Shown here one piece after another: positions 1 through 64,000 of a stretch of 64,000 bases of DNA. This DNA comes from Chthoniobacteraceae bacterium. GTDB taxonomy: Bacteria; Verrucomicrobiota; Verrucomicrobiia; Chthoniobacterales; Chthoniobacteraceae. A program made the translations under genes and the position numbers. The notes beneath the pieces were generated by a model, which was given only the letters and a program-made list of their open reading frames with translations, made no database searches and was not told the origin of the DNA. How positions within the stretch are numbered: the stretch's first letter is position 1; each line of letters opens with the position of its first letter. Where the stretch lies: the NCBI GenBank assembly GCA_947449735.1, contig CANFTB010000014.1, forward strand, positions 1-64,000, written 5' to 3'.

Positions 1-264
1 CAGTCCCTTGGGGTTCCCGGACTGGTCTGGTTAACGGCCCGGAGAATATTCAAGATCTACGAGCGCTCCAACCGGATGACAGACTGGGCTCTGTTTCAGG
101 ACCTGTGTACATACAGGGCGATGGAGCTGGAAGACCTTGAAGGAGGGAATTCGGATGCCGTGCTCACTGAGTTCCTTTGCTGCTGTGTGTGGGGAGCGCA
201 CGACCTTTTGATCAAAGGGGGTTCGTGGATATTCAGAGCACGGGATTCAAGTTCTGAAGATTGA
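1..264 (+). CDS. C-terminal part of an unidentified protein (cut by window edge)
   Basis: Frame 1 is open from the first base to a stop at 262-264, giving at least 87 residues with no start needed inside the window. The translation is rich in W, C, D and E (for example YRAMELEDLEGG and EFLCCCVWGAHDLL) and shows no domain I recognise. It converges with the helicase gene of the integrative element and probably belongs to that element. An internal ATG at 76 could start a 62-residue product instead. No signal peptide or membrane segment is visible. It could be a chance open frame; I rate it only as possible. Confidence 0.35.
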   Translation, partial: QSLGVPGLVWLTARRIFKIYERSNRMTDWALFQDLCTYRAMELEDLEGGNSDAVLTEFLCCCVWGAHDLLIKGGSWIFRARDSSSED

Positions 265-404
265 AGAAATGCCAGCAAGTCTCCCCAGACTCCCCTGCCG
301 CTTGTTGCCACGCTCCCCGCGGTTCGGATTCTCGACAACCGTTCAGCATTGGCGACAAATCGCGAATGAAACCGCCTTTGCCTGCCTCGCTCAACCGCCG
401 CATA

Positions 405-2123
405 TTAACCACCCAGATCACATCCGGAGTGATTTAGTTCCTGCGGTTGCTGCGGTTGCTGCGGCGACGCTTTAGCCTTCCGGAAGCAATAGGCTTTCGC
501 GTCGAAATATCCGTCTCCATCGAGTCGTCGTTCGCGGATCTCACACCGCTCAATGGTCCACCCTTCTACCTCCAAAAAGTCTCGTCCGTCAAAAACGCGT
601 TGTATCTGGGTGCCCAAGTGCAGTTGCTCCGCCTTGGAATCGTTTCTCCCCGGACTCAAGACAGGCACGGTGATGCCATTTAAACGCGCCACAGAGATGA
701 TTTCGGCCGTTGTAAGTTTGCGCTCGTCGCCGTTTATCGCGATGGCCAGTTCCCTCAAGAATCCCAACACCGGATTGCGGACTCGTCGCAGCAGCATATC
801 GTGCCCTTCAGTGATCGGAGGAAGACCGAAAATACGCTGGACAATCCAGTTCATTCCCCCGGCCCATTCACGCTGCCGATGGGCACATTCCAGAGATGGC
901 TTGCCGTCATCGATCCACGACCGCAGAACCGCAGCAACCGCACCAAGGTAAGTGGCCTGATTCGCTTGAACGTGCTCGATCAGCCCGCCTTTTTCCCATG
1001 TCCGCCATTTATAATGTTCCGGTTGGCGGAGAATCCGAATGGCACAAAGGCGGTTTGCGAGATCCTCAGTGGTCTCAAATGCGTTGCTGGTTGCGTACAG
1101 CACGTAATCGCGACTGTCCACAACCCCTTCGCATCGGAGCGCTCGAGCGCTGAATTTCCCATCTGCAGTCACGAAGGATTCCAGCGTGGCTGAGTTTATT
1201 CTGCCCCGAAGATTATCGAATGAGATAAGAGGACGTCCTTCCAGTAGCGCCTTACTGAACTCCTCATCAAGACTGCCCACGCCCCTCTGGCGCGGAATAA
1301 TTAAACGGACCGGTTCGTTGTAAATGGACCCTATCAATTTTACCAGCATGCCCTTGCCACTCTGCGAATTATCCGCCTCGACCATAAAAATTGGCATGAT
1401 GAGTGATTTGCCCGCATATAACCCAAGCCGCAGCATCGGAGCCATGAGGGCAGCTACGGCTCTTGATTGATCTGAGGGAGACGCCCAGCGCCAGTCGCCG
1501 AGCAGGTCTAGCAGTCGGCGGACGGCTTTGTCAGTTGAGACAATAGGAACCTCCATTTTATGGCTTCTAAGTGTACCAGTCTCAGGGTCGTACCCGGAGG
1601 GAGACACTGTGCCGTCTTCGCGGATTGCGGCGAACGAGAGCAGTCGCGTGATTTTGGGTAACGCGTTCAGTGCTTCCTTGCAGGCCAGAATGGAGCTGGC
1701 GTGCCCCAGGGAGAAAGCACGAGGCAGGTCTCGAATAGCTTCTCCTCCCTTAATCCAGTCCTTCCGACGGGGCTGAATGTAGCGTTCGGCAAAACTCGGC
1801 AAGCGAGATCTCGACAGAGCGTCCAGTGTCAGTGACCCGTCCTGCTGGGATTCCAGTGTAAACGCTTGGTTCCTGAAATTAAAAACCGAACCGGTTTTGG
1901 AAAGAGCCTCCATGAGTCCGATGGCGCTTTCGCGGACTGTGGTGATGTCGCCTGGAAGGTAGGCGGCAGGAAGCTGGTTTATGGCAGGAAATGTAGCGTC
2001 CGAGGAAGGGGCGGATGCCGAGCTTTGCGGCCCGCCCCGGAGAATGCTCTCCGGGGAACTCTGTTCGTTGTCTATCGATGGGCAGCGCTGGGCCGTTGTG
2101 AGCGTGGTGCTTTCAGTTTTCAT
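405..2123 (-). CDS. AAA+/SF3-like replicative helicase of the integrative element (D5/DUF5906-type)
   Basis: The 572-residue product looks like the ATPase of a phage or satellite replication protein. Residues 251-259 hold a P-loop-like motif (DNSQSGKGM), 299-304 a Walker B-like strand ending in FDN, 341-347 a sensor-1 strand (VLYATSN) and about 356-363 an arginine-finger-like NRLCAIR segment. A GYDPETG motif near 177, common in front of such domains, lies upstream; no catalytic primase motif is evident. I chose ATG 2123 rather than the longer frame to 2165 because AGGAGGAG stands just before it and it clears the ParB stop. It is the last gene of the leftward operon, 11 bp after parB. A PQQPQQPQ tract near the C-terminus comes from 9-bp repeats. 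Helicase role is inferred. Confidence 0.7.
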   Translation of the reverse strand: MKTESTTLTTAQRCPSIDNEQSSPESILRGGPQSSASAPSSDATFPAINQLPAAYLPGDITTVRESAIGLMEALSKTGSVFNFRNQAFTLESQQDGSLTLDALSRSRLPSFAERYIQPRRKDWIKGGEAIRDLPRAFSLGHASSILACKEALNALPKITRLLSFAAIREDGTVSPSGYDPETGTLRSHKMEVPIVSTDKAVRRLLDLLGDWRWASPSDQSRAVAALMAPMLRLGLYAGKSLIMPIFMVEADNSQSGKGMLVKLIGSIYNEPVRLIIPRQRGVGSLDEEFSKALLEGRPLISFDNLRGRINSATLESFVTADGKFSARALRCEGVVDSRDYVLYATSNAFETTEDLANRLCAIRILRQPEHYKWRTWEKGGLIEHVQANQATYLGAVAAVLRSWIDDGKPSLECAHRQREWAGGMNWIVQRIFGLPPITEGHDMLLRRVRNPVLGFLRELAIAINGDERKLTTAEIISVARLNGITVPVLSPGRNDSKAEQLHLGTQIQRVFDGRDFLEVEGWTIERCEIRERRLDGDGYFDAKAYCFRKAKASPQQPQQPQELNHSGCDLGG

Positions 2124-2134
2124 GTGGACTCCTC

Positions 2135-3202
2135 CTAGATTGCTTTTATGGTGATTCCTGCGCATATGGCTGCGCTGTTGATCTTTCCAATTCTTTCGCC
2201 AATCTTCATCTTCGACGCCTCTGAGAGCAGAAAAACCTCTGCGCCCTGCAGAAATGCTTCGATCTCCTCGAAGGCTTTGAACACCGCATACTGCTCTTGC
2301 GAATCGTTCCCATCTTGACGGTCACCTACCTCGAAGGCCTCGTCCGAGCCACCCTCGAAAGCCTCTTGCGCTTCAAACGAGGTCGCATTGAGCAGGTCCG
2401 GTATGGACGCAGGCTCCAACACGGCGAGGGGATCCGGGGCTGGGAGCGCAGATGACTTTGAACGCTTGGCCACTTTGCGCTTGTCCTCCACGAGCCAGCG
2501 CTGATTCACGGCCAGATTTTTTGCCGGCGAATAACCGTTCTCATTTAGAACTTTACGCAACCGTTCTGCTTCCGCACCTTTGCCGTCGGCAACCAGCCTG
2601 TCAATGGTGGTTACCACCTTCAGACCCGTCTCAAGCGAACCGTGCGAGGCCCCCACCTTGTCAGCCGCAATCGTACGAGACTTTGTCGGTGCCAAATTTG
2701 GCACCTTGGACGCCGCTATCCTTCCCGTCGCAGCTCGCTGCCGTGCCAACTCCTTCTCAATCTGGAGGTAGCACCCGAACTCGCGAGCGCGCATCTCGTT
2801 GGTCTTGTCCCTCGAAACATTGTGACTGAGGACCAGGTTTTGTTCCTCCTCGCGAGTCAGGTCCGTCTCCACGAAGATGACCGGCACCTTTTCCTTGGAC
2901 AATTGCTGCGCCACTCTCAGACGCGTATTTCCCGAGATCACCGTCATGCTGAGCTTTGCGACAATCAACGGCGCCTGAATGTCGTTCTCCGTAATGCTGG
3001 CGAGGAGCGCCACGGGGATGTCTCTTCCGTAAATTTTGTCACTCAGCGTGTTGAGATGAAGTTTGTCCGGTTCAACCCAGTGAATTCGGGCAGCCAAGGA
3101 CGTGTCGCAGTCCGGGGGGATTTCACATGCAGCCCGCGGAGCAGCAAGCTCTATAGCCGACAGGGCATCTGCAACTACTGTTGTTTTTTCGTTTGAACTC
3201 AT
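2135..3202 (-). CDS. ParB/sulfiredoxin-fold (ParB N-terminal-like) domain protein
   Basis: The roughly 355-residue protein carries a ParB/Srx-type domain in its N-terminal third: a WVEPDKLHLN entry strand, an ITENDIQAPLIV helix-strand, and VISGNTRLRVAQQL, which matches the GxRRxxA box of ParB nucleases and partition proteins. The C-terminal half is acidic and low in complexity. No ParA ATPase gene is adjacent, so plasmid-like partition is not shown; a nuclease or regulatory role is equally likely. I used ATG 3202; an in-frame GTG at 3232 would add 10 residues and neither has a good Shine-Dalgarno. It sits between DUF5131 and the helicase in the element operon. Confidence 0.7.
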   Translation of the reverse strand: MSSNEKTTVVADALSAIELAAPRAACEIPPDCDTSLAARIHWVEPDKLHLNTLSDKIYGRDIPVALLASITENDIQAPLIVAKLSMTVISGNTRLRVAQQLSKEKVPVIFVETDLTREEEQNLVLSHNVSRDKTNEMRAREFGCYLQIEKELARQRAATGRIAASKVPNLAPTKSRTIAADKVGASHGSLETGLKVVTTIDRLVADGKGAEAERLRKVLNENGYSPAKNLAVNQRWLVEDKRKVAKRSKSSALPAPDPLAVLEPASIPDLLNATSFEAQEAFEGGSDEAFEVGDRQDGNDSQEQYAVFKAFEEIEAFLQGAEVFLLSEASKMKIGERIGKINSAAICAGITIKAI

Positions 3203-3305
3203 TTGTTTTAATATACTTACATTTTTCCACACAGTCCCACCGCCTGAGCAAAAGCCTTGCCTTGCTGCAGGCGGGTTTTCTTAATGGTAACTTTCTTTTT
3301 TACAA

Positions 3306-4130
3306 CTACTTGCGATTTACTTTTCCCACTGGAAACTGCTTCCACTGCATACCGTCGAGGAGCTCGACTTTTTCGCTGAAGGTGGCCGACGTCTTGCCGT
3401 ACCATTCTTGATGTCCGCTTTCCGGTATCCAGTTCCCCCATTGTTTGAAGAAGAAGGAAACACGTTTCTGGAGACATTGATTTCGAATCTCCTGAGCCCA
3501 TGCCGGTTCCATCTTCCGTCCCATGTATTTTTGGGGATGGGTCTCACCACCGCAAATGAGCCAGTCGAGTTGACCCACGGTATCAGGAGGCAGGATGATC
3601 GGCCCCAAAGCGGGTTCGTAGCTGCAGAACCTGACCACTGCCGGGATTTCACGAATAACGGGCCAGCGCTTGTCAAAATTTTCCTGATTACCCGCGGTAA
3701 ATCCGACCCATACGTTCGGAAGGGGCAACAGGTCCCAAACGCCAATCTCTTCGAGTTGCTCCCGAATGAATTCGGGGCGCTTGGTGAGCAGCAACCAGTC
3801 GAGGTTCGGTGTTTTGCGGATCAGTTCAAATAGACGCGCGCGATGGCCTTCAGGGGCCTCTGGGTCAAATACGTCGGCCATGGAGGCACAGAAAACTTTT
3901 CTGCGTATCCCTTCACGCTTTGCACTTTTGTTCCATCGGATTGGATCCTTCCACGAATTCTCGCTCGCGGGGCGTCGGGGCTTGCCTTTCCCCCACTCGG
4001 TGCGGATTGCAGGATAACTGCTCGCAAGGGTTTCCGCGTAGCAGTACTTGCACTCCTCGCTGACCTTTGTGCAACCGATCCACGGGTTGAAAGTGTGATC
4101 CGTCCAGCTGATTGATGTCTTTTTTGCCAT
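3306..4130 (-). CDS. DUF5131 family protein (phage Gp37/Gp68-like)
   Basis: The 274-residue product matches the DUF5131 (phage Gp37/Gp68) family: it opens with SISWTDHTFNPWIGCTKVS and has three cysteines at 20, 27 and 30 spaced CX6CX2C, reminiscent of a radical-SAM iron-sulfur site. TKRPEFI and the late VGQLDWLICGGETHP stretch also fit the family. The biochemical function of the family is not established to my knowledge; it is common on phages and mobile elements. Start ATG 4130 lies 18 bp after the HTH gene stop. Gene order and direction make it part of the element operon. Confidence 0.85.
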   Translation of the reverse strand: MAKKTSISWTDHTFNPWIGCTKVSEECKYCYAETLASSYPAIRTEWGKGKPRRPASENSWKDPIRWNKSAKREGIRRKVFCASMADVFDPEAPEGHRARLFELIRKTPNLDWLLLTKRPEFIREQLEEIGVWDLLPLPNVWVGFTAGNQENFDKRWPVIREIPAVVRFCSYEPALGPIILPPDTVGQLDWLICGGETHPQKYMGRKMEPAWAQEIRNQCLQKRVSFFFKQWGNWIPESGHQEWYGKTSATFSEKVELLDGMQWKQFPVGKVNRK

Positions 4131-4148
4131 ATGACAATTACTTAATGC

Positions 4149-4583
4149 TCACGGGTTAAGCATGCTTTCGCCGTGAGCCAGCGGAGGCATGGTTTCGGGG
4201 GGTCCGAAAGTGTTTTGGGGTTGCGCTTCTGCGGCATCGCTGTGCTCCGGCGTTGAAAGGGTTCCCCTCGCCTCGCGATCTAGGTCGTCCAAGTGATAGC
4301 GTCCGGTAACGGGAGACGGCTGAAAGAATCCCTTTGCTTTGAGCCGACAGAACGTGGCCTTTGAAATGCCAAGGTAATTGGCTGCGCCCTTCGCGTTCGT
4401 GTACTTCGTCTGTGGAGACGCCTGCACATGCCCCACTGCGCTCGCCGTCTTTTCAGACTCCCTAGCGGGAGCCTTGCCCTTGGATCTGCTAGGTTCCTGC
4501 CGCCGTTGGCTGAGAAGGCCCGCCACCAAGTTCGCTTGAAACTTCGACGCTATGTGGCCTGCATGGTTTGATTTCCGTCCCAT
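4149..4583 (-). CDS. excisionase/AlpA-like helix-turn-helix protein
   Basis: This 144-residue protein has a MerR/excisionase-type winged HTH at about residues 60-103: YTNAKGAANYLGISKATFCR followed by a short wing ending in GRYHLDDLD. Basic residues before it and a proline-rich acidic tail flank the domain. Such proteins act as recombination directionality factors or as repressors of integrative elements. It begins 2 bp after the integrase stop, so the two are almost certainly co-transcribed and perhaps translationally coupled. DNA target and direction of action cannot be told from sequence. Confidence 0.75.
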   Translation of the reverse strand: MGRKSNHAGHIASKFQANLVAGLLSQRRQEPSRSKGKAPARESEKTASAVGHVQASPQTKYTNAKGAANYLGISKATFCRLKAKGFFQPSPVTGRYHLDDLDREARGTLSTPEHSDAAEAQPQNTFGPPETMPPLAHGESMLNP

Positions 4584-4585
4584 AC

Positions 4586-5785
4586 CTAGGCAGACTCCTT
4601 CCCCGTTGGCACCTCGGTTTCCGGGGGGAAGATTTCCCAGTATTCCGCGGCCTCCTGCTCCGTCATCAAACGGCTATCGTAATGCTCGTCGAGCACCGTG
4701 GTGCCCTTATGGCCAAGCGCGGCACTGGTTTGGACCTTGCACTTGAATGTTCCGCGATGCGCGGTTGCGAAGGTCTTCCTTGTTCCATCCTGCACCCATT
4801 CCGCGATTCCAGCCTTGCCCATGGCCCGCCTGCGCACGCGCTTCAGAGTTGACGCTGACATTGGCAAGATTTCGCCCTTGCGCTTGTTTCCCCGGGCCTC
4901 CCACCATTCAAGCCAGCAGGTTAGAACCGGGAGCATTGACACGGTATAGGCGTGGCCGCTTTTGTTCACCGCGTGGGGGACGTAGAGATGTCCGTTGCCG
5001 CCAATGTCGGTCCACTTCAGCTTCATCGCTGCCTCCGGGCGCACGCCTGCGAAAAAGCACACTGCAAAGTACGGAACCGCTCGCATATCCGTTTCCGCAA
5101 CAGCTTTCATAAAGCTGCGCACCTGAGCCACGGTGAACGTTTGCACTGTTCGCCTCAGTGAAACCCCGTTCGTTTTCATCCGCCTGAGAGAGTGAGCGGG
5201 ATTTGCTTCCATCCATCCTTCGTCGATGCAGTACTCGAATGCGGCATGCAGGTTTCGGAGGTGCGCCCGGAAGGACGACTTGCCCAGCCCCTTGAAAAGG
5301 GGGCGTATCTGGTCCGGGGTGAGTTCCAAGAGGCTCGTGTTGTCCAAACTTTTAAGTCGAGCCAGAGTGTGTTTGACGCTGCGCCAGTGCCGCGGCTCGC
5401 ATCGAAAATCTGCTTTCTTACGCTCCTGAAACCTGTCCCAAAGGTTGTCGTGATACGCGCTCAGGCCTTCTTTCACCGATTTTGACGCAAGGGTTTTGCT
5501 CAGCGCCGCCTTCACCTCCTTGGCCGCCTCGAGCAAGGTGAAGCCGGTTCCCTGGAGTTCTGCCGCTGCAGTACGGGCCTCCACCAATTCTTGCAGGGTG
5601 ACGTCCTTTGCGAGGTGACCATAGCGAGCTACGAGGGCGCTGTTTTCGACAATCGCCGCTTCGGCCGCTGCCCTTGATGCGTACCACTTATGGCCGCCCT
5701 GCGGCTTGGCGGGGGAGCCCTTTGGGTAGTAGACGCGAGTCTGAAGTTTGCCGTTGTGATGGAACTCGGAAAGCTTTAATCCCAT
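4586..5785 (-). CDS. int: tyrosine-type site-specific integrase
   Basis: The product (399 residues from ATG 5785) catalyses integration and excision of the element. The catalytic domain shows the first arginine in CFFAGVRPEAAMKLKW (about R249), a second arginine in WVQDGTRKTFATAH (about R336), LGHKGTTVLDEHYDS with His at about 359 and the nucleophile Tyr at about 369. The usual His of the HxxR box is replaced by Gly (DGTR). A core-binding SAM-like domain lies around residues 115-200. The open frame continues to a TTG at 6043 and another ATG at 5917, but conserved-looking sequence starts near MGLKLSEFHHNGK. It is the gene nearest tRNA-Thr, the normal layout for a tRNA-targeting integrase. Confidence 0.9.
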   Translation of the reverse strand: MGLKLSEFHHNGKLQTRVYYPKGSPAKPQGGHKWYASRAAAEAAIVENSALVARYGHLAKDVTLQELVEARTAAAELQGTGFTLLEAAKEVKAALSKTLASKSVKEGLSAYHDNLWDRFQERKKADFRCEPRHWRSVKHTLARLKSLDNTSLLELTPDQIRPLFKGLGKSSFRAHLRNLHAAFEYCIDEGWMEANPAHSLRRMKTNGVSLRRTVQTFTVAQVRSFMKAVAETDMRAVPYFAVCFFAGVRPEAAMKLKWTDIGGNGHLYVPHAVNKSGHAYTVSMLPVLTCWLEWWEARGNKRKGEILPMSASTLKRVRRRAMGKAGIAEWVQDGTRKTFATAHRGTFKCKVQTSAALGHKGTTVLDEHYDSRLMTEQEAAEYWEIFPPETEVPTGKESA

Positions 5786-6043
5786 CACCCGCAATGACTT
5801 TTTGTTGTAAGAATCTGGCCCATCGGACAATTTGGATGGCCTCAAGCCAGTGTGCGTGAGGGGAGATCTAAAATATTTTTCTTTTTTTCTTGCGGAATCG
5901 AGACGAATGACTAGCATGTGGGTTGTTGTGGGTATTTGAGGCCCTGACTTATGGCTATTGTTTGTAGGCAAGGTCTTGTGGCGGGCCTTGCTTACCGATT
6001 TTCTTGCAAAAAATTTTGTGGGCCGGCCGTACCGTTCTCCCAA

Positions 6044-6457
6044 GTTTCTGGGCTAAGGGTAGGCTTCGCCTGGTCGGCGCCTCTGACTGGTGCGCGAACT
6101 TTTCGATTGATCCGTTGAAGGACACTACTCTCCCCTGCGGGCGGCCGACGAATTCCCGGGGTTAATCCGCACAGGTCGAGCCGGATTATCTGCGAACGGC
6201 CCGGAAGAAGTCTGCACCTGTTTCAAAAACCCATGGTGCAGAAGCATTTCCTGTCGATAACTATACTTTAACTATGGCGCCGCCGCGCTTTGGCAGGGAA
6301 AAACGCGCCCGTTTGCGATTTCCAAGAACTTCGGTCGTGGTTTTGGGAGTTCCGAACCGAGCGACCAGTCGGTTTTAACTGTACTTTAACTGTACTTTTT
6401 TGACTTCGAGAGAGCCAAACTTTCACGCGCCTTGCGTAAGTCCCTCTGGGAGAGGGA
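6044..6457. other. element end between integrase and tRNA-Thr (putative attachment region)
   Basis: No convincing gene is seen in these 414 bp (the 5785-6043 stretch is an open extension of int). This is where the element-chromosome junction should fall, because the integrase faces away from the 3' end of tRNA-Thr. The stretch contains three copies of an 11-bp motif listed separately, and just beyond the tRNA 3' end a short hairpin (CCCTCT/AGAGGG, 6440-6456). No second copy of the tRNA-Thr 3' end was found in 1-404, so the distal attachment site must lie outside the window. Confidence 0.5.
6259..6398. repeat. three copies of 11-bp AACTRTACTTT (possible integrase arm sites)
   Basis: AACTATACTTT occurs at 6259-6269 followed by a partial AACTAT; AACTGTACTTT occurs twice head-to-tail at 6377-6387 and 6388-6398. 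All three are in the same orientation, within 200 bp of the tRNA-Thr 3' end and upstream of int. Short direct repeats in this place are typical of arm-type binding sites for tyrosine integrases or of excisionase sites, or they may be operators of the int operon. Repetition is seen; function is inferred. Confidence 0.6.
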
Positions 6458-6529
6458 GCCGGCAGTCGGGCTCGAACCGACGACCTGCTGATTACAAATC
6501 AGCTGCTCTACCAACTGAGCTATACCGGC
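6458..6529 (-). tRNA. tRNA-Thr (anticodon TGT)
   Basis: On the minus strand the sequence folds as a standard cloverleaf: 7-bp acceptor GCCGGTA/TGCCGGC (one G-U), D-arm GCTC/GAGC, anticodon stem GCTGA/TCAGC with loop TTTGTAA (anticodon TGT), variable AGGTC, T-arm GTCGG/CCGAC with loop TTCGAGC. CCA is not encoded; the base after the acceptor is T. The element integrase lies on its 3' side, so this gene is the likely integration target. Confidence 0.95.
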
Positions 6530-6535
6530 GTACCA

Positions 6536-6564
6536 AATACCTTAATAGCGTTACACGGGATCAA
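6536..6564 (-). promoter_or_regulatory. sigma70-type promoter of tRNA-Thr
   Basis: Reading the minus strand, TTGATC (6559-6564) is followed after exactly 17 bp by GGTATT (6536-6541), six bases before the mature tRNA. The same TTGAYC plus 17-bp layout occurs before the two other tRNAs of the window, which supports the call. The -10 match is poor. Confidence 0.45.
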
Positions 6565-6945
6565 CGGGGGAGCAAGCCTGCTCAGGTGCTCTTCCCTGGC
6601 TTTTTTCTCCGACGCTAAGTGGCTTTGGAAAAACTGCACAAATTCCTTCGATGCAAAAAACGGGCTCTCAGTGAACTCATAATCTGCTCCATAAAGGTTC
6701 AAAAAGGGAGGGTTCAAAGTGCATCACCCTGCGGGGGAGGTTTTTCCCGGGGTGCTCTTCATGAGGGGGCGGCCGTCGGCTGGCAAATGAACCCCGAAAC
6801 CGACGAGCAAAGTTAACCAGAAAATCCCTGTAGCTCTCAAAGCTCAAATGATCATCGGGTTAGATTGTTGCTTGTGGTGAAATTGTTAATGCTGAGCGGT
6901 AGCGTGCCATTTTTTGGAGATTGCTGACCACCGCCGCCTCTGCGG
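6565..6945. other. non-coding stretch between tRNA-Thr and dinB
   Basis: About 380 bp with two short open frames (6520-6717 minus, from TTG; 6619-6816 plus) that have no start context or recognisable sequence and overlap the tRNA or each other. I see no gene, repeat or clear terminator here; a short GC hairpin (CCGC/GCGG near 6930-6945) directly follows the dinB stop but lacks a T-run. Confidence 0.4.
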
Positions 6946-8031
6946 CTAAAGCTCCAGCGCCAGCCGGAGCTGCGGGTCTGCCTCGTGGGAGAAGGTGCTC
7001 GCACCGATGCCGATGAGACGCAACGGGCCGTGGACGAGTTTGTGGGCGGCCAAAAGGTGGCAGCTGATGCGGTAGATGTCCCGGCTGGATCGCACGGATT
7101 CCTCCAAACGGATCTGGCGTGTGAGGGTCGTAAAATTGCTGTACCGCACCTTGACCTGGATCGTGCGCGCTCCCGTTTGGTGCGAACCCAGTGTCTCGGC
7201 GATGTCGGCCGCCATCTCCCTCAACGCACCGCGAAGTTCCGTCCGGTCTTCCGTGTCCACGGGAAAGGTGTGCTCCGCGCTGATGCTTTTGCGTTCCCTG
7301 TCCAGTTCCAGCGTACGCTCATCCTCGCCCAGTGCGCGGCTCCGGAGGACGGGCGCCCAAGAGCCCACGACATTTTCGATCGGCAAAACGGTGTCCTGAA
7401 GGTCGCCGATTGTTTTGATCCCCATTTTTTCCAGGGCCTGCGCCGTCACGGGCCCGACGCCGTGGATCGCGCGCACCGCCATGGGGCGCAGGAATGCCGC
7501 TTTGCCCGTTTCGGGAACGACGGTGAGTCCATTGGGCTTTTGAAGGTCGCTTGCGAGTTTCGCGAGGAACTTGTTGGCGGCGATTCCGATGCTGGCGCTG
7601 AGGCTCCGCTCGGCAAGGATCTGCTGTTTGATTTGCAAACCGACGGCTGCCGCCTGTTTCAACGCATCGTCTGGCGATTGCACGCTGTCAAAGCGGCTGC
7701 TCAGGTCGAGGTAGGCCTCGTCCACGGAGACCTGTTCGACGGCGTTTGTAAAACGGCCGAAGATCTCCATGATCCGGTGGGACTCCTCCCGGTAGGCGTC
7801 CATCCGCGGACGTACAAAGACGCCTTCCGGGCAGAGCCTTGCGGCGGTGCGGGAGGGCATCGCGGAATGGACTCCGAATTTGCGCGCCTCGTAGCTCGCG
7901 GCGCAAACCACGCCCCTGCGGTCGGGCGGGGAGCCGACGATCACCGGTTTTCCCAGATAGTCAGGGTTGTCGCGCTGTTCGATCGACGCGAAGAAGGCGT
8001 CCATGTCGACGTGGAAAATAACGCGGGGCAT
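6946..8031 (-). CDS. dinB: DNA polymerase IV (Y-family, translesion)
   Basis: The 361-residue product is a standard-length DinB. Palm-domain metal ligands are visible: D9 in FHVDMDAFFASIEQR and D104/E105 in QVSVDEAYLDLS. YEARKFGVHSAMPSRTA is the typical steric-gate/finger region, and IHGVGPVTAQALEKMGIKTI is the helix-hairpin-helix of the thumb. It performs error-prone bypass synthesis in the cytoplasm. It is transcribed alone and away from the element. I found no LexA-like palindrome in the 117 bp before the start, so SOS control is not evident. Confidence 0.95.
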   Translation of the reverse strand: MPRVIFHVDMDAFFASIEQRDNPDYLGKPVIVGSPPDRRGVVCAASYEARKFGVHSAMPSRTAARLCPEGVFVRPRMDAYREESHRIMEIFGRFTNAVEQVSVDEAYLDLSSRFDSVQSPDDALKQAAAVGLQIKQQILAERSLSASIGIAANKFLAKLASDLQKPNGLTVVPETGKAAFLRPMAVRAIHGVGPVTAQALEKMGIKTIGDLQDTVLPIENVVGSWAPVLRSRALGEDERTLELDRERKSISAEHTFPVDTEDRTELRGALREMAADIAETLGSHQTGARTIQVKVRYSNFTTLTRQIRLEESVRSSRDIYRISCHLLAAHKLVHGPLRLIGIGASTFSHEADPQLRLALEL

Positions 8032-8148
8032 GGGGTGGGGTGCGGAATTCTGCCCGGGGCCGGGCGATAGGCAAAAGAAATGAAACTGCGGCGTTCCTTT
8101 TGGGTCTGAGGCTGGCAGTATGACACAGACTCAAAAGGTCCCCCCCCT

Positions 8149-9036
8149 ATGAAGCTCCGCCCCCTGTGCCTCTTTGCTTTAGCCGCCGTATCTGCCGCCG
8201 CCAGCTCCTCCAGCGCCGCCCCGATCACCCTTCCTCTCTGGCCGGAGGGTGTTCCCGGGACCATGCCGCCGCTCTCTGAGGCGACGCGGAAGCTCCGCGA
8301 TTCTTATGGCAGCAATCCGTCCCGTTTGACGGACATCAGCAATCCCGAGATGGCCGTGTATGTCGCGCCGAAGCCGAACGGGACGTGCGTGGTGGTTGCC
8401 CCGGGCGGGGGCTTCATGTTTTTGTCCGCCGCGAGCGAAGGAACGCAGGTGTGCGAGTGGCTGAATTCGCTGGGCGTGACCGCTGTTTTGCTGAAGTACC
8501 GCACCCCGACGCGGGATGATAAGGATCCCTTTGAAAAGCCAGTTGCGGACGGTTTGCGGGCGATCGGGATGGTCCGCCACCACGCGAAGGAATGGGGGGT
8601 GGACGTCAAACACGTCGGGTTGCTGGGTTTTTCGGCCGGAGGCAATTTGCTGGGGCACGCGGCGTGCGACCGCGGGGAACGCAGTTACAAACAGCATCCG
8701 GAGTACGACGACGAGCGGGGGCCGGATTTTGGCGTGTTTGTGTACGGGGGCGGTTTTCTGGACAGGGAGGATCCTGCGAAGTTTCGCGCCGGGTTCACCG
8801 TTCCCGCAGACGCGCCGCCGATGTTTTTCGTGGTCGCGCATGACGACAAAAACAACGCTGTGGAGGCGGCACGACTGTATCTCGAGTACAAGCGGCTTGG
8901 GATTCACTCTGAAATCCATGTTTACACGCACGGGGGGCACGGGTTTGGGATGAAGCAGGGGGCGCATCCCATTTACAACTGGCCGCAGCGCTGCGGCGAA
9001 TGGATGCGTGCGATGGGGTATTTGGCCGGCAATTAG
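8149..9036 (+). CDS. secreted alpha/beta hydrolase (esterase, BD-FAE/acetyl-xylan esterase-like)
   Basis: A 295-residue serine hydrolase with a Sec signal peptide (KLRPLCLFALAAVSAAASS). The oxyanion-hole GGGF motif is at 86-89, the nucleophile elbow GFSAGG places Ser at 162, and the acid and base are probably D232 (HDDKNN) and H264 (HGGHGFG). This arrangement is typical of small carbohydrate or xylan deacetylating esterases. Substrate is not determined by sequence. The gene diverges from dinB and is followed 110 bp later by trhO. Confidence 0.85.
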   Translation: MKLRPLCLFALAAVSAAASSSSAAPITLPLWPEGVPGTMPPLSEATRKLRDSYGSNPSRLTDISNPEMAVYVAPKPNGTCVVVAPGGGFMFLSAASEGTQVCEWLNSLGVTAVLLKYRTPTRDDKDPFEKPVADGLRAIGMVRHHAKEWGVDVKHVGLLGFSAGGNLLGHAACDRGERSYKQHPEYDDERGPDFGVFVYGGGFLDREDPAKFRAGFTVPADAPPMFFVVAHDDKNNAVEAARLYLEYKRLGIHSEIHVYTHGGHGFGMKQGAHPIYNWPQRCGEWMRAMGYLAGN

Positions 9037-9146
9037 GTGCAAGCCAGAGGCGGGGCAGTGTGTTTCAAAGGAGTCAAAAGGACGTTGCGCCGTTTGATTC
9101 CGGAGGTTGCGCCTGCGGCGGGGCAGGCGTTAGTTTGTGGAATCAG

Positions 9147-10061
9147 ATGGAATTCCAACACCCCGTTATCCTGTATTACAAGTACGTCGACATCGAAGAG
9201 CCCGAGCGCTTCGTTGCCGAACAGCGTGCGCTGTGCACGCAGCTTGGGTTGAAGGGTCGGCTATTGGTCGCGAGTGAGGGAATCAATGGAACGCTTTCCG
9301 GGCTTCCCGCTGCTGTTGAACATTACATGTCCAGCCTGCGAGCGGACCCCCGGTTTTCAGATATCGAATTCAAGCTGAGCGAAGGCGCCCCGGACACGTT
9401 TCCGCGACTGGCGATCAAGGTGCGGCCGGAGATCGTGACGCTCGGCGCCGGTATTCCGCTCAAGGCGGACTTGGACAATCATCTCAGCCCGTCCGATTGG
9501 AAGCGGAGGCTGGAGGAGGATCCGGATGTGGTCGTGGTGGATGTCAGGAACCGGTATGAGTCGGATGCGGGCAGGTTTGACGGCGCTCTGGCCTGCGATA
9601 TTGAGAATTTCAGGGAGCTCCCGGCGTATGTGGAGACGCTGGAGGAGCTCAGGGACAAAACCGTGTTGATGTACTGCACAGGAGGGATCCGGTGTGAAAA
9701 GGCGTCCGCGTTGTTTCGCGCCAAGGGGTTTGAAAAGGTCTTCCAGCTGCACGGGGGCATCGTGAATTACCAGAAAGAGTTCGGAAACGAACACTGGCTG
9801 GGGGAGTGCTTCGTGTTCGACAAGCGCATGACGGTGCGGGTGGACGACGGGTTGAAGCCGGTGGGGCGCTGCGCGCACACGGGCCGCACCTCGGGCCGGC
9901 TGGTGAACTGCCTGCACGACTTGTGTCACAAGCTGTTTATTCTTGCCGAGGAGACCGAGGCGGAGGATCCGGAGACCGTGCTTTGTCCGGAGTGCAAGGC
10001 CGCGGGACTGACTCGCGCTACGGCCGATTATAAGGGAAGCCCGGCGCGGGCGGGCCGGTGA
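9147..10061 (+). CDS. trhO: tRNA uridine(34) hydroxylase TrhO (rhodanese-like, UPF0176/YceA)
   Basis: The 304-residue product begins MEFQHPVILYYKYVDIEEPE, has the family N-terminal region (LLVASEGINGTLSG), a rhodanese domain with active-site Cys177 in LMYCTGGIRCEKAS, and a cysteine-rich C-terminal part (GRCAHTGRT, CLHDLCHKLF, LCPECKAAG). The family makes 5-hydroxyuridine at the wobble position of some tRNAs. I used ATG 9147; the frame is open upstream to 9000 but that sequence is unlike the family. It converges on eboE, the two being separated by the 20-bp tandem array. Confidence 0.92.
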   Translation: MEFQHPVILYYKYVDIEEPERFVAEQRALCTQLGLKGRLLVASEGINGTLSGLPAAVEHYMSSLRADPRFSDIEFKLSEGAPDTFPRLAIKVRPEIVTLGAGIPLKADLDNHLSPSDWKRRLEEDPDVVVVDVRNRYESDAGRFDGALACDIENFRELPAYVETLEELRDKTVLMYCTGGIRCEKASALFRAKGFEKVFQLHGGIVNYQKEFGNEHWLGECFVFDKRMTVRVDDGLKPVGRCAHTGRTSGRLVNCLHDLCHKLFILAEETEAEDPETVLCPECKAAGLTRATADYKGSPARAGR

Positions 10062-10070
10062 GCGGTCGCC

Positions 10071-10190
10071 CGCTTCTGGCTCAAGGGGTGAGCTTCTGGC
10101 TCAAGGGGTGAGCTTCTGGCTCAAGGGGTGAGCTTCTGGCTCAAGGGGTGAGCTTCTGGCTCAAGGGGTGAGCTTCTGGCTCAAGGGGTG
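10071..10190. repeat. tandem array, six 20-bp units
   Basis: The unit AGCTTCTGGCTCAAGGGGTG is repeated six times without spacers (first unit begins with C instead of A; the rest are identical). The rightmost unit contains the last three codons and TGA stop of the minus-strand eboE gene, so the array looks like repeated duplication of that gene end into the convergent intergenic gap. Perfect identity suggests recent or ongoing slippage. Confidence 0.98.
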
Positions 10191-11377
10191 AGTTTTTGGA
10201 GCACCCAGCGGTACTCCTCCGCGATGCTTTTGACGATGTCCCCGGGGTGCACTTCGGGCGGCAGCACGTCGAACGTGTAGGTTTCGATTTCGAGGTGAGG
10301 ACAAATGCCGTTGCGGACCTCTTTCCAGAACGCCTCGTCCAGGCTACTTGCCGTGGAGGCGAGCGGTGCGTTTGGCGACACGAAAAGTGGCACGTGAAAA
10401 TGGACGCGGAGTTCCTTCAGGCCGGTGGTGGAGGGAAGGGCTTCGAGAGCTTCCGCCAGATCCGGCCAGCTGCGGACGGTGCCGTCCCTGGCAAGGCCCT
10501 TGACCTGGTGCAGGTAGACCGGTTCGCGGAAAGCGCTGAGCGCCGCGTAGGTGTCCGGGGTCGCGGGAGCCTGCAGGGCGGCGCTGAGCTGGATTTTTGA
10601 CAGGAGCACGCCTGCGTCGCGGAAGGCCCGCAGGGAGTCCGCAAGGTTTTCGTATTGGAGCGCAACGTGGCAGGTGTCGAAACACACGCCGATGTGGCGG
10701 CGCAAAAGGGTCTCAGCTTCGGACGCAGTGCAGCCCAAGGTCCGGCGTATTTCGGGGAGCGCGCCCTCGGGAAGGGCGTTTTTGAAAAAGGCGAGGGTTT
10801 GGGAGGTTGTTTCGAGGAAACAATCGGGCTCGGGCTCGAGTCCGAGATGGACGCGCCTCCCCGTGTCCTTCTCCAAGGCCGCAAACGCCGCGGCGATGCT
10901 CCCGAGATGGCGCGCCATCTCGAGTTCGTCAGCGTGGGATTGGATCCACGGGGCGTACGAGCCGGGAACTGTGCTGATACTGCCCTCGATGCCTTCTGGA
11001 AGCCAGGATGCCAGTGTCTTTCCCAGCTCGCCAGTGTATTGGAGCCGCTCGGGCGTCCTCCAGTCCGGGGCATAGACGTCCGCCTTGACCGGTCCCCTGT
11101 GGAAGCGGCCGTAGGGGAAGCCGTTAATGGAAAACGGATAAAGATTTTGTTCGGCGAACAGAGCGCGGCCCTGGTCGAGCGCCGCTGGAGACTGGAGTTC
11201 CGCGGCGGCCGTGGCGCTGACTCTCAGGCCGAGGCCGAAGGGTTCATCGACGCCGAGGGCGGCCTTGACCGCGACGGCCTTCTCCCGGAGGGCCTGGTAG
11301 TGCTCAAGCCAGGTTTCACCAGCATGGATGTTCTGGCAGTAGGTCAGGTGGAGTGGAGGGGTCTTGGAGACGATCAT
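10181..11377 (-). CDS. eboE: EboE-like metabolite-traffic protein (TIM-barrel, xylose isomerase-like)
   Basis: The 398-residue product resembles EboE: it begins HLTYCQNIHAGETW, then has FSINGFPYGRFH, LGLEPEPDCFLE, GVCFDTCHVALQYE and a late LKELRVHFHVPLF strand, consistent with an AP-endonuclease-2/xylose-isomerase barrel with His/Glu/Asp metal ligands. eboE normally sits in an eboABCDEF cluster linked to export of prenylated metabolites; no other ebo gene is visible nearby, so here it is an orphan. Its stop lies in the tandem repeat array. Assignment to EboE is from memory of family motifs. Confidence 0.75.
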   Translation of the reverse strand: MIVSKTPPLHLTYCQNIHAGETWLEHYQALREKAVAVKAALGVDEPFGLGLRVSATAAAELQSPAALDQGRALFAEQNLYPFSINGFPYGRFHRGPVKADVYAPDWRTPERLQYTGELGKTLASWLPEGIEGSISTVPGSYAPWIQSHADELEMARHLGSIAAAFAALEKDTGRRVHLGLEPEPDCFLETTSQTLAFFKNALPEGALPEIRRTLGCTASEAETLLRRHIGVCFDTCHVALQYENLADSLRAFRDAGVLLSKIQLSAALQAPATPDTYAALSAFREPVYLHQVKGLARDGTVRSWPDLAEALEALPSTTGLKELRVHFHVPLFVSPNAPLASTASSLDEAFWKEVRNGICPHLEIETYTFDVLPPEVHPGDIVKSIAEEYRWVLQKLTP

Positions 11378-11531
11378 CTGGGGTGGTGAGCGGGGCAGTT
11401 TAACACGTCCCTGGAAACTGGGGAGTCTTATACCAAAGCTTGGAGAAAACGGTGCCTATTTCCCGGGGAAGCCAAGTGCTCGGAGAGTTGTTGCGGAGCT
11501 GGGGCTCCGCGCTCCCAGGTGGGGGGGGCGC

Positions 11532-12149
11532 TCAGAAGGGAGCTGCGAGGACCGGCGTGGCTTCGTCGCTCGGGATGCGGACCAGCTTGAAACGTTCGTC
11601 ATAGCGGCCGGAGCAGTGTTTGCGGCAGCAGGTCATGCACGCCGCCGCACGGCGGAAAGCGCGGACGCGCTCGAGCTGCGTCTGGCAGGATGGACACTGG
11701 TAGACGAAAGCGCGGGCGACCTTGCGTCGGGGCAGGGGGAGGTCGTGGCAGCGTGCCTCGTTGCGGAGGCCGAGGTCCTTGCAGGCCTGGCGCCATTCGG
11801 GGCCGTGGGGCGCGATGGTGCGCCGGCCTGAGCGATGGTGTGCGACGAGGTGAGCGAGCTCGTGCAGGAGAGTGCGTTCGACCTCGCCGTTTCCAAATGC
11901 CAGTAGCTTTGGGTTCAGGATGATCTGCCAAGTGGTCGGGTAGGCGAGACCGGCGGTGCTTCGCATTCTGGGATTCCAGAAAACGCTCAGTTTTTTCGAT
12001 ATAGGTTCGATGCCCAGCCCCGCAAGTTTTTGCGCTGCAAACTCCGTCAAATCAGGCGCGGGGATGTGGCTTGAAGTGCGGATTCCAACCCGGGCGGGGG
12101 CGGTTGGAGTGGAGGTCTTTGATTTTCGAAAAGCAGCAAATAGATTCAT
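11532..12149 (-). CDS. SprT-like zinc metalloprotease domain protein
   Basis: The product (205 residues from ATG 12149) has the metalloprotease motif HELAHLVAHH at about 96, the family signature APHGPEWRQACKDLGL, and a C-terminal zinc-ribbon-like part with CX2C and CX2C/CX3C cysteines (YQCPSCQTQ, CMTCCRKHC). SprT/Spartan proteins cut DNA-protein crosslinks in eukaryotes; the bacterial role is unclear. The start codon overlaps the stop of the cysteine desulfurase gene in an ATGA, so translation is probably coupled. Confidence 0.85.
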   Translation of the reverse strand: MNLFAAFRKSKTSTPTAPARVGIRTSSHIPAPDLTEFAAQKLAGLGIEPISKKLSVFWNPRMRSTAGLAYPTTWQIILNPKLLAFGNGEVERTLLHELAHLVAHHRSGRRTIAPHGPEWRQACKDLGLRNEARCHDLPLPRRKVARAFVYQCPSCQTQLERVRAFRRAAACMTCCRKHCSGRYDERFKLVRIPSDEATPVLAAPF

Positions 12150-13276
12150 GCACGGAGTCGGTCCCAAACGCGGCCCACTTTTCCGATGGCGGCTTCGACC
12201 GCCTCAGGAGTGATTGCCCTTTCTAGGGAGAATCGCAGCGAACTGGCTGCGCGGGCGGATGGCAGGCCCATTGCTTCTAAAACATGTGACGGTTGCATTG
12301 ATCCCACCATGCAGGCGGAACCGCTGGAGGCGCACACGCCTTCCAGATCCAGCGCCATCAAAAGGCTTTCGGCATCGGAGGACGGGAAGGTCACGTTCAC
12401 CGTGTTGGAAAGCCTCGCGGCCCGGGCGCCGTTGATGGAAACGCCGGCGCATCGCTCCAGCAGGCCGCTTTCGAGGCGGTCGCGGAGCCGGGCGATCCCC
12501 GGGGAGTCGGCGGGCATGCGTTCCAGTGCGAGCCGGGCCGCCACCGCCATACCCACGATCGCGGCGGGGTTTTCGGTGCCCGGCCGGCGCTGGCCCTCCT
12601 GGGTCCCACCTAACTGCACGGCTTCGATCGTGGTGCCGGCCCTGAGGTATAGGAGACCGGCGCCTTTCGGGCCGTAAAACTTGTGGGCGGCGAGGGTCAT
12701 CGCGTCGAAGAGCCGTGTATCCAGCGGTTCCTTGCCAAAAGACTGGACGGCGTCGGAATGGAAAAGAACGCCCGCCTCGCGGCAGATGGCGCTGATCTCG
12801 CTCACCGGCTGCCTCACGCCGGTTTCATTGTTGGCGCTCATGATGGAAACCAGCGTGGTCTCGGGGGTAATCGCCTGCTTCAAGAGCGCTGTATCGAGTA
12901 CTCCGTCCGGTGAAACGGGGAGCCGGGTGACTGAAAACGCCTCGTGTTTTTCAAGGTAGTCGAAGGCGTGCAGGACGGCGTGGTGTTCCGTGCGGCAGGT
13001 AATCAGGTGGCGGCCCTTGGAGGTGTGGGCGCGCGCGATACCGAGGATGGCAAGGTTGTCCGACTCCGTGCCGCCCGCGGTGAAAATGATTTCGTGGGAC
13101 TTGCACCCGAGGGCGGCCGCGAGGTCGTCGCGCGCGGTGTCGATGAGGGCCCGTGTTTGGCGACCGGCGTAGTGGCTGGAGGACGGGTTGCCATAGTGCT
13201 TTCCAAGGCTCGGAAGCATGGCTTCCAGCACCGCTGGATCCAGGGCGGTCGTGGCATTCGCGTCTAAATAAATCAT
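12146..13276 (-). CDS. cysteine desulfurase (NifS/IscS family)
   Basis: A 376-residue class V aminotransferase-fold enzyme that takes sulfur from cysteine. Seen are the N-terminal IYLDANATTALDP, the substrate loop GGTESDNLA, PLP contacts SDAVQSFGK, the Schiff-base lysine at about K199 (AAHKFYGPKG), and the catalytic cysteine at about C322 in SSGSACMVG. I used ATG 13276; the longer frame to 13519 runs through basic, non-family sequence. No iscU, iscA or suf gene is adjacent; the partner is instead sprT-like. Sulfur acceptor (Fe-S assembly or tRNA thiolation) is not determined. Confidence 0.92.
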   Translation of the reverse strand: MIYLDANATTALDPAVLEAMLPSLGKHYGNPSSSHYAGRQTRALIDTARDDLAAALGCKSHEIIFTAGGTESDNLAILGIARAHTSKGRHLITCRTEHHAVLHAFDYLEKHEAFSVTRLPVSPDGVLDTALLKQAITPETTLVSIMSANNETGVRQPVSEISAICREAGVLFHSDAVQSFGKEPLDTRLFDAMTLAAHKFYGPKGAGLLYLRAGTTIEAVQLGGTQEGQRRPGTENPAAIVGMAVAARLALERMPADSPGIARLRDRLESGLLERCAGVSINGARAARLSNTVNVTFPSSDAESLLMALDLEGVCASSGSACMVGSMQPSHVLEAMGLPSARAASSLRFSLERAITPEAVEAAIGKVGRVWDRLRA

Positions 13277-13323
13277 GATGCGGAGTGGTCGAATTCTACC
13301 CTCAATCGGAGCGTTCCGCGCCG

Positions 13324-13390
13324 AAAAAAAGCGCCTGAGGGGCCTGCTGCGGCCCTTCTTACGGTCCTTCGATCGCGGAGCGAGGCGCTT
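13324..13390 (-). terminator. probable intrinsic terminator after the GT2 gene
   Basis: On the minus strand AAGCGCCT overlaps the GT2 stop and pairs with AGGCGCTT directly followed by a T-run, about 50 bp later; an inner hairpin GGGCC/GGCCC lies in the loop. This is a long two-step stem, larger than a classic terminator. Confidence 0.5.
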
Positions 13391-14096
13391 AGGGATGCGC
13401 TTTTTTTTCAGCACCCGCCGCGATGCGGATCCTGACCTGCCGCGAGAGGAGCCACCGGACTGCGAACATATCCATGGTGGCTCGGATCGCCCGGTTGCCG
13501 AAGCCGTACTTGCTGACACCGGCGACGCGCGGACGGTGGTTTACCGGAAGTTCCGTGATCCGGTAGCCCATGCCCTTGATGAGGGCCGGGATGAAGCGGT
13601 GCATGCCGTTGAAAGGCAGGAGCGCTTCCCTGCATTCGCGGCGCAGAACCTTCAGCGTGCAACCGGTGTCGCGGACGCCGTCCCGAGTGAAGCGAGAGCG
13701 GATCGCGTTTGCGAAACGGGACGTGAGGCGCTTGGAAAAGGTGTCCTTGCGGGAGGCGCGGTAGCCGCAGACCAGGTCGAATCCCTTTTCGAGTTCGGCC
13801 AGGAGCTTGGGGATGTCCGAGGGGTCGTTCTGACGGTCCCCGTCCATGAGGATGAGGATGTCGCCCTCGGCAGCGTGGATGCCGGCGTACATGGCGCCGC
13901 TCTGGCCGGTGTTTTTCGAAAATTCGATCACCCGGATTTCCGGGCGTTTGGGAATGTGCGCGAGGGTCTGGTCGGTCGATTTGTCGTCCACGAAGACAAT
14001 TTCATAGGCACGGCCCGCAAGCGTGGCTGCGATTTCGTCGCAAAGGGGAGCGACGTTTTCTTCTTCGTTGAAGAGCGGGATGACTACGGAAAGCAT
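13389..14096 (-). CDS. GT2 glycosyltransferase, dolichyl/undecaprenyl-phosphate sugar synthase-like
   Basis: The 235-residue enzyme has the GT-A fold motifs SVVIPLFNEEENV, VFVDDKSTDQT and the metal-binding LILMDGDRQNDP, then the DPM1-like acceptor region (YGFGNRA). It lacks the two C-terminal membrane helices of GtrB types, so it is closer to soluble DPM1. It probably charges polyprenyl phosphate with a sugar. It follows the GT39 gene and PAP2 gene on the same strand; together they form a lipid-linked sugar pathway. Confidence 0.88.
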   Translation of the reverse strand: MLSVVIPLFNEEENVAPLCDEIAATLAGRAYEIVFVDDKSTDQTLAHIPKRPEIRVIEFSKNTGQSGAMYAGIHAAEGDILILMDGDRQNDPSDIPKLLAELEKGFDLVCGYRASRKDTFSKRLTSRFANAIRSRFTRDGVRDTGCTLKVLRRECREALLPFNGMHRFIPALIKGMGYRITELPVNHRPRVAGVSKYGFGNRAIRATMDMFAVRWLLSRQVRIRIAAGAEKKAHP

Positions 14097-14195
14097 GCGC
14101 GGGGTGGGAGATCGATGGAAGAGGGCGGAGCGTCCGGCCGGGCCGGGGTTTTGCGGGGCGGGATATTAACGGGAGAACCGCCTCCAGAGGAAGCT

Positions 14196-15851
14196 TTAGA
14201 GCGAACGGCTGCGATAATTGGTGCACTCAAACACGCGAATCTGGCGCAGTTTCATGCCGCGGCGTTCGATGTCGTAGCACGCGATCATCTCGGTTTTTTC
14301 AAAACCGCCGGCGATTGAGCTGGGGGCTTCGTCGGACTCGGAGTCGGTCACAAAGAGCGCAGACCGCCCGTGGAAGGGGTTGATGCCGGCCTCCTCGGTG
14401 AACAGGGCGTCGGGCGGGCGCTGTCCGGGTTTGAGCTGGACGAACTCGTCGTAGCGGGGCCAGAAGGAGAACTGGTCTTCGATGGCCTGGGATTCGGGCG
14501 TGTAGATGGGGGGATGGTCGGCTCCCTCGAGGCGTTTGTCTTTGAGATAAAAGCCGACGCTGGAGGCGATACCTCGCCCGTTGGCGATCATGAACACGGG
14601 CGCTCCGAGGGCTTTTTCGCGTTCGAGTCGGAGCTTTTCCACCGCCTCGGTGGCGGTTTTCCAGCCGCGCAGGCGGGTGCCGGGATCCTTGCGGTAGGTG
14701 AGGGGAACGCCCGCCGCGCGGAGCAGATCCGTGTTGAGGATGAGCATGCCGATCGCGATGCCTATTCCAAAGCCGATTCCAAGGAAGCGGCGGACCTTCG
14801 CGCTGGCTTTGGCGCGTTCAACCCAGTCTGCGGCGGCAAGGATTCCGGCGGACACCATGGCGGGTGCGGTCCAGTTGGCTTCCCCCGCTTTTTTGAAGGA
14901 GAGGACAAAGTACATCAGGAAAAGCGGGAGGGCGAAGGCCAGGAGGAAGCGGGGCTTGAAGTGATCCCTGGCGCGCGGAGTCTGGGTCCAGAGGGTAGTG
15001 AGGACGGCGATGAAGAGGATCGGCGAGTACACGCCTGCATGGGCGCCGAGAAAGGCGAAGGGCTCGCCGATGTTGAATTTGAATCCGCCCTCGAGGCCGC
15101 CCCGGTGTTTGAGGTGTGCGAAGGTGATCCACTGGTGCTCGGCGTTCCAGAGAAGAGGGGGGAGGGTGAAGATCGCGAAAACGACGAGCATCATCCAGAA
15201 GCCGGGCTGGCGGAAGTGTCGGCGGAGCCGGTTGCCAAAGAGAAGGACCAGCAGGATGGAGACCAGTTGCATCGCGTTGGTCCATTTGCAAAGAAAGCCC
15301 AGGCCGATGAGGGCGCCGGTCGCCGGCCACCATAGGCTCCAGCCCGTCCCGAGCTGGGGAGGTTTTGTGCCGCTGGAGTGGGAGTGCGAATGGGAGGGGG
15401 AATGGGAGTGGTCCTCCCGGGCATTCGCATGGTCCAGAGCCAGCCAGAAGGCGTACATCGCGGCGGTCCAGAAAAAGATGGAGAGCGGGTCGATGGTCAT
15501 CAGGACGCTCCCGACCTGGAGGATGGGGAGGAAGTTCATCGCCAGAGTGACCCAAACGGCCACCTGTTCTGAAAAGAGGCGTCTTGCGAAGGAGAACATC
15601 AGCAGGCTGGTGCCCAGAGAGAGGAGGGGGCTGAGCAGGCGCACGCCGCGTTCCGTCGCGCCAAGCAGGTCGGTGCCGATGCGGATGGCCGCCGCCACGC
15701 CGGGGCCTTTGCTGAAATAGCACACGTCGGGGTGCTGGCTCCAAAGGTAGTAGTAGGACTCGTCCGGAACGAGCTCCACAAACGCCGCGTACCAGAAACG
15801 CAGCACGGTGAGCAGGGCGAGTGCGGGGAAAAGCCAGCGTTTGGGATTCAT
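14196..15851 (-). CDS. GT39/ArnT-like membrane glycosyltransferase
   Basis: A 551-residue polytopic membrane protein. After a first helix, VELVPDESYYYLW carries the acidic pair typical of PMT/ArnT enzymes, which transfer sugar from polyprenyl phosphate to a periplasmic acceptor; about ten further hydrophobic segments follow (for example LTTLWTQ, FLLAFALPLFLMYFVLSF). The C-terminal 150 residues are soluble. An unusual loop (+ strand 15373-15411) is almost pure His-Ser. It lies between PAP2 and GT2 genes with short gaps, so an operon is likely. Acceptor (lipid A, protein or polysaccharide) unknown. Confidence 0.87.
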   Translation of the reverse strand: MNPKRWLFPALALLTVLRFWYAAFVELVPDESYYYLWSQHPDVCYFSKGPGVAAAIRIGTDLLGATERGVRLLSPLLSLGTSLLMFSFARRLFSEQVAVWVTLAMNFLPILQVGSVLMTIDPLSIFFWTAAMYAFWLALDHANAREDHSHSPSHSHSHSSGTKPPQLGTGWSLWWPATGALIGLGFLCKWTNAMQLVSILLVLLFGNRLRRHFRQPGFWMMLVVFAIFTLPPLLWNAEHQWITFAHLKHRGGLEGGFKFNIGEPFAFLGAHAGVYSPILFIAVLTTLWTQTPRARDHFKPRFLLAFALPLFLMYFVLSFKKAGEANWTAPAMVSAGILAAADWVERAKASAKVRRFLGIGFGIGIAIGMLILNTDLLRAAGVPLTYRKDPGTRLRGWKTATEAVEKLRLEREKALGAPVFMIANGRGIASSVGFYLKDKRLEGADHPPIYTPESQAIEDQFSFWPRYDEFVQLKPGQRPPDALFTEEAGINPFHGRSALFVTDSESDEAPSSIAGGFEKTEMIACYDIERRGMKLRQIRVFECTNYRSRSL

Positions 15852-15878
15852 GAAAGGTCTGTCTGAGATTGGCCTGCG

Positions 15879-16568
15879 CTAGGGGTGGCCGGTACTAGAC
15901 TGGTTTGGGAGGGGCTTCGGGCGCAACGCTAAGATGAGCACCGGGTGTCGTTGGAGCCAGTCCGGGCGCAGGCGGCCGATCTTGTTTCTCCAGACCCACT
16001 CGGCTCCGGCGAGGAGGAGGCCGTTGAAAACCGTGCCGATGCAGAGAGATGCCAGGACGTCGGTCGGCCAGTGCGCGCCGGTGTACACCCGTGACCATGC
16101 CATCAAAAGGGGAATCAGGAGCCAAACCGGGGAGCGGAACAGCAGGGCGAATACAATGCCGAGGGTGGTCGCATTCAGTGTATGCGAGGAGGGGAAGGAG
16201 CGCCGCATCGTGTCCTCGGGATTGGGAGGGCCGGAGTAGCTCACTTGTATCGGGAGTATCCCGGCCAGGATGCGGGGCTTTGCCGGGGCGAGATCCACCC
16301 GCCTCACGCCTTCCTGAGACTGGTGCGGGCGCGCGCGGGCCGTCCATTGCTTGAGCGGCTGCGAGATGAGTTCTTCGTTTCCAAGAACGGCGAGGGCGCA
16401 GAGGCAGAGGCAGGCGGCTCCGCGCGGGCCATATCGCACCACCAGGATGACGGCGCCGAGTCCGATGACGGGGATCCAAAAATCCATGCAGGACAGGATG
16501 GCGAGCAACCGGTCAAGGACCGGATTGGTCCATTTGCTATTTATAAGAAAAAGAATGTGCTGATCCAT
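15879..16568 (-). CDS. PAP2-family membrane phosphatase
   Basis: The 229-residue protein has five to six hydrophobic segments and the three phosphatase signatures: KQWTARARP, PSSHT and SRVYTGAHWPTDV. Enzymes of this type dephosphorylate lipid phosphates such as undecaprenyl pyrophosphate in the inner membrane. It is first of the leftward set with GT39 and GT2, which fits recycling of the polyprenyl carrier. Its start is only 27 bp from the divergent LolA-like gene, so the two must share a very short regulatory region. Confidence 0.9.
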   Translation of the reverse strand: MDQHILFLINSKWTNPVLDRLLAILSCMDFWIPVIGLGAVILVVRYGPRGAACLCLCALAVLGNEELISQPLKQWTARARPHQSQEGVRRVDLAPAKPRILAGILPIQVSYSGPPNPEDTMRRSFPSSHTLNATTLGIVFALLFRSPVWLLIPLLMAWSRVYTGAHWPTDVLASLCIGTVFNGLLLAGAEWVWRNKIGRLRPDWLQRHPVLILALRPKPLPNQSSTGHP

Positions 16569-16595
16569 CCGATTGGCAAGAGTGTAGGGGAAATG

Positions 16596-17465
16596 ATGAG
16601 CGAAGGAACGAGCGTAGCATTAAAAAGCGCAGTGCATCTGGTGTTACGTTCTTTTTCGCTGCTGGGGTTGGGGGTCGCCCTCGGTTTATGCGCGGACCTG
16701 AGTTCTGCGGAAGCCGCCCCCGGTTCGGCTGAAAAGGCTGATAAGGCTGAAAAAAACGGAAAATCGGGAACGGATGAAAAGACGTCACCGCCCCCCGCAA
16801 CAGGGGATGGAAATGCCGGGATTATCGGGGCGGTGGATCCCGTCGCCATCCTCAGGGGAGTGAGGGAGGCACAGGCGTCGATCAAGCAGACGCTTCAGGG
16901 GCGGCTGAGAAGGGGGCCGGTTTCCGTCGTGTACCGGATGGTCATGGAGGGGTTGCAGGTGCGTTTTGAGTTTCCGAACGCCGTTCCGCCTTCGCCCGCT
17001 CTGGTGACTTTGCGGTTTGGGGAAACTTCCTCGACGCTGGAGGTCGGGGGAGCGGGAGCGGTGGGGGCGTCCAAGAAGGTGGATTTCAGCGACGAGATCG
17101 GGGGCACGGGCGTGTTTTACGAAGACCTGGCCCTGCGGTTTCTTTACTGGCAGGACGCCAGGCTGGAGGGCGAGGAGTCCCTGATGCTCTCAAAGTGCTG
17201 GAAGATCCGGGTGCGCCGTCCTGCCGGCGTGCGTTCGCCGTACTCCGAGGTGGTGGTCTGGGTGAGCCAGTCCAGCGGGGCTTTTCTCAAGAGCGAAGCG
17301 TACGGAGCCGACGGCGAGTTGGTGAAACGCCTGACCGTGCGCTCCATCCAGTCGATCGACCGGGTGACGACCCTGAAGCAGCTTCGCATCGAGTCGCCGC
17401 TCTCGGGGCCGACTCCGGCGTATCTGGACGTGGACGGCCAGCCGGCTCCGCGAACGGGGAAATAA
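16596..17465 (+). CDS. secreted LolA-like / outer-membrane lipoprotein-sorting family protein
   Basis: A 289-residue exported protein: an N-terminal hydrophobic segment (LRSFSLLGLGVALGLCADL), a charged Lys/Ala linker (EKADKAEKNGK), then a beta-rich domain with YRMVMEGLQVRFEFPN, CWKIRVRRPAG and VVVWVSQSSGAFLKSEAYG, which fits the LolA-like fold seen in outer-membrane lipoprotein-sorting proteins. I chose the second of two adjacent ATGs because GGGG at 16587 then has better spacing. It diverges from PAP2. Exact cargo is unknown. Confidence 0.7.
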   Translation: MSEGTSVALKSAVHLVLRSFSLLGLGVALGLCADLSSAEAAPGSAEKADKAEKNGKSGTDEKTSPPPATGDGNAGIIGAVDPVAILRGVREAQASIKQTLQGRLRRGPVSVVYRMVMEGLQVRFEFPNAVPPSPALVTLRFGETSSTLEVGGAGAVGASKKVDFSDEIGGTGVFYEDLALRFLYWQDARLEGEESLMLSKCWKIRVRRPAGVRSPYSEVVVWVSQSSGAFLKSEAYGADGELVKRLTVRSIQSIDRVTTLKQLRIESPLSGPTPAYLDVDGQPAPRTGK

Positions 17466-17514
17466 ACGGGGAAGTGACCGGCAGCTTCGAGCGTAGGGAG
17501 GCGCTCCGCCCGGG

Positions 17515-18882
17515 TTACTTCGCCGCGGGCAACTCGAGCTTCACCAGTTCGTACCGGTGCGGCATCGGCTGGTTGACTTTGTAGATCTCGTCCTCGATGG
17601 CTTTCGCGGTGTCGAGAAGGGGCTTTACCCGTTCCTTCATCGCGGCGTGATAGGTTTCGAAGTCCTTTTTGGCAGCCTCTTCCTCCGGGGTGCCCACCGC
17701 CTTGTTCATCTTGTTTCGGACGCCCTTGAGCTTGCCGTATTCGTTGCGGATGCCGACGTACACCTCGCGGTTGCGGCGCTGGTTGAGTTCCGCCACTTTG
17801 AGGGCCTGCTGGTACTGGGGAGTGGTGGCGATTTCCTCGATTTCGACGCCGAAGGCGAGCTGCCCGTCGGTCCATTTTCCGATGGCCTGGGAGTCGATCC
17901 GTAGTTCGTAGGTGCCGGGAGCGAGGTTGCGCACCGTCACCTTTTCGTTGCTCATGCGGTGTCCGGCGTGCGTGAGTTTGTAACCCTCTGCAGCATCGGC
18001 CGGGACTACCCACGGGAGCGCGTTGCTTTTTGCAGTGAATGCCACTTTGTCACCGACTTCGAGCTCGGAAACCTTGGCGTTGGAGGCGGTCGAGAGCCAT
18101 TTGCCGTCTTTTTGAAACACGGTGATGCCCGAGACCTGGCTCTTTACCGCCATGTCTGAAAGCAGCGCGGCCGCCATGACGAAGCTTCCCGCGGGGCCGG
18201 GGTGCACTGCGTCGCTGATCATGGTCCAGTTTGGCGCCGTGCGGCGCTGCTCAATCGTGAGTTGGTTGAGCGGGCTGTACATGTCCACAAATCCCAGGCC
18301 GCGCACTTGTGCCGCCTCGCGCAGCCAGGCGCCATACAGCGAGAGCACGCCGTTGTAGTAGGTGTCGCGGGGTTCCTGGGGCTTTCCGCGCAGACGCGCC
18401 GCGCGGGCGTCGTGCATCGTTGGCGTCATTGGTACAGCCGCGGCGCCGAGTCCCTTGATGCGCTCCAAAATGGTGCTCATCCCCGACTGGTAACGCTCAA
18501 AGGTGGCTTCATCGAAGCCCTTGTAGCCGCCGTCATTCATTCCCAAAAGAATCGTGACGTACTGGGGCTTGTAGGCGGCCACATCTTCGTCGAAGCGGTC
18601 GAGCGCGTTCTGCGCCACGTCGCCGCCGACGCCCGCATTGTGGAAGTGAATGCGGCGTTCAGGATAACGCGTGTAGAAGTAGTCCTCTACGTACTGCGTG
18701 TAGTAGCACTGATGGGTGATCGAATCCCCGAGGAAGACGAGCGTGTCGCCGTCTTTGAGGTCGACTCTCGGAGCGATGGCTGGAAAGGAGGATTCCGCGG
18801 GGGTGGCTGCCGTTTGTGCGTGAACCGAGGCGCTTGAAAACGCCAGGGCGCAGGTGAGGGAGAGGACGGGGGGGATTTTCAT
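17515..18882 (-). CDS. secreted SGNH/GDSL hydrolase with C-terminal extension
   Basis: The 455-residue product has a signal peptide ending near SVHA-QTAA, then an SGNH esterase domain: block I FLGDSITHQ, block II NAGVGGD, block III LLGMNDGG, block V SDAVHPGPAG. After about residue 265 comes a beta-rich part and a long charged helical region (for example ELNQRRNREVYVGIRNEYGK). Such proteins in Verrucomicrobiota act on acylated carbohydrates, but substrate is not shown. It converges on the LolA-like gene. Confidence 0.88.
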   Translation of the reverse strand: MKIPPVLSLTCALAFSSASVHAQTAATPAESSFPAIAPRVDLKDGDTLVFLGDSITHQCYYTQYVEDYFYTRYPERRIHFHNAGVGGDVAQNALDRFDEDVAAYKPQYVTILLGMNDGGYKGFDEATFERYQSGMSTILERIKGLGAAAVPMTPTMHDARAARLRGKPQEPRDTYYNGVLSLYGAWLREAAQVRGLGFVDMYSPLNQLTIEQRRTAPNWTMISDAVHPGPAGSFVMAAALLSDMAVKSQVSGITVFQKDGKWLSTASNAKVSELEVGDKVAFTAKSNALPWVVPADAAEGYKLTHAGHRMSNEKVTVRNLAPGTYELRIDSQAIGKWTDGQLAFGVEIEEIATTPQYQQALKVAELNQRRNREVYVGIRNEYGKLKGVRNKMNKAVGTPEEEAAKKDFETYHAAMKERVKPLLDTAKAIEDEIYKVNQPMPHRYELVKLELPAAK

Positions 18883-18990
18883 AAGGGTGGGGGGCGGGGT
18901 TCTGTTGTTTGCTCCGGCTCCGGCGGCCCTTGAAGACTGCGCGTCTCTTTGAGGGCCTTCCGGGGCCGGGCGAAAGGTTGCTGCCGGGGC

Positions 18991-20766
18991 TTACTGAGGC
19001 GGGCGCCACGCGACCGGCAGGCGGCGGCCGTTTTGGGCTGCGCGGAACTGCAGTTCACCCTCGCTGTTGATGCTGAGGTGGCAATCCACGGGGGCATCGG
19101 GTTCGGCATTGCCGGCGCGGAAGGTACCCAAGGCTTGCGGTGGCTCGGAGCCGCCGGATTCGCCCTGCTGGAGGTTCACCTCGGCCACGCCGTCGGCCAC
19201 CTTTTTCCACGGGAACGTGCCTTCCAGAGGGAGGCTGCGTCCTGCGCCAAGAATGATCCCGCCGTCGCCGTCGGGAAGCGTGATGAGCACCGGGCGCGTC
19301 AGGTGGCTGCCGTTGCGAAGCTCGAGCGAAACGCCGCAGCCCGTGAGCACTCCGGACCAGCTTTCAAGCGTGGCAGCCGCCATGGCCTTGAACTCCTCGG
19401 GCGCGTTTTCAAGGGATAGCGCCCTGCGGAGCACCGCCGCCGCCTCGTCCCGGAACCCGTGCTGGAAGAGCGTCTGGGCAAAGTTCCAGTCCAGCCGGAC
19501 GCTGTACTTCCGGGATTCGATTGCCGGACGGATCTGGGTGGCGAGCCTGTTGAGTTCCTTGGCTTCGCCGAGCACGGCGGAGAGGTGGAGGAGGACTTCC
19601 TCCTGTTCGGGGGCGATCGCGAGGGCCTGGTCGGCAAGACGCAGCGCCGAGGCGGAGTCGCCTCTTGTGCGGGCAATCGAGCTTGCGATGAGGGCACCCA
19701 TCCAGGAGCCAGACTCCTTGGCCCAGGCGGCGAGCTGCTCTTCCTTGGCCGGATCGTGTTCGCCCTGGCTCAGTTCAAAGTAAATTCCAATCGCCGCGTG
19801 GAAATTCGGGTCCCGTTTGAGCGCTTCACTCAGGGCTTCGCGTTCGGAGACCGTGTCGCCGACGGCGCTGCAAGCCTGTGCGAGGTGCATGAAGCCGGTC
19901 GCTTCCGTCGGTTCCAATTCGGTGAAACGGTGCACCGCCTTGAGCGCCTCGTCGTGCCTCTCGGCCGCGCGGTACGCGGTGCCCAGCATCAGGACGGTCT
20001 GCGGGTGGTCGGGGCGGACTTCCGCCGCTTTTTCCAAGGCCGCGATGATCACATCCAGCAGCAGGCCGTCGCGCATCAACTGGTCGGCGAGCGCCACCAA
20101 CTGATCCGGCTCGGAGGCAAGGTCTTCGAGCTGGCCGCTGACCATCTGCCGGAAGGTTTCAATGTCGACATAACCGACCGACTTGCTGTCCGGCTTGCCT
20201 TCCTCGTCCTGGCGCATCAGGCGGACCAACTCGCGCAGGCGCGTCAGGCCCTCCAGCGCGGCCTGGTCGTTGCCGTTGATTTCAAGCGCCTTTTTGAAGG
20301 CCGCCACGGCTTCCGAGCGTTGTCCGGCCTGTGCGAGCACGTTGCCGAGGCTGCTCCAGATCACCGCCACTTTCGGCGCCTTTTCAACGGCTGACTGAAG
20401 CAAGGCGGCTGCCTCGGAGTCTTTTCCCTCCAGGCGTGCGAGGTTGCCCAGGTGGAACTGCACGAAGGGCGAGCCGGGGTGCATGCGCTCGATTTCCTCA
20501 AGCAACCGGTGGCAGCGGACGATTTCGCCTTCTTCAAGGGATTCCGCAAGTTCCTGAAACAGGCCCGTCGCCGCCCGGAATCCAATCCACGGGGAGCCCG
20601 CGTCCGGGCCGAGACGGTCGATTCCCTCAAGAAGGACCTCCAGGTTGAGCGGGTGCGACTGGGCGCCTTCCGGGTCTGCGTCGGCGGGCCAGGGGAGCTT
20701 GTTCGGCAGACCGTAGAAGTCGACTTCCCAGGAGGAGGATTCAATCCATTGAACAGATTCACTCAT
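18991..20766 (-). CDS. TPR-repeat protein
   Basis: A 591-residue soluble protein without signal peptide. Tetratricopeptide repeats are readable at about 90-190 (FVQFHLGNLARLEGKDSEAA, SSLGNVLAQAGQRSEAVAA) and 240-440, ending in a beta-rich domain of about 110 residues (TLPDGDGGIILGAGRSLPLE). The repeats suggest protein-protein interaction. It lies 70 bp after the ECF sigma gene on the same strand; co-transcription and a sigma-linked role are possible but not shown. Confidence 0.8.
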   Translation of the reverse strand: MSESVQWIESSSWEVDFYGLPNKLPWPADADPEGAQSHPLNLEVLLEGIDRLGPDAGSPWIGFRAATGLFQELAESLEEGEIVRCHRLLEEIERMHPGSPFVQFHLGNLARLEGKDSEAAALLQSAVEKAPKVAVIWSSLGNVLAQAGQRSEAVAAFKKALEINGNDQAALEGLTRLRELVRLMRQDEEGKPDSKSVGYVDIETFRQMVSGQLEDLASEPDQLVALADQLMRDGLLLDVIIAALEKAAEVRPDHPQTVLMLGTAYRAAERHDEALKAVHRFTELEPTEATGFMHLAQACSAVGDTVSEREALSEALKRDPNFHAAIGIYFELSQGEHDPAKEEQLAAWAKESGSWMGALIASSIARTRGDSASALRLADQALAIAPEQEEVLLHLSAVLGEAKELNRLATQIRPAIESRKYSVRLDWNFAQTLFQHGFRDEAAAVLRRALSLENAPEEFKAMAAATLESWSGVLTGCGVSLELRNGSHLTRPVLITLPDGDGGIILGAGRSLPLEGTFPWKKVADGVAEVNLQQGESGGSEPPQALGTFRAGNAEPDAPVDCHLSINSEGELQFRAAQNGRRLPVAWRPPQ

Positions 20767-20836
20767 ATTTTGAAAGATTCGGGAGGGCGGAGCATAGCGG
20801 GTCGGATGCGGCGCGCACGGGAAAAAAGGAGTGGTC

Positions 20837-21442
20837 CTACTCCAGGTGCTGTTTCAGCAACTCGCGCAAGGTGGTGCGGGCCCTGAAGAGCAGGCTTTTT
20901 ACGGAGGAAACCGAAACCTCCAGCACGCCGGCGATTTCCTCGTAGGAGAGTTCCTCGTACCGGCGCATGACGACGGCCGTCCGCTGGTTTTCCGGGAGGG
21001 CCTGAAGCGCGCGGTCGATGGCCTCCTCCAGTTCGCTTGCCAGGAGCGCTGAATCCGGGCGCACGCCCGCTTCGGGCGCCCCCTCCTCCATCGCGCCGCC
21101 CTCCTGCGAGAGGGCGTCCCGGGACACCGTGGGGTGCCGCGTTTTGTAACGAATTTCGTTTAGGACCAGGTTCCGGGCGATGGTGAAAAGCCAGGTGGTG
21201 AAGCGGGCGGAAGGCTCGTAGCGGGCTGCCGATTTCCAGACGCGCACGAACACCTCGTGGGTGATTTCTTCGGCGTCAAAGCCCGGCCCGGCCATGCGGG
21301 CCACACCGGCGGTGACACGGTTTTTGTGCTCGTCGATGAGCAACGCAAGGGCGTCCATGTCCCCGGACTGCACCCGACGCATCCACGCAACGTCGCGCTG
21401 CTGTGCAAGGTCGGCATCGGGGGATGGCTCTCTGGGGGGCAT
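20837..21442 (-). CDS. ECF-type RNA polymerase sigma factor
   Basis: The 201-residue product contains sigma region 2 (ITHEVFVRVWKSAARYEP, TWLFTIARNLVLNEIRYKTR) and sigma region 4 with its HTH (LPENQRTAVVMRRYEELSYE, VSVSSVKSLLFRAR). The linker between the regions is acidic and longer than usual. No recognisable anti-sigma factor is next to it; the following gene is a TPR protein. It diverges from phoB across a region with a palindrome. Confidence 0.93.
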   Translation of the reverse strand: MPPREPSPDADLAQQRDVAWMRRVQSGDMDALALLIDEHKNRVTAGVARMAGPGFDAEEITHEVFVRVWKSAARYEPSARFTTWLFTIARNLVLNEIRYKTRHPTVSRDALSQEGGAMEEGAPEAGVRPDSALLASELEEAIDRALQALPENQRTAVVMRRYEELSYEEIAGVLEVSVSSVKSLLFRARTTLRELLKQHLE

Positions 21443-21537
21443 TCTGAATGACGGCTTTCAGGGAAACGGCGCTTCTGCCAAGAGTATCGGGCTTTTTTCC
21501 GCGTACAAACAGGAGTTTACCCTTGTGGAAAGCGGCA

Positions 21538-21559
21538 TCTGTGACGGAATTGTCACAGA
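21538..21559. promoter_or_regulatory. 22-bp palindrome, possible operator between sigma factor gene and phoB
   Basis: TCTGTGAC GGAATT GTCACAGA is a perfect inverted repeat with 8-bp arms and 6-bp centre, about 95 bp before the sigma start and 102 bp before phoB. The arms resemble CRP/FNR half sites (TGTGA/TCACA), but these are 8 bp apart instead of 6, so the binding protein is unknown. Confidence 0.6.
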
Positions 21560-21660
21560 CGCTGTCTTGATCGTGTGGACTGGCGGGGGATCATGTCGCT
21601 CGGTAAACACCGCAGACGGCTTTTTGTTACGCCATCCGCTGCATTCTTCCTGCAAGTTTC

Positions 21661-22371
21661 ATGAGCACACCACCCAAGCCTTCACGGAAAACGGTTCTTG
21701 TCGCCGACGACGAACCCGACGTTCTGAACCTCGTTGCAATGAACCTCCAGAGGGCTGGCTTTGACATTCTCAAGGCGGCCGACGGCGAGCAGGCCCTGCG
21801 GATGGCCCGGGACGAGGAGCCCGACCTTGTGATTCTTGACCTGATGATGCCCGCCCTGAGCGGACTGGAGGTCGCCAAGCTCCTCAAGCAGTCCCCTTCC
21901 ACGGCCCGGATCCCAGTGCTGATGCTCACCGCCAAGTCCGACGAGGTCGACCGCATCGTCGGCTTCGAGCTGGGGGCCGATGATTACGTGACAAAGCCTT
22001 TCAGCCCCCGGGAACTGGTCTTGCGCGTTCAGAGCGTGTTGCGCCGTATGGACTCTGCTCCGGAGTCCGCCGATGCGCTGACGGTCGGCGTGATCGAGGT
22101 GGACCGCGTCCGGCACGAGGTCCGGATCGAGGGCAAGCCGCTGGATTTTACTGCTACGGAGTTCAAGCTGCTGACGGTGTTGATGGAACGCTGCGGCCGG
22201 CTTCAGAGCCGGGAGAAGCTTTTGAACGATGTCTGGGGTTATGAGAGCGCCATCGACACGCGCACCGTGGACACGCATATCCGGCGGCTCCGGGAAAAGT
22301 TGGGAGTGGCGGCGGAACTTGTCGAAACGGTGCGGGGTTTCGGCTACAGGATGGTGGCCCCGGGTTCCTAG
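21661..22371 (+). CDS. phoB: OmpR/PhoB-family response regulator
   Basis: The 236-residue protein has a receiver domain with acidic pair DDEPD, phosphoacceptor D60 (VILDLMMP), T90 and K112 (DYVTKPF), then a winged-helix domain (TATEFKLLTVLMERCGR, DTRTVDTHIRRLREKLG, VRGFGYRM). It binds DNA when phosphorylated. The histidine kinase gene follows after 21 bp. The phoB name rests on the PhoR-like partner with PAS domain; no pst or phoU gene is in the window, and I see no clear Pho box. Confidence 0.88.
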   Translation: MSTPPKPSRKTVLVADDEPDVLNLVAMNLQRAGFDILKAADGEQALRMARDEEPDLVILDLMMPALSGLEVAKLLKQSPSTARIPVLMLTAKSDEVDRIVGFELGADDYVTKPFSPRELVLRVQSVLRRMDSAPESADALTVGVIEVDRVRHEVRIEGKPLDFTATEFKLLTVLMERCGRLQSREKLLNDVWGYESAIDTRTVDTHIRRLREKLGVAAELVETVRGFGYRMVAPGS

Positions 22372-22392
22372 GCGGGGCTTCCTCCCCGACTA

Positions 22393-23739
22393 ATGGCCGC
22401 CATGTTTCTGTCTGAGACTTCCATTTTTGGAACGGGCATGCTCTTGGTTGCGGGAGCCTATGTCTGGAGGGTGGTGGCCGAGCGCCGCCGGTGGGCGCGG
22501 ATGGAGCGGGTGCTGGACATTCTCGCGGACGACGGCCCGGAGGAGGCGGCACTGGCCGTGGCGGGCGTGGATACAACACTCGGGCCGATGCTGTCGCGGT
22601 TGCAAAGGGTGGCCCGGAGCCGGGCTGCGATGCGGCAGCGGATTGAACACGAGGAGTTCAGTTTGCGGGTGGTGCTTTCCAGTCTGGAGGAGGGCGTTTT
22701 GGTTGTGGACGCGGTCCAGCAGATCCGGCTGGCCAATTCCGCTTTCATTTCCGACTTCGGCCTGAGCAAGTCGCCGGTGGGGCGCACCGTGCTGGAGGTG
22801 CTTGGCGAACCCGATGTGCACCGGTTGATCAAGGAGGCCGTCGCAACGGGAAGCGCCCGCGAGCGCCAGGTTGAGATGGTTCCCGGAAAGGGGATCCGGT
22901 TCATCAATGTGCGCGCTGTTCCGATGAACGACGGCGCGGGCAGGCCGGGTGTCCTGGTGGTTTTCCGGGACGTCAGCCGGTTGGTGGAACTGGAAAAAGT
23001 GAGGCGCGAGTTTGTGGCCAACGTCTCGCACGAATTTCGCACGCCGCTGGCCATTTTTCAGGGCCACGTGGAAAACCTAGCCGAGTTTCCGGACTTGAGC
23101 GTCGAGGAGCGGCATGAGTCCTACGAGGTGCTACTCAAGTACTCAGGCCGTTTGAACGCCTTGGTCGAAGATTTACTGGCGCTGGCCCGGCTGGAGGAGC
23201 GCAAGGAAGAGTTCCGCTGGGAGGTGGTGGATCCCGCTGACATGCTCAGGGGCGTGGTTTCCGACTGGCAGGTGAGGGAGGGCGCGGGTGCCGTGGACGT
23301 CCGGTTCGAAGTGGCCGGGGATCTGCCCCGGGCGCGACTCGACCGCCGCCGGATCGAACAGGTGCTGCACAACCTTCTTGAAAACTCCCTCAAACACATG
23401 CCGCTGACGGGTGCAAGACTGGTGGTCCGCGCGGAGACAGAGCCCGACCGCTGGATCCGCGTCACGGTTGAGGACAACGGAAGTGGAATTGCCCTCAAGG
23501 ACCTGCCGCACATCTTCGAACGCTTTTACCGTGCAGACAGATCCCGCGGCGCGTCCGGGGCGCGGGGAATGGGCCGCAGCACGGGGCTGGGGCTATCGAT
23601 CGTCAAGCACATCGTCGCGGCCCACGGTGGAGAGGTGGGCGCCGCGAGCCCCTACGGAAGCGGAGCGCGCGTCTGGTTCCGCCTCCCGCCCGCCGATTTG
23701 CCGCCGGACGAATCGGCAGCAACGCTGGCGGAGGGTTGA
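22393..23739 (+). CDS. phoR: PhoR-like sensor histidine kinase
   Basis: A 448-residue kinase with a single N-terminal membrane segment (about 4-27), a PAS-like domain (about 90-195, FSLRVVLSSLEEGVLVVD), dimerisation box with H213 (NVSHEFRTPLAIFQGH), N box (VLHNLLENSLKHM), G1 DNGSGI, F box FERFYR and G2 GRSTGLGLSIVKH. It lacks a periplasmic sensor domain, like PhoR. It pairs with the response regulator 21 bp upstream. Confidence 0.9.
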   Translation: MAAMFLSETSIFGTGMLLVAGAYVWRVVAERRRWARMERVLDILADDGPEEAALAVAGVDTTLGPMLSRLQRVARSRAAMRQRIEHEEFSLRVVLSSLEEGVLVVDAVQQIRLANSAFISDFGLSKSPVGRTVLEVLGEPDVHRLIKEAVATGSARERQVEMVPGKGIRFINVRAVPMNDGAGRPGVLVVFRDVSRLVELEKVRREFVANVSHEFRTPLAIFQGHVENLAEFPDLSVEERHESYEVLLKYSGRLNALVEDLLALARLEERKEEFRWEVVDPADMLRGVVSDWQVREGAGAVDVRFEVAGDLPRARLDRRRIEQVLHNLLENSLKHMPLTGARLVVRAETEPDRWIRVTVEDNGSGIALKDLPHIFERFYRADRSRGASGARGMGRSTGLGLSIVKHIVAAHGGEVGAASPYGSGARVWFRLPPADLPPDESAATLAEG

Positions 23740-23767
23740 TGCGCGGTTGCGTTTTACGGCTGGCGGG

Positions 23768-24559
23768 TCAGCGGATCGGCGAGAAGTCCGTGGCCTTCAT
23801 GTAGAGCGACTTCACCCCGTCCGGTTGGACGGTGAGCGAGCCGTCCTTTTCGCTTTCGGCCTTGGCTTTGATCCATTCCGGATCCTTGCGGAACGCATCA
23901 AAGGACTTCAACCCGGCCTCCTTGCTGGCGTGGCTCAGGATGTAGACCAGCTTGGTGGAGGCGTTTGGTTCCCCGGCGAGGGGCGTCCAATAGGCGATGT
24001 GCGTCATGCCGTGGCGCGCGAACAGCCCCACCGTGTGGTCGCGAAAGCGCTTGTTGAGGGCGTCGAGTTTGCCTTCAGGCGTGATGTAGGTGCGCAGTTC
24101 GAACACGCGCTCTCCGGCGCCCTTACCCGGGCGGATGGCCGCCGAATAGTCGGTGGCGCTCAGGAAAAAGGCCTCGGGCTTCTGCGCGAGGATCTTGCCG
24201 TTTGCCTCGCTGGCCTTCGCTGCGGCCTTCCAGTCGGGGTCGTTCCGGAACTCGGCCCATGCGGCGTCCGCACCCGCGCGGCTCTTGTGCGCGATCACGT
24301 AGACGAGCGTGTTGTCGGCGCCTTCGCTTTTTTCCACCGGCACCCAGTAGCCGATGTTTTCGATGCCGTGCTTTTCAAAAAGGCGGACGGTGTGGTCGCG
24401 GAAGCGTGCGAGCAGGTCGGGCAGCTTGCCTTCGTTGGTCACGTAGATGCGCATTTCAAACACGCGGGAGTCTTCTGCGGCGGGGGCGTTGGGGGCGAAA
24501 CTCATGGCGGCGGCGAGGGCGGTGACGAGCCAGTGACGGCGGGTGAGAGAGAGGTTCAT
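23768..24559 (-). CDS. exported protein with two NIPSNAP domains
   Basis: A 263-residue protein with a Tat/Sec-like leader (LTRRHWLVTALAAAMS). Two NIPSNAP ferredoxin-like repeats follow: about 33-130 (VFEMRIYVTNEGKLPDLLAR, GIENIGYWVPV) and about 145-240 (VFELRTYITPEGKLDALNKR, MTHIAYWTPL). The repeats are clearly homologous, so the protein arose by internal duplication. The function of NIPSNAP proteins in bacteria is not known. Confidence 0.9.
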   Translation of the reverse strand: MNLSLTRRHWLVTALAAAMSFAPNAPAAEDSRVFEMRIYVTNEGKLPDLLARFRDHTVRLFEKHGIENIGYWVPVEKSEGADNTLVYVIAHKSRAGADAAWAEFRNDPDWKAAAKASEANGKILAQKPEAFFLSATDYSAAIRPGKGAGERVFELRTYITPEGKLDALNKRFRDHTVGLFARHGMTHIAYWTPLAGEPNASTKLVYILSHASKEAGLKSFDAFRKDPEWIKAKAESEKDGSLTVQPDGVKSLYMKATDFSPIR

Positions 24560-24713
24560 AAGGGGGTGGTTGTGTTGGGGAACGGGGGCTAAGTGGTGAG
24601 CACGGGTGGCGGGCGCGAGCTTGAAGAAACTAAAGGGGCGCCGGGCGGGGCTGTCGGGGAAGGGGGCGGGCCGCCGTTCGCGCCTGTGACAGCCCCGGCT
24701 CCGGCGAGGGGTT

Positions 24714-25214
24714 CTACTTATCGAGCTCCTTGTTCCAGGCGGCGATCAGCTTCGCCTCGGAGGCGAAGAGCTCCTCGGTGGAGTCCAGGATTTCGATCGA
24801 ATCGATCGTGTCACCCTTTTTGATCGAGTCGACAACGTCCTGTCCGGTCGTGACTTCACCAAACACGGCGTGCTTGCCGTCCAAGTGCGGGGTGGGCACG
24901 TGCGTGATGAAGAACTGGCTGCCGTTCGTGTTCGGGCCGGCGTTCGCCATCGAGAAGATGCCGGGCTTCTCGTGCTTGAGCGTCTTGCGGATCTCGTCGG
25001 GGAAACGGTAGCCGGGGCCGCCCGAACCGGTGCCGGTGGGGTCGCCGCCCTGGATCATGAAGTCGCTGATCACCCGGTGGAAGGTGATCCCGTTGTAGAA
25101 GCCGCGGGAGGCCAGGTTCAAAAAGTTGGAGGTGGTGATCGGCACCTGGGAGGCGAAAAGGGTCGCCTCGATCGGGCCGCGGGATGTCTTTAGAATGATG
25201 CGGATGTTTTCCAT
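24714..25214 (-). CDS. ppiB: cytoplasmic cyclophilin-type peptidyl-prolyl isomerase
   Basis: A 166-residue cyclophilin without signal peptide. Active-site residues are in [39 protein letters not shown] and [10 protein letters not shown] used ATG 25214 (GGTGGGA just upstream) rather than 25226. It speeds proline isomerisation during protein folding. It is divergent from a second, exported cyclophilin gene with about 66 bp between them. Confidence 0.93.
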
Positions 25215-25280
25215 CGTTCCCACCATAGGGGGAAATTTGTCCGAGGGGAATCATTGCGTGCGCCGCTTCTTTTGGGGAAA

Positions 25281-25940
25281 ATGCGGCGCTTTATGAAGAA
25301 ATCGTTCCTCCTTACCTCGCTCGCAGGCGTCCTCTTTGCAGGTCTCGCCTCCGTTTCCGCCCAGACCCCCGCCGCGCCCTCGGCTCCAGGCGCAGCCGCC
25401 GCTCCGGCCGCCGCCCCCGCGCCGGTACCCACCAAGGAAGTGGCTGTCATTAAGACCTCCAAGGGTGAAATGACCGTCGAGTTCTGGAGCGACGTGGCGC
25501 CCAAGACCGTCGAGAACTTCAAGAAACTCGCCCGCGAGGGCTTTTACAACGGCACCGCCTTTCACCGCATTATCAAGGGCTTCATGATCCAGGGCGGCGA
25601 CCCGAACACCAAGGACGCCTCCAAGGAGGGGAGCTACGGAATGGGAGGTCCCGGCTACCAGATCAAGGCCGAGTTCAACGCCCGCAAACACGAAACCGGC
25701 GTCCTCTCCATGGCCCGCAGCATGGACCCCGATTCCGCCGGTTCCCAGTTCTTCATCTGTCTGGACGCCGCGCCCTCGCTGGACAACAAGTACACTACGT
25801 TCGGCAAACTCACCGCCGGCGAAGACGTGCTCAAGAAAATCGGGGACACGCCCGTGGTGTCCAACGGCCGCGAAACCAGCAAGCCCGCAGAGCGCGTCGG
25901 GGTGGAGAGTGTTTCCATCGTGACCGTCCCCGTGAAGTAG
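25281..25940 (+). CDS. exported cyclophilin-type peptidyl-prolyl isomerase
   Basis: About 219 residues: signal peptide (FMKKSFLLTSLAGVLFAGL), an Ala/Pro linker (PSAPGAAAAPAAAPAP), then a cyclophilin domain with [32 protein letters not shown] and KYTTFGKL. The start may be ATG 25281 (GGGGA upstream) or 25293. It would act in the periplasm as a PpiA equivalent. The pair with ppiB looks like a local duplication followed by relocation of the product. Confidence 0.92.
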   Translation: MRRFMKKSFLLTSLAGVLFAGLASVSAQTPAAPSAPGAAAAPAAAPAPVPTKEVAVIKTSKGEMTVEFWSDVAPKTVENFKKLAREGFYNGTAFHRIIKGFMIQGGDPNTKDASKEGSYGMGGPGYQIKAEFNARKHETGVLSMARSMDPDSAGSQFFICLDAAPSLDNKYTTFGKLTAGEDVLKKIGDTPVVSNGRETSKPAERVGVESVSIVTVPVK

Positions 25941-26088
25941 CCCACAGGCATCGCCGTAACGGCATTTCATCCGCGGTGCGCGGCCCTTCCGGGGGGATTC
26001 TCCGGTCTCCTCCGGAAGGGCGCCGCCGCCTCGCAATTGTCACCTTTTTAACCGCGCCGCGCGCCCCCTCCGTCGGCAAACTTTCCTC

Positions 26089-26988
26089 ATGTCCCATCCC
26101 AAGTCCGTCAAGGTCGGCCTGGTTCAAACGCGCTGCGGCGCGGACGTTCAGGCGAACATCCAGAAGGCCGTCGAGCGCACCCGCGAAGCCGCGGCCCAAG
26201 GAGCTCAGATCATCTGCCTCCAAGAGCTGTTCGCATCCGTGTATTTCTGCCAGGTCGAAGACCACAAGTACTTCGCGCTCGCGGAGGAAATCCCCGGGCC
26301 GAGCACCGAGCTTTTTTGCAAACTCGCCGGCGAACTGGGCGTCGTGCTCATCGTTTCCCTTTTCGAAAAACGGGCCGCGGGCCTCTACCACAACACCGCC
26401 GTGGTCATCGACGCCGACGGCCGTTTTCTGGGCAAGTACCGGAAGATGCACATTCCGGACGACCCGCTTTTTTACGAGAAGTTCTACTTCACCCCGGGCG
26501 ACCTGGGTTTCCGCGCCTGGGACACGCGCTTCGGGCGCATCGGCGTCTGCGTCTGCTGGGACCAGTGGTACCCCGAGGCGGCCCGCTTGACGGCCCTGCA
26601 CGGCGCGCAGATTTTGTTCTACCCGACGGCCATTGGCTGGCATCCCTCCGAGAAGGCGCGCTACGGCGAACGCCAGCACAGCTCCTGGGAAACCGTCCAG
26701 CGCGGGCACGCGATCGCCAACGGCTGCTATGTCGTCGCTCCGAACCGTGTCGGCCACGAGGCGCCCGACGGCGGGGACGGCCTGGAGTTCTGGGGGCAAA
26801 GCTTCGTCGCCGACCCGGCCGGGCAAATCCTCCGGCGCGCCTCCGCGAGCGAGGAGGAGATCATCGTGGAGGAGCTGGATCTGGATTCCGTGGACACCCA
26901 GCGCACGCACTGGCCTTTCCTGCGCGACCGCCGTATCGACGCTTATCAGGGGATTGAAAAACGCTATCTGGGAGACCGCCATGTTTGA
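26089..26988 (+). CDS. aguB: N-carbamoylputrescine amidase
   Basis: A 299-residue nitrilase-superfamily enzyme with catalytic triad E46 (IICLQELFAS), K119 (GKYRKMHIPDD) and C156 (VCVCWDQWYPEAAR). It turns N-carbamoylputrescine into putrescine, CO2 and ammonia. Family length and the ERQHSSWETVQRGHAIANG segment fit AguB. Its last 8 bp overlap the start of aguA, so the two are translationally coupled and supply both steps from agmatine to putrescine. Confidence 0.95.
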   Translation: MSHPKSVKVGLVQTRCGADVQANIQKAVERTREAAAQGAQIICLQELFASVYFCQVEDHKYFALAEEIPGPSTELFCKLAGELGVVLIVSLFEKRAAGLYHNTAVVIDADGRFLGKYRKMHIPDDPLFYEKFYFTPGDLGFRAWDTRFGRIGVCVCWDQWYPEAARLTALHGAQILFYPTAIGWHPSEKARYGERQHSSWETVQRGHAIANGCYVVAPNRVGHEAPDGGDGLEFWGQSFVADPAGQILRRASASEEEIIVEELDLDSVDTQRTHWPFLRDRRIDAYQGIEKRYLGDRHV

Positions 26989-28042
26989 AAAACGCGGCGC
27001 TGACGCGCCCACGCCCGCGTCCCTCGGTTACCGCATGCCAGCGGAATGGGAGGCCCACGACGCCACCTGGCTTTCCTGGCCCCGCCCCGAAGGCATTTCC
27101 TTTCCGGACGCCTATGAAAAGGTGATGCCCGCCTTCGCCCGGATGGTCGACGCCCTGGCCGATTCCGAGCCGGTTTGCATCAACGTCTGGGACGCCGCCC
27201 ACGAGGCCGACGTGCGCCGGCATCTTTCCAAAAACGGCGCCCGAGACGGACATGTGCGGTTTTACCGCCACCCCTCCTACGAGCCCTGGTGCCGGGACCA
27301 CGGTCCGATTTTCCTCAAGCACAAGGACACCGGAGACAGGGTCATCGTCGACTGGGATTACAACGCCTGGGGCGGGAAGTATCCGCCGCACGATCTTGAT
27401 GACGCGGTTCCCACCCACATCGCCGAACTCCTGGGGCTGCCCGTGTACGCGCCGGGCATGATCCTCGAGGGCGGTTCCATCGAAGTGAACGGTTCCGGGA
27501 CGCTCCTGACGACGCGCAGCTGCCTGTTGAACCCGAACCGAAACCCGCACCTTTCCCAGAGCCAGATTGAGGAGCGGTTGCGCGACTACATCGGCGTGCG
27601 GCACATCCTGTGGCTCGGGGACGGGATTGAAGGGGATGACACGGACGGCCACATCGACGACCTGACGCGGTTTGTGGACCGCTCCACGGTGGTTACGGTT
27701 GTGGAGCCGGACGCCGCGGATCCCAATCACGAGCCGCTTCTGGAAAACTCCCGCGCCCTAGCGGGGATGTTGCTCGAGGACGGCGCGCCCTTGAAGGTGC
27801 GCGAGCTGCCGATGCCGGCGCGGATCGACCGCGAGGGCCTGCGCCTGCCCGCCAGCTACGCCAACTTTTACATCGCGAACAAGGCCGTGCTTCTGCCTGT
27901 GTTCGAGGATGCGCGCGATGCGGAGGCTGTCGCGGTGTTGAAGGAGGTTTTTCCGGGCCGCAAAATCGTCCCAATCGACTGCCGCGAGCTCATCTGGGGT
28001 CTCGGGGCCTTTCATTGCCTCACGCAGCAGCAGCCTTCCTAG
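26981..28042 (+). CDS. aguA: agmatine deiminase
   Basis: The 353-residue enzyme converts agmatine to N-carbamoylputrescine. Motifs: MPAEWEAHDATWLSWP at the N-terminus, EPWCRDHGPIFL, ILEGGSIEVNG, GDDTDGHIDDLTRF and the catalytic Cys346 in GLGAFHCLTQQQP. Start ATG 26981 overlaps the end of aguB by 8 bp; upstream sequence in this frame is a shadow of aguB. No arginine decarboxylase gene was seen in the window to make agmatine. Confidence 0.96.
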   Translation: MFEKRGADAPTPASLGYRMPAEWEAHDATWLSWPRPEGISFPDAYEKVMPAFARMVDALADSEPVCINVWDAAHEADVRRHLSKNGARDGHVRFYRHPSYEPWCRDHGPIFLKHKDTGDRVIVDWDYNAWGGKYPPHDLDDAVPTHIAELLGLPVYAPGMILEGGSIEVNGSGTLLTTRSCLLNPNRNPHLSQSQIEERLRDYIGVRHILWLGDGIEGDDTDGHIDDLTRFVDRSTVVTVVEPDAADPNHEPLLENSRALAGMLLEDGAPLKVRELPMPARIDREGLRLPASYANFYIANKAVLLPVFEDARDAEAVAVLKEVFPGRKIVPIDCRELIWGLGAFHCLTQQQPS

Positions 28043-28137
28043 CGGTCCGAGGCATGTAAAGTTTCCGCGTCCGAGGATGCCCAAGCCGTTCTGGATGCTC
28101 GACATGGGCTCGCGGTAATTTTATAGCTTCAGGCGTT

Positions 28138-28686
28138 ATGAACCGCCGCTTTTTCCTCTTAACCCTACCTCTCCTGATGACCAGTTTGCACGCAGCCCCG
28201 GCCCCCGATTTGCTTGGAATCTCCGTGAAGGACATTTCCGGGAAGGATACCTCCCTCGGCGCCCTCGCCGGGAAGGCCGTGCTGGTCGTAAACGTTGCCA
28301 GCAAGTGCGGCTACACCAGGCAGTACGCCGGACTCGAGTCGCTTTACAAGGCTTACAAGGACAAGGGCCTCGTCGTCGTGGGCTTTCCCTCCAATGATTT
28401 CGGCGGCCAGGAACCCGGTTCCGAAGCGGAGATTCTTCAATTCTGCACCTCGAAGTACCAGGTTACCTTCCCGATGTTCAGCAAGGTCACGGTGAAAGGG
28501 GACGGGTCGCATCCGCTTTTCGCAGCGCTTACCGGAGAAACCTCGGGATCGCCCGGGCCGGTGAAGTGGAACTTCAACAAGTTCCTTATCGGCAATGACG
28601 GGAAGCTGGTTCAGCGCTTCGACTCGAAGGTCGAGCCCGAGTCCGAAGAACTCAAGGCCGCCGTGGAAAAGGCCCTCGCAAAGTAG
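28138..28686 (+). CDS. exported glutathione peroxidase (Cys type)
   Basis: A 182-residue protein with signal peptide (RRFFLLTLPLLMTSLHAAP). Peroxidatic Cys57 is in VNVASKCGYTRQY; the other catalytic residues lie in FGGQEPGSE and VKWNFNKFLIG. The usual FPCNQF is FPSNDF here, and the likely resolving cysteine is in EILQFCTSKYQVTFPMF. It reduces hydroperoxides outside the cytoplasm, more likely with thioredoxin-like donors than glutathione. Confidence 0.93.
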   Translation: MNRRFFLLTLPLLMTSLHAAPAPDLLGISVKDISGKDTSLGALAGKAVLVVNVASKCGYTRQYAGLESLYKAYKDKGLVVVGFPSNDFGGQEPGSEAEILQFCTSKYQVTFPMFSKVTVKGDGSHPLFAALTGETSGSPGPVKWNFNKFLIGNDGKLVQRFDSKVEPESEELKAAVEKALAK

Positions 28687-28701
28687 GCGCCTGAAGCGGA
28701 A

Positions 28702-28835
28702 TTTCACGCGGCGCGGAGCGAGGAGAAAGGAATGGAAATGGGCTTGGAGAAATCTCTGTCCTTCCGTTTTTTTGAACTCTTCTCTGCGATCTCCGCGGCT
28801 CCGCGTGAAAATATTCTCCTCCGCCTCTGCGCGAA
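28702..28835. repeat. REPIN-like inverted repeat, copy A
   Basis: Left arm TTCACGCGGCGCGGAGCGAG (28702-28721) and right arm ending CTCCGCGGCTCCGCGTGAA (28791-28809) are inverted relative to each other, with a further CTCC-rich piece to 28835. It fills the gap between the convergent gpx and FAH genes. Similar pairs occur at 41261 and 55113. Confidence 0.75.
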
Positions 28836-28841
28836 CGTACT

Positions 28842-29537
28842 TTAGCCGATAGTGAGGGTGATTTCGGGGAGGCCGCCGACTCCGGCGCAGAGAGTGTCAC
28901 CCTTGTGCAGCGGTCCCACGCCCTCAGGAGTTCCCGTGAAAATGAGGTCGCCGGGCTGGAGTTCCCACGCAAGCGAGAGGTGAGAGATGATTTCAGGAAT
29001 GCTCCAGATCAGTTTGGAGAGGTTGCTGCGCTGCCGTTCTACTCCGTTTACACGGAGATGTATTTCAGCAGAATCGATGTCGCCCGTGAGCTCGCGCGAG
29101 GTCACCTCGCCGGTGGGGGCGGATTGTTCAAAGCCCTTGGCGATGCACCAGGGACGGCCCTGTTTCTTGAGCTCTGACTGGAGATCGCGCCGGGTCAGGT
29201 CCAGTCCCACGGCGTAGCCGTACACCAAGTCCGCCGCCCGGTCCGCCGGGACATTGCTTCCCCCTTTACCGAGAGCGACAACGAGTTCTACCTCGTACTG
29301 GAGGTCCCTTGTGAGAGTCGGATAGGGAACCGTGGTTGAACCGTCTGCCGCGACTTCAAGGACGGTGTCCGCCGGTTTCAAGAAAAAGAAGGGCGCCTCC
29401 CGGCCGGTGCATCCCATCTCTTTCGCGTGCTCTGCGTAGTTGCGCCCCACGCAGTAGACGCGGTGGATGGGAAAGCGCGCGGTGCTTCCAGTAACGGGAA
29501 GCGACACTTGCCGGGGGGCGGGTACGACGAAGGACAC
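28842..29537 (-). CDS. fumarylacetoacetate hydrolase (FAH) family protein
   Basis: 231 residues from GTG 29537, the length of small FAH enzymes such as fumarylpyruvate hydrolase. Signatures: VYCVGRNYAEHAKEMG, EAPFFFLKPADTV, metal ligands in LQYEVELVVALG (E82, E84) and GYAVGLDLTRRDLQ (D113), IWSIPEIISHLS and GDLIFTGTPEGVGPL. No ATG exists in the family-like part; GTG 29537 lies 10 nt after the stop of the upstream gene. Hydrolysis of a beta-diketone acid is likely; substrate unknown. Confidence 0.85.
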   Translation of the reverse strand: MSFVVPAPRQVSLPVTGSTARFPIHRVYCVGRNYAEHAKEMGCTGREAPFFFLKPADTVLEVAADGSTTVPYPTLTRDLQYEVELVVALGKGGSNVPADRAADLVYGYAVGLDLTRRDLQSELKKQGRPWCIAKGFEQSAPTGEVTSRELTGDIDSAEIHLRVNGVERQRSNLSKLIWSIPEIISHLSLAWELQPGDLIFTGTPEGVGPLHKGDTLCAGVGGLPEITLTIG

Positions 29538-29547
29538 CGGCTGTGGG

Positions 29548-30777
29548 TCAGGGTTGCGGGCGGGCGTCGATCGCTGCGCTCTTTTCACCGACGCGGTAAA
29601 GGAACTTGTCGCTGCGCAGATATAGGGCTTTGTGTCCGATCGATGGGGTTCCGATGAATGTGTCCTGAAAGTCGATGCTGGCTGCGACCGCTCCCTCCGG
29701 AGCCGCGGCATCGACCGATTGGAGGAGTCCTTTTTCGTTGATCAGGTACAAGAAGTTGCCCGAGGCGACGGGGGTGGAGCTGTAGGGTCCGGTGGTGCGT
29801 AGTTGCCAGACCTTGGAGCCGTCGCCGGCCGCGGAGCACTTGAGGATGCCGGCGCTGTTAAGTGTGTAGATGCGGCCGTTGTTCAGGACGGGGCTCGCCG
29901 TGGCGTTCAAGAGCTGGCTGTTCTGCCAGAGTACCTCGGGCTCGCCTCCGTTTGAGGGGAGTTTCACCGCAGTGGTTCCCTTGCTCGGAACAAACAGGAT
30001 CGATCCATCCATGGCGGCCGAGGAAACCGTCGAGCCGCCGCCGGTGAAGGCCCAGCGTTCCTTGCCGGTTACCGAGTCAACGACGGAGACGCCGTTGCCT
30101 GACATCAAGGCGACGCTTGTGGCGTCCTTGGTCTGGGAAACAATGACCGGCGTCGACCAGTTTGAGGCTTTCGGGCGTGTAATTTTCCAGCGGTTTGAAC
30201 CGTCCTTGGTGTTGATGCCGATCGCGAAGGATTCGCTGTCGTTTTCGACGGGGAACACAAGCGTGTCGCCTGCGAGGATCGGGGAGGAAGCCATGCCCAG
30301 GCTGTTGCTGGCGTTCGGGTAGTCTCGGGTGAGTCCGCGCATCCAAACGAGGTTGCCCTCGAGGTCGAGGCAGAGGACGTCGTTGGAGGAGAACGCCGCG
30401 AAGAGGTGTTTTCCGTCGCTGCAGGGTGTGGAGGTTGCGACGCAGATTTTGGGGTGCGTCATGGTCCGTCCCGTCGCCCAGAACTGGCGTTCCCAAATCT
30501 TTGAGCCGTCGGAGGCGCGCAGGCAGAGGACGTGGAGGCGGTCCTGTTCGGGGCCGCTGGAGGCTGTGACGAACAGTTTGTCTCCGATGACCAGCGGGCT
30601 GGAAATGCCGCGGCCCGGCAGCGGAGACTTCCACGCGAGATGGCTGTCCGTGAGGGCGCCTGGGAGCTGGGCGTCGTTGGCGCTGGAACTGCCGTTTGGG
30701 CCGCGGAATTGCAGCCAGTCTGCGGCGGAAGCGTTGGAAAGGGGCAGCAGGAGAGAGAAAAGGGCGATCGCCTTCAT
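29548..30777 (-). CDS. exported PQQ-like beta-propeller protein
   Basis: A 409-residue secreted protein (signal peptide KAIALFSLLLPLSNASA) that starts DWLQFRGPNGSS, the usual opening of PQQ-repeat proteins of the PVC group. Repeated blade motifs include DGSKIWERQF, GNLVWMRGLTRD, DGSNRWKITRP, GKERWAFTGG and DGSKVWQLRT. No catalytic residues of quinoprotein dehydrogenases were seen, so it may be a binding scaffold. I used ATG 30777 for the signal peptide. Same strand as the gene at 30797. Confidence 0.88.
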   Translation of the reverse strand: MKAIALFSLLLPLSNASAADWLQFRGPNGSSSANDAQLPGALTDSHLAWKSPLPGRGISSPLVIGDKLFVTASSGPEQDRLHVLCLRASDGSKIWERQFWATGRTMTHPKICVATSTPCSDGKHLFAAFSSNDVLCLDLEGNLVWMRGLTRDYPNASNSLGMASSPILAGDTLVFPVENDSESFAIGINTKDGSNRWKITRPKASNWSTPVIVSQTKDATSVALMSGNGVSVVDSVTGKERWAFTGGGSTVSSAAMDGSILFVPSKGTTAVKLPSNGGEPEVLWQNSQLLNATASPVLNNGRIYTLNSAGILKCSAAGDGSKVWQLRTTGPYSSTPVASGNFLYLINEKGLLQSVDAAAPEGAVAASIDFQDTFIGTPSIGHKALYLRSDKFLYRVGEKSAAIDARPQP

Positions 30778-30796
30778 AGGGTGGAGGGGAGGCATG

Positions 30797-31966
30797 TTAC
30801 TTCTTGGCGGGTGCGGCCTTGGGTGAAGCCTTCGGGGCGGACTTGGGCGTGGGCGGCCTGTCTGTGGCGAGAATCGCGGTGCCTGTGGCGTCGCAAACGC
30901 GGAGTTGGAACTCCCATTCGCGCGTCCAGTCTTTGACGTCTGCGTTCTGGCAGACTTTGACGAGCAGCGTGTTCTTGCCCTTTTTCAGCACGACTGGAAG
31001 GCGGTACTGGTCGATGCGCGCGCCGCGGTGGTATTCATCGCGGCCGAACAGGAACTGGCCGTTGAACCAGATCTTCCAGCCGTTTTTACAACCGAGGCGC
31101 AGCTCCGCAGGCCCCTCGACCGGGCTGTTGTAAATGGTGGTGGCGTATGCGGTGACTTCCTTCGTTTCGCCCAGCACGGGGTTCAGATCGACCTTTCCGT
31201 AGTCGTCCGAGCTGAGCGCCTCGGTCCAGCGGACCTTGGCGGCCTTGCCGTCGTACTCGGCATTTGGAGCAATCTCTTTTTCAGGGGGATACACGGCATC
31301 GAATCCGGCGAGGTTCGTATTGTCAAAAGGGCCGATGACCTTCCAGTGCGTGAGGAACCCGAAGTGTTTTGGGAGGTCGACCGTTTCGCCGAGCGCCCGC
31401 AGTTCGGTGGCGATTTTGTCGATCTGAGTTTGGTGCCTCGCTGCGGCTAGGGCGGTTTTGTAGGCGGCGAGCGAGGCGTCCTTTTCCTTGCTCTCCTTGA
31501 GCGCGTCCGCCTTTTTCACTAGAAGTTCAACGGCATCGAAGCGGAGTTCGACACTGGGATCGTTCGCAAAGCCGGGAAGTAGTCCAGCGGCGTCCCCTGG
31601 GGCGACGCGGGTGAGGATTTCGTACGCGAGCCGGCGCGCTCTGGGATGATTGCGCGTATCGAGGAGGAAGCTGCGGATGTCCGCGACGGGCAGGCTTTCC
31701 TTGGCTGCGAGAGTCCTGTCGATGATGGTGTCGATGGCCGAGCGGAGGTAGTTCGCGGCCAGATCGTTTGACTGGTTCAGCGCAGCCAGGATCTGGGGCA
31801 ACTGCGCGGCGGGTGACTTGGCCAGCGCCGCCGTGGCGGTTGCGGCTGAGGCGTTGTTGGCCGCCTCGGGGCCGACTTTTAAGATAGTCGAGATTTCGGC
31901 ATCTTGGGCGTGGCAAATCGCAGCGACGAACAGGAGCCCTGCAAGGAGTGGTGAGCGGTGGGACAT
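30797..31966 (-). CDS. exported protein of unknown function with HEAT-like helical and jelly-roll-like parts
   Basis: 389 residues with signal peptide (PLLAGLLFVAAICHAQDA). Residues 25-190 are helical and HEAT-like (ARRLAYEILTRV, VELRFDAVELLVKKAD); residues 205-365 look like the beta domain that PVC proteins use around cytochrome-type sets (WKVIGPFDNTNLAGFD, CKNGWKIWFNGQFLF, KKGKNTLLVKVCQN). The tail is a Pro/Lys/Ala repeat (PKSAPKASPKAAPAKK). It precedes the PQQ-propeller gene with a 19-bp gap, so the two probably work together outside the cell. Confidence 0.75.
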   Translation of the reverse strand: MSHRSPLLAGLLFVAAICHAQDAEISTILKVGPEAANNASAATATAALAKSPAAQLPQILAALNQSNDLAANYLRSAIDTIIDRTLAAKESLPVADIRSFLLDTRNHPRARRLAYEILTRVAPGDAAGLLPGFANDPSVELRFDAVELLVKKADALKESKEKDASLAAYKTALAAARHQTQIDKIATELRALGETVDLPKHFGFLTHWKVIGPFDNTNLAGFDAVYPPEKEIAPNAEYDGKAAKVRWTEALSSDDYGKVDLNPVLGETKEVTAYATTIYNSPVEGPAELRLGCKNGWKIWFNGQFLFGRDEYHRGARIDQYRLPVVLKKGKNTLLVKVCQNADVKDWTREWEFQLRVCDATGTAILATDRPPTPKSAPKASPKAAPAKK

Positions 31967-32073
31967 GGGGCGGAGAGGGTGCTAAAGGTGAGCACTTTCT
32001 ACAAAGCGAGTCGAGCACCGGAATCTTAGGAGGCGAGGCCTTTTACTCATCCATGACCTCAAATGGAATGGGA

Positions 32074-32667
32074 TCACGCCCAAACCATGGCAATGCATGC
32101 GGCCGTGAGAATGCCCATGGTCAGGTTGAATCTTCTCCACGCATCGGGAGTCTGAAGAAAGCGCCGCACCGAGGCGCCGAAAAGCAGCCAGAACGCGCCC
32201 GTGAGAATGCCTGAGAGCCAAAAGACGGCGAGGATGGACATGGCGGACGGCCAATACAGGGGGCTTGGTTGCGTGAATCCGCCCACAGCCGAAAGAGCCA
32301 TGAACCATCCTTTTGGGTTGAGCAGCTGGGCGAGGGCCGCCTGGTGCCAGCGCGGCATTTCCGAAACGCTTCTTTCGCCCGGTACCCCGGCGCGGGAGAG
32401 TTTGAGGGCGAGCCACAGCAGGTAGAGGCTGCCCGCGGCCTTTAGCGTGGACGCCAGCGCCGGGCGGCTCGTGATGAGCACCCCGAGCCCGAGTGCGGTT
32501 GCAAGGATGATCAGGTTGAGACCGGTGACGACTGAGACTAGGAGCGGCAGACTTTTGCGGACGCCGAGGTTGGCTCCAGCGGCGGTGAGCAGCATGTTGT
32601 TCGGGCCGGGCGTGCCGCAGGTGATTAGCGCAAATCCAATGAGGGGGCCTAGACATGCCGGCGTCAT
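32074..32667 (-). CDS. LysE/RhtB-family amino-acid exporter
   Basis: A 197-residue membrane protein with six hydrophobic segments and the family opening TCGTPGPNNMLLTAAGANLG, followed by LYLLWLALKL and LLNPKGWFMALSAVGGF. Exporters of this family move amino acids or analogues out of the cell. It diverges from the PLP decarboxylase gene across 113 bp. Cargo is unknown. Confidence 0.92.
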   Translation of the reverse strand: MTPACLGPLIGFALITCGTPGPNNMLLTAAGANLGVRKSLPLLVSVVTGLNLIILATALGLGVLITSRPALASTLKAAGSLYLLWLALKLSRAGVPGERSVSEMPRWHQAALAQLLNPKGWFMALSAVGGFTQPSPLYWPSAMSILAVFWLSGILTGAFWLLFGASVRRFLQTPDAWRRFNLTMGILTAACIAMVWA

Positions 32668-32780
32668 TCGACTGTGTTAGTCGGACGCAACGGACTGTGC
32701 AAAGGACCGTTTTAGCGAGTGTACCCCGGCCCTCGCTGCTTGGGGGTGCAAAAGACGGCTGAACCCCTTATAAACCTCCG

Positions 32781-34208
32781 ATGTCGAACCCACTTGATGC
32801 CGCATTTGATCCGGAAGCCTTCCGGGCGCTGGGCCACACGGTTGTGGACTTGCTGGCGGACCGTCTTGGACAGGATCTTGTGGGCAAGGGGCTGGTGCGC
32901 ATGGACGCGGCTCCCGAGGAGGAGTACGCGCACTGGCGGAAGATCATGGATTCCGGTTCCGGCGGTGCGGGGGCGTTTTTGGAGGAGTTTGTGGAGCGGG
33001 CGATCCGGTTGCATCACCCGAGGTACATGGGGCACCAGGTCTGCGGGCCCGCGCCCCTCGCGGCGCTTGCCGGTTTTGTGGGCGAATGGCTGAACAACGG
33101 AATGGCGGTTTACGAGATGGGCCCGGGCGCCACGGCGCTGGAGCGCTGGGTGATAGAGCGGACAGCGGCGTTATTCGGGTTCGAGGCGGGCGGTGGCTTT
33201 CTCACCTCGGGCGGGACGCTGGCGATGCTGACAGCGTTGCTCGGGGCGCGTGCGCGGAAGCTTGGAGCCGGGGTGTTGGAGTACGGCAGCGAGCCCAAGT
33301 GGGCGTTGCTCGGGTCGGAGCAGGCGCATTACTGCGCAGGCCGAGCGGCCCATGTGATGGGCTGGGGCAGGGCGGGTTTTGTGGGCGTGCCGGTGGACGA
33401 GAAGTTCCGGATGCGGGTGGACCTGCTGGAGCGCGTTTACAACGAGACGCTCGCTTCCGGGCGGACGCCGGTCGCGGTCGTGGGGAGCGCCTGCACGACA
33501 TCAACGGGGGCCTACGACGACTTGCGGGCGGTTGCAGACTTTTGCGAACGAAAAGACCTCTGGTTCCACGTGGACGGCGCCCACGGAGGGGCGGCTGCCT
33601 TTTGTCCGGAGCTGCGCGGCCGGCTGGCCGGGATCGAACGCGCGGATTCCGTGATCCTGGATTTTCACAAGCTCCTGCTGACACCCGCTCTGGCGACCGC
33701 CGTGATTTTCAGGGATGCCGGGGCGTCTTGGGCGGCTTTTCAGCAGAAGGCGGAGTATCTTTGGGACGCCTCGGTCCAGGAAGAGTGGTTCAACGTGGGT
33801 CGTCGCACCTTCGAGTGCACCAAGCTGAGCATGAGCTTGAAGATCGCCGCGCTCTGGAAGGTCTATGGAGTGGAGGTTTTTGCGGAGAACGTGAGGCGGG
33901 TTCACGCGAATGCGGAGCGGTTTGCTCGCTTGGTGAGCGGGGACTCCCGGTTCGAGCTGGCCGCGTGGCCGGAGTCGAACATCGTGTGCTTCCGTCTCAA
34001 GACCGTGAAGGAGGATGAGGAGGCGCAGGACGCGCTGCAGCGGGACATCCGCGCCCGGTGCAGCGGTTCGGGCGAGTTCTACATCGTCCAGACGGTTTTG
34101 AACGGCCGGACCTGGTTGCGGACTGCACTGATGAACCCATTTACATCAGAGAGCGACCTAGCCGATTTGCTCGAAAGGATCGCGGAGTTGGGCTGCAGCC
34201 CCAACTGA
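32781..34208 (+). CDS. PLP-dependent group II amino-acid decarboxylase
   Basis: The 475-residue enzyme has the type II decarboxylase signatures: HPRYMGHQVCGP, TSGGTLAMLTALL, FHVDGAHGGAAAF and the Schiff-base lysine K297 in SVILDFHKLLLTP, then TFECTKLSMSLKIAALWKV. Relatives decarboxylate glutamate, aspartate, 2,4-diaminobutyrate or aromatic amino acids, and sequence reading cannot separate these. It diverges from a LysE exporter. Confidence 0.9.
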   Translation: MSNPLDAAFDPEAFRALGHTVVDLLADRLGQDLVGKGLVRMDAAPEEEYAHWRKIMDSGSGGAGAFLEEFVERAIRLHHPRYMGHQVCGPAPLAALAGFVGEWLNNGMAVYEMGPGATALERWVIERTAALFGFEAGGGFLTSGGTLAMLTALLGARARKLGAGVLEYGSEPKWALLGSEQAHYCAGRAAHVMGWGRAGFVGVPVDEKFRMRVDLLERVYNETLASGRTPVAVVGSACTTSTGAYDDLRAVADFCERKDLWFHVDGAHGGAAAFCPELRGRLAGIERADSVILDFHKLLLTPALATAVIFRDAGASWAAFQQKAEYLWDASVQEEWFNVGRRTFECTKLSMSLKIAALWKVYGVEVFAENVRRVHANAERFARLVSGDSRFELAAWPESNIVCFRLKTVKEDEEAQDALQRDIRARCSGSGEFYIVQTVLNGRTWLRTALMNPFTSESDLADLLERIAELGCSPN

Positions 34209-34258
34209 CGTCAGCCTCCTACGTGCTTAAACGGGGGCAGGGGAGGGGGGGCTGAGAA

Positions 34259-37200
34259 TCAGGGCCTCGCGGGTGTTGCCGGAGGCGTGGGCGTGTGCGT
34301 GCCGATGGTGAAGGCGTCGCGACTGATTCCAAGTGTGGCGTTCACTGCGTTCTTGAACGCGGCGTTGTCCATCGCGGCGGTTTGAGTTGGAAGCGCGATG
34401 GTGGTGGTGCCGTATTTCACACCGGTGAGGATGTTGACCTGTCCGCGGACTGCCGAGGCGAAATCACCCGAGGTGCCGGGCCGCGCCGCAACCAACCCTT
34501 GGGATGAATTCAGATTCACTGAGGATCCGTCTTTGAATGACACGTCTTTCAGGACGACGGTGGCGGCGTCCAGTGTGGTGACTGCTGCGTTTGAAAGGTT
34601 GGTGTTGTTGAGCAGGATCTGGTTCGCCGCCCACATCGAGATATTCAGCGTGGCGGTGTCGTCCGGCTTCGTGCGGCGGTAGAAGGTGGTGTCCCTGACC
34701 GTGATATCCCCGGTCTTCGAAACAATGTTCACAAGGTTGGCTGTGAATGCGGACTTGCTGAGGCCGTTGGTAGTCGTGATGCCTTCGACGGTCACATCGC
34801 CAGCTGCGGTGAGAGTCACGTTGGACGCGTCGACCACTCCGTACTGGATGGAGATGCTTCCTGTCGTCGCCTGGGCCCAGAACACGCTGCCCGGAAGGTT
34901 GCTCTGGGGCGCCTGAATCACGGACTGCTTCAAGAGGATGTCCACGCCGGCCAGAATCGAGGTCGTCAGCGCGGATATGCTGGTGGAATCCTTGATTGTG
35001 ACAGACTTTGCTGCAGTCGCCTTGAACCAGCCTTTCAGGGAGTCGGTTTGGGCCAGTTTTCCGCCGGATATCTCAATCGATTCCCCGGAGGTGAGATCGA
35101 TTTTATCTGCGTAGATCTGGGTGTCCTTCACGAGCATATCCTTCTTGGAACTGCTTGTGAAGGAAGTCTTTGGCTCCGTAGTTTCGACGAGAGTATCGAC
35201 ATCGGGACCGGCGCTTCCGAAAACCGAATTCCACAGCGAAACGGACCCCTTGCTGGAGTTCATGATCCCCGTGACAAGGGCGGAGAATTCGCTGGTCGAT
35301 ACAGAGAGATCGCCTCCTGCCGTTGCCGTGAAGCTTTGATCCGTTTTGAAATCCATCGACGCCACCGACACGCCGCTAATGGTGAGGCCTTCTGCAGCGC
35401 TGAGCAATCCGTCGTCAGTAACGAAGTAGACATCTGTGAGGGACAGGGAGCTTCCGGAAGAGGTAAAATTTACTTTCGGGCCCATGAACGCGAGGTCCTG
35501 CGGCCGGGTGACGCCGAGCGGAACCAGGTTGTAAACGGGCGTTGAAGCGTTGTTGCTGGTTGCCTGCTTGCTAAGGGTGATGGTTTTGTTCTGTGTGTCG
35601 ATGGCTTGGATCGTCGTGCCTTCGGCGATTCCTTCAGCCACTACAGACTGTCCCACGGCCATTCCATCCGTTGAGGCCGTGGAGGCGAAGGTTACCTTGG
35701 AAACTCCGTTGTTGGTCGTGATCGTTCCCTGAACACCGACTCGCGTTGCTGAAATGGCACCTGCGGACTCGAGGATGATTTCTCCGGAAGTGATGGCTGT
35801 GTTCCTAAGACTGATTGCGGGCGCCTTGATGCGGGTGATCCCCATGGGCACATCGGAGTCGAGAGGCCACGGATTCAGAAGAGAAACGCTGTCCAAAGAC
35901 AAAGGCTCCTTTGTCGCCACAGACTTTTCAGAAAGGTTGATGTCACTGCTGTAGCCCGTGCCGGCAACGTAGATTTCGAAGAGAGAAGTCGCCGCCCGCA
36001 CCAAGGAGCCTTTTGCAATCTTGAGGGAATGGCCCGCGCTCAGGATCAATGGTGTGCTCAGGATTTGATCCGTATTTGTGAGGTCAAGATTGTCCACTAA
36101 CGAGACTGTGCCATCAGCGGAGACCCTGAATACATGCTCGTTGTCCGCGAAGTCTACCGACTTCGAAATAGTAACGTCGTTCAGGGCAACAAACGAAGTG
36201 CGGTTCACGGTGCCTGTGAGTGCATCGAGTCCTGCCGGATCCTGAAATGTCACTTCGCCAGTTGTTTCGTTCACGAAATATGCCTTTCCGACCGGAGAAA
36301 GTAGCAAGGGCGATGTGGCGCTCACCTCGTTTTGATAGAGGCTGAGGTTAATATCGATGTCCTTTGCAAAGACCGCCAGATTTACGCCTCCAGTCGCCCT
36401 GTCTCCTGGGATGGATTTCGGAATCTTTCCGCGACTCGAGAGGCCGCTTCCATCAATCTTTAGAATCCAGTCAAACGCTGTGTCTCCGTCTGGATTGGGA
36501 GCAGGGTTCTTTGAAGTTACTGGAACGCTTGAATCAGTGAGGGGCAGTGTCTTCGAGATGGCAGCAGTGAAAGCATCGTTGATAATCTCAGTCACCTTGA
36601 TGGAGCCGTCCTTGAGTCCTTGATCGGTCGGATCCGTGACTGGGGGTTTCACCGGACCAACGACCACCTGCTCAATGGAGTCCTTGATCTTCTGGGCAAT
36701 TTTCTCAGCCGAGAGCGAGATGCGGAAGGCGGCCTCGGGCCGGTCGGTGAGCAGCAAACCCGTGCTGGTGAGGGCACCCATGGAGATTTTGATGTTCTGC
36801 CCGGAAATCGCCGCCTCGATCTTGCCGATGGACGCGAGCGGCTTGGAGAAGCCCTTAACCAGCTTTGATCCACCCACCTGTCCTTTCAGTTCGAAGCTCA
36901 TCGGAGCCGAGGGCGCCTGACCCGGAAGCGCAAAACTCAACTGGCCCGGATTTAAAATGACTCCACCGCCCTTGAGCCCTTTGACCTCTCCCTTGCCTTC
37001 CAGCAGCATCACCTTAAAGCCGCCCGCCTGGTTCGCACCCACAATCATCGTCGTTCCCAGAACAGACGCAGTCGCCCCCGCGCTCTTGATACGGCCGCCC
37101 CCGCGTCCCTTCGGAGAAGCAAAGAGCACGCTGCCCTGGGCGATGTTGACGTCGCGGGAGTCGGCTTCGACGGAGAAAATCGTGTTGGCGCCCACCCGGG

Positions 37201-37438
37201 TCACCGTTTTGTCCTCCGCGACAAGCTCTGCACGAGAGTCTGCCCCGGTTTTGAGCACGTTGGGCGGGGTCAGGACGTCGCCAGCCTTGGCCGGAGTCTC
37301 CGCCTTGGTGGCTGCGTTAATAATGATGCAGTCCTTCACCACCTCGGTGAAGGTCAGGTTCTGGATTCCGGCTGAAAATGCCGCATGCATCGGCAACAGA
37401 CAGACAAGAAGCCAGATTCTGGAAAAATTTTGCATCAT
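34259..37438 (-). CDS. very large exported FecR-domain protein with repetitive beta-rich surface region
   Basis: 1059 residues: signal peptide (about 1-23), a FecR-type domain at about 30-170 (GDVLTPPNVLKTGADSRAEL, TVTRVGANTIFSVE, ASVLGTTMIVGA), a linker, then some 750 residues of Ser/Thr-rich strands with recurring patterns such as VTLTAAGDVTVEGITTT, VNIVSKTGDITVRDTTF and KSVTIKDSTSIS, consistent with a right-handed beta-helix. The last 20 residues are Thr/Pro-rich. No sigma factor, anti-sigma partner or TonB receptor is adjacent, so this is a stand-alone FecR protein, not a signalling one. The start may be the second Met. Its codons look less GC-rich than those of its neighbours. Confidence 0.8.
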   Translation of the reverse strand: MMQNFSRIWLLVCLLPMHAAFSAGIQNLTFTEVVKDCIIINAATKAETPAKAGDVLTPPNVLKTGADSRAELVAEDKTVTRVGANTIFSVEADSRDVNIAQGSVLFASPKGRGGGRIKSAGATASVLGTTMIVGANQAGGFKVMLLEGKGEVKGLKGGGVILNPGQLSFALPGQAPSAPMSFELKGQVGGSKLVKGFSKPLASIGKIEAAISGQNIKISMGALTSTGLLLTDRPEAAFRISLSAEKIAQKIKDSIEQVVVGPVKPPVTDPTDQGLKDGSIKVTEIINDAFTAAISKTLPLTDSSVPVTSKNPAPNPDGDTAFDWILKIDGSGLSSRGKIPKSIPGDRATGGVNLAVFAKDIDINLSLYQNEVSATSPLLLSPVGKAYFVNETTGEVTFQDPAGLDALTGTVNRTSFVALNDVTISKSVDFADNEHVFRVSADGTVSLVDNLDLTNTDQILSTPLILSAGHSLKIAKGSLVRAATSLFEIYVAGTGYSSDINLSEKSVATKEPLSLDSVSLLNPWPLDSDVPMGITRIKAPAISLRNTAITSGEIILESAGAISATRVGVQGTITTNNGVSKVTFASTASTDGMAVGQSVVAEGIAEGTTIQAIDTQNKTITLSKQATSNNASTPVYNLVPLGVTRPQDLAFMGPKVNFTSSGSSLSLTDVYFVTDDGLLSAAEGLTISGVSVASMDFKTDQSFTATAGGDLSVSTSEFSALVTGIMNSSKGSVSLWNSVFGSAGPDVDTLVETTEPKTSFTSSSKKDMLVKDTQIYADKIDLTSGESIEISGGKLAQTDSLKGWFKATAAKSVTIKDSTSISALTTSILAGVDILLKQSVIQAPQSNLPGSVFWAQATTGSISIQYGVVDASNVTLTAAGDVTVEGITTTNGLSKSAFTANLVNIVSKTGDITVRDTTFYRRTKPDDTATLNISMWAANQILLNNTNLSNAAVTTLDAATVVLKDVSFKDGSSVNLNSSQGLVAARPGTSGDFASAVRGQVNILTGVKYGTTTIALPTQTAAMDNAAFKNAVNATLGISRDAFTIGTHTPTPPATPARP

Positions 37439-37516
37439 AGACGGACGGCACTAAGGGAGCAGATTTCGGGCCGTGTTTGGCGTGCGGTGTAACTTTTGGG
37501 TGGAAAGGGGGCGTTT

Positions 37517-39016
37517 TTATGCGTGGTAGACGCCCTCGAGATGCCAGTTTCCTGAAGGGTCCCTTCCGATTCTGGCTAGAAATTTGCCTCTCCGCTCCCT
37601 GAAATTGGCCGAAGTGCAATCCACTGCAACATCCCATTCCTCAAGCGCCCAACAGTCCTCCCTCCACCAGTGCCCGGAAATTCTGTACGGTCCGCGGCAC
37701 TCCGTCACCGGGCCGCTGAAACGTGTTCCGTAAACAAACCGGGGTTTTCCCGCGTTCGACTCGACTTTGATTTCCTGGCGGGGATGCATCCTCCTGAGCG
37801 GAAGTCCCGGGGCCGGGGAATATAGTTCCTTTTGGCGGGGGGACTCCTGCGGAAACGCCGCTTCCGGGTTTTGCAGGTTGAAGTCACCTGGGAGATGGCT
37901 GTCGGCCGGAGCCGGAACCCCCAAATTTCCGCCGACCGTGAGGGCGCGGAGCTTGGCGACGGTTTCGCCGAAACGGTTTGGATCCTTGAGCGGCGTTTGG
38001 AAAAGGTCGAATTGGCGCGGGCTCTGCAACGCGGGTTCGATAGAAAGATGCACCCCGGTGGCGCGGTGGGGCAGTTGGAGCGATTCGATATGAGAAAACA
38101 GGATGCGCCGTAAGACGTCCGGGGCAGCCGTCGGCGCGGGAACTTGTAGGGACAGCCCGTGGGGCGATCCATCTTCCATGTGCAGCGTCAGGGACAGATT
38201 GGAGGCCGCCCTTCGGGTGCTTTCGAGGCGCATGCAAAGAGAGTCAAGGAGGCGGTTGAGAACGAAAAGGAGGGGCTCTAGCGTCTCGATGGGGCTCTCA
38301 AAATCTAAACTTTCCTCGTAGGTGTCCGGGAAGGTTTCGAGGCGCAGCGGCCTTGCTTGGCCCCCTCCGGCGGCCGTCCAAAGCGACATTCCCTCGGGGC
38401 CCAGTCTTTCGAGCGCCTCCTGCCGGGGGAGGGCAAGAAGGTCCATCACCGTGTGGACACCCCAGTCTTGAAGCGTTTTTAAGAGCCGGCGGTCTTGGGA
38501 AAGTTCCGGCAGCGGGATTTTTTTAAGAAAGTCTTGCGCGCTCTGCACGAGCAGAAGCGGTTCCGCTTTTGCCGCGGCAAGTCTGGCAAGGTCTGGCAGC
38601 GGCGCGACGCCGGCCCGCGCCACCAGCTGCGCCGAGAGGAGGGCGTCCAGCGTTCTTGCCACCTCGAGGCGTGCATCGCCGCGGATGTTTCTGAGATCCA
38701 CAGTGCAGACCCCTGGAGCCGTCGATTCGACGGAGGGGGAGAGCATTCCCGCCGTCTGCAGAAGAAGGGCCTGCGTGTTTGCCTCGGCTTTGGCGCACGC
38801 CGGGACGAAGCGCAGATCTGGGCAGCGCGCCAGCGCCTTCGCGCCCGGCATCCCTTCGCCCACACCAAGCGCCCGCGCCGGGGCGTTGGCTGCCAAGACC
38901 TCCCCTTGTTTCGTCGCGGCATTGACGGCCGCGAGCGGCAGGTTGCGCATCTCCGGGTCACAGAAGCGGAGTGCCGCCTGCAGGGGGAATTCCGGAATTT
39001 GAAGGACCGCGTACAT
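37517..39016 (-). CDS. imuB: Y-family polymerase-like protein ImuB
   Basis: 499 residues resembling ImuB, the non-catalytic Y-family partner of the ImuA/DnaE2 mutasome. It starts MYAVLQIPEFPLQAALR, where true polymerases have an invariant Asp pair, and VDLRNIRGDARLE replaces the SVDEA box, so the catalytic acids are missing. The helix-hairpin-helix-like LLKTLQDWGVHTVMDLLAL and C-terminal ISGHWWREDCWALEEWDV fit ImuB. I used ATG 39016; a TTG at 39022 is in frame. No imuA or dnaE2 gene is adjacent. Confidence 0.85.
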   Translation of the reverse strand: MYAVLQIPEFPLQAALRFCDPEMRNLPLAAVNAATKQGEVLAANAPARALGVGEGMPGAKALARCPDLRFVPACAKAEANTQALLLQTAGMLSPSVESTAPGVCTVDLRNIRGDARLEVARTLDALLSAQLVARAGVAPLPDLARLAAAKAEPLLLVQSAQDFLKKIPLPELSQDRRLLKTLQDWGVHTVMDLLALPRQEALERLGPEGMSLWTAAGGGQARPLRLETFPDTYEESLDFESPIETLEPLLFVLNRLLDSLCMRLESTRRAASNLSLTLHMEDGSPHGLSLQVPAPTAAPDVLRRILFSHIESLQLPHRATGVHLSIEPALQSPRQFDLFQTPLKDPNRFGETVAKLRALTVGGNLGVPAPADSHLPGDFNLQNPEAAFPQESPRQKELYSPAPGLPLRRMHPRQEIKVESNAGKPRFVYGTRFSGPVTECRGPYRISGHWWREDCWALEEWDVAVDCTSANFRERRGKFLARIGRDPSGNWHLEGVYHA

Positions 39017-39114
39017 GCGCAAAAGCCGTCTTGGAAATTAGGCGGCGGAGTGCCGCTGCCTGTCATTCGCATTCTAACACACCGTCGCCGGGGAGCGTCG
39101 GTCCGTGGCGTACG

Positions 39115-40221
39115 CTAGGGCGTGCGCCTCAGGACTCGCACCTTGTGTGCCTCGCTGTCTCCGATGAACACGGACCCGTCGTTGTCGACGAAGATCCCGT
39201 GGAGGCGCGCCATTTTGCACTGTAGCGGATCGCCGTCCGCGCCGTCGCCCTTTTCCCCGGTGCCGGCGATGAGCTGCAGGTTGCCGGTGGACGCCTCCAC
39301 CATTCGGACCGAGTGGCTTTCGGTGTCGGCGAGCCAGATGTTGCCGGCTTTGTCGATGGAGATGCCTTTGGGGCCCTTGAGGGTAGCGGAGCGCGCGGGG
39401 CCTCCGTTTCCGCCGAAGCCGCTGGCGCCCGTGCCGGCGATGTGGCTGATCTTGTTCGCCTTGAGGTCGAATTTGAAAACCTGGTTGCCCTCGCGGGTGG
39501 CGAGCCAGAGGTTGCCGTCGGAGTCGAAGTCGAGGGAGCGCGGGCCTTTGAGCGGGGTGCCGGCGATCGGAGACCCGTCGGGGGTTGGGCCGGCGGTGCC
39601 TGTGCCTGCGAACGTCGAGATGTTGCCTGATTTCATGTCGACTTTGCGGATGACGTGGTTGCCGATGTCGCAGATGTAGAGGTCCTGGTCGGGGCCGAAC
39701 TGGATGCTGTGGGGTTGCTTGAGCTGCGCCTGCGTGGCGGGGCCGCCGTCGCCGGTGTAGCCGGCGGTGCCGTTGCCTGCGACGGTGCTGATAATCTTGG
39801 TTTTGAGGTCGACCTTGCGCACCGCGTTGTTGGCCATGTCGACGACGTACATGTTGCCGCTGTGGTCGAAGCGCACTTCATGAGGGAGGTTGAACGTGGC
39901 CTCAAGGGCGGGGCCGCCGTCGCCGGAGTACCCCTTTTTGCCGGAGCCTGCGACGGTGGAAAGGGTCCCGTCGGGCGCGACCCTGCGGATGCGCTGGCCG
40001 GTGTATTCGCAGAACCAGATGGCGCCGTCTGGTCCGCGGACGACGCCGAAAGGGTTGTCGATTTGGGCCTCAAGGGCGGGGCCGCCGTCGCCGGAAAAGC
40101 CTTGTTTTCCGTTGCCTGCGAAGGTTTCGATGCGCCAGCCCGCTGCATTTGCGGGTTGGGGGGCGGAGCAAAGAGTTGTTGCCGCCGAGAGCAGCAGGAG
40201 TGAAAGGGAGCGCAGTTTCAT
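39115..40221 (-). CDS. exported NHL-repeat beta-propeller protein
   Basis: 368 residues with signal peptide (KLRSLSLLLLSAATTLCSA) and a propeller of six NHL blades. Each blade repeats GDGGPA..A.L..P, a GNMYVVDMANNAVRKVD-type strand and ISTVAGNGTAG. Such secreted propellers bind ligands or proteins; no enzyme motif seen. I used ATG 40221 for the signal peptide; the frame is open to 40344. It follows the PmoA-family gene in the same direction. Confidence 0.9.
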   Translation of the reverse strand: MKLRSLSLLLLSAATTLCSAPQPANAAGWRIETFAGNGKQGFSGDGGPALEAQIDNPFGVVRGPDGAIWFCEYTGQRIRRVAPDGTLSTVAGSGKKGYSGDGGPALEATFNLPHEVRFDHSGNMYVVDMANNAVRKVDLKTKIISTVAGNGTAGYTGDGGPATQAQLKQPHSIQFGPDQDLYICDIGNHVIRKVDMKSGNISTFAGTGTAGPTPDGSPIAGTPLKGPRSLDFDSDGNLWLATREGNQVFKFDLKANKISHIAGTGASGFGGNGGPARSATLKGPKGISIDKAGNIWLADTESHSVRMVEASTGNLQLIAGTGEKGDGADGDPLQCKMARLHGIFVDNDGSVFIGDSEAHKVRVLRRTP

Positions 40222-40316
40222 TGGGGTGGACGGTGGACTGCTAGGGTATGCGCCGGGGGGCGTGGTTTCCAAGAAGAGAAGCGGGCCGTGGCCGTTCGTC
40301 GGCGCCGATTCCTTGC

Positions 40317-41264
40317 CTACGGTGTTGCCGCAAACGCCTTCCACTGTTTTTCAATCTTCTCCGGGTTTGCGGCGCCGGAATGAATGTAGAGAGCGTAGCG
40401 CAGCTTCAGCGTTTGTCCCGGGGCGAGGCTGAGTGGGTTGCCGAAGCTGAGCGCGGCGCCCATCCAGCCGTCGTCACGCACATGGAAGGGCACGGGGTGA
40501 TTGTGGTTGGCGGGATGGTCAAACAGCGCGATGCCCTCCTGGACTGAATTTGTCACGGGGCCGGAATAGTCCACCCAGCGGGCTTTCTTTCGAAAACACC
40601 CGGCCTCGTCGACGCCGTCTTCGGAATTCCGGATCGCTCCCCCTCCGTCCTTCACCCCGATTGTTTTTGCCATGCGTACGCCGATCATTCCGAAAGCCGT
40701 GTCGCCGATTTGCACGGCCTCCTTTGCGGGCGTCAGTTGCAGGTCGACCTTGAGCAGCCATTCTCCTTTTTCAAGTGGCTCGACCGTGAGTGTGCGCCGT
40801 TCCTTGAGTACGTCGACACCCTCTTTGGTCCGCCAGAGCGAGGAGGTTTCAACGCTCGCCGACGTGTCTCCGTCTGTGAGCTTTTCAACGCGCTGGTGGA
40901 CGATTTTTGCGCCGCTTGTATCGGCCCAAAAACTGGTTCCGTTGATGTCCGCATGCGAGATCCACACCGAGTTGTGGTGGCTGTGGGTAATCGGGTCGTG
41001 CGGATGCCCCAGGCGGGTGAGCGTGTATCCCGAAGGCCCGGTGATGGGAAACAGGTAGGGGCGCTGCTGGTTCTCGCCAAAGTAGAGCCGTGTCAGCTCC
41101 CTGCGGTCGCACTCGAACGCCACCTGGTCCTGCGGCATCGGAACCGCCTGCACCCTGGGAACCGGCTTGGGTTCGGCGCCTTGCATGGCACAGGTTCCGA
41201 GCGCCAAAAGCACCGCGTAGGCGAATCGGCGTGGGGAGCGTTTATCCCGGAAACGGAATCTCAC
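40317..41264 (-). CDS. exported PmoA-family (DUF6807) protein
   Basis: About 315 residues. Family marks are LYFGENQQRPYLFPITGPSG, THSHHNSVWISHADINGTSF, and FDHPANHNHPVPFHVRDDGW, giving a His-rich likely active or metal site. Despite the name (PmoA, DUF6807) this is not a methane monooxygenase; function is uncharacterised. A signal peptide is readable (FAYAVLLALGTCAM). I prefer GTG 41264; ATG 41309 would put the first residues inside repeat copy B. Same direction as the large heme protein gene upstream. Confidence 0.8.
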   Translation of the reverse strand: MRFRFRDKRSPRRFAYAVLLALGTCAMQGAEPKPVPRVQAVPMPQDQVAFECDRRELTRLYFGENQQRPYLFPITGPSGYTLTRLGHPHDPITHSHHNSVWISHADINGTSFWADTSGAKIVHQRVEKLTDGDTSASVETSSLWRTKEGVDVLKERRTLTVEPLEKGEWLLKVDLQLTPAKEAVQIGDTAFGMIGVRMAKTIGVKDGGGAIRNSEDGVDEAGCFRKKARWVDYSGPVTNSVQEGIALFDHPANHNHPVPFHVRDDGWMGAALSFGNPLSLAPGQTLKLRYALYIHSGAANPEKIEKQWKAFAATP

Positions 41265-41353
41265 GCGGAGACGCTGAGCCGAGGAGGAGAGTAAACAGCT
41301 CTGCTTCATTTGGTTCTGTAAATTCTCTCCGCGTCCTCCGCGGCTCCGCGTGA
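41261..41353. repeat. REPIN-like inverted repeat, copy B
   Basis: Left arm TCACGCGGAGACGCTGAGCC (41261-41280) and right arm ending CTCCGCGGCTCCGCGTGA (41336-41353) are inverted, about 55 bp apart. The arms match those at 28702 and 55113. It lies between the heme protein stop and the PmoA-family gene and overlaps possible starts of the latter. Confidence 0.75.
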
Positions 41354-41373
41354 TACCTTCTTTTCGCCAGTTA

Positions 41374-44319
41374 CTATTTGATTCCGCTGATCAGCCAGGC
41401 GACAAAGTCGGCCACTTCGTCGGGTTGGCAGGTGTTGATGAGCCCCGGCGGCATCAGGGACACGGGCGAGGCCTCGACTTTAGCCACATCCTTGCGGGCG
41501 AAGTCCCGGACATCAGACGGGGCGAAAAGGTTTTCGAGAATCTGCACGAGGTCGGGGCCTTCGTTGACGAGCCTCCCCATGTGCACCGTGCCGTCCTTGA
41601 GCGTCACGGTTGAAGTTCCGTACTGGTCGCTGATGACCTTGCTCGGTTCCGTGATGCTTTCGATGATTTCGCGCACGGAAAACCGACCGCCGAGTAGCGT
41701 AAGGTCCGGACCGACCGCGCCGCCATCGCCCTGAAAGGCGTGGCATGCCGCGCACCCTGTTTCACGGAAGAGCGTCTTGCCGCGTTCGAGGTTGCGCTCC
41801 GTCTTCATGAGCGGTTCGACGCGTGCCACGAGTTCATCCGTCGACCAGTTTTTGACAAACAGCCGGGAGGCCACGGGTGGCGCCGGGCGCGACTCCGGTT
41901 TTGCGTCAAGAATGGCTTGCAGAGCCGTTCTGTCAGCCGCGTCGAGGGGGTCGTTTGTGAACGACTCGACAGCGTCCTTGCGAATGCTCGCGATGAACTT
42001 GCCCAGGTTTCCCGGCTTGTTGAAGTCCTCCCTCAGGAACCACCGGAAGTAGCTTTCGCGGGTGGCCTGGGTCCAGCCCGATTTGACGAGGCGCAGGCAG
42101 GCGGCGTAGGTGACCTGGTCCTCCTGGCTTGCGGCCTTTTGAAAGAGCGAGTGGATCTTTGCAACCGCCATCGGGGACTCCCATTTCACCAGGAGCTGCG
42201 CAGCCTCGGCGTTGAAGCGGGTGTCTGTGGCAGGCAACGCGGCGTGTAGTTGTGCCAGCAGCGTGTTCCTCTGCTCTCCCTCGGGCGCCCCCAGGCGAAC
42301 TGTCAGCACTTGAAGCGCACGCAGCACGTCGACGCGCGTCGCATCGTCCAGTTTCGCGGAGGAAAGCGCGGCTAGGTTTTGGAAGAGAGCGCCCTTGTGC
42401 TCGGATTTTCCGAGGCGCGCGAGGGCCAGTGTCGTCTGCACAACGGCCTGGGGTTCTTTCAGGCTCAGGGCCTGCGTCGCCCAGTCGGAGGGGGTCCGAA
42501 ACTCCAGCAGCGTCCGGGCTGCGAAGCGGATGAAGCGGTCCTTGTGCGCGAGGTTGTCGAGTGCCAGCGCAAGGGAGGCCGAGTCTGTTGCGTGGTAGTT
42601 GTCCTCGAGCTTGTGGCGGAGCGCCCGGAGCGCCTTAGCCTCGGGATCTCCCGCGGGAACGGCGGTCGTGACAGCCTCCTTGCCGGTGTAGGCGATGCGA
42701 TACAACGCGCTGCTCCCCTTGCGCGAGCCCACGGTAAAGTATAGCGAACCGTCCTTGGGCCCCACGACAATGTCGGTGAGCGGCAGGGGTTTGCCTTCGG
42801 CAAAAACCTCCAGATCCGCGCCGTAGGAAGCACCCTGTTCGCGCATGTGCAACGCATAGATCTTCCCATAGGTCCAGTCGGCGATGTACAGCGCCTCCTG
42901 GTATTTTGCGGGGAAACGCGTTCCGTATCCGAAGGCGACCCCGGTGGGGCTGCCTCTGCCGACATTAACGACGGGCGGCAGAGAGTCGGCGTAGTCCTCA
43001 GGCCATTTGCCGGAAAGGCTGCGCCACCCGAACTCCGCGCCGTCGACCAGGTGGCAGACGCGCGTGGGGCGGTACCAGGGCAGGGTGAGGTCCCACTCCA
43101 TGTCGGCGTCGTAGGTGAAGAGCTCGCCGTCGCGGTTATACGCCGCGTCGTATTCGTTGCGGAGTCCGGATGAGACGAGTGTCCAGTCCTGGCCGTCGGG
43201 TGACATGCGGCAGATGTAGCCGCCGGGCGCGCCGGCGCCCGCCATGAATCCGTGCCCCATCATCTTGGGAAGGATGAGGTCGTCGGCCCAGATCGGCGGG
43301 ACTTGATGGTGCTGGATCTCGGTCAGGCGGGTGGAGTTGCCGCAGACCACTGTGATGCTCTTGCCGCCCGGGGTGAGCAGCAGCGCGTGCGGGCCGTGGT
43401 CGCCTTGGCCGTTGATCTTGCGCAGCAGTTCCACCTTGTCCAAAACGTCATCGCCATTCGTGTCAGTGACCCGGTACACGCCGGAACCCGTGCCGTAGAC
43501 GCCCTCGCGGCAGACCATGACGTAGAGGCTGTCAAAGGCCCAGAGCAGGCCGTTGGCGTGTCCGATATCGACGGGAATGGGCTCGATTTTGGTGTCCTCG
43601 GGATTGCCTCCCACCGGCGGAGGCGTGATGCGCACCAGCTTGCCGTTAATGTCGGAGGCGATGAGACGCCCTTTGGGATCGGAACACATCGCCACCCAGG
43701 AGCCCTCCGAATCGCTCAGGGAGTGGAGCAACTCGGCTTTGAACCCGTCTGGCACTTTGATTTGGCTGCTGGTGGCAACGCCGGATTTTTGTAGGTCGAA
43801 TGCCTTGCCCCAGGGGGCCTCTCCGTAGCTCTTGAGCACCTGGGCGGGTTTGAGTTCCTCCGATGTAGTCGGAGCGGCTAGCCAGGTTCCGTCGGTTTCC
43901 AGCCTGCGCTTGGAGCCGTCCGGAAGGGCGATCTCAAGCTCGATGGCGAGCCCCGCCATTCCGCCCTCGTTCGTGGCCTCCACGCGCACCTTGTTTGCGC
44001 CGGACTGAAGGCTGGAGCGTACGTCGGCATCGCTGGGTTTGTTCCAGTCTTCGTTGGTGACCACCTGCTTGCCGTTGATGAAGACTTTGCAGCCATTGTC
44101 GCAGGCCACCCGGGCCCGGGCGCTCACGGGCGGCGCGGAGAGAAGGAATTCCTTTTCAAAAAAGGCCTTCGGCGTGGCCTTGCCCTGCGACCAGATCCAT
44201 TTCAACGCCCCCTGCGTAGAGGCCGGCGGAAGTTCTGCGGGATCGGCGCCGATGACGGAAACGGGCGCGCTCGAGAGCAGGAGTGAAAGGAGAACCGGGG
44301 TGAAGTGCGGGTGTTTCAT
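41374..44319 (-). CDS. PVC-type CxxCH heme-binding propeller protein
   Basis: 981 residues, exported (signal peptide PVLLSLLLSSAPVSVIGA). Order: a beta domain at about 35-150 (KVFINGKQVVTNEDW); a glucose/sorbosone-dehydrogenase-like propeller at about 185-560 (DGFKAELLHSLSD, MSPDGQDWTLVSSGLRNEYD, FGYGTRFPAKYQEALYIADW); a HEAT-like helical part at about 560-840; and a C-terminal cytochrome c domain with heme site CAACH (about 864), GPDLTLLGGRFSVREIIES and LMPPGLINTCQPDEVADFV. This architecture is typical of the PVC group; probable role is sugar or glycoside oxidation outside the cytoplasm. Substrate unknown. Confidence 0.93.
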   Translation of the reverse strand: MKHPHFTPVLLSLLLSSAPVSVIGADPAELPPASTQGALKWIWSQGKATPKAFFEKEFLLSAPPVSARARVACDNGCKVFINGKQVVTNEDWNKPSDADVRSSLQSGANKVRVEATNEGGMAGLAIELEIALPDGSKRRLETDGTWLAAPTTSEELKPAQVLKSYGEAPWGKAFDLQKSGVATSSQIKVPDGFKAELLHSLSDSEGSWVAMCSDPKGRLIASDINGKLVRITPPPVGGNPEDTKIEPIPVDIGHANGLLWAFDSLYVMVCREGVYGTGSGVYRVTDTNGDDVLDKVELLRKINGQGDHGPHALLLTPGGKSITVVCGNSTRLTEIQHHQVPPIWADDLILPKMMGHGFMAGAGAPGGYICRMSPDGQDWTLVSSGLRNEYDAAYNRDGELFTYDADMEWDLTLPWYRPTRVCHLVDGAEFGWRSLSGKWPEDYADSLPPVVNVGRGSPTGVAFGYGTRFPAKYQEALYIADWTYGKIYALHMREQGASYGADLEVFAEGKPLPLTDIVVGPKDGSLYFTVGSRKGSSALYRIAYTGKEAVTTAVPAGDPEAKALRALRHKLEDNYHATDSASLALALDNLAHKDRFIRFAARTLLEFRTPSDWATQALSLKEPQAVVQTTLALARLGKSEHKGALFQNLAALSSAKLDDATRVDVLRALQVLTVRLGAPEGEQRNTLLAQLHAALPATDTRFNAEAAQLLVKWESPMAVAKIHSLFQKAASQEDQVTYAACLRLVKSGWTQATRESYFRWFLREDFNKPGNLGKFIASIRKDAVESFTNDPLDAADRTALQAILDAKPESRPAPPVASRLFVKNWSTDELVARVEPLMKTERNLERGKTLFRETGCAACHAFQGDGGAVGPDLTLLGGRFSVREIIESITEPSKVISDQYGTSTVTLKDGTVHMGRLVNEGPDLVQILENLFAPSDVRDFARKDVAKVEASPVSLMPPGLINTCQPDEVADFVAWLISGIK

Positions 44320-44674
44320 TGCGAAAAAGGGTGGGGTCTTTTATGAGGGGCGGCGGGCGGTTGGCCGGGACGAAGCCGTCCTGCCGGTAGAAATACTCGC
44401 GGGAATGCTTTTTCATAGGAACTACCTCTTTCCAAGGCAAATTGTGACCGCGCATAGGTAGGGCGATCTGGACCGGTTGCGTTTGTCCTCGGCGATGGCG
44501 GGGCGCCCGCCGGCTTCGGAAGGAAACGGGAAAGACGGCTTAGGGCGGGGCGCGTCACGGGGGGGGGAATGTACCCGACTGCCTCAGGCTGTGTTCTCAC
44601 CGAAGACAATCCGCGGCGCCGCTCCTTTTTTGCAGCCATGTATCGGCGACCTCTTCATAATTGGAGCTTCCCCT
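44320..44674. other. divergent intergenic region (355 bp)
   Basis: This stretch separates the heme protein gene (minus) from the SGNH gene (plus) and must hold both promoters. A minus-strand ATG at 44416 with AGAGGT seven bases upstream starts a short frame (KKHSREYFYRQDGFVPAN) that runs into the heme gene in another phase. I cannot tell a leader peptide from chance. No repeat seen. Confidence 0.35.
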
Positions 44675-45526
44675 ATGAAACGCCTCCTTTCCGCCATCGC
44701 TTCCGCCGCCGTTTGTTCCGCTCTGCACGCCCAGCAGCCCGCTGCACCCGCGGCCTCCGCTCCCGCGCCGGGCGAGCCCACGAACGCTGCCGAGGCTGCT
44801 GCCAAGAAGGCTGCGGCGGAGGCCGCTCTCGATGCGAAATACGCGGCGTGGGTGGACACCTTGCCGGCGGATGCGCAGGCTTGGGAGCGGGTGCTGCAGC
44901 AAAATCTCGGGTCGTTTTACCTGCCCATCCACAAGCGCGAAAAGGTTGCCAACACTTCGAATGCCTGGGATTTCGTGCAGGACGACCCGAAGATTCCGCG
45001 GGTGCTTTTGATCGGGGACTCCGTGTCCCGCGCCTATACCCAGGGCGTTCGCAAGGCGCTCGCCGGCAAGGCGAACGTCCACCGGGCGCCGGAAAACTGC
45101 GGGCCCACGGCGAACGGGGTGAAGAAGATCGAGGTGTGGCTGGGCGAGGGGAAGTGGGATGTGATTCACTTCAATTTCGGCATTCACGACCGCGGCACTC
45201 CCGTTGCGGATTACACCAAGCGTCTGGGCGAGCTTGTGGAGCGCATGGGAAAGACGGGCGCGAAGCTGATGTGGGCCACGACCACTCCGATTCCGGATGA
45301 TGCGGCGAAAAACCAGTTTGCAAAGTCGATCGTAGAGCGCAACGCCGCCGCCGCCGAGGTCATGTCCGCTCACAAGGTGGCCGTGGACGACTTGTACTCC
45401 GCGATCCAGCCCGAGCTTGCGAGCCTCCAGAACCCGAACGACGTGCACTTCAAGCCGGAGGGAAATGACTTTCTCGCCGCTCGCGTCGCGGCCGCCGTTG
45501 AAAAGCTTTTGGGAGAGAAAAAGTAG
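44675..45526 (+). CDS. secreted SGNH/GDSL hydrolase-like protein
   Basis: 283 residues: signal peptide (KRLLSAIASAAVCSALHAQ), an Ala-rich linker, then an SGNH domain with block I VLLIGDSVSRAYTQ, a degenerate block III NFGIHDRG and block V PNDVHFKPEGNDFLA. The usual Asn of block III is not obvious; the family still fits. It may deacylate a carbohydrate. I used ATG 44675 for the signal peptide. Confidence 0.85.
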   Translation: MKRLLSAIASAAVCSALHAQQPAAPAASAPAPGEPTNAAEAAAKKAAAEAALDAKYAAWVDTLPADAQAWERVLQQNLGSFYLPIHKREKVANTSNAWDFVQDDPKIPRVLLIGDSVSRAYTQGVRKALAGKANVHRAPENCGPTANGVKKIEVWLGEGKWDVIHFNFGIHDRGTPVADYTKRLGELVERMGKTGAKLMWATTTPIPDDAAKNQFAKSIVERNAAAAEVMSAHKVAVDDLYSAIQPELASLQNPNDVHFKPEGNDFLAARVAAAVEKLLGEKK

Positions 45527-45642
45527 CGTCCCGGTGCCTGGCATTCCGGCGTTTGGAGGACAGAGCGCTGCGGGCTAGCCCGCGTTTTTAGCGGTTCCTA
45601 CGGAGTGCGCGCCCGTGTAGCTTCGCCACCCCACCCTTTATT

Positions 45643-46353
45643 GTGAAAGCACAGCTTCCCAAACACCCCACCCGTCTCTATCTCATCCGCCATGGCGAAG
45701 TAGAGGAGCGTTATCACCGCATCTTCGGCGGTTCCCGCATCGACATGTCCCTTTCCCCGCTCGGACACGAGCATGCAAGTGCGCTGGCGGACTGGTTCGG
45801 AGACAGCCCTTTGGACGCGGTTTACACGAGTCCGATGCTGCGGGCGCGGCTGACTGCGGGACCCTTGCTGCAGGCTCGCGGCATCGAGCCGGTGGTGCTG
45901 CCGGATCTTCGCGAGGTGGACTTCGGGGACTGGACCGGGTTTCGCTGGTTCGAGATTCAGGAGAAGTTTGGAGTGATCGCCTACGATTGGCTGGAGACGC
46001 TTGATCGGGCGGGGATTCCCAATGGCGAGTCGGCGGGGACGCTGCTCGGTCGTGTCCGGCCGTGCGTCCAGAGGATTGTGGATGAGAACGCGCACAAGAG
46101 CGTCGCCGTGGTGTGCCATGGCGGAATCGTGCGTGCGGTGCTATCGCTGCTTTTGGAGGTGCCTCTCGCCCACATGGCGCATTTCAACATCGATTACGGC
46201 AGTGTCACGATGGTCGAACTCCAGCCCAACAAGAAGCACGCGCTCGAGGTTGAACTCCTCAATTTCTGCCCGCACACCGACCGCGCCGGGGCGCGTTCGC
46301 ATTCGGCGGAACGCGGCGCAGCGGGCGCGGGACTTTCGCCGAAGGGCGCGTGA
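45643..46353 (+). CDS. histidine phosphatase superfamily protein
   Basis: 236 residues from GTG 45643. The phosphohistidine motif is LYLIRHGEVEERY, the second His is in AVVCHGGIVRAVL, with the acid in LREVDFGDW. Relatives include phosphoglycerate mutase-like enzymes and CobC. No signal peptide. Substrate is not evident; neighbours do not suggest cobalamin synthesis. Confidence 0.9.
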   Translation: MKAQLPKHPTRLYLIRHGEVEERYHRIFGGSRIDMSLSPLGHEHASALADWFGDSPLDAVYTSPMLRARLTAGPLLQARGIEPVVLPDLREVDFGDWTGFRWFEIQEKFGVIAYDWLETLDRAGIPNGESAGTLLGRVRPCVQRIVDENAHKSVAVVCHGGIVRAVLSLLLEVPLAHMAHFNIDYGSVTMVELQPNKKHALEVELLNFCPHTDRAGARSHSAERGAAGAGLSPKGA

Positions 46354-46412
46354 AGCGCCTTCCCCTCAAGGAACCGGCGCTGGTGCTCCTTAATGAACCG
46401 GCGCTGGTGTTG

Positions 46413-47342
46413 CTACTGGGCAGCCGCGGGTGCCGCTGCTTTGGGCGCGGGCGCTGTCTTGGCGTCCATGTTTGTTGCGATGTCGCCGGGGGCCATCGGT
46501 GTCGGCGCGCCGTCTTGCGGTACCGGAAGTTTTGCGCTCCAGAGAACGCCGTTGGTGACGAAGCGACGCTGTCCCTCCACGGTCCAGTTGCGGTGCAGGT
46601 CGCACCCCGTGAACGCGAAACTGCGGCCGCCGTTGGGGCGTTCGTATGCCCACGCGACCACCTCGGGACGCTCCGCGTGGCTGCGCGCATCCGCTGTGGA
46701 ACGCGATTTCTCAGGCACCACTCCGCTGAGCAGGGGGACGATCCCGCTGCTGAAGTGGAGGTTGTACAGCCACCCGTCGAGCGGCGCCGCGAAGGCCGCC
46801 ACTCCGTTGAGCGCGGCGTGTTTTGGAAACTGCGAGAACTCCATGTCCCAGTGCCCGCGGCAGCCGATGTCTTTTTTCCAGACGCCGCCGAGCCACTGCT
46901 GGACTTCATCCGCACGGTCCTCGGGAACATCCACCGCCTGGTGGAGCATCACGAGGCCCGCGCCCGAGGCGACCAGTCCTTTCATCACTTCCCAGCGCGA
47001 TTGGTCCAGAAAGGGAAGCTTCGTGCCGCCGTCGGCAAACACCACGACTGCGCGTGCGTTCTTGAAAACTGCCTCGTTTTTGGGCCAACCGTCAGCGACC
47101 ATTACAGGCAAGACGCCCGGGGACTTGCGGAGCCAGTCCGCTAGCATGGCACAGCCCGCGAAGTACTCGTGCTGCCCCGCCTTGTTGCTGGTGCTGCCCG
47201 CGAGCAGCACGATCTTGGCGAGTGACGGATCGGTTGAGTCGACTTCGAGCGGCACCTTGCGCTGTTCCTCCGTGAGATCCGCGCGGGCGGGAAGGGCGGC
47301 GAGAATGGAAAGCGACAGGGGGAGGAGCAGGGTGCGGCGCAT
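46413..47342 (-). CDS. exported ThuA-like domain protein (1)
   Basis: 309 residues: signal peptide (RRTLLLPLSLSILAALPARA), then a ThuA/class I glutamine-amidotransferase-like fold: KIVLLAGSTSNKAGQHEYF, AGLVMLHQAVDV, PNGGRSFAFTGCDLHRNW. The tail is an Ala/Pro/Lys low-complexity run. ThuA-like proteins are linked to disaccharide metabolism; activity is unproven. It is last of three leftward genes with the DUF1501 and DUF1549/1553 proteins. Confidence 0.85.
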   Translation of the reverse strand: MRRTLLLPLSLSILAALPARADLTEEQRKVPLEVDSTDPSLAKIVLLAGSTSNKAGQHEYFAGCAMLADWLRKSPGVLPVMVADGWPKNEAVFKNARAVVVFADGGTKLPFLDQSRWEVMKGLVASGAGLVMLHQAVDVPEDRADEVQQWLGGVWKKDIGCRGHWDMEFSQFPKHAALNGVAAFAAPLDGWLYNLHFSSGIVPLLSGVVPEKSRSTADARSHAERPEVVAWAYERPNGGRSFAFTGCDLHRNWTVEGQRRFVTNGVLWSAKLPVPQDGAPTPMAPGDIATNMDAKTAPAPKAAAPAAAQ

Positions 47343-47418
47343 GGGGAAAGAGCGGGGGAGGGTTTTGGGAAAGGGCACGGATCTCTGGGATACGAGAGGC
47401 CGTGGCGGGATGCGAATT

Positions 47419-48846
47419 TTAGACGAACAGGTCGTGCACCACGCGGCCGTGGACATCAGTGAGGCGGAAGTCGCGGCCCGCGTAGCGGTAGGTGAGCGCC
47501 TCGTGTTCGAGGCCGAGCGCGTGCAGCAGCGTTGCGTGGAGGTCGTGCATGTGCACTTTGTTGACGACGGCGTGGTGGCCCCATTCGTCCGTCTCTCCGT
47601 AGGTGAACCCGGGCTTGAAGCCGCCGCCGGCGAGCCAGATCGAAAAGCCGGCGGGATTGTGGTCGCGGCCCGTTCCATTCTTTTCAGCGTAGGGCGTGCG
47701 CCCGAATTCGCCGCCCCACCAGACGATGGTGTCCTCGAGCAGTCCGCGCTGGGCGAGGTCCGCGAGCAACCCAGCGACCGGCCTGTCCACCGCCTGCGCG
47801 TGGTCGCCGTGTTTTTTGAGGTTGGAATGCTGGTCCCACGCGGGGTTGTTGGTGTTGTCCCCGTAGTTCACCTGCACGAAGCGGACGCCCGATTCGCACA
47901 GCCGTCTTGCCAGCAGGCACTGGCGGCCGAAGTTGTCCGTGGCCTTTTCCCCGATGCCGTACATGGCGAGGGTTTCCGGAGACTCGTCTTCGATGCCCAG
48001 CACCCCGGGGGCGGCGCCCTGCATCCGCCAGGCGAGTTCGTAGCTGTGAATCACCGCTTCCAACTCGCTGTCGCCCGGCTTTTGACGGAGCTGCTCGGCG
48101 TTGAGTTCCTGGAGAAAGTCGAACTGGCGGCGCGCCTCGGCGGGTGTCCGAGGGGAATGCAAGTTGCCGATCGTGGCGTCCTTGGCAGCGATGCCGGCGC
48201 GGCCGATGGCGGTTCCCTGGTAGACGGGCGGCAGGAAGGCGTTGCCGTAGTTGCGAGGTCCGCCGTTTCCAAGACTGGGGCTGATCGTGACGAAGCCGGG
48301 CAGGTTTTCATTCTCCGAACCCAGCCCGTAGGAAATCCATGCGCCCATTGAGGGCCTCACAAAAGTCGTCGTGCCCGTGTGCAAAAAGAGCGTCGCAGGT
48401 CCGTGCGCGATGCCCTCGGTGTGCATCGAACGTACCAGACACAACTTGTCCGCGTGCTGCGCGATGTTGGGAAACAAATCGGAAGCCCACAACCCGCTCT
48501 CTCCGTGCTGGGCGAAGTTCCAAAGCGGGCGCATGACTCGCTGCTGCGGGCTCTTACCCGTCTTGGCGAGGCTCCGGAGGTCGGCGAAGTCGAGCATCCT
48601 GCCGTCTTCCTGTTGGAGCTTGGGCTTGTAGTCGTACGAGTCCACGTGGCTCACTCCGCCGGCCATGAACAGGAAAATGATCCGCTTCGCCCGGGGCGCG
48701 ATTTTCGGCAGGTGCGGCGAGAGCGGGCCTGCGGCGTGCGCGTTGCGGGGAGCGGCGAGTCCGGCGAGAGCCAGCTGGCCGAAGCCGCAGGCGAGGGTTT
48801 GCAGGGCGCGCCGGCGGGAGAGGTTGGGGAGGAGGGGGGCGGGCAT
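47419..48846 (-). CDS. Tat-exported DUF1501 protein
   Basis: 475 residues with a Tat-like leader (LSRRRALQTLACGFGQLALA). It begins after cleavage with AKRIIFLFMAGGVSHVDSYD, has VRSMHTEGIAHGPATLFLHT and ends with LTDVHGRVVHDLFV, hallmarks of DUF1501, a sulfatase-like family that in PVC bacteria always sits beside DUF1549/1553 cytochrome proteins, as here (3-bp gap). Function is uncharacterised. Confidence 0.95.
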   Translation of the reverse strand: MPAPLLPNLSRRRALQTLACGFGQLALAGLAAPRNAHAAGPLSPHLPKIAPRAKRIIFLFMAGGVSHVDSYDYKPKLQQEDGRMLDFADLRSLAKTGKSPQQRVMRPLWNFAQHGESGLWASDLFPNIAQHADKLCLVRSMHTEGIAHGPATLFLHTGTTTFVRPSMGAWISYGLGSENENLPGFVTISPSLGNGGPRNYGNAFLPPVYQGTAIGRAGIAAKDATIGNLHSPRTPAEARRQFDFLQELNAEQLRQKPGDSELEAVIHSYELAWRMQGAAPGVLGIEDESPETLAMYGIGEKATDNFGRQCLLARRLCESGVRFVQVNYGDNTNNPAWDQHSNLKKHGDHAQAVDRPVAGLLADLAQRGLLEDTIVWWGGEFGRTPYAEKNGTGRDHNPAGFSIWLAGGGFKPGFTYGETDEWGHHAVVNKVHMHDLHATLLHALGLEHEALTYRYAGRDFRLTDVHGRVVHDLFV

Positions 48847-48849
48847 CGT

Positions 48850-51708
48850 CTAGTCCATGTAGCGGAAATCCATGCAGGCGAACAGCATTTGGTAGAGCTG
48901 CGCCCAGGCTTCGGCGGGTGTGCTGCGGGATTCGTCAAGAAAACGGCGGGCGATCTGCGCCTCTTTCAGCGAGGGGCGCCGGCCCAGTACTTCAATGTAG
49001 GCGTTCGCGAGGCGTGCCTCGTCTTCGAGCGGAGCGTTCAGGCTGCGCTCCGCGGCTGCTGCGGCGTTCTCCACCACAAACGGGTGGTTCAACAGGTACA
49101 ACGCTTGCGGCGCCACCGTGCTGGTATTGCGCTGCGAAATCGACTGGTTGATGTTTCCAAAGTCGAATACCTCGAATAGCTCGAGCCGTTTGTTGCGGAA
49201 CGCCGGCGTGTAAACGCTCCGCCGCACGTCGGTGTAGACGTACGAATATTCCACGTTCTGCGCCGCCGTTGTGTTGGCGTCGATCTCGCCCGCACCGCCG
49301 ATGTTCGGACCGCCCTCCTTCAAATCCAGCTTCCCGCTCACGCTCAGGATTGCGTCGCGGATCTGTTCGGCGTTGAGCCGGCGCCGGTTCGTGTGCGAGA
49401 ACAGCCGGTTCTCCGGATCCGCCGCGGGCGAGGCGCGCACCTCGGTCTGCCAGGCTCGGGAAAGCACGATCTCGCGCACCAGCTTTTTGAGGCTCCAGCC
49501 TTCCTCCTGAAAACGGATCGCCAGGTAATCCAGAAGCTCCGGGTGCGAGGGCACCTCGCCCGTCGTGCCGAAGTTGTCCACCGTGCGCACGATGCCCGTT
49601 CCGAACAGCCAGCCCCAGACGCGGTTCACTTGGACGCGCGCCGTCAGCGGGTTTGCGGCGCTGGCGATCCAGTCGGCCAGCTCCCGGCGTCCGCTGGTGT
49701 CCGCAGGCAGCGGTTCCTGCCGGGACGCAAGCGCCACCTGCAGGAACCCGCGCGGCACGGACTCGCCCTTTTGGCGCTCCACCCCGCGGATGCGCAGCTG
49801 CGTGTCGCCGATCTTGTCCTCATCGCGGACGGCCATCGCCATGTCGCGGAAAGGGCCCTCCTGATTAAGCTTTTTCAAGGAAGCCTCCAGCTCGCGAACC
49901 TTTTTGCGCGCCTCCTGCCCGGGGAGCGCCGCCGCCTCAGCGCGTGGCGCGGGCTGGGTGCCTTCCTCCAAAAGTTGCAGCGCGTCGACGGTCACGAAAC
50001 CGTTGCTGCCCTCGTTACTGACCATCACGTAACCAGCACCGTCCTGTTCGAAACGGAACTTTCCAAGCGACGCAAAACGGCCGTCGATCGGCGGGGGCTC
50101 CGTCTGGTCGACAAACACGGTGTCCTCGCCGTCGGCGTGCAGGATGTTGACGCGCACGTTGTTGGCGCGCCCCGCGGCGTGGGTGTAGGCGAGGCGGACT
50201 TCGTAGCGCGCTGTCTTGGGAATCGCCGGGGTGAAGGTGATCGTCTTTTCGCCCTTCGCCGTATTGTCGTCCGTGAGATACCCCTTGCCGATAAAACTGC
50301 GGACATGGGTGGAATGCTTCCACTCGCCGACCACCTTCGCCTCGGAGTCGTCGATGACGATGCCAACGAGCTGGGAGGGCTCGACGGACTTGCCCGGCTT
50401 CGTGCTGGCGGCCGTCACGGACTTCGAGGCCTCGGCGAGCTCGGCTTTCGCGGCGTCGAGTTCCTTGCGCACGAGAGCGATCTGCTGCTCCCGGTGCAGG
50501 ATCTCGGCTTCGCGCGCGCCCTCCGAGGGCAGGGGCGCGGAGATCCAGCGCGCGACATTGTCCGTGTAGTTTTCCAAAGTGCGCGTCGAGGCGAGGACGC
50601 CCGCGAGCGCGTAATAGTCGCGCTGGGGAATGGGGTCGAACTTGTGGTCGTGGCAGCGGGCGCAGCCGATGGTTTGTCCGAGAAAGGCGCGGCCGAGGGT
50701 TTCGAGCTGTTCGTCGATGATGTCGAAGCGGAGCTGCTGCTTGTCCTGTTCCTCGTAGTTGGTGGCACCGAGCGCCAGGAACGCTGTGGCGGTGACGTTG
50801 CGGCGGCGGTCCGCGGGGGTTTCGGCCACCAGCAGGTCGCCTGCGATTTGCTCGCGGATGAACCGGTCGAAGGGGACGTCGGCGTTCACGGTATCAATCA
50901 CGTAGTCCCGGTAGCGCCAGCTGTCTTTAAAGAGAAGGGTACGCCCGCCGCCCGAGGATTCGGCGAAACGTGCGACATCCAGCCAGTGCCGGCCCCAAGC
51001 TTCGCCAAAGCGGCGGCTCTCAAGGAGCGAGTCGGTGAGTCGAGCGATCGCGCCGGCGCGGTCCCCGGCGGCGTCTTTAAGAAAGGCGTCGAGCTGGCCG
51101 GGGGACGGCGGGAGGCCGGTGAGATTGAGGTGAAGACGTCGTGCAAGCGCCTCGGGGGCGGCGTCCGGGGCCGGGGCGGTGCCCGACTGTTCCATTTTCG
51201 CCAGAAGAAAACGGTCGATGGCGGTGCGCGGCCAGCTGGTGTCGCGCACTTCGGGGAGGGCGGGGAGCCTGAGCGGGGCGTAGGACCAGAACTCGCGGCC
51301 CTTTTCGACACTGAGGCCCGTCTGCTTTTTTGCGGCGGGCGCCTCTGTGCGGGGATCGGGGGCGCCCATGCGGACCCACTCCTCGAGCACGGCCAGTTCC
51401 TGCGGGGAGAGCGCCTGCTTGGGAGGCATTTGCAGGTCGCGGTTGGCGTAGCGGACGGCCTCCAGAAGGAGGCTCTTGTCGGGCTCGCCCGGGAGGACGG
51501 CGGGACCGGTGTCGCCGCCCTTGGCCCACCCGTCGCGGGAATCAAGGTTGAGGCCGCCCTTAATCTTCTTTTCGGCGCTGTGGCATTCGTAACAGCGTTC
51601 CGCCAGAAGGGGGCGGACTCTCTTTTCAAAGTAATCATTTCCCGATTCCACTGCGGAGAGTGAAAGGGGCATGAAAAAGAGCGAAAACGTGAGGGGGCGG
51701 AAACGCAT
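48850..51708 (-). CDS. PSCyt1/DUF1549/DUF1553 planctomycete-type cytochrome protein
   Basis: 952 residues with signal peptide (SLFFMPLSLSAVES). An N-terminal cytochrome C (PSCyt1) domain has heme site CYECHSAEKKIKGGLNLDS; DUF1549 follows (TSWPRTAIDRFLLAKMEQSG, WGRHWLDVARFAES, CARCHDHKFDPI with a second CxxCH); a lectin-like beta domain at about 440-600; and DUF1553 at the C-terminus (WGWLFGTGIVRTVDNFGTTG, LLDYLAIRFQEEGWSLKKLV). Such proteins are thought to be periplasmic redox partners in glycan oxidation. It heads the three-gene set. Confidence 0.95.
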   Translation of the reverse strand: MRFRPLTFSLFFMPLSLSAVESGNDYFEKRVRPLLAERCYECHSAEKKIKGGLNLDSRDGWAKGGDTGPAVLPGEPDKSLLLEAVRYANRDLQMPPKQALSPQELAVLEEWVRMGAPDPRTEAPAAKKQTGLSVEKGREFWSYAPLRLPALPEVRDTSWPRTAIDRFLLAKMEQSGTAPAPDAAPEALARRLHLNLTGLPPSPGQLDAFLKDAAGDRAGAIARLTDSLLESRRFGEAWGRHWLDVARFAESSGGGRTLLFKDSWRYRDYVIDTVNADVPFDRFIREQIAGDLLVAETPADRRRNVTATAFLALGATNYEEQDKQQLRFDIIDEQLETLGRAFLGQTIGCARCHDHKFDPIPQRDYYALAGVLASTRTLENYTDNVARWISAPLPSEGAREAEILHREQQIALVRKELDAAKAELAEASKSVTAASTKPGKSVEPSQLVGIVIDDSEAKVVGEWKHSTHVRSFIGKGYLTDDNTAKGEKTITFTPAIPKTARYEVRLAYTHAAGRANNVRVNILHADGEDTVFVDQTEPPPIDGRFASLGKFRFEQDGAGYVMVSNEGSNGFVTVDALQLLEEGTQPAPRAEAAALPGQEARKKVRELEASLKKLNQEGPFRDMAMAVRDEDKIGDTQLRIRGVERQKGESVPRGFLQVALASRQEPLPADTSGRRELADWIASAANPLTARVQVNRVWGWLFGTGIVRTVDNFGTTGEVPSHPELLDYLAIRFQEEGWSLKKLVREIVLSRAWQTEVRASPAADPENRLFSHTNRRRLNAEQIRDAILSVSGKLDLKEGGPNIGGAGEIDANTTAAQNVEYSYVYTDVRRSVYTPAFRNKRLELFEVFDFGNINQSISQRNTSTVAPQALYLLNHPFVVENAAAAAERSLNAPLEDEARLANAYIEVLGRRPSLKEAQIARRFLDESRSTPAEAWAQLYQMLFACMDFRYMD

Positions 51709-52067
51709 TGGGGGTGGCGTTTAAGAATACGTTATCAGGGATGATTTGTTTGAAGATTCCAAGGTTTAAAAAATGGAGGGGCCGCGGCCTTGACAGTTTG
51801 CGGGGCATGGGCGCGTGCGTCCGGCACAGAGGCATCGTACGGATGAAGGCGAAAACGTGAGACTTGCAGCTAAACTCCAGCGGTTTATCCAGAATAGCGT
51901 GGGGATTCCGGGCTGTTTTTTGGCAGGCATCCAAGCGGTCGGAAATCCGTATCAAGTGCAAACTGAGCGTCAAAAGTTGTGTGAATGTGCTGTTTCTGGT
52001 GGGGGCGTGATTTCAGGCGTCGTAATTGGCGTTTTCAATTGGGGCCGCTCCCGGCTAGAATGACAGA
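51709..52067. other. divergent intergenic region (359 bp)
   Basis: Non-coding gap between the DUF1549/1553 gene (minus) and the CDGSH gene (plus), less GC-rich next to the former. A TTGACA at 51791 on the plus strand lacks a good -10. Short frames inside have no start context. I see no repeat or hairpin worth a call. Confidence 0.4.
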
Positions 52068-52310
52068 ATGATGGAAAAGCCTAATATTGCCCAAAAAGCC
52101 CCTTGCCCCGTTGAAGTTGAAGCCGGCAAGACCTACTACTGGTGCTCCTGCGGAAAGAGTTCCTCCCAGCCATTTTGCGACGGCGCCCACAAAGGGAGCG
52201 GCTTCGCCCCGACCCCCTACAAAGCCGAAAAAACGGGCACCGTTTACTTCTGCGGTTGCAAGCACAGCGCCAACGGCGCCCTGTGCGACGGTTCCCATTC
52301 CAAACTTTAG
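52068..52310 (+). CDS. CDGSH iron-sulfur domain protein with two motifs
   Basis: 80 residues containing two CDGSH motifs: WCSCGKSSSQPFCDGAH and FCGCKHSANGALCDGSH, each with three Cys and one His to ligate a 2Fe-2S cluster. In the second the usual proline before the last cysteine is missing. The protein is small, soluble and probably a redox or Fe-S carrier. The start may be either of the first two Met. It is an isolated gene ahead of the second ThuA gene. Confidence 0.93.
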   Translation: MMEKPNIAQKAPCPVEVEAGKTYYWCSCGKSSSQPFCDGAHKGSGFAPTPYKAEKTGTVYFCGCKHSANGALCDGSHSKL

Positions 52311-52534
52311 GTTGCCCCGGTCCGGACGTGCGTTTTGCGGCTGTGTCCGAACAAAGACATTTGTTGAAAAATGCCCGCCCGGTCACTGTGGAAGGGATTT
52401 TGACGTTCGCTCATGGCCCGTGTGACTCCGGCCCCGCGCGGGTTCCGGGCCGGGCTGAGCGTGGATGTCCCGAGTGAATTTTGCCCCAAGCCGGGCTTTC
52501 CAAGCCGCCCCGCAGCTTGGAAACTGTGCGCTCT

Positions 52535-53419
52535 ATGAAACAACTCCCAGTCCTCCTGGTCTTCTCCGTGGCGGCCCTCTCCGCCTTCAACCCAGCGAAA
52601 GCCGCCGACGCCCCGCCCAAGGTGCGGGTCCTGATCGTGGACGGTCAGAACAACCACAAATGGGCCGCAACCACCCCCGTGATCACAGAGGCGCTGCAGC
52701 GCAGCGGCCGCTTCGAAGTGTCGGTGAGCACCTCGCCCGCGAAAGGGCAGCCTAAGGAGGCGTGGGCGGACTGGAACCCGAAGTTTGAGGGGTTCGCCGT
52801 GGTGCTCAGCAACTACAACGGAGAACTGTGGCCCGAGCCCGTGCAGAAGGCGTTCGAGCAGTATGTGTCCAAGGGCGGCGGCTTTGTGTGCGTCCACGCC
52901 GCAAACAACTCGTTTCCGGAGTGGCTCGAATACAACCGCATGATCGGCCTGGGTGGCTGGGGCGGGCGCAACGAGGGCAACGGCCCATACCTGTACCGCA
53001 AGGACGGCGCGGTGGTGCGCGACACGGCCAAGGGCGGCGGCGGTGGGCACGGACCGCAGCACGAATTCACTGTGGAGGTGCTGGACAAAGAGCATCCGAT
53101 CACCAAAGGACTTCCGACGAAATGGAAGCATGCGACGGACGAACTCTACCACGCGCTCCGCGGGCCAGCGGAGAACCTGTCCCTTCTTGGCGTGGCCTTC
53201 AGCAGCGCCACGCAGCGTGAGGAGCCCATGCTCATGACCCTGTCCTACGGCAAGGGGCGGGTGTTTCACACTCCGATGGGCCACTCGGACGTTTCGATGC
53301 GCTGCGCCGGCTTCCAGACGGTGCTGGAGCGGGGTGTGGAATGGGCGGCGACGGGGGCGGTGACGCTCCCAGTGCCCGCGGATTTTCCCGGAACCGAGGA
53401 GGTTTCGGCACGCCAGTAG
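52535..53419 (+). CDS. exported ThuA-like domain protein (2)
   Basis: 294 residues with signal peptide (KQLPVLLVFSVAALSAFNPA) and a ThuA domain: VRVLIVDGQNNHKWAATTP, FVCVHAANNSFPEWLEYNRM, GRVFHTPMGHSDVSMRC. It is clearly different from the ThuA protein at 46413 (shorter tail, different motifs) and matches the PVC type more closely. Start ATG 52535 gives the signal peptide; no operon partner. Confidence 0.9.
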   Translation: MKQLPVLLVFSVAALSAFNPAKAADAPPKVRVLIVDGQNNHKWAATTPVITEALQRSGRFEVSVSTSPAKGQPKEAWADWNPKFEGFAVVLSNYNGELWPEPVQKAFEQYVSKGGGFVCVHAANNSFPEWLEYNRMIGLGGWGGRNEGNGPYLYRKDGAVVRDTAKGGGGGHGPQHEFTVEVLDKEHPITKGLPTKWKHATDELYHALRGPAENLSLLGVAFSSATQREEPMLMTLSYGKGRVFHTPMGHSDVSMRCAGFQTVLERGVEWAATGAVTLPVPADFPGTEEVSARQ

Positions 53420-53604
53420 GCGCCCGAGCAGCCTGGAGCGCGGGTTCCTGGCGGGCATGCCGGCGGACGTTCTTCTCCTGAAAGGGAGGGGAGGTCCGCC
53501 GGTTTCTTTTTTGGGGTAGACGAAAGGCTCCTCTGTCCCGGCGTAAGGCTTCGTGCGTGGTTTTGCCCTTCGCCCTTCGAATACGTTGCGGCAGACTCCG
53601 CGAC

Positions 53605-54621
53605 ATGTCTTCTCCGCAGAACCCGTCACAACCGCCTCCTAACTCGCTGCACACGTGCCCGCTCTCTCGCGAGCAGGCGGAGAAGTTGCGGGGAATTTTG
53701 CTCGCCCGCGGATGGGAGATGGAGGCGCGGCCCTATATGCTGTTTTTCGGCAAAAACGACCGCGTAACGGTCGCTGTGTATGAGAAGGGACCGAAGGTGG
53801 TTGTGCAGGGGAAGGGGCTGGCGGAGTTTGTGGAGTTCATCCTGGAACCGGAGATCATTGGCCAGGCGATGTTTGCGCTGGAATCGGAGCCCTCGGTGGG
53901 CGTCCGGGCGCCGTCCGCGGGCGGCTCGGAGGCCGTGACGCCCCATTTTGGGGTGGATGAAAGCGGGAAGGGCGATCTTTTCGGTCCGCTGGTGATTGCG
54001 GGGGTGTACGTGGACGCGGCCCTGGCAAGGGGCTGGCAGGCCGCGGGGATCCAGGACAGTAAGCGGATTGGGAGCGACGCCCGGATCCGTCAGCTGGCTC
54101 GGGTCATTCTGGACACGCCGGGGGTGGTGCAGAGCGTGGTGTTGATCGGGCCGGAGCGCTACAACGAGATGTACGTGAAGTTCGGCAACCTCAACCGTTT
54201 GCTGGCGTGGGGCCATGCGCGGGTGATTGAGAACCTTTTGGAGATGAAGGGGGACTGTCCGAGGGCGTTGAGCGACCAGTTCGCGAACCCGAGTTTGATC
54301 AAGCGCGCGCTGATGGAGAAGGGACGCGGTATCCAGTTGGACCAGAGGACGAAGGCGGAGAGCGACCCGGCGGTGGCGGCGGCTTCTATTCTAGCGCGTG
54401 CGCGCTTTATCGACTGGCTTGCGCAGGAGGGGGAGGCCCTGGGGCTGCCGCTGCCGAAGGGCGCATCGGCTCAGGTGAAGGCCGCGGGGCGCGCAATCGT
54501 GCTCAGGGAGGGGGCTGAGGGGCTGAAAAGGGTGGCAAAAATGCACTTTAAGACCGCTTCTGAAATTTTGTTTGAAACTTCCTGCACACAATTCTTGCCC
54601 GAAAACGGGCAATGCGATTAA
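53605..54621 (+). CDS. rnhC: ribonuclease HIII
   Basis: 338 residues: N-terminal TBP-like DUF3378 domain (ILLARGWEMEARPYMLFFGK, VTVAVYEKGPKVVVQGKG), then the RNase H fold with DEDD site: D118/E119 in FGVDESGKGDLFGPLVIAG, D151 (IQDSKRI), and the late KAESDPAVAAASILAR. It removes RNA from RNA-DNA hybrids. HIII occurs with some Verrucomicrobiota and Firmicutes in place of other RNase H types. ATG 53605 chosen; HU gene starts 14 bp after its stop. Confidence 0.95.
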   Translation: MSSPQNPSQPPPNSLHTCPLSREQAEKLRGILLARGWEMEARPYMLFFGKNDRVTVAVYEKGPKVVVQGKGLAEFVEFILEPEIIGQAMFALESEPSVGVRAPSAGGSEAVTPHFGVDESGKGDLFGPLVIAGVYVDAALARGWQAAGIQDSKRIGSDARIRQLARVILDTPGVVQSVVLIGPERYNEMYVKFGNLNRLLAWGHARVIENLLEMKGDCPRALSDQFANPSLIKRALMEKGRGIQLDQRTKAESDPAVAAASILARARFIDWLAQEGEALGLPLPKGASAQVKAAGRAIVLREGAEGLKRVAKMHFKTASEILFETSCTQFLPENGQCD

Positions 54622-54634
54622 GTCCGACCATCTT

Positions 54635-55006
54635 ATGGGGACACTAACTAAAAGAGACTTGGTTGTTAAGATTAGCAGCGAAACACACCTTGCGCAGGCG
54701 CAAGTCCATGATGTGGTTCAGCGTACGCTGGATTCCATCACCGACGCGCTGGCCCGCTCGGAGAACGTCGAACTGCGCAATTTCGGCGTGCTCGAAGTGC
54801 GTTTGACGAAGCCGCGCGTTGGCCGCAACCCGAACAAGCCTGAAAGCTCCTTCACCATCCCTGCGCGGGCCACGGTAAAGTTCAAGCCCGGCAAGATCAT
54901 GCGTGAGCGGGTGCTGAAGCTTTCCGCCGCGATGAAGAAGAACGGTGGCAAGGCAGTGGCCAAGGAAGCACCGGCGAAGGCCCCCAAGGCCGCCAAGAAG
55001 AAGTAA
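54635..55006 (+). CDS. HU/IHF-family nucleoid protein with basic tail
   Basis: 123 residues: a full HU/IHF domain (TKRDLVVKISSETHLAQ, VELRNFGVLEVRLTKPRVGR NPNKPESSF split here for length) followed by about 25 Lys/Ala/Pro residues (AKEAPAKAPKAAKKK) like the tail of histone H1. It bends and compacts DNA. The tail could add non-specific binding. The conserved tip proline of HU lies in GRNPNKP. It is 14 bp after rnhC and is followed by a strong terminator, so the two may be co-transcribed. Confidence 0.93.
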   Translation: MGTLTKRDLVVKISSETHLAQAQVHDVVQRTLDSITDALARSENVELRNFGVLEVRLTKPRVGRNPNKPESSFTIPARATVKFKPGKIMRERVLKLSAAMKKNGGKAVAKEAPAKAPKAAKKK

Positions 55007-55062
55007 TTCTTCCTGGTAGTTTCCACCGCGAACTATACTAAACACACGACTCGTTTAACCAT

Positions 55063-55098
55063 GGCGGGGCCTCCACACCGGGGGTCCCGCCTTTTCTT
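55063..55098 (+). terminator. intrinsic terminator after the HU-like gene
   Basis: GGCGGGGCCTCC pairs with GGGGGTCCCGCC as a 12-bp stem (two G-U pairs) around a 5-base loop, followed by TTTTCTTT. It lies 57 bp after the stop codon. Confidence 0.85.
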
Positions 55099-55112
55099 TG
55101 GCGGAGGGAGGG

Positions 55113-55341
55113 TCACGCGGAACAGAGGCGCGGAGGAAATTTAACCCGAACTCCGAAGCCACAGGTTAAAAAGGTTCTCACGCACGGAGTGCGCTGGGAC
55201 GGATTTTGGAAATATCTGAGAAAAAGGCCTTTGATTTCCTCCGCGTCTCAGTGCCTCCGCGTGAACTTCTGTTTTGGGGTGTAAAGAAGCGGCCAGGGGC
55301 GGGCCTTCTTTCCCCTCCGCGGTTCCGCCCCTCCGCGTGAG
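55113..55341. repeat. REPIN-like inverted repeat, copy C, with an extra arm
   Basis: Left arm TCACGCGGAACAGAGGCGCG (55113-55132) is inverted to a right arm ending CAGTGCCTCCGCGTGAA (55249-55265); a further direct copy ending CCCCTCCGCGTGAGA lies at 55327-55341. This array occupies the gap between the HU and KamA genes; no gene is visible in 55099-55484. Confidence 0.7.
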
Positions 55342-55484
55342 ATTGTCTTTTTTCCGGGCCCTATTGACCTGCGCTCCGCTGCGGGTTCAAACTGTTCGCC
55401 TTTTCATGGGACCTCTTTGTCGCAAATTCTGCGGAACCGCTGGGACTTCCGGTCGCCAGTGTCATCGGAAGGCCGTCGGGCTTG

Positions 55485-56903
55485 ATGGAGGTGCTTTCCG
55501 TGCAATCTGAACTGTTGGATCAGGCGCAAGGCGAGTCGTTTGCGGCCATTCCCGGCGGTGCGCACAGGGACCTCCTCGAAGGCGAGTACTGGCGCTTCAT
55601 CCCGGGCTTCCGGAGCGTGGGCGAGGCCGAGTTCCACACCCATCAGTTCCAGCAAAAAGCCACGGTGACGAGCGTCGCCCAGCTCAGGGAGACTCTTGGA
55701 AACCTTCCTGGGGAGGCGTTTTACGAGGATCTGGCGGCGGGCGTGCGCAACGCGCCGATGGCGATCCGGATATCACCGCACCTTCTGAGCTTGATCGACT
55801 GGTCGGATCCCGCCAGGGACCCGATCCGCACCCAGTTCCTGCCCCTGCGCTCTCACCAGCAGCCGGATCACCCTATGCTGCGCTTGGATTCGCTGGCAGA
55901 ACGCAAAGACTCGCCGGTGCCGGGTCTGACGCACCGGTATCCCGACAAGGCGTTGTTTTTGCCCGTGGACACGTGTCCGGTGTACTGCCGTTTTTGCACG
56001 CGCTCGTATGCGGTGGGGGCTGACACCGAGGTGGTTGGGGAAAAGCTTAAGCTGCACGCAAGCCAGACCCGCTGGGAGGAGGCTTTCCGGTACATTGAAT
56101 CCATGCCCGGGCTCGAAGACATCGTGGTCAGCGGGGGGGACTCCTACAATTTGAAGGCGGACCACCTGGAGGCTATCGGCCGGAGGCTTCTGGAGATCCC
56201 GCATGTGCGCCGGATTCGGTTCGCCACGAAGGGGCTGTGCGTCATGCCTCAGAAGGTGCTCTCGGACGCCCGCTGGACGGACGCCCTGACCCGGGTGGTG
56301 GAGGAGGCCCGGCGGTTGCACAAGACGGCGGTGGTGCACACGCACTTTAACAGCCCGGGGGAGATCGTCGACGTGACGCGCAGGGCGATGAACCTGCTGG
56401 TGGAGCGCGGGATCACGGTGCGCTGCCAGACGGTGCTGCAAATGGGGGTGAATTCGGATGCGTCGGTGATGCAGCTGCTGGTGAGACGTTTGGGGTATGT
56501 GAACATCCAGCCGTACTACGTGTATTTCCACGACATGGTGCCGGGCGTTGAGGATTTGCGCACGTCGCTGGCGGAGGGTTTGGAGGTGGAGAAGCGCGTG
56601 CGCGGGACGACGGCCGGTTTTCACACGCCCGCCTTTGTCGTGGACACGATGGGGGGAGGGGGCAAGCGGGACGCGCATTCGTACGAGTACTACGACCGCT
56701 CGAGCGGGGTGTCGGTGTTTACGAGTCCGTCAGTGAAGCCCGGGGAATGGTTTTTCTATTTCGACCCTCTGTCGACTCTTGAGCCGGAGATCCGGCAGCG
56801 GTGGGAAGTGGAGTCCGAGCGGCGAGGGATGTTAGCGGAGGCGGTTGGGCGCGCGGGCGGGGACGCGCGAAGTGCACGTGAGTCGCTGGCAAGCTGGAGC
56901 TGA
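55485..56903 (+). CDS. KamA-family radical SAM aminomutase (lysine 2,3-aminomutase-like)
   Basis: 472 residues. The radical-SAM cysteines are C164, C168 and C171 in VDTCPVYCRFCTRSY. SGGDSYNLKADHLEAIG and HTHFNSPGEIVDVTRRAMNL are family motifs, and the PLP lysine is probably in VVDTMGGGGKRDAHS. Enzymes of this group shift the alpha amino group of lysine (or another amino acid) to the beta carbon. It is longer than EpmB and has extra N-terminal sequence. Start ATG 55485 (a TTG is just before). No partner gene for lysine fermentation is near, so the substrate is open. Confidence 0.85.
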   Translation: MEVLSVQSELLDQAQGESFAAIPGGAHRDLLEGEYWRFIPGFRSVGEAEFHTHQFQQKATVTSVAQLRETLGNLPGEAFYEDLAAGVRNAPMAIRISPHLLSLIDWSDPARDPIRTQFLPLRSHQQPDHPMLRLDSLAERKDSPVPGLTHRYPDKALFLPVDTCPVYCRFCTRSYAVGADTEVVGEKLKLHASQTRWEEAFRYIESMPGLEDIVVSGGDSYNLKADHLEAIGRRLLEIPHVRRIRFATKGLCVMPQKVLSDARWTDALTRVVEEARRLHKTAVVHTHFNSPGEIVDVTRRAMNLLVERGITVRCQTVLQMGVNSDASVMQLLVRRLGYVNIQPYYVYFHDMVPGVEDLRTSLAEGLEVEKRVRGTTAGFHTPAFVVDTMGGGGKRDAHSYEYYDRSSGVSVFTSPSVKPGEWFFYFDPLSTLEPEIRQRWEVESERRGMLAEAVGRAGGDARSARESLASWS

Positions 56904-57019
56904 GTCGGAGGAGGATAGGGGGATCAGTGGACTAGGAGGCGGGAGGCCTTGCTGTTTTGGAGAAGGCTGTTTGAGGCTTTGAAGACCGCGGGGATACTGT
57001 TCGAGGGTGTGCTTTTTAT

Positions 57020-57048
57020 TTGACCCTTGGCCACAATCGCCCCGTAAT
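57020..57048 (+). promoter_or_regulatory. sigma70-type promoter of tRNA-Arg
   Basis: TTGACC at 57020-57025, 17-bp spacer, CGTAAT at 57043-57048, then 12 bp to the tRNA. The same TTGAYC plus 17 layout precedes tRNA-Asp and tRNA-Thr. Confidence 0.55.
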
Positions 57049-57060
57049 GCCCAAAGATAG

Positions 57061-57137
57061 GCACTCGTAGCTCAATTGGATAGAGCGCTGCCCTCCGAAG
57101 GCAGAGGTTATGGGTTCGACCCCCGTCGAGTGCACCA
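57061..57137 (+). tRNA. tRNA-Arg (anticodon CCG)
   Basis: Cloverleaf: acceptor GCACTCG/CGAGTGC, D-arm GCTC/GAGC, anticodon stem CTGCC/GGCAG with loop CTCCGAA (CCG), T-arm ATGGG/CCCGT with loop TTCGACC, then ACCA so CCA is encoded. The 3' 48 bp (57090-57137) are repeated at 61415-61462. Confidence 0.95.
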
Positions 57138-57176
57138 CTTTTTAAAGGTGGAAATCGCTGAAAACCAACATTTAAG
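57090..57176 (+). repeat. direct repeat, left copy (tRNA-Arg 3' half plus flank): attL-like
   Basis: 57090-57137 matches 61415-61462 at 46 of 48 bases (mismatches at the anticodon-stem G/C and T-loop A/C). A second block, 57147-57176, matches 61473-61502 at about 26 of 30. Such a copy of a tRNA 3' end is the standard mark of element integration by a tyrosine recombinase. Confidence 0.85.
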
Positions 57177-57192
57177 GGATCCGGTAAACGGG

Positions 57193-57211
57193 AATAAGGG
57201 AATCCCTTATT
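57193..57211. other. inverted repeat in the attL-like flank
   Basis: AATAAGGGA A TCCCTTATT: 9-bp arms around a single base, between the tRNA-Arg repeat and the 32-bp block. It could be a recombinase or regulator site; as a terminator it lacks a T-run. Confidence 0.45.
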
Positions 57212-57229
57212 ATGGGAAGGATGGGTCTC

Positions 57230-57261
57230 TACGCCAAAGTTTGGGGAGGGGTGTGTTGTAA
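57230..57261 (+). repeat. 32-bp block, copy 1 (downstream of tRNA-Arg)
   Basis: The block begins TACGCCAAAGTTTGGGGAGG and ends GTGTGTTGTAA. It is identical to 63721-63752 and lies 93 bp after the tRNA-Arg CCA end. A degenerate copy sits at 61518-61529. Confidence 0.95.
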
Positions 57262-57351
57262 CCGGCCATCCGTCACCAAACGCACGCCCCTGTTCGGTTG
57301 TGACCTGAAGCGCGGGCCGATTTCCGCGCAGGGGCGCTGGGAGGGATTGCG

Positions 57352-60240
57352 CTACTGTCCGGACGAGGCAGAGTATGGAAATTCATCCTCTGCCAGCATG
57401 CGCTCCTTGGGTTTCTCTCCAAGTTCCACGTCGAGCGAACCGCCGTTGACGATGTCACTGTGACTAATCCACGTCTTGGTGTGCTCCCGGGCGTTGAGGC
57501 TGCGCTTTTGAACAAAAACCGTTTTGCCGCCATTGTTGCCGCCATTGTGGGGTGCAGAGATGACAAAGGATTTACCGTTTGGGAAACGCATGGTCGCCTT
57601 GCGCACCACGGGGCTGGTGAGGACATAGCTAGGATGGCCCGGTGTCAGGGGATAGAACCCCAGTGCGGAGAGCAGATACCAAGCGGAGGACGAACCGTTG
57701 TCTTCGTCGCCAGGGTAACCGTGCTGCGGCTCTGATCCGTAAAGTTCGGCACAGGCTTTGCGCGTCCAACCTTCCATTTTCCACGGCTGTCCGGCCGCGG
57801 CATACAGGTAGGGAAGGTGAAAGCTCGGTTGGTTGTTTTGCGCCCACTGCCCGAATTTAATAGCCTCCATTTCCCTCATCTCGTGGATCACTCCGCCGTG
57901 ATCGCCGAGATGGAACACGGGCCGTTGGTCGAACAGCTTGTCGAGTTTGGACGCCAGCGCTGCCCTGCCACCGAGCAACCTTGACAGGCCTTCTGCATCA
58001 TGTTGCACCGCCCAACTGCCCTGCCACGGGCTGCATTCGCAGAACCCGCGGCCCCACGCGAATTCATCCACGTCGCCATCCCACGAGCCATCGGCGTTCT
58101 TCGAGCGCATGAAACCAGCACTCGGATCCCAAAGATTCCGGTAGTTCTGGGCGCGCCGCATGAGAATGCCGTAGTCCTCCTCCCTGCCAAGTACCTTGGC
58201 CGCCTGGGCGACGCACCAGTCGTCATAAGCAAAGTCCAGCGTGGCAGAGACCCAGTCGCGGCTGGAATGGGCCGGCACGTAACCCAGCGCCAGATACTCC
58301 CTCATGCTGTTGCGACCGCCGCCGGAAGCATCGGTTCGGATGTCGAAGGCATCGCGGCGTATCGCTGCATACGCCGTGGGTACATCGAATCCCCGGATGC
58401 CTTTAACGATGGCATCCGCGATCATCGCATCAGTGTGCGTTCCCACCATGCCGCCCACGCCGCCCGGGCTGGGCCACTGGGGCAGCCAGCCGCCTTCACG
58501 GTACGCGTTGCACCAGCCCTCGACGATTTCGCCCAGACGTTCCGGAAAGACGACCGACAGGAACGGAAACTGCGTGCGAAACGTATCCCACAAACCGCTG
58601 TCCACATAGGCAGGTCCGCCATGGACCTTCCCGTCAAACGGGCTGTAGTGGACCGTCCTGCCCTCGGCGTCGACCTCGTGGAAGCGATGCGGAAACTTGA
58701 GCGCGCGGTAGAGACAGCTGTAGAAAGTCTTCATCTGCTCCGGCTCGGCTTCAATCTCGATGCGCCCCAGGTTTTCCTCCCACGCTGCCGCCGTGCGCGC
58801 CCGGACAGCGTCGAAACCGCCGCTGGTTTCATTCTGCAAATTCAGCAGCGCCTGCTCGATGCTGATGTGCGAGGTGGCGATGCGCACCTCGACCACGCGG
58901 TTGGAGCCGGTGTCGAATTCAACATAGCCGCCGATGCGCTCGCCGCTTGTGGGGCGGTCCGATTCATTTGCAGTGCCTCCGCTGAAGGTGCCGTGTCGCA
59001 CGATGTCGCGATTCAGTTCGCCCACGAAGTACATCGCGTAATTTTGCGGCGCCGGATTGGAATGAAACCGCGTGAAACCCTGAAACCGCCGTCCCACAAT
59101 CTCCACAAAAGATTCGCCTGCGGGATCAATGACCAGCCGTCCTTCCTTTGAGCCTTCGTAGGCAATCCGCATGACTCCACAGCGTTCAGATGCCGTCAAC
59201 TCGGCTGTTACGCCATAACGCGGCAACTTGATGCGCATGTAGTCCGGACGATAAGTGCCGGCCTTGGGATCATAGTCGGACGCCCGTTCGCCGGGGGCCA
59301 CCACGAGCGGTCCGGTCTCGGGCATGAACAAAACATTGCCATAGTCGCCCATGAAGGGGCTGGGTTGATGCGTTGCGCGGAACCCGAGAAACTTGTGCAC
59401 CTGCGGCCGGTAAAACCACCTTGTGTTGTTGTCGCCGTAGGTCTGCGGACACCAGTCGGTCATGCCCCACGGAGAGCCCACTAGCGGCAGAGTGTTGCCG
59501 TGGCTGAACTTCTCCTCCGAGTCTGAGCCTTGCAGGATGTTGACAAACCGCAGCATGCCGGGCGCATTCGGCTCCGGCTCCGCCACCACGGGTTCCATCG
59601 CAAGGGATCCAAATTTCGCATTCACATGATTCGCCTGAATGCCGAACCGCCCGCTGGGGGGGATTTCGCCCCGTTCGAAGACATGTGCGAAGAGAAGTAC
59701 TTCGTTGCGATAGGCGCGGACGGAGGTTCCGACGATGCGGAGTGCCAGCTTTTCCGGCGCCTCTTGCGGAACAGCCACACGTCCCACAACCTTGACCCTT
59801 CCGTCGCGCACCGTTGAAAGTTCAATCCAGCCGCCCCTGCGTCCGAACTGGAGACCATTGCCCTCATCCTTTGCGCGGACCAGCAGGTTGTAAACGTCGC
59901 CATCCCGCGTGGTTTTCTCCAGCACAATCCTGGCGTCCCGGAGTGCCGGATCGCCCGCCAGGAGGATTGCGCCACTGCCTGAGCCTCGCTCGTTGCCGCC
60001 CCCCGGAGCGGCGGCCATCACCACCACCTGTCGGTCCTTCCTCACCCAGGCGCCCTTGAGCTCCGTGCAGGTTAGCGAGCCGCTTGTGAAGTTTGCAGTG
60101 AACGCCCCGGCGTCCATTCCGCGGGCCGGCTCTGCCTCGAGCGGGAGAGATGCGGCTGCCAGCAGCAAGACGGCAATGTGTGCCAGCATGCATTGCATCT
60201 CTCGGACGCTGAATTTCGGAAAAAAGGGGCTGGATCGCAT
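57352..60240 (-). CDS. exported GH92 family glycosidase (alpha-1,2-mannosidase-like)
   Basis: About 960 residues: signal peptide (CMLAHIAVLLLAAASLPLEA), a beta-sandwich of about 190 residues resembling the family-16/LamG-like type at the N-terminus, then the two GH92 domains with GSPWGMTDWCPQTY, FVEIVGRRFQGFTR, SGGFDAVRARTAAAWEENLG, GGMVGTHTDAMIADAIVKG, YPGDEDNGSSSAWYLLSALG. GH92 enzymes are calcium-dependent exo-alpha-mannosidases acting by inversion. Start ATG 60240 or 60198/60189; the signal peptide fits the latter better. It is the only intact gene of the tRNA-Arg islet. Substrate is inferred from the family. Confidence 0.9.
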   Translation of the reverse strand: MRSSPFFPKFSVREMQCMLAHIAVLLLAAASLPLEAEPARGMDAGAFTANFTSGSLTCTELKGAWVRKDRQVVVMAAAPGGGNERGSGSGAILLAGDPALRDARIVLEKTTRDGDVYNLLVRAKDEGNGLQFGRRGGWIELSTVRDGRVKVVGRVAVPQEAPEKLALRIVGTSVRAYRNEVLLFAHVFERGEIPPSGRFGIQANHVNAKFGSLAMEPVVAEPEPNAPGMLRFVNILQGSDSEEKFSHGNTLPLVGSPWGMTDWCPQTYGDNNTRWFYRPQVHKFLGFRATHQPSPFMGDYGNVLFMPETGPLVVAPGERASDYDPKAGTYRPDYMRIKLPRYGVTAELTASERCGVMRIAYEGSKEGRLVIDPAGESFVEIVGRRFQGFTRFHSNPAPQNYAMYFVGELNRDIVRHGTFSGGTANESDRPTSGERIGGYVEFDTGSNRVVEVRIATSHISIEQALLNLQNETSGGFDAVRARTAAAWEENLGRIEIEAEPEQMKTFYSCLYRALKFPHRFHEVDAEGRTVHYSPFDGKVHGGPAYVDSGLWDTFRTQFPFLSVVFPERLGEIVEGWCNAYREGGWLPQWPSPGGVGGMVGTHTDAMIADAIVKGIRGFDVPTAYAAIRRDAFDIRTDASGGGRNSMREYLALGYVPAHSSRDWVSATLDFAYDDWCVAQAAKVLGREEDYGILMRRAQNYRNLWDPSAGFMRSKNADGSWDGDVDEFAWGRGFCECSPWQGSWAVQHDAEGLSRLLGGRAALASKLDKLFDQRPVFHLGDHGGVIHEMREMEAIKFGQWAQNNQPSFHLPYLYAAAGQPWKMEGWTRKACAELYGSEPQHGYPGDEDNGSSSAWYLLSALGFYPLTPGHPSYVLTSPVVRKATMRFPNGKSFVISAPHNGGNNGGKTVFVQKRSLNAREHTKTWISHSDIVNGGSLDVELGEKPKERMLAEDEFPYSASSGQ

Positions 60241-60550
60241 GAGTTTCGTTGGGGGTGGCAGCCGCTTTGACGCTGACGGCGTTAAACGCAACAACTCCAG
60301 CCAAACCAACTGGTATTGCAAATTCAAAAAACGACGCCACAGACCCAGGGATGCGAACGGGCAGATTTCGCGCAGCCGGTCGGCGGTGGCCGAGTTTAAG
60401 CGGATGACTGGCTATCCGCATGGGCGGCCCGGTTACGTGGTCGACCACATTGTGCCGCTGGCGCTGGGCGGGGCGGACCCGCCGGCCAACATGCAGTGGC
60501 AGACGGTGGAGGCAGCGAAGGATAAGGACCGCTGGGAGCTTATTGAGTAG
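60239..60550 (+). pseudogene. HNH endonuclease-like fragment
   Basis: The frame ends with a clear HNH-like core: PGYVVDHIVPLALGGADPPA then NMQWQTVEAAKDKDRWELIE, preceded by RDANGQISRSRSAVAEFKRM. Relatives usually have a signal peptide and a cysteine-rich stretch before the core; here the N-terminal 30 residues are the antisense of the GH92 leader. The gene has probably lost its 5' part, or its real start is another codon. Overlaps the Sel1 fragment end by 11 bp. Whether it is active cannot be told. Confidence 0.55.
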
Positions 60551-60953
60551 GGAGCGGTTTGCCCTGCTTGATCAGTTCAGCGTAGGTGACGCTCAGTTTT
60601 TGAGCTTCGGCGATCTGTTCGCTGGTCATTTTTTTCTCCAGGCTCGAAAGTTTTTCCCGAAAACTTTCAGCCTGTGGCGATGACGAGGCAATACTAAGCC
60701 AGAGTTGAGCTTGAACGTAATTCTTTGGGACACCGCGTCCTTCCTCATAGCTTATAACAAACCAAAAGAGGCTCAGATTATCTCCTGAACTTGCTCCTTT
60801 TTGCCACCATTCAAGAGCTCTTCTCTCGTCTTTTGTAACTCCGAAACCCTTAGAATAAGCCTCCCCGAGAGAGGCATATGACAATATAAATCTTTGCTCC
60901 GCCGCTTTCTGATACCACTCAAAGGCTTTACCTGCATCTTTTTGAACAGCTCT
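60540..60953 (-). pseudogene. 5'-truncated Sel1-repeat protein
   Basis: Frame open from the TAA at 60954 to 60540, with Sel1 repeats KAFEWYQKAAEQ then SYASLGEAYSKGFGVTKDER and FVISYEEGRGVPKNYVQAQL. The first repeat has no start and directly abuts a stop codon and the integrase fragment, so the 5' half is gone. A TTG at 60884 could start a 114-residue remnant. Confidence 0.7.
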
Positions 60954-61224
60954 TTAGCGCGGTGGGTCTAAGGCCCCGAGAAATTTTGTAGGTTTGAAAT
61001 GCCTGAAACGCCTCACCGAGGGATTTCGGCCGTTTAGTCTCAAGGTGGTTGGCGAGCGCTTTGTTTAAAATCTCGTAAGGGCAGAGGCCTAGTGACTCAA
61101 GTTTCGCCATAACGCTAGGGGGCAGGTTTGGGGCGGTGGACACGGTATCGGCGAGGAGTGCGGCGATCTCCTCGGCTTTGCCAAGCGCCTTGGCGCGGTC
61201 TTTGAACTTATACTGACCGCTCTT
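60928..61224 (-). pseudogene. tyrosine-integrase N-terminal fragment
   Basis: This frame, open between a stop at 61225 and 60928, reads FKDRAKALGKAEEIAALL, LESLGLCPYEILNKALANHL, SLGEAFQAFQTYKISRGLRP. It aligns in pattern with the core-binding region of the intact integrase at 4586 (TGFTLLEAAKEV, SVKEGLSAYHDN). The catalytic domain is missing; the sequence runs straight into the Sel1 fragment. It lies 190 bp from the right tRNA-Arg repeat, where an islet integrase would be expected. Confidence 0.65.
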
Positions 61225-61414
61225 TTACCCGGATAATCGTGCTGGCGTGCGTCGACTAGAAAAGTATCGGTCGAGGGGCGGTAATCGACTGTTGGGAAAT
61301 CGAAGCGGGTGCGGTTGGGAGTGGAGTCGTCTTGCACTCTCACCTATCGTACGTGACGGCCCGGTGCGCTGGGAGGTTTGTGACTTTTCTCTCCATTTAC
61401 TCTGGAAACGCGGA

Positions 61415-61502
61415 GCCCTCCGAACGCAGAGGTTATGGGTTCGCCCCCCGTCGAGTGCACCATCCTGATCAGGGTGGAAGTCGCTGAAAACAAACAGTTA
61501 AG
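61415..61502 (+). repeat. direct repeat, right copy (tRNA-Arg 3' half plus flank): attR-like
   Basis: Contains the anticodon loop, variable, T-arm and acceptor 3' strand of tRNA-Arg ending GAGTGCACCA (61415-61462), then GGTGGAAGTCGCTGAAAACA from 61473. No 5' half is present, so it cannot be a tRNA. Just after it, GCGCCAAAGT (61520-61529) matches the start of the 32-bp block. Confidence 0.85.
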
Positions 61503-61528
61503 CGAAGGGGTGGCGGTTTGCGCCAAAG

Positions 61529-62473
61529 TCACGTCCGTGCGTTCAGAGCAAGCGCAGCGCAACCGATGGCGCCCGCGTCGTTGCCCAGTGTCGCCGGGAC
61601 GATGCGCAGATGTCGGTTCATCACGGGGGACGTCCTGCTTTTGAGGGAACGTTCAATGTGCGGGAACAGGACTTCCGCCGCCTTTGCAACGCCTCCGCCC
61701 ACGACGATCACGTCGGGGTTCAACAGCCACACGATGTTGGCAAAAGCAGCGCCGAGTTCGGTGCCGACGGCTTCCCAGATTCCGGTGGCCACGGCGCATC
61801 CCGAAAGCGCCGCGTCATGCAGGTCCTTCGGCGTGCATTCCGCGGACGGTGCGGACTTTCCCGCGGCCGCGTAGGCGGTGAGTGCGCGGGTGCTGATTTG
61901 GTGGTTTCCCACGTAGGCTTCCAGGCACCCTAGGTTTCCGTAGGGGCCGCTGATGCCGCGGTAGTCGATGCTCGTGTGGCCGATTTCGCCCGCGGCAAGC
62001 TGTGAGCCCCGGTAAAGCTGGCCCTCCAAAATGAGACCGCCGCCTACTCCCGTGCCAAGGGTTACGCAGATGGCGTTTCGAGTATTGGCAGCCGCTCCGT
62101 AGAGCCACTCCCCGTAAGCCATGGCGTTGGCGTCGTTCTCCAGAATCACGGGCACCTTGAGCCGCTCCGATAAAATGGCGGACACCGGAACCTCGTCCCA
62201 GCCCGGGACGTTGGAGAGCCCATGCACAATTCCGTGTAGGCTGTCGACGAATCCGGGGAGACCGATACCGACCGGCACCAAGCCGGGCAACCCGGTGCAC
62301 AGGGAGCGGATGGCCGACTCCATGGCTGCGAGGCTTTCGGCCGCAGTGTGTCCCTGGGGGTTGATGGGGTCGCCGTGCTGAAGAATGTGAGCGCCTTGGA
62401 CGAGTGCGGGCTTAATGCTGGTACCGCCGAAATCGATGCCGATGGCGCAGGGAATGGGTGCAGAGTGTGACAC
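61529..62473 (-). CDS. ROK-family sugar kinase (glucokinase-like)
   Basis: 314 residues from GTG 62473. ATP site IGIDFGGTSIKPALV, GIGLPGFVDS, substrate region ENDANAMAYGEW, TLGTGVGGGLILEGQLYRG and AGEIGHTSID all fit ROK kinases. The usual CxCGxxGCxE zinc motif is GPYGNLGCLE, with two of three cysteines lost. The frame is open upstream to TTG 62524, overlapping coaX. It phosphorylates glucose or another hexose. Transcribed with coaX; its stop touches the right end of the islet. Confidence 0.9.
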   Translation of the reverse strand: MSHSAPIPCAIGIDFGGTSIKPALVQGAHILQHGDPINPQGHTAAESLAAMESAIRSLCTGLPGLVPVGIGLPGFVDSLHGIVHGLSNVPGWDEVPVSAILSERLKVPVILENDANAMAYGEWLYGAAANTRNAICVTLGTGVGGGLILEGQLYRGSQLAAGEIGHTSIDYRGISGPYGNLGCLEAYVGNHQISTRALTAYAAAGKSAPSAECTPKDLHDAALSGCAVATGIWEAVGTELGAAFANIVWLLNPDVIVVGGGVAKAAEVLFPHIERSLKSRTSPVMNRHLRIVPATLGNDAGAIGCAALALNART

Positions 62474-62489
62474 GGGGCAGGGGATGGTT

Positions 62490-63242
62490 TTAAAGTGGTT
62501 TTTCAGTAAAATGTCGGGCTCCAATTAAGCGCAGCCCTTCCATCGTGAGTTTGGAGTGAACGCAGTCGATCTCAGGCAAACCCGCGGCGATGAGTTCAGC
62601 GTAACCGCCCGTCGCCACAACCTTGAACTTTCGAGCGCGCGGCATGGAAGCCCGGATTTTGTGCAAAATCTCGCGCACCAATCCACGGTAACCGTAAACA
62701 GCCCCTGACAGCATGGCGTGCTTGGTCGACTTGCCGATGACGCCGGGCGGCTCCAGAAGGCTGATTTTCGGAAGGTTCGCCGTCCGGTGGTGCAGGTAAT
62801 CGGTCATCGCTTCCAAACCGGGCGCGATGACGCCGCCAACGTAGTCGCCCCTGGCCGAGATGATATCGAAGGTCACGGCCGTACCGAAATCGACAACGAC
62901 CGCCGGCGCATCGTACAACCCGGCGACTGCCGCGGCGTTCGCGAGCCGGTCGGCTCCAATGGAGGAGGGGTTCGGGTAGTCAATGCCGACGCCAAGGTCT
63001 GTTTTTGCGTTCACCTCCAGAAGCGGCTTTTTTGAAAGAACCTTTTTCAGAAGGGCGTTCTTCACAGGCACCACCGAGCAGAGGATGACGGCTTCGAAAT
63101 TCCATCCCTTTAGAGCCTTGCGGACGCCCGCCGCGCTCAGGGTGCGGGTCGGCAGGCGCTGCACACGCCCCACCGCATCGCGGCTCGAAAGGGCGAATTT
63201 TGTGAAGGAGTTGCTGTTGTCGATGAGAAGAAACGCGGCCAT
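62490..63242 (-). CDS. coaX: type III pantothenate kinase
   Basis: 250 residues from ATG 63242. The family motifs LLIDNSNSFTKFAL, SIGADRLANAAAVAG, VVVDFGTAVTFDII and GGVIAPGLEAM are present; the N-terminal DxGN is DNSN. It makes 4'-phosphopantothenate, the first step of CoA synthesis. It leads the ROK kinase with a 16-bp gap. Confidence 0.94.
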   Translation of the reverse strand: MAAFLLIDNSNSFTKFALSSRDAVGRVQRLPTRTLSAAGVRKALKGWNFEAVILCSVVPVKNALLKKVLSKKPLLEVNAKTDLGVGIDYPNPSSIGADRLANAAAVAGLYDAPAVVVDFGTAVTFDIISARGDYVGGVIAPGLEAMTDYLHHRTANLPKISLLEPPGVIGKSTKHAMLSGAVYGYRGLVREILHKIRASMPRARKFKVVATGGYAELIAAGLPEIDCVHSKLTMEGLRLIGARHFTEKPL

Positions 63243-63528
63243 GGGGAATGGGTGATGAGTCGGGAACGGGCGAGTCTGCATTTCCTAGTGGGGAGCTCAA
63301 GCTTTGGGGGCTTTCTGTTTTTGGCGAACAGAGCTTTTTTTAGGGTGCCGTCAGGAAGCGGGGGTAAAATTGACTGCCGTTCAAAAGAGTAAAGGCATCT
63401 CAAAACAAAACGCGGGGGAGATGCCATTTTTCAATCGACCATTTGAGGCATAGTATGTCGAAAGAGAGAGTTACCCGAGTGAGAAAGGAACGCCTGAAAA
63501 ACAAAGTCTGAAATTCAGGGATTTCGTG
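63243..63528. other. non-coding gap between coaX and tRNA-Asp
   Basis: Non-coding, AT-richer than the rest of the window near 63440-63520. Only spurious frames seen. Upstream coaX promoter and the tRNA promoter must lie here. Confidence 0.4.
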
Positions 63529-63557
63529 TTGACCAACACGTGGAGGTGGGCTTTCAT
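63529..63557 (+). promoter_or_regulatory. sigma70-type promoter of tRNA-Asp
   Basis: TTGACC at 63529-63534, 17-bp spacer, TTTCAT at 63552-63557, then 14 bp to the tRNA. The -35 lies inside the inverted repeat CGTGTT/AACACG (63525-63540). Confidence 0.55.
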
Positions 63558-63571
63558 GACTCCTCCTTTTA

Positions 63572-63645
63572 GGAGTCTTAGCTCAATTGGTTAGAGCGCC
63601 GCCCTGTCACGGCGGAGGTTGCGGGTTCGAGCCCCGTAGACTCCG
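63572..63645 (+). tRNA. tRNA-Asp (anticodon GTC)
   Basis: Cloverleaf: acceptor GGAGTCT/AGACTCC, D-arm GCTC/GAGC, anticodon stem CCGCC/GGCGG with loop CTGTCAC (GTC), T-arm GCGGG/CCCGT with loop TTCGAGC, discriminator G. CCA is not encoded. A GACTCC in the leader (63559) could pair with the 5' acceptor strand. Confidence 0.95.
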
Positions 63646-63720
63646 CTCCTTTTTTAAGGAGCAACCCACTGAAACCCAACGGTTATGGAAGTGGCTCTCG
63701 GAGGATAGGAAAAACGGGTT

Positions 63721-63752
63721 TACGCCAAAGTTTGGGGAGGGGTGTGTTGTAA
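63721..63752 (+). repeat. 32-bp block, copy 2 (downstream of tRNA-Asp)
   Basis: Identical to 57230-57261. It lies 76 bp after tRNA-Asp, preceded by CCACTGAAACCCAACGGTTA (63667-63686), which resembles CGCTGAAAACCAACATTTA after tRNA-Arg. Confidence 0.95.
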
Positions 63753-63881
63753 GTTGAAGGTTGGTGCAGGTGGTTGATTCAGGGGGGAACAGGATTTCTA
63801 TCCGCAGGCTGCGATGACTCTCTCTGGCGATAACTCACGCGGAGCAGTAGCTGGCGGTTTAAAAATCTAGGCCACTTGTGG

Positions 63882-64000
63882 TTAGCGCATCGAATCCGTT
63901 TGCGTCAGCACATCGGCAAATGGCACCTTGTCCAGCATGCCAAAGGCGCCGTTGCGCGTGAGTCGCTCGCGTGATGTGGCAGGGCTGGTTAAGCCGCAGA
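63882..64000 (-). CDS. C-terminal end of an unidentified gene (cut by window edge)
   Basis: On the minus strand a frame enters from the right edge and stops with TAA at 63882-63884, reading ERLTRNGAFGMLDKVPFADV and ending TDSMR. Third codon positions are mostly G or C as in a real gene. Nothing in 38 residues identifies it. It may belong to an element inserted after tRNA-Asp. Confidence 0.45.
   Translation of the reverse strand, partial: CGLTSPATSRERLTRNGAFGMLDKVPFADVLTQTDSMR

Follow-up and report, generated by a model that had tools for sequence, protein, structure and literature searches.

The 32-bp block that occurs twice in the window, i.e. the whole stretch of 64,000 nucleotides analysed here, comes from an ISL3-family insertion sequence (IS) of 1,311 bp, where it lies in the left end (LE) and forms part of the terminal inverted repeat. 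A lone transposase from one clade of this family very probably directs insertion of the element just downstream of tRNA genes, with the LE toward the tRNA 3' end. The block itself is an ordinary IS end; it is the clade of the IS that is unusual. The original prediction, that the block marks the end of one family of integrative elements targeting different tRNAs, is partly supported: the block does belong to the end of one mobile-element family found at many tRNAs, but this family is not integrase-borne and the kind of element proposed does not hold.

The repeated block in the window

As the original prediction had noted, the block is found behind two different tRNA genes: TACGCCAAAGTTTGGGGAGGGGTGTGTTGTAA occurs at 57230-57261 and at 63721-63752, both copies being identical, and in shuffles of the window the expected number of matches to this 32-mer was 0.01, even when 3 mismatches were allowed. 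The tRNA genes predicted by ARAGORN end at 57137 (tRNA-Arg(ccg)) and 63646 (tRNA-Asp(gtc)). The block had been placed 93 and 76 bp after these genes; the downstream placement stands, but the repeat begins earlier, as homology starts upstream of the 32-mer in both copies, with the tip GGGTCTCTACGCC (GGGTC) at 57223, 85 bp past tRNA-Arg, and with the tip GGGTTTACGCC (GGGTT) at 63716, 69 bp past tRNA-Asp. The features of this region are the following.

57061..57137, + strand: tRNA-Arg(ccg), targeted gene upstream of the first remnant (ARAGORN)
57223..57261, + strand: LE remnant of the ISL3-family IS (tip GGGTCTCTACGCC plus subterminal sequence)
61416..61461, + strand: duplicated 3' portion of tRNA-Arg (anticodon arm, T arm, acceptor; repeat family D1)
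61515..61529, + strand: possible decayed LE tip GGTTTGCGCCAAAGT (15-bp match, 2 mismatches)
63572..63646, + strand: tRNA-Asp(gtc), targeted gene upstream of the second remnant (ARAGORN)
63716..63820, + strand: second LE remnant of this IS (matching its positions 1-105 with 85% identity)

The first remnant, whose tip faces the tRNA-Arg 3' end, has 2 extra bases in the tip and is truncated after 39 bp; positions 57228-57261 match positions 4-37 of the IS with 97% identity (E 5e-10). The second, whose tip faces the tRNA-Asp 3' end, runs on to 63820 and has lost the transposase part. Both window copies are thus without transposase, and it is by their ends that they were assigned to the proposed tRNA-targeting ISL3 clade.

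A degenerate third copy had been suggested near 61520. The candidate at 61515-61529 lies 54 bp past the tRNA-Arg 3' fragment, in the position and orientation expected for an LE behind the duplicated tRNA-Arg 3' end, but it is only 15 bp long with 2 mismatches, and among random segments of equal length 0.9% reach such a score. It is a plausible but borderline candidate for an LE remnant. The tRNA-Arg duplication at 61416..61461 is the att-like repeat of a separate integrative islet. The GCTGAAAA-type motif, said to precede all three copies, is indeed found after all three tRNA ends of the window; most other copies lack it (e.g. those behind Val-gac, Val-tac, Gly-gcc, Pro and His), and it is therefore not part of the repeat.

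Identification of the block as the end of an ISL3-family element

The source genome contains five exact copies of the 32-mer and a sixth that differs at 2 positions; with a longer query eight sites were found, and relatives in the source genus carry many more copies. In an alignment one end, GGGTCTAC[A/G]CCAAAGTTTGGGGAGG, is precise and common to the copies, while on the other side they stop at varying points. An intact copy was found in one of these genomes, G005 (L021/L087); it is 1,311 bp long, has the ends GGGTCTACACCAAAGTTTGGGGA and GGCTCTTGATCAAAGATTGGGGA and contains one ORF of 394 aa, which matched the profiles PF01610 (E 7e-56), Zn_ribbon_ISL3 and NCBIfam NF033550 (ISL3; 269 bits, with a cut-off of 180 bits). 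The ORF is an ISL3-family transposase, and this makes the block the LE, which lies past the stop codon of that gene.

The other hallmarks of the family are present as well. Besides a DDE transposase of the ISL3 family, the element has terminal inverted repeats (GGGTCTACACCAAAGTTTGGGGA / GGCTCTTGATCAAAGATTGGGGA, and GGGTCAACACCAAAGGTTGTGGAAT / CGCTCTACGTCAAAGATTGTGGAAT in Puniceicoccaceae Marseille-Q1082) and a single transposase gene, in line with the expected size of about 1.2-1.5 kb. ISL3 elements duplicate 8 bp of their target site, and such 8-bp duplications were found joining pairs of contigs, namely GCTATGCC (G005, tRNA-Pro), GAGAAAGT (G001, tRNA-Gly) and TTCTAGCC (G000, tRNA-Gly-gcc), and several times in Marseille-Q1082, e.g. 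taaatttc and gtttacgt. Full copies are located at contig ends, as a repeat would be. The predicted structure of the transposase (mean pLDDT 80.5, with low confidence at the C-terminus) had the ISCth4 transposase as its top Foldseek match (E 4e-8), and no sequence relative came up when solved structures were searched by profile.

The alternative of a conserved end (att) belonging to integrase-borne elements that target tRNAs is hardly credible, and for the block it is refuted by the 8-bp duplications together with the reciprocal empty sites. Some copies are flanked by tRNA 3' fragments and integrase-like motifs (GCTGAAAACCAAC; elsewhere AAAATCAA..AGTTACG), and the window holds the tRNA-Arg 3' duplication, but the IS to which the block belongs as terminal inverted repeat encodes a transposase and makes 8-bp duplications, and the distance of the block to the tRNA is variable. 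Nor is it the att core of a tyrosine integrase, as the empty tRNA-Gly sites of G001 and G000 are without the block. The integrase expected alongside the block was not found, the intact copy encoding the ISL3 transposase alone, and the suggestion of a recombinase site of an undescribed type falls with the same evidence. The integrative islets are a separate phenomenon that overlaps with the IS. A Tn7-like element with TnsB/TnsC/TniQ and a fixed insertion distance was likewise rejected in view of the single ORF and the gaps of 6-428 bp, and a transcription terminator was rejected since the block is genus-specific, present at some tRNAs only and part of an IS.

Association with tRNA genes in the source genus

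Enrichment of the 32-mer downstream of tRNA 3' ends, the check proposed with the original prediction, proved strong in the source genus. At 26 of the 35 distinct LE sites the LE side has a tRNA gene no more than 430 bp away, and at all 26 it is the tRNA 3' end that faces the LE, over gaps of 6-428 bp with a median of about 70 bp. The block is therefore not scattered without regard to tRNAs, nor does it follow all of them, since a copy or remnant lies at about 7 of the 45 tRNA genes of the source genome. In that genome a site chosen at random would have a facing tRNA within 400 bp with a probability of 0.002, and 6 of the 8 sites have one (binomial P about 3e-15). At two further sites of the genus the facing tRNA is 0.8-1.1 kb away; one site (L065) lies behind a tRNA 3' fragment and another (C59) behind a younger copy inserted after tRNA-Gly-gcc; about 9 of the 35 are without a close tRNA. 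A separate right-end remnant (C3:138182) was found about 92 bp past tRNA-Tyr, in the same orientation.

The tRNA isotypes targeted include Arg, Asp, Val, Gly, His, Thr, Ser, Pro, Gln, Glu and Ala. Behind tRNA-Asp, four species carry different insertions, each in unrelated downstream DNA, and at tRNA-Gly-ccc G001 and G000 each have an insertion that is missing in the other, so that both empty sites are seen. These reciprocal empty sites and the differing tRNA-Asp insertions show that the insertions are independent. With different tRNAs hit and unrelated DNA downstream of them, the target is therefore neither one particular tRNA nor the downstream sequence. The distance from the tRNA varies broadly, and no shared motif was apparent among the duplicated 8-mers, which led us to reject a conserved target sequence.

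Occurrence in other phyla

A search of 84,980 genomes with the transposase as query gave 79 loci, which fall in the Verrucomicrobiota, Kiritimatiellota, Planctomycetota, Armatimonadota, Pseudomonadota (many of them Legionella) and Bdellovibrionota. In most complete members across these phyla a convergent tRNA gene, on the opposite strand, lies directly past the transposase stop codon, and the LE tip (GGGTC or GGCTC, with CCA a few bases on) is recognisable between the stop codon and the tRNA in most cases. At one locus (L120) a tmRNA takes the place of the tRNA, the only such target. In the 20 loci without an adjacent tRNA, no rRNA, RNase P, SRP or other stable RNA was found, which speaks against strong transcription as a general cause and led to the rejection of targeting to any highly transcribed stable RNA.

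Puniceicoccaceae Marseille-Q1082, with 46 tRNAs, carries 27 copies, 15 of which face a tRNA within 400 bp, the random expectation being 0.003 per copy (binomial 2.5e-31). Three more are nested behind tRNA-facing copies, none of the 27 faces a tRNA 5' end, two have their right end facing a tRNA 3' end and about 9 have no close tRNA. Some of the copies without a close tRNA, in this genome and in the source genus, lie behind tRNA 3' fragments or nested copies or at contig ends, whereas L109, L127, L142 and L148 do not. In Legionella adelaidensis, from another genome collection, three of four copies are behind a tRNA or a tRNA 3' fragment (one behind a fragment).

Nested LE arrays were seen at L172, L181, L159 and L163, and tandem GGGTCTAC units at some copies. 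Such units, together with the one precise and one ragged end, had hinted at a target-primed retroelement. This candidate was dropped, since the gene in the intact copy is that of a DDE transposase and the tandem units are in keeping with 8-bp duplications that arose when an older copy was hit in its tip.

A further possibility is that intrinsic terminators, or ends of transcription in general, are the target and that tRNA operons are merely the commonest case. Several of the Marseille-Q1082 insertions (L125, L134 and L141) are directly behind a hairpin and T-run, and L162 is directly behind the terminator of a protein gene. However, protein-gene terminators should far outnumber those of tRNAs, yet they are rarely hit, and two insertions (L045 and L070) lie between tRNAs of one array while a third (L099) lies 6 bp past the tRNA, where there is no room for a terminator. 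We therefore consider this explanation unlikely.

Restriction to one clade of ISL3 transposases

Sixty ISL3-transposase regions from genomes of the same bacterial class, picked by the family profile alone, served as control. Only three of them had a facing tRNA, and all three are inside the clade of the tRNA-adjacent element. In a quick tree of 61 transposases, made with SH-aLRT support and without bootstrap, all 19 tRNA-adjacent transposases fell inside one clade of 28 (SH-aLRT 100), whereas none of the 33 ISL3 transposases outside it was tRNA-adjacent. The label 'none' given to the remaining clade members is conservative, since it includes contig ends (L087, L119, L136) and tRNA 3' fragment loci (L156, L160). 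The clade has a specific C-terminal signature around the catalytic glutamate, MWRFTKNNGITEGFHRKMKLIQRRAYGFRNF, and the transposase of the present element is in the supported clade and carries this signature, by which we propose to define the clade. The tRNA association and the orientation are thus restricted to one transposase clade.

This restriction bears on the idea that insertion occurs anywhere and that copies persist mainly downstream of tRNAs, where interruption is harmless. Such a survival bias would agree with the intergenic position of the sites, with the intact tRNAs and with the many copies that are old remnants, but it would not account for the 33 other transposases of the same class, which were equally sampled and have no facing tRNA. 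Moreover, the near-identical, young copies of Marseille-Q1082 are also associated with tRNAs (15 of 27), in essentially one orientation, although DNA downstream of tRNAs makes up less than 1% of that genome. Survival bias is thus a very unlikely explanation, and we retain directed insertion.

Proposed mechanism of insertion

What the transposase or transpososome recognises is probably the tRNA gene, and within it most likely the 3' half with T arm and acceptor, as this part is common to the different tRNAs, the tRNA 3' fragments and the tmRNA, while the downstream DNA is unrelated. The transposase may bind the DNA of the tRNA gene, its transcript or a tRNA-processing complex. A determinant within the tRNA gene is also suggested by the insertions between tRNAs of one array. 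The tRNA 3' fragment cases are not conclusive, as a fragment could postdate the insertion. The element would insert mostly 5-190 bp downstream of the tRNA, with a median of about 70 bp, and with its LE toward the tRNA 3' end, so that the transposase gene and the tRNA converge. The fold predicted for the transposase being nearest to that of the ISCth4 transposase, the element may spread by copy-out/paste-in. The site downstream of a tRNA, which is left intact, would be a safe haven. Repeated insertion into the left ends of older copies would give rise to nested LE arrays and tandem GGGTCTAC units, and such insertions plus later decay would leave LE-only remnants like both of those in the window.

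On balance, we lean towards the view that a single DDE transposase does the targeting unaided by any helper protein or guide RNA: it would read a feature that all tRNA genes and tmRNA share, probably the DNA of the T arm and acceptor or else the tRNA transcript, and would place the element downstream in one set orientation. Prokaryotes would then have arrived independently at targeting of the yeast Ty or Dictyostelium TRE type, present in at least six phyla.

Relation to known systems and significance

Insertion sequences are usually thought to pick their targets loosely or by a short motif. No tRNA-targeting ISL3 element was found in the freely available full texts searched, and the term 'undescribed' is therefore provisional. 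ISL3 elements such as ISAfe1 of Acidithiobacillus ferrooxidans resemble the clade in their PF01610/NF033550 transposase, single ORF, inverted repeats and 8-bp duplications. However, ISAfe1 inserts into protein genes (pstC2) (PMC10322971), whereas the clade inserts in one orientation downstream of tRNAs, and the other ISL3 elements sampled have no tRNA association.

The Dictyostelium retrotransposons TRE3 and Skipper-2 insert 40-150 bp and 7-136 bp, respectively, downstream of many tRNA genes, at sites thought to be a safe haven, and box B is involved in the targeting of TRE3 (PMC5006619, PMC5911963). They share with the clade the use of many different tRNA genes and a similar downstream window, but they are eukaryotic retrotransposons for which box B and the RNA polymerase III machinery are implicated, whereas the clade has a DDE transposase and no reverse transcriptase. 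Judged from sequence, the clade is best explained as a would-be bacterial counterpart of TRE3.

Tn7-like elements and CASTs (types I-B2, I-D and V-K) also use tRNA genes as att sites, with target selection by TnsD/TniQ or a crRNA (PMC11406308). In both cases bacterial DDE transposition is directed to tRNA genes, but these elements have a dedicated target selector, whereas the IS has one 394-aa transposase in 1.3 kb and many tRNA isotypes as targets. Tyrosine-integrase islands and prophages likewise integrate at tRNA genes, and islets occur in the same places; they recombine in the tRNA 3' end at an identical core, which is duplicated, whereas insertion of the IS takes place past the tRNA, and the 8 bp that it duplicates are unrelated DNA.

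If the proposed targeting is true, no simpler tRNA-directed transposon would be known: with a single gene, the element would find nearly every tRNA gene and insert on one side only. It would make convergent evolution with the eukaryotic tRNA-targeting retrotransposons testable in bacteria, and the element could become a compact tool with which DNA is inserted, without harm, at many defined sites. The targeting would also provide a second reason, besides integrases, for the mobile-element graveyards beside tRNA genes, where left-end remnants such as this 32-mer can pass for att sites.

The tRNA-Arg islet and the motif behind tRNA ends

The islet is bounded by the tRNA-Arg gene and by a duplication of its 3' portion, and comprises the following features:

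57061-61530, islet
57352-60327 (-), GH92 glycoside hydrolase gene, inside the islet
60540-60884 (-), Sel1-repeat ORF, inside the islet
61416-61461, duplicated tRNA-Arg 3' portion, islet boundary

The ORFs scanned in the islet yielded no integrase. The islet looks like an integrative element that has lost its own integrase and appears to be separate from the ISL3-family insertion sequence (IS). A [GA]CTGAAAnCnAACnnTTAnG motif follows the tRNA ends at three sites of the window (57157-57185, 61480-61505 and 63667-63690), and a similar motif, AAAATCAAnnAGTTACG, is found at Legionella tRNAs adjoining the IS. Such motifs probably serve tyrosine integrases as att or arm sites, at tRNAs that these integrases share with the IS.

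Insertion sites of the ISL3 elements

At four loci (L172, L181, L159 and L163), two to four IS left ends are nested in an array downstream of a single tRNA; the left ends of older copies are a repeated insertion site for the IS. One member of the transposase clade that holds the tRNA-adjacent elements (L120, 324-1478 and beyond; n = 1) lies directly downstream of tmRNA, which has the T arm and acceptor in common with tRNAs. A diverged, 35% identical member (L162, 3001-4144) directly follows the terminator of a protein gene and not a tRNA; this member may have changed its target or no longer have one. Within the same bacterial class, other ISL3 elements present in multiple copies (L233-L258 in genomes G148, G153 and G163; 416 and 371 aa) have no tRNA nearby and are suited to serve as a non-targeting comparison.
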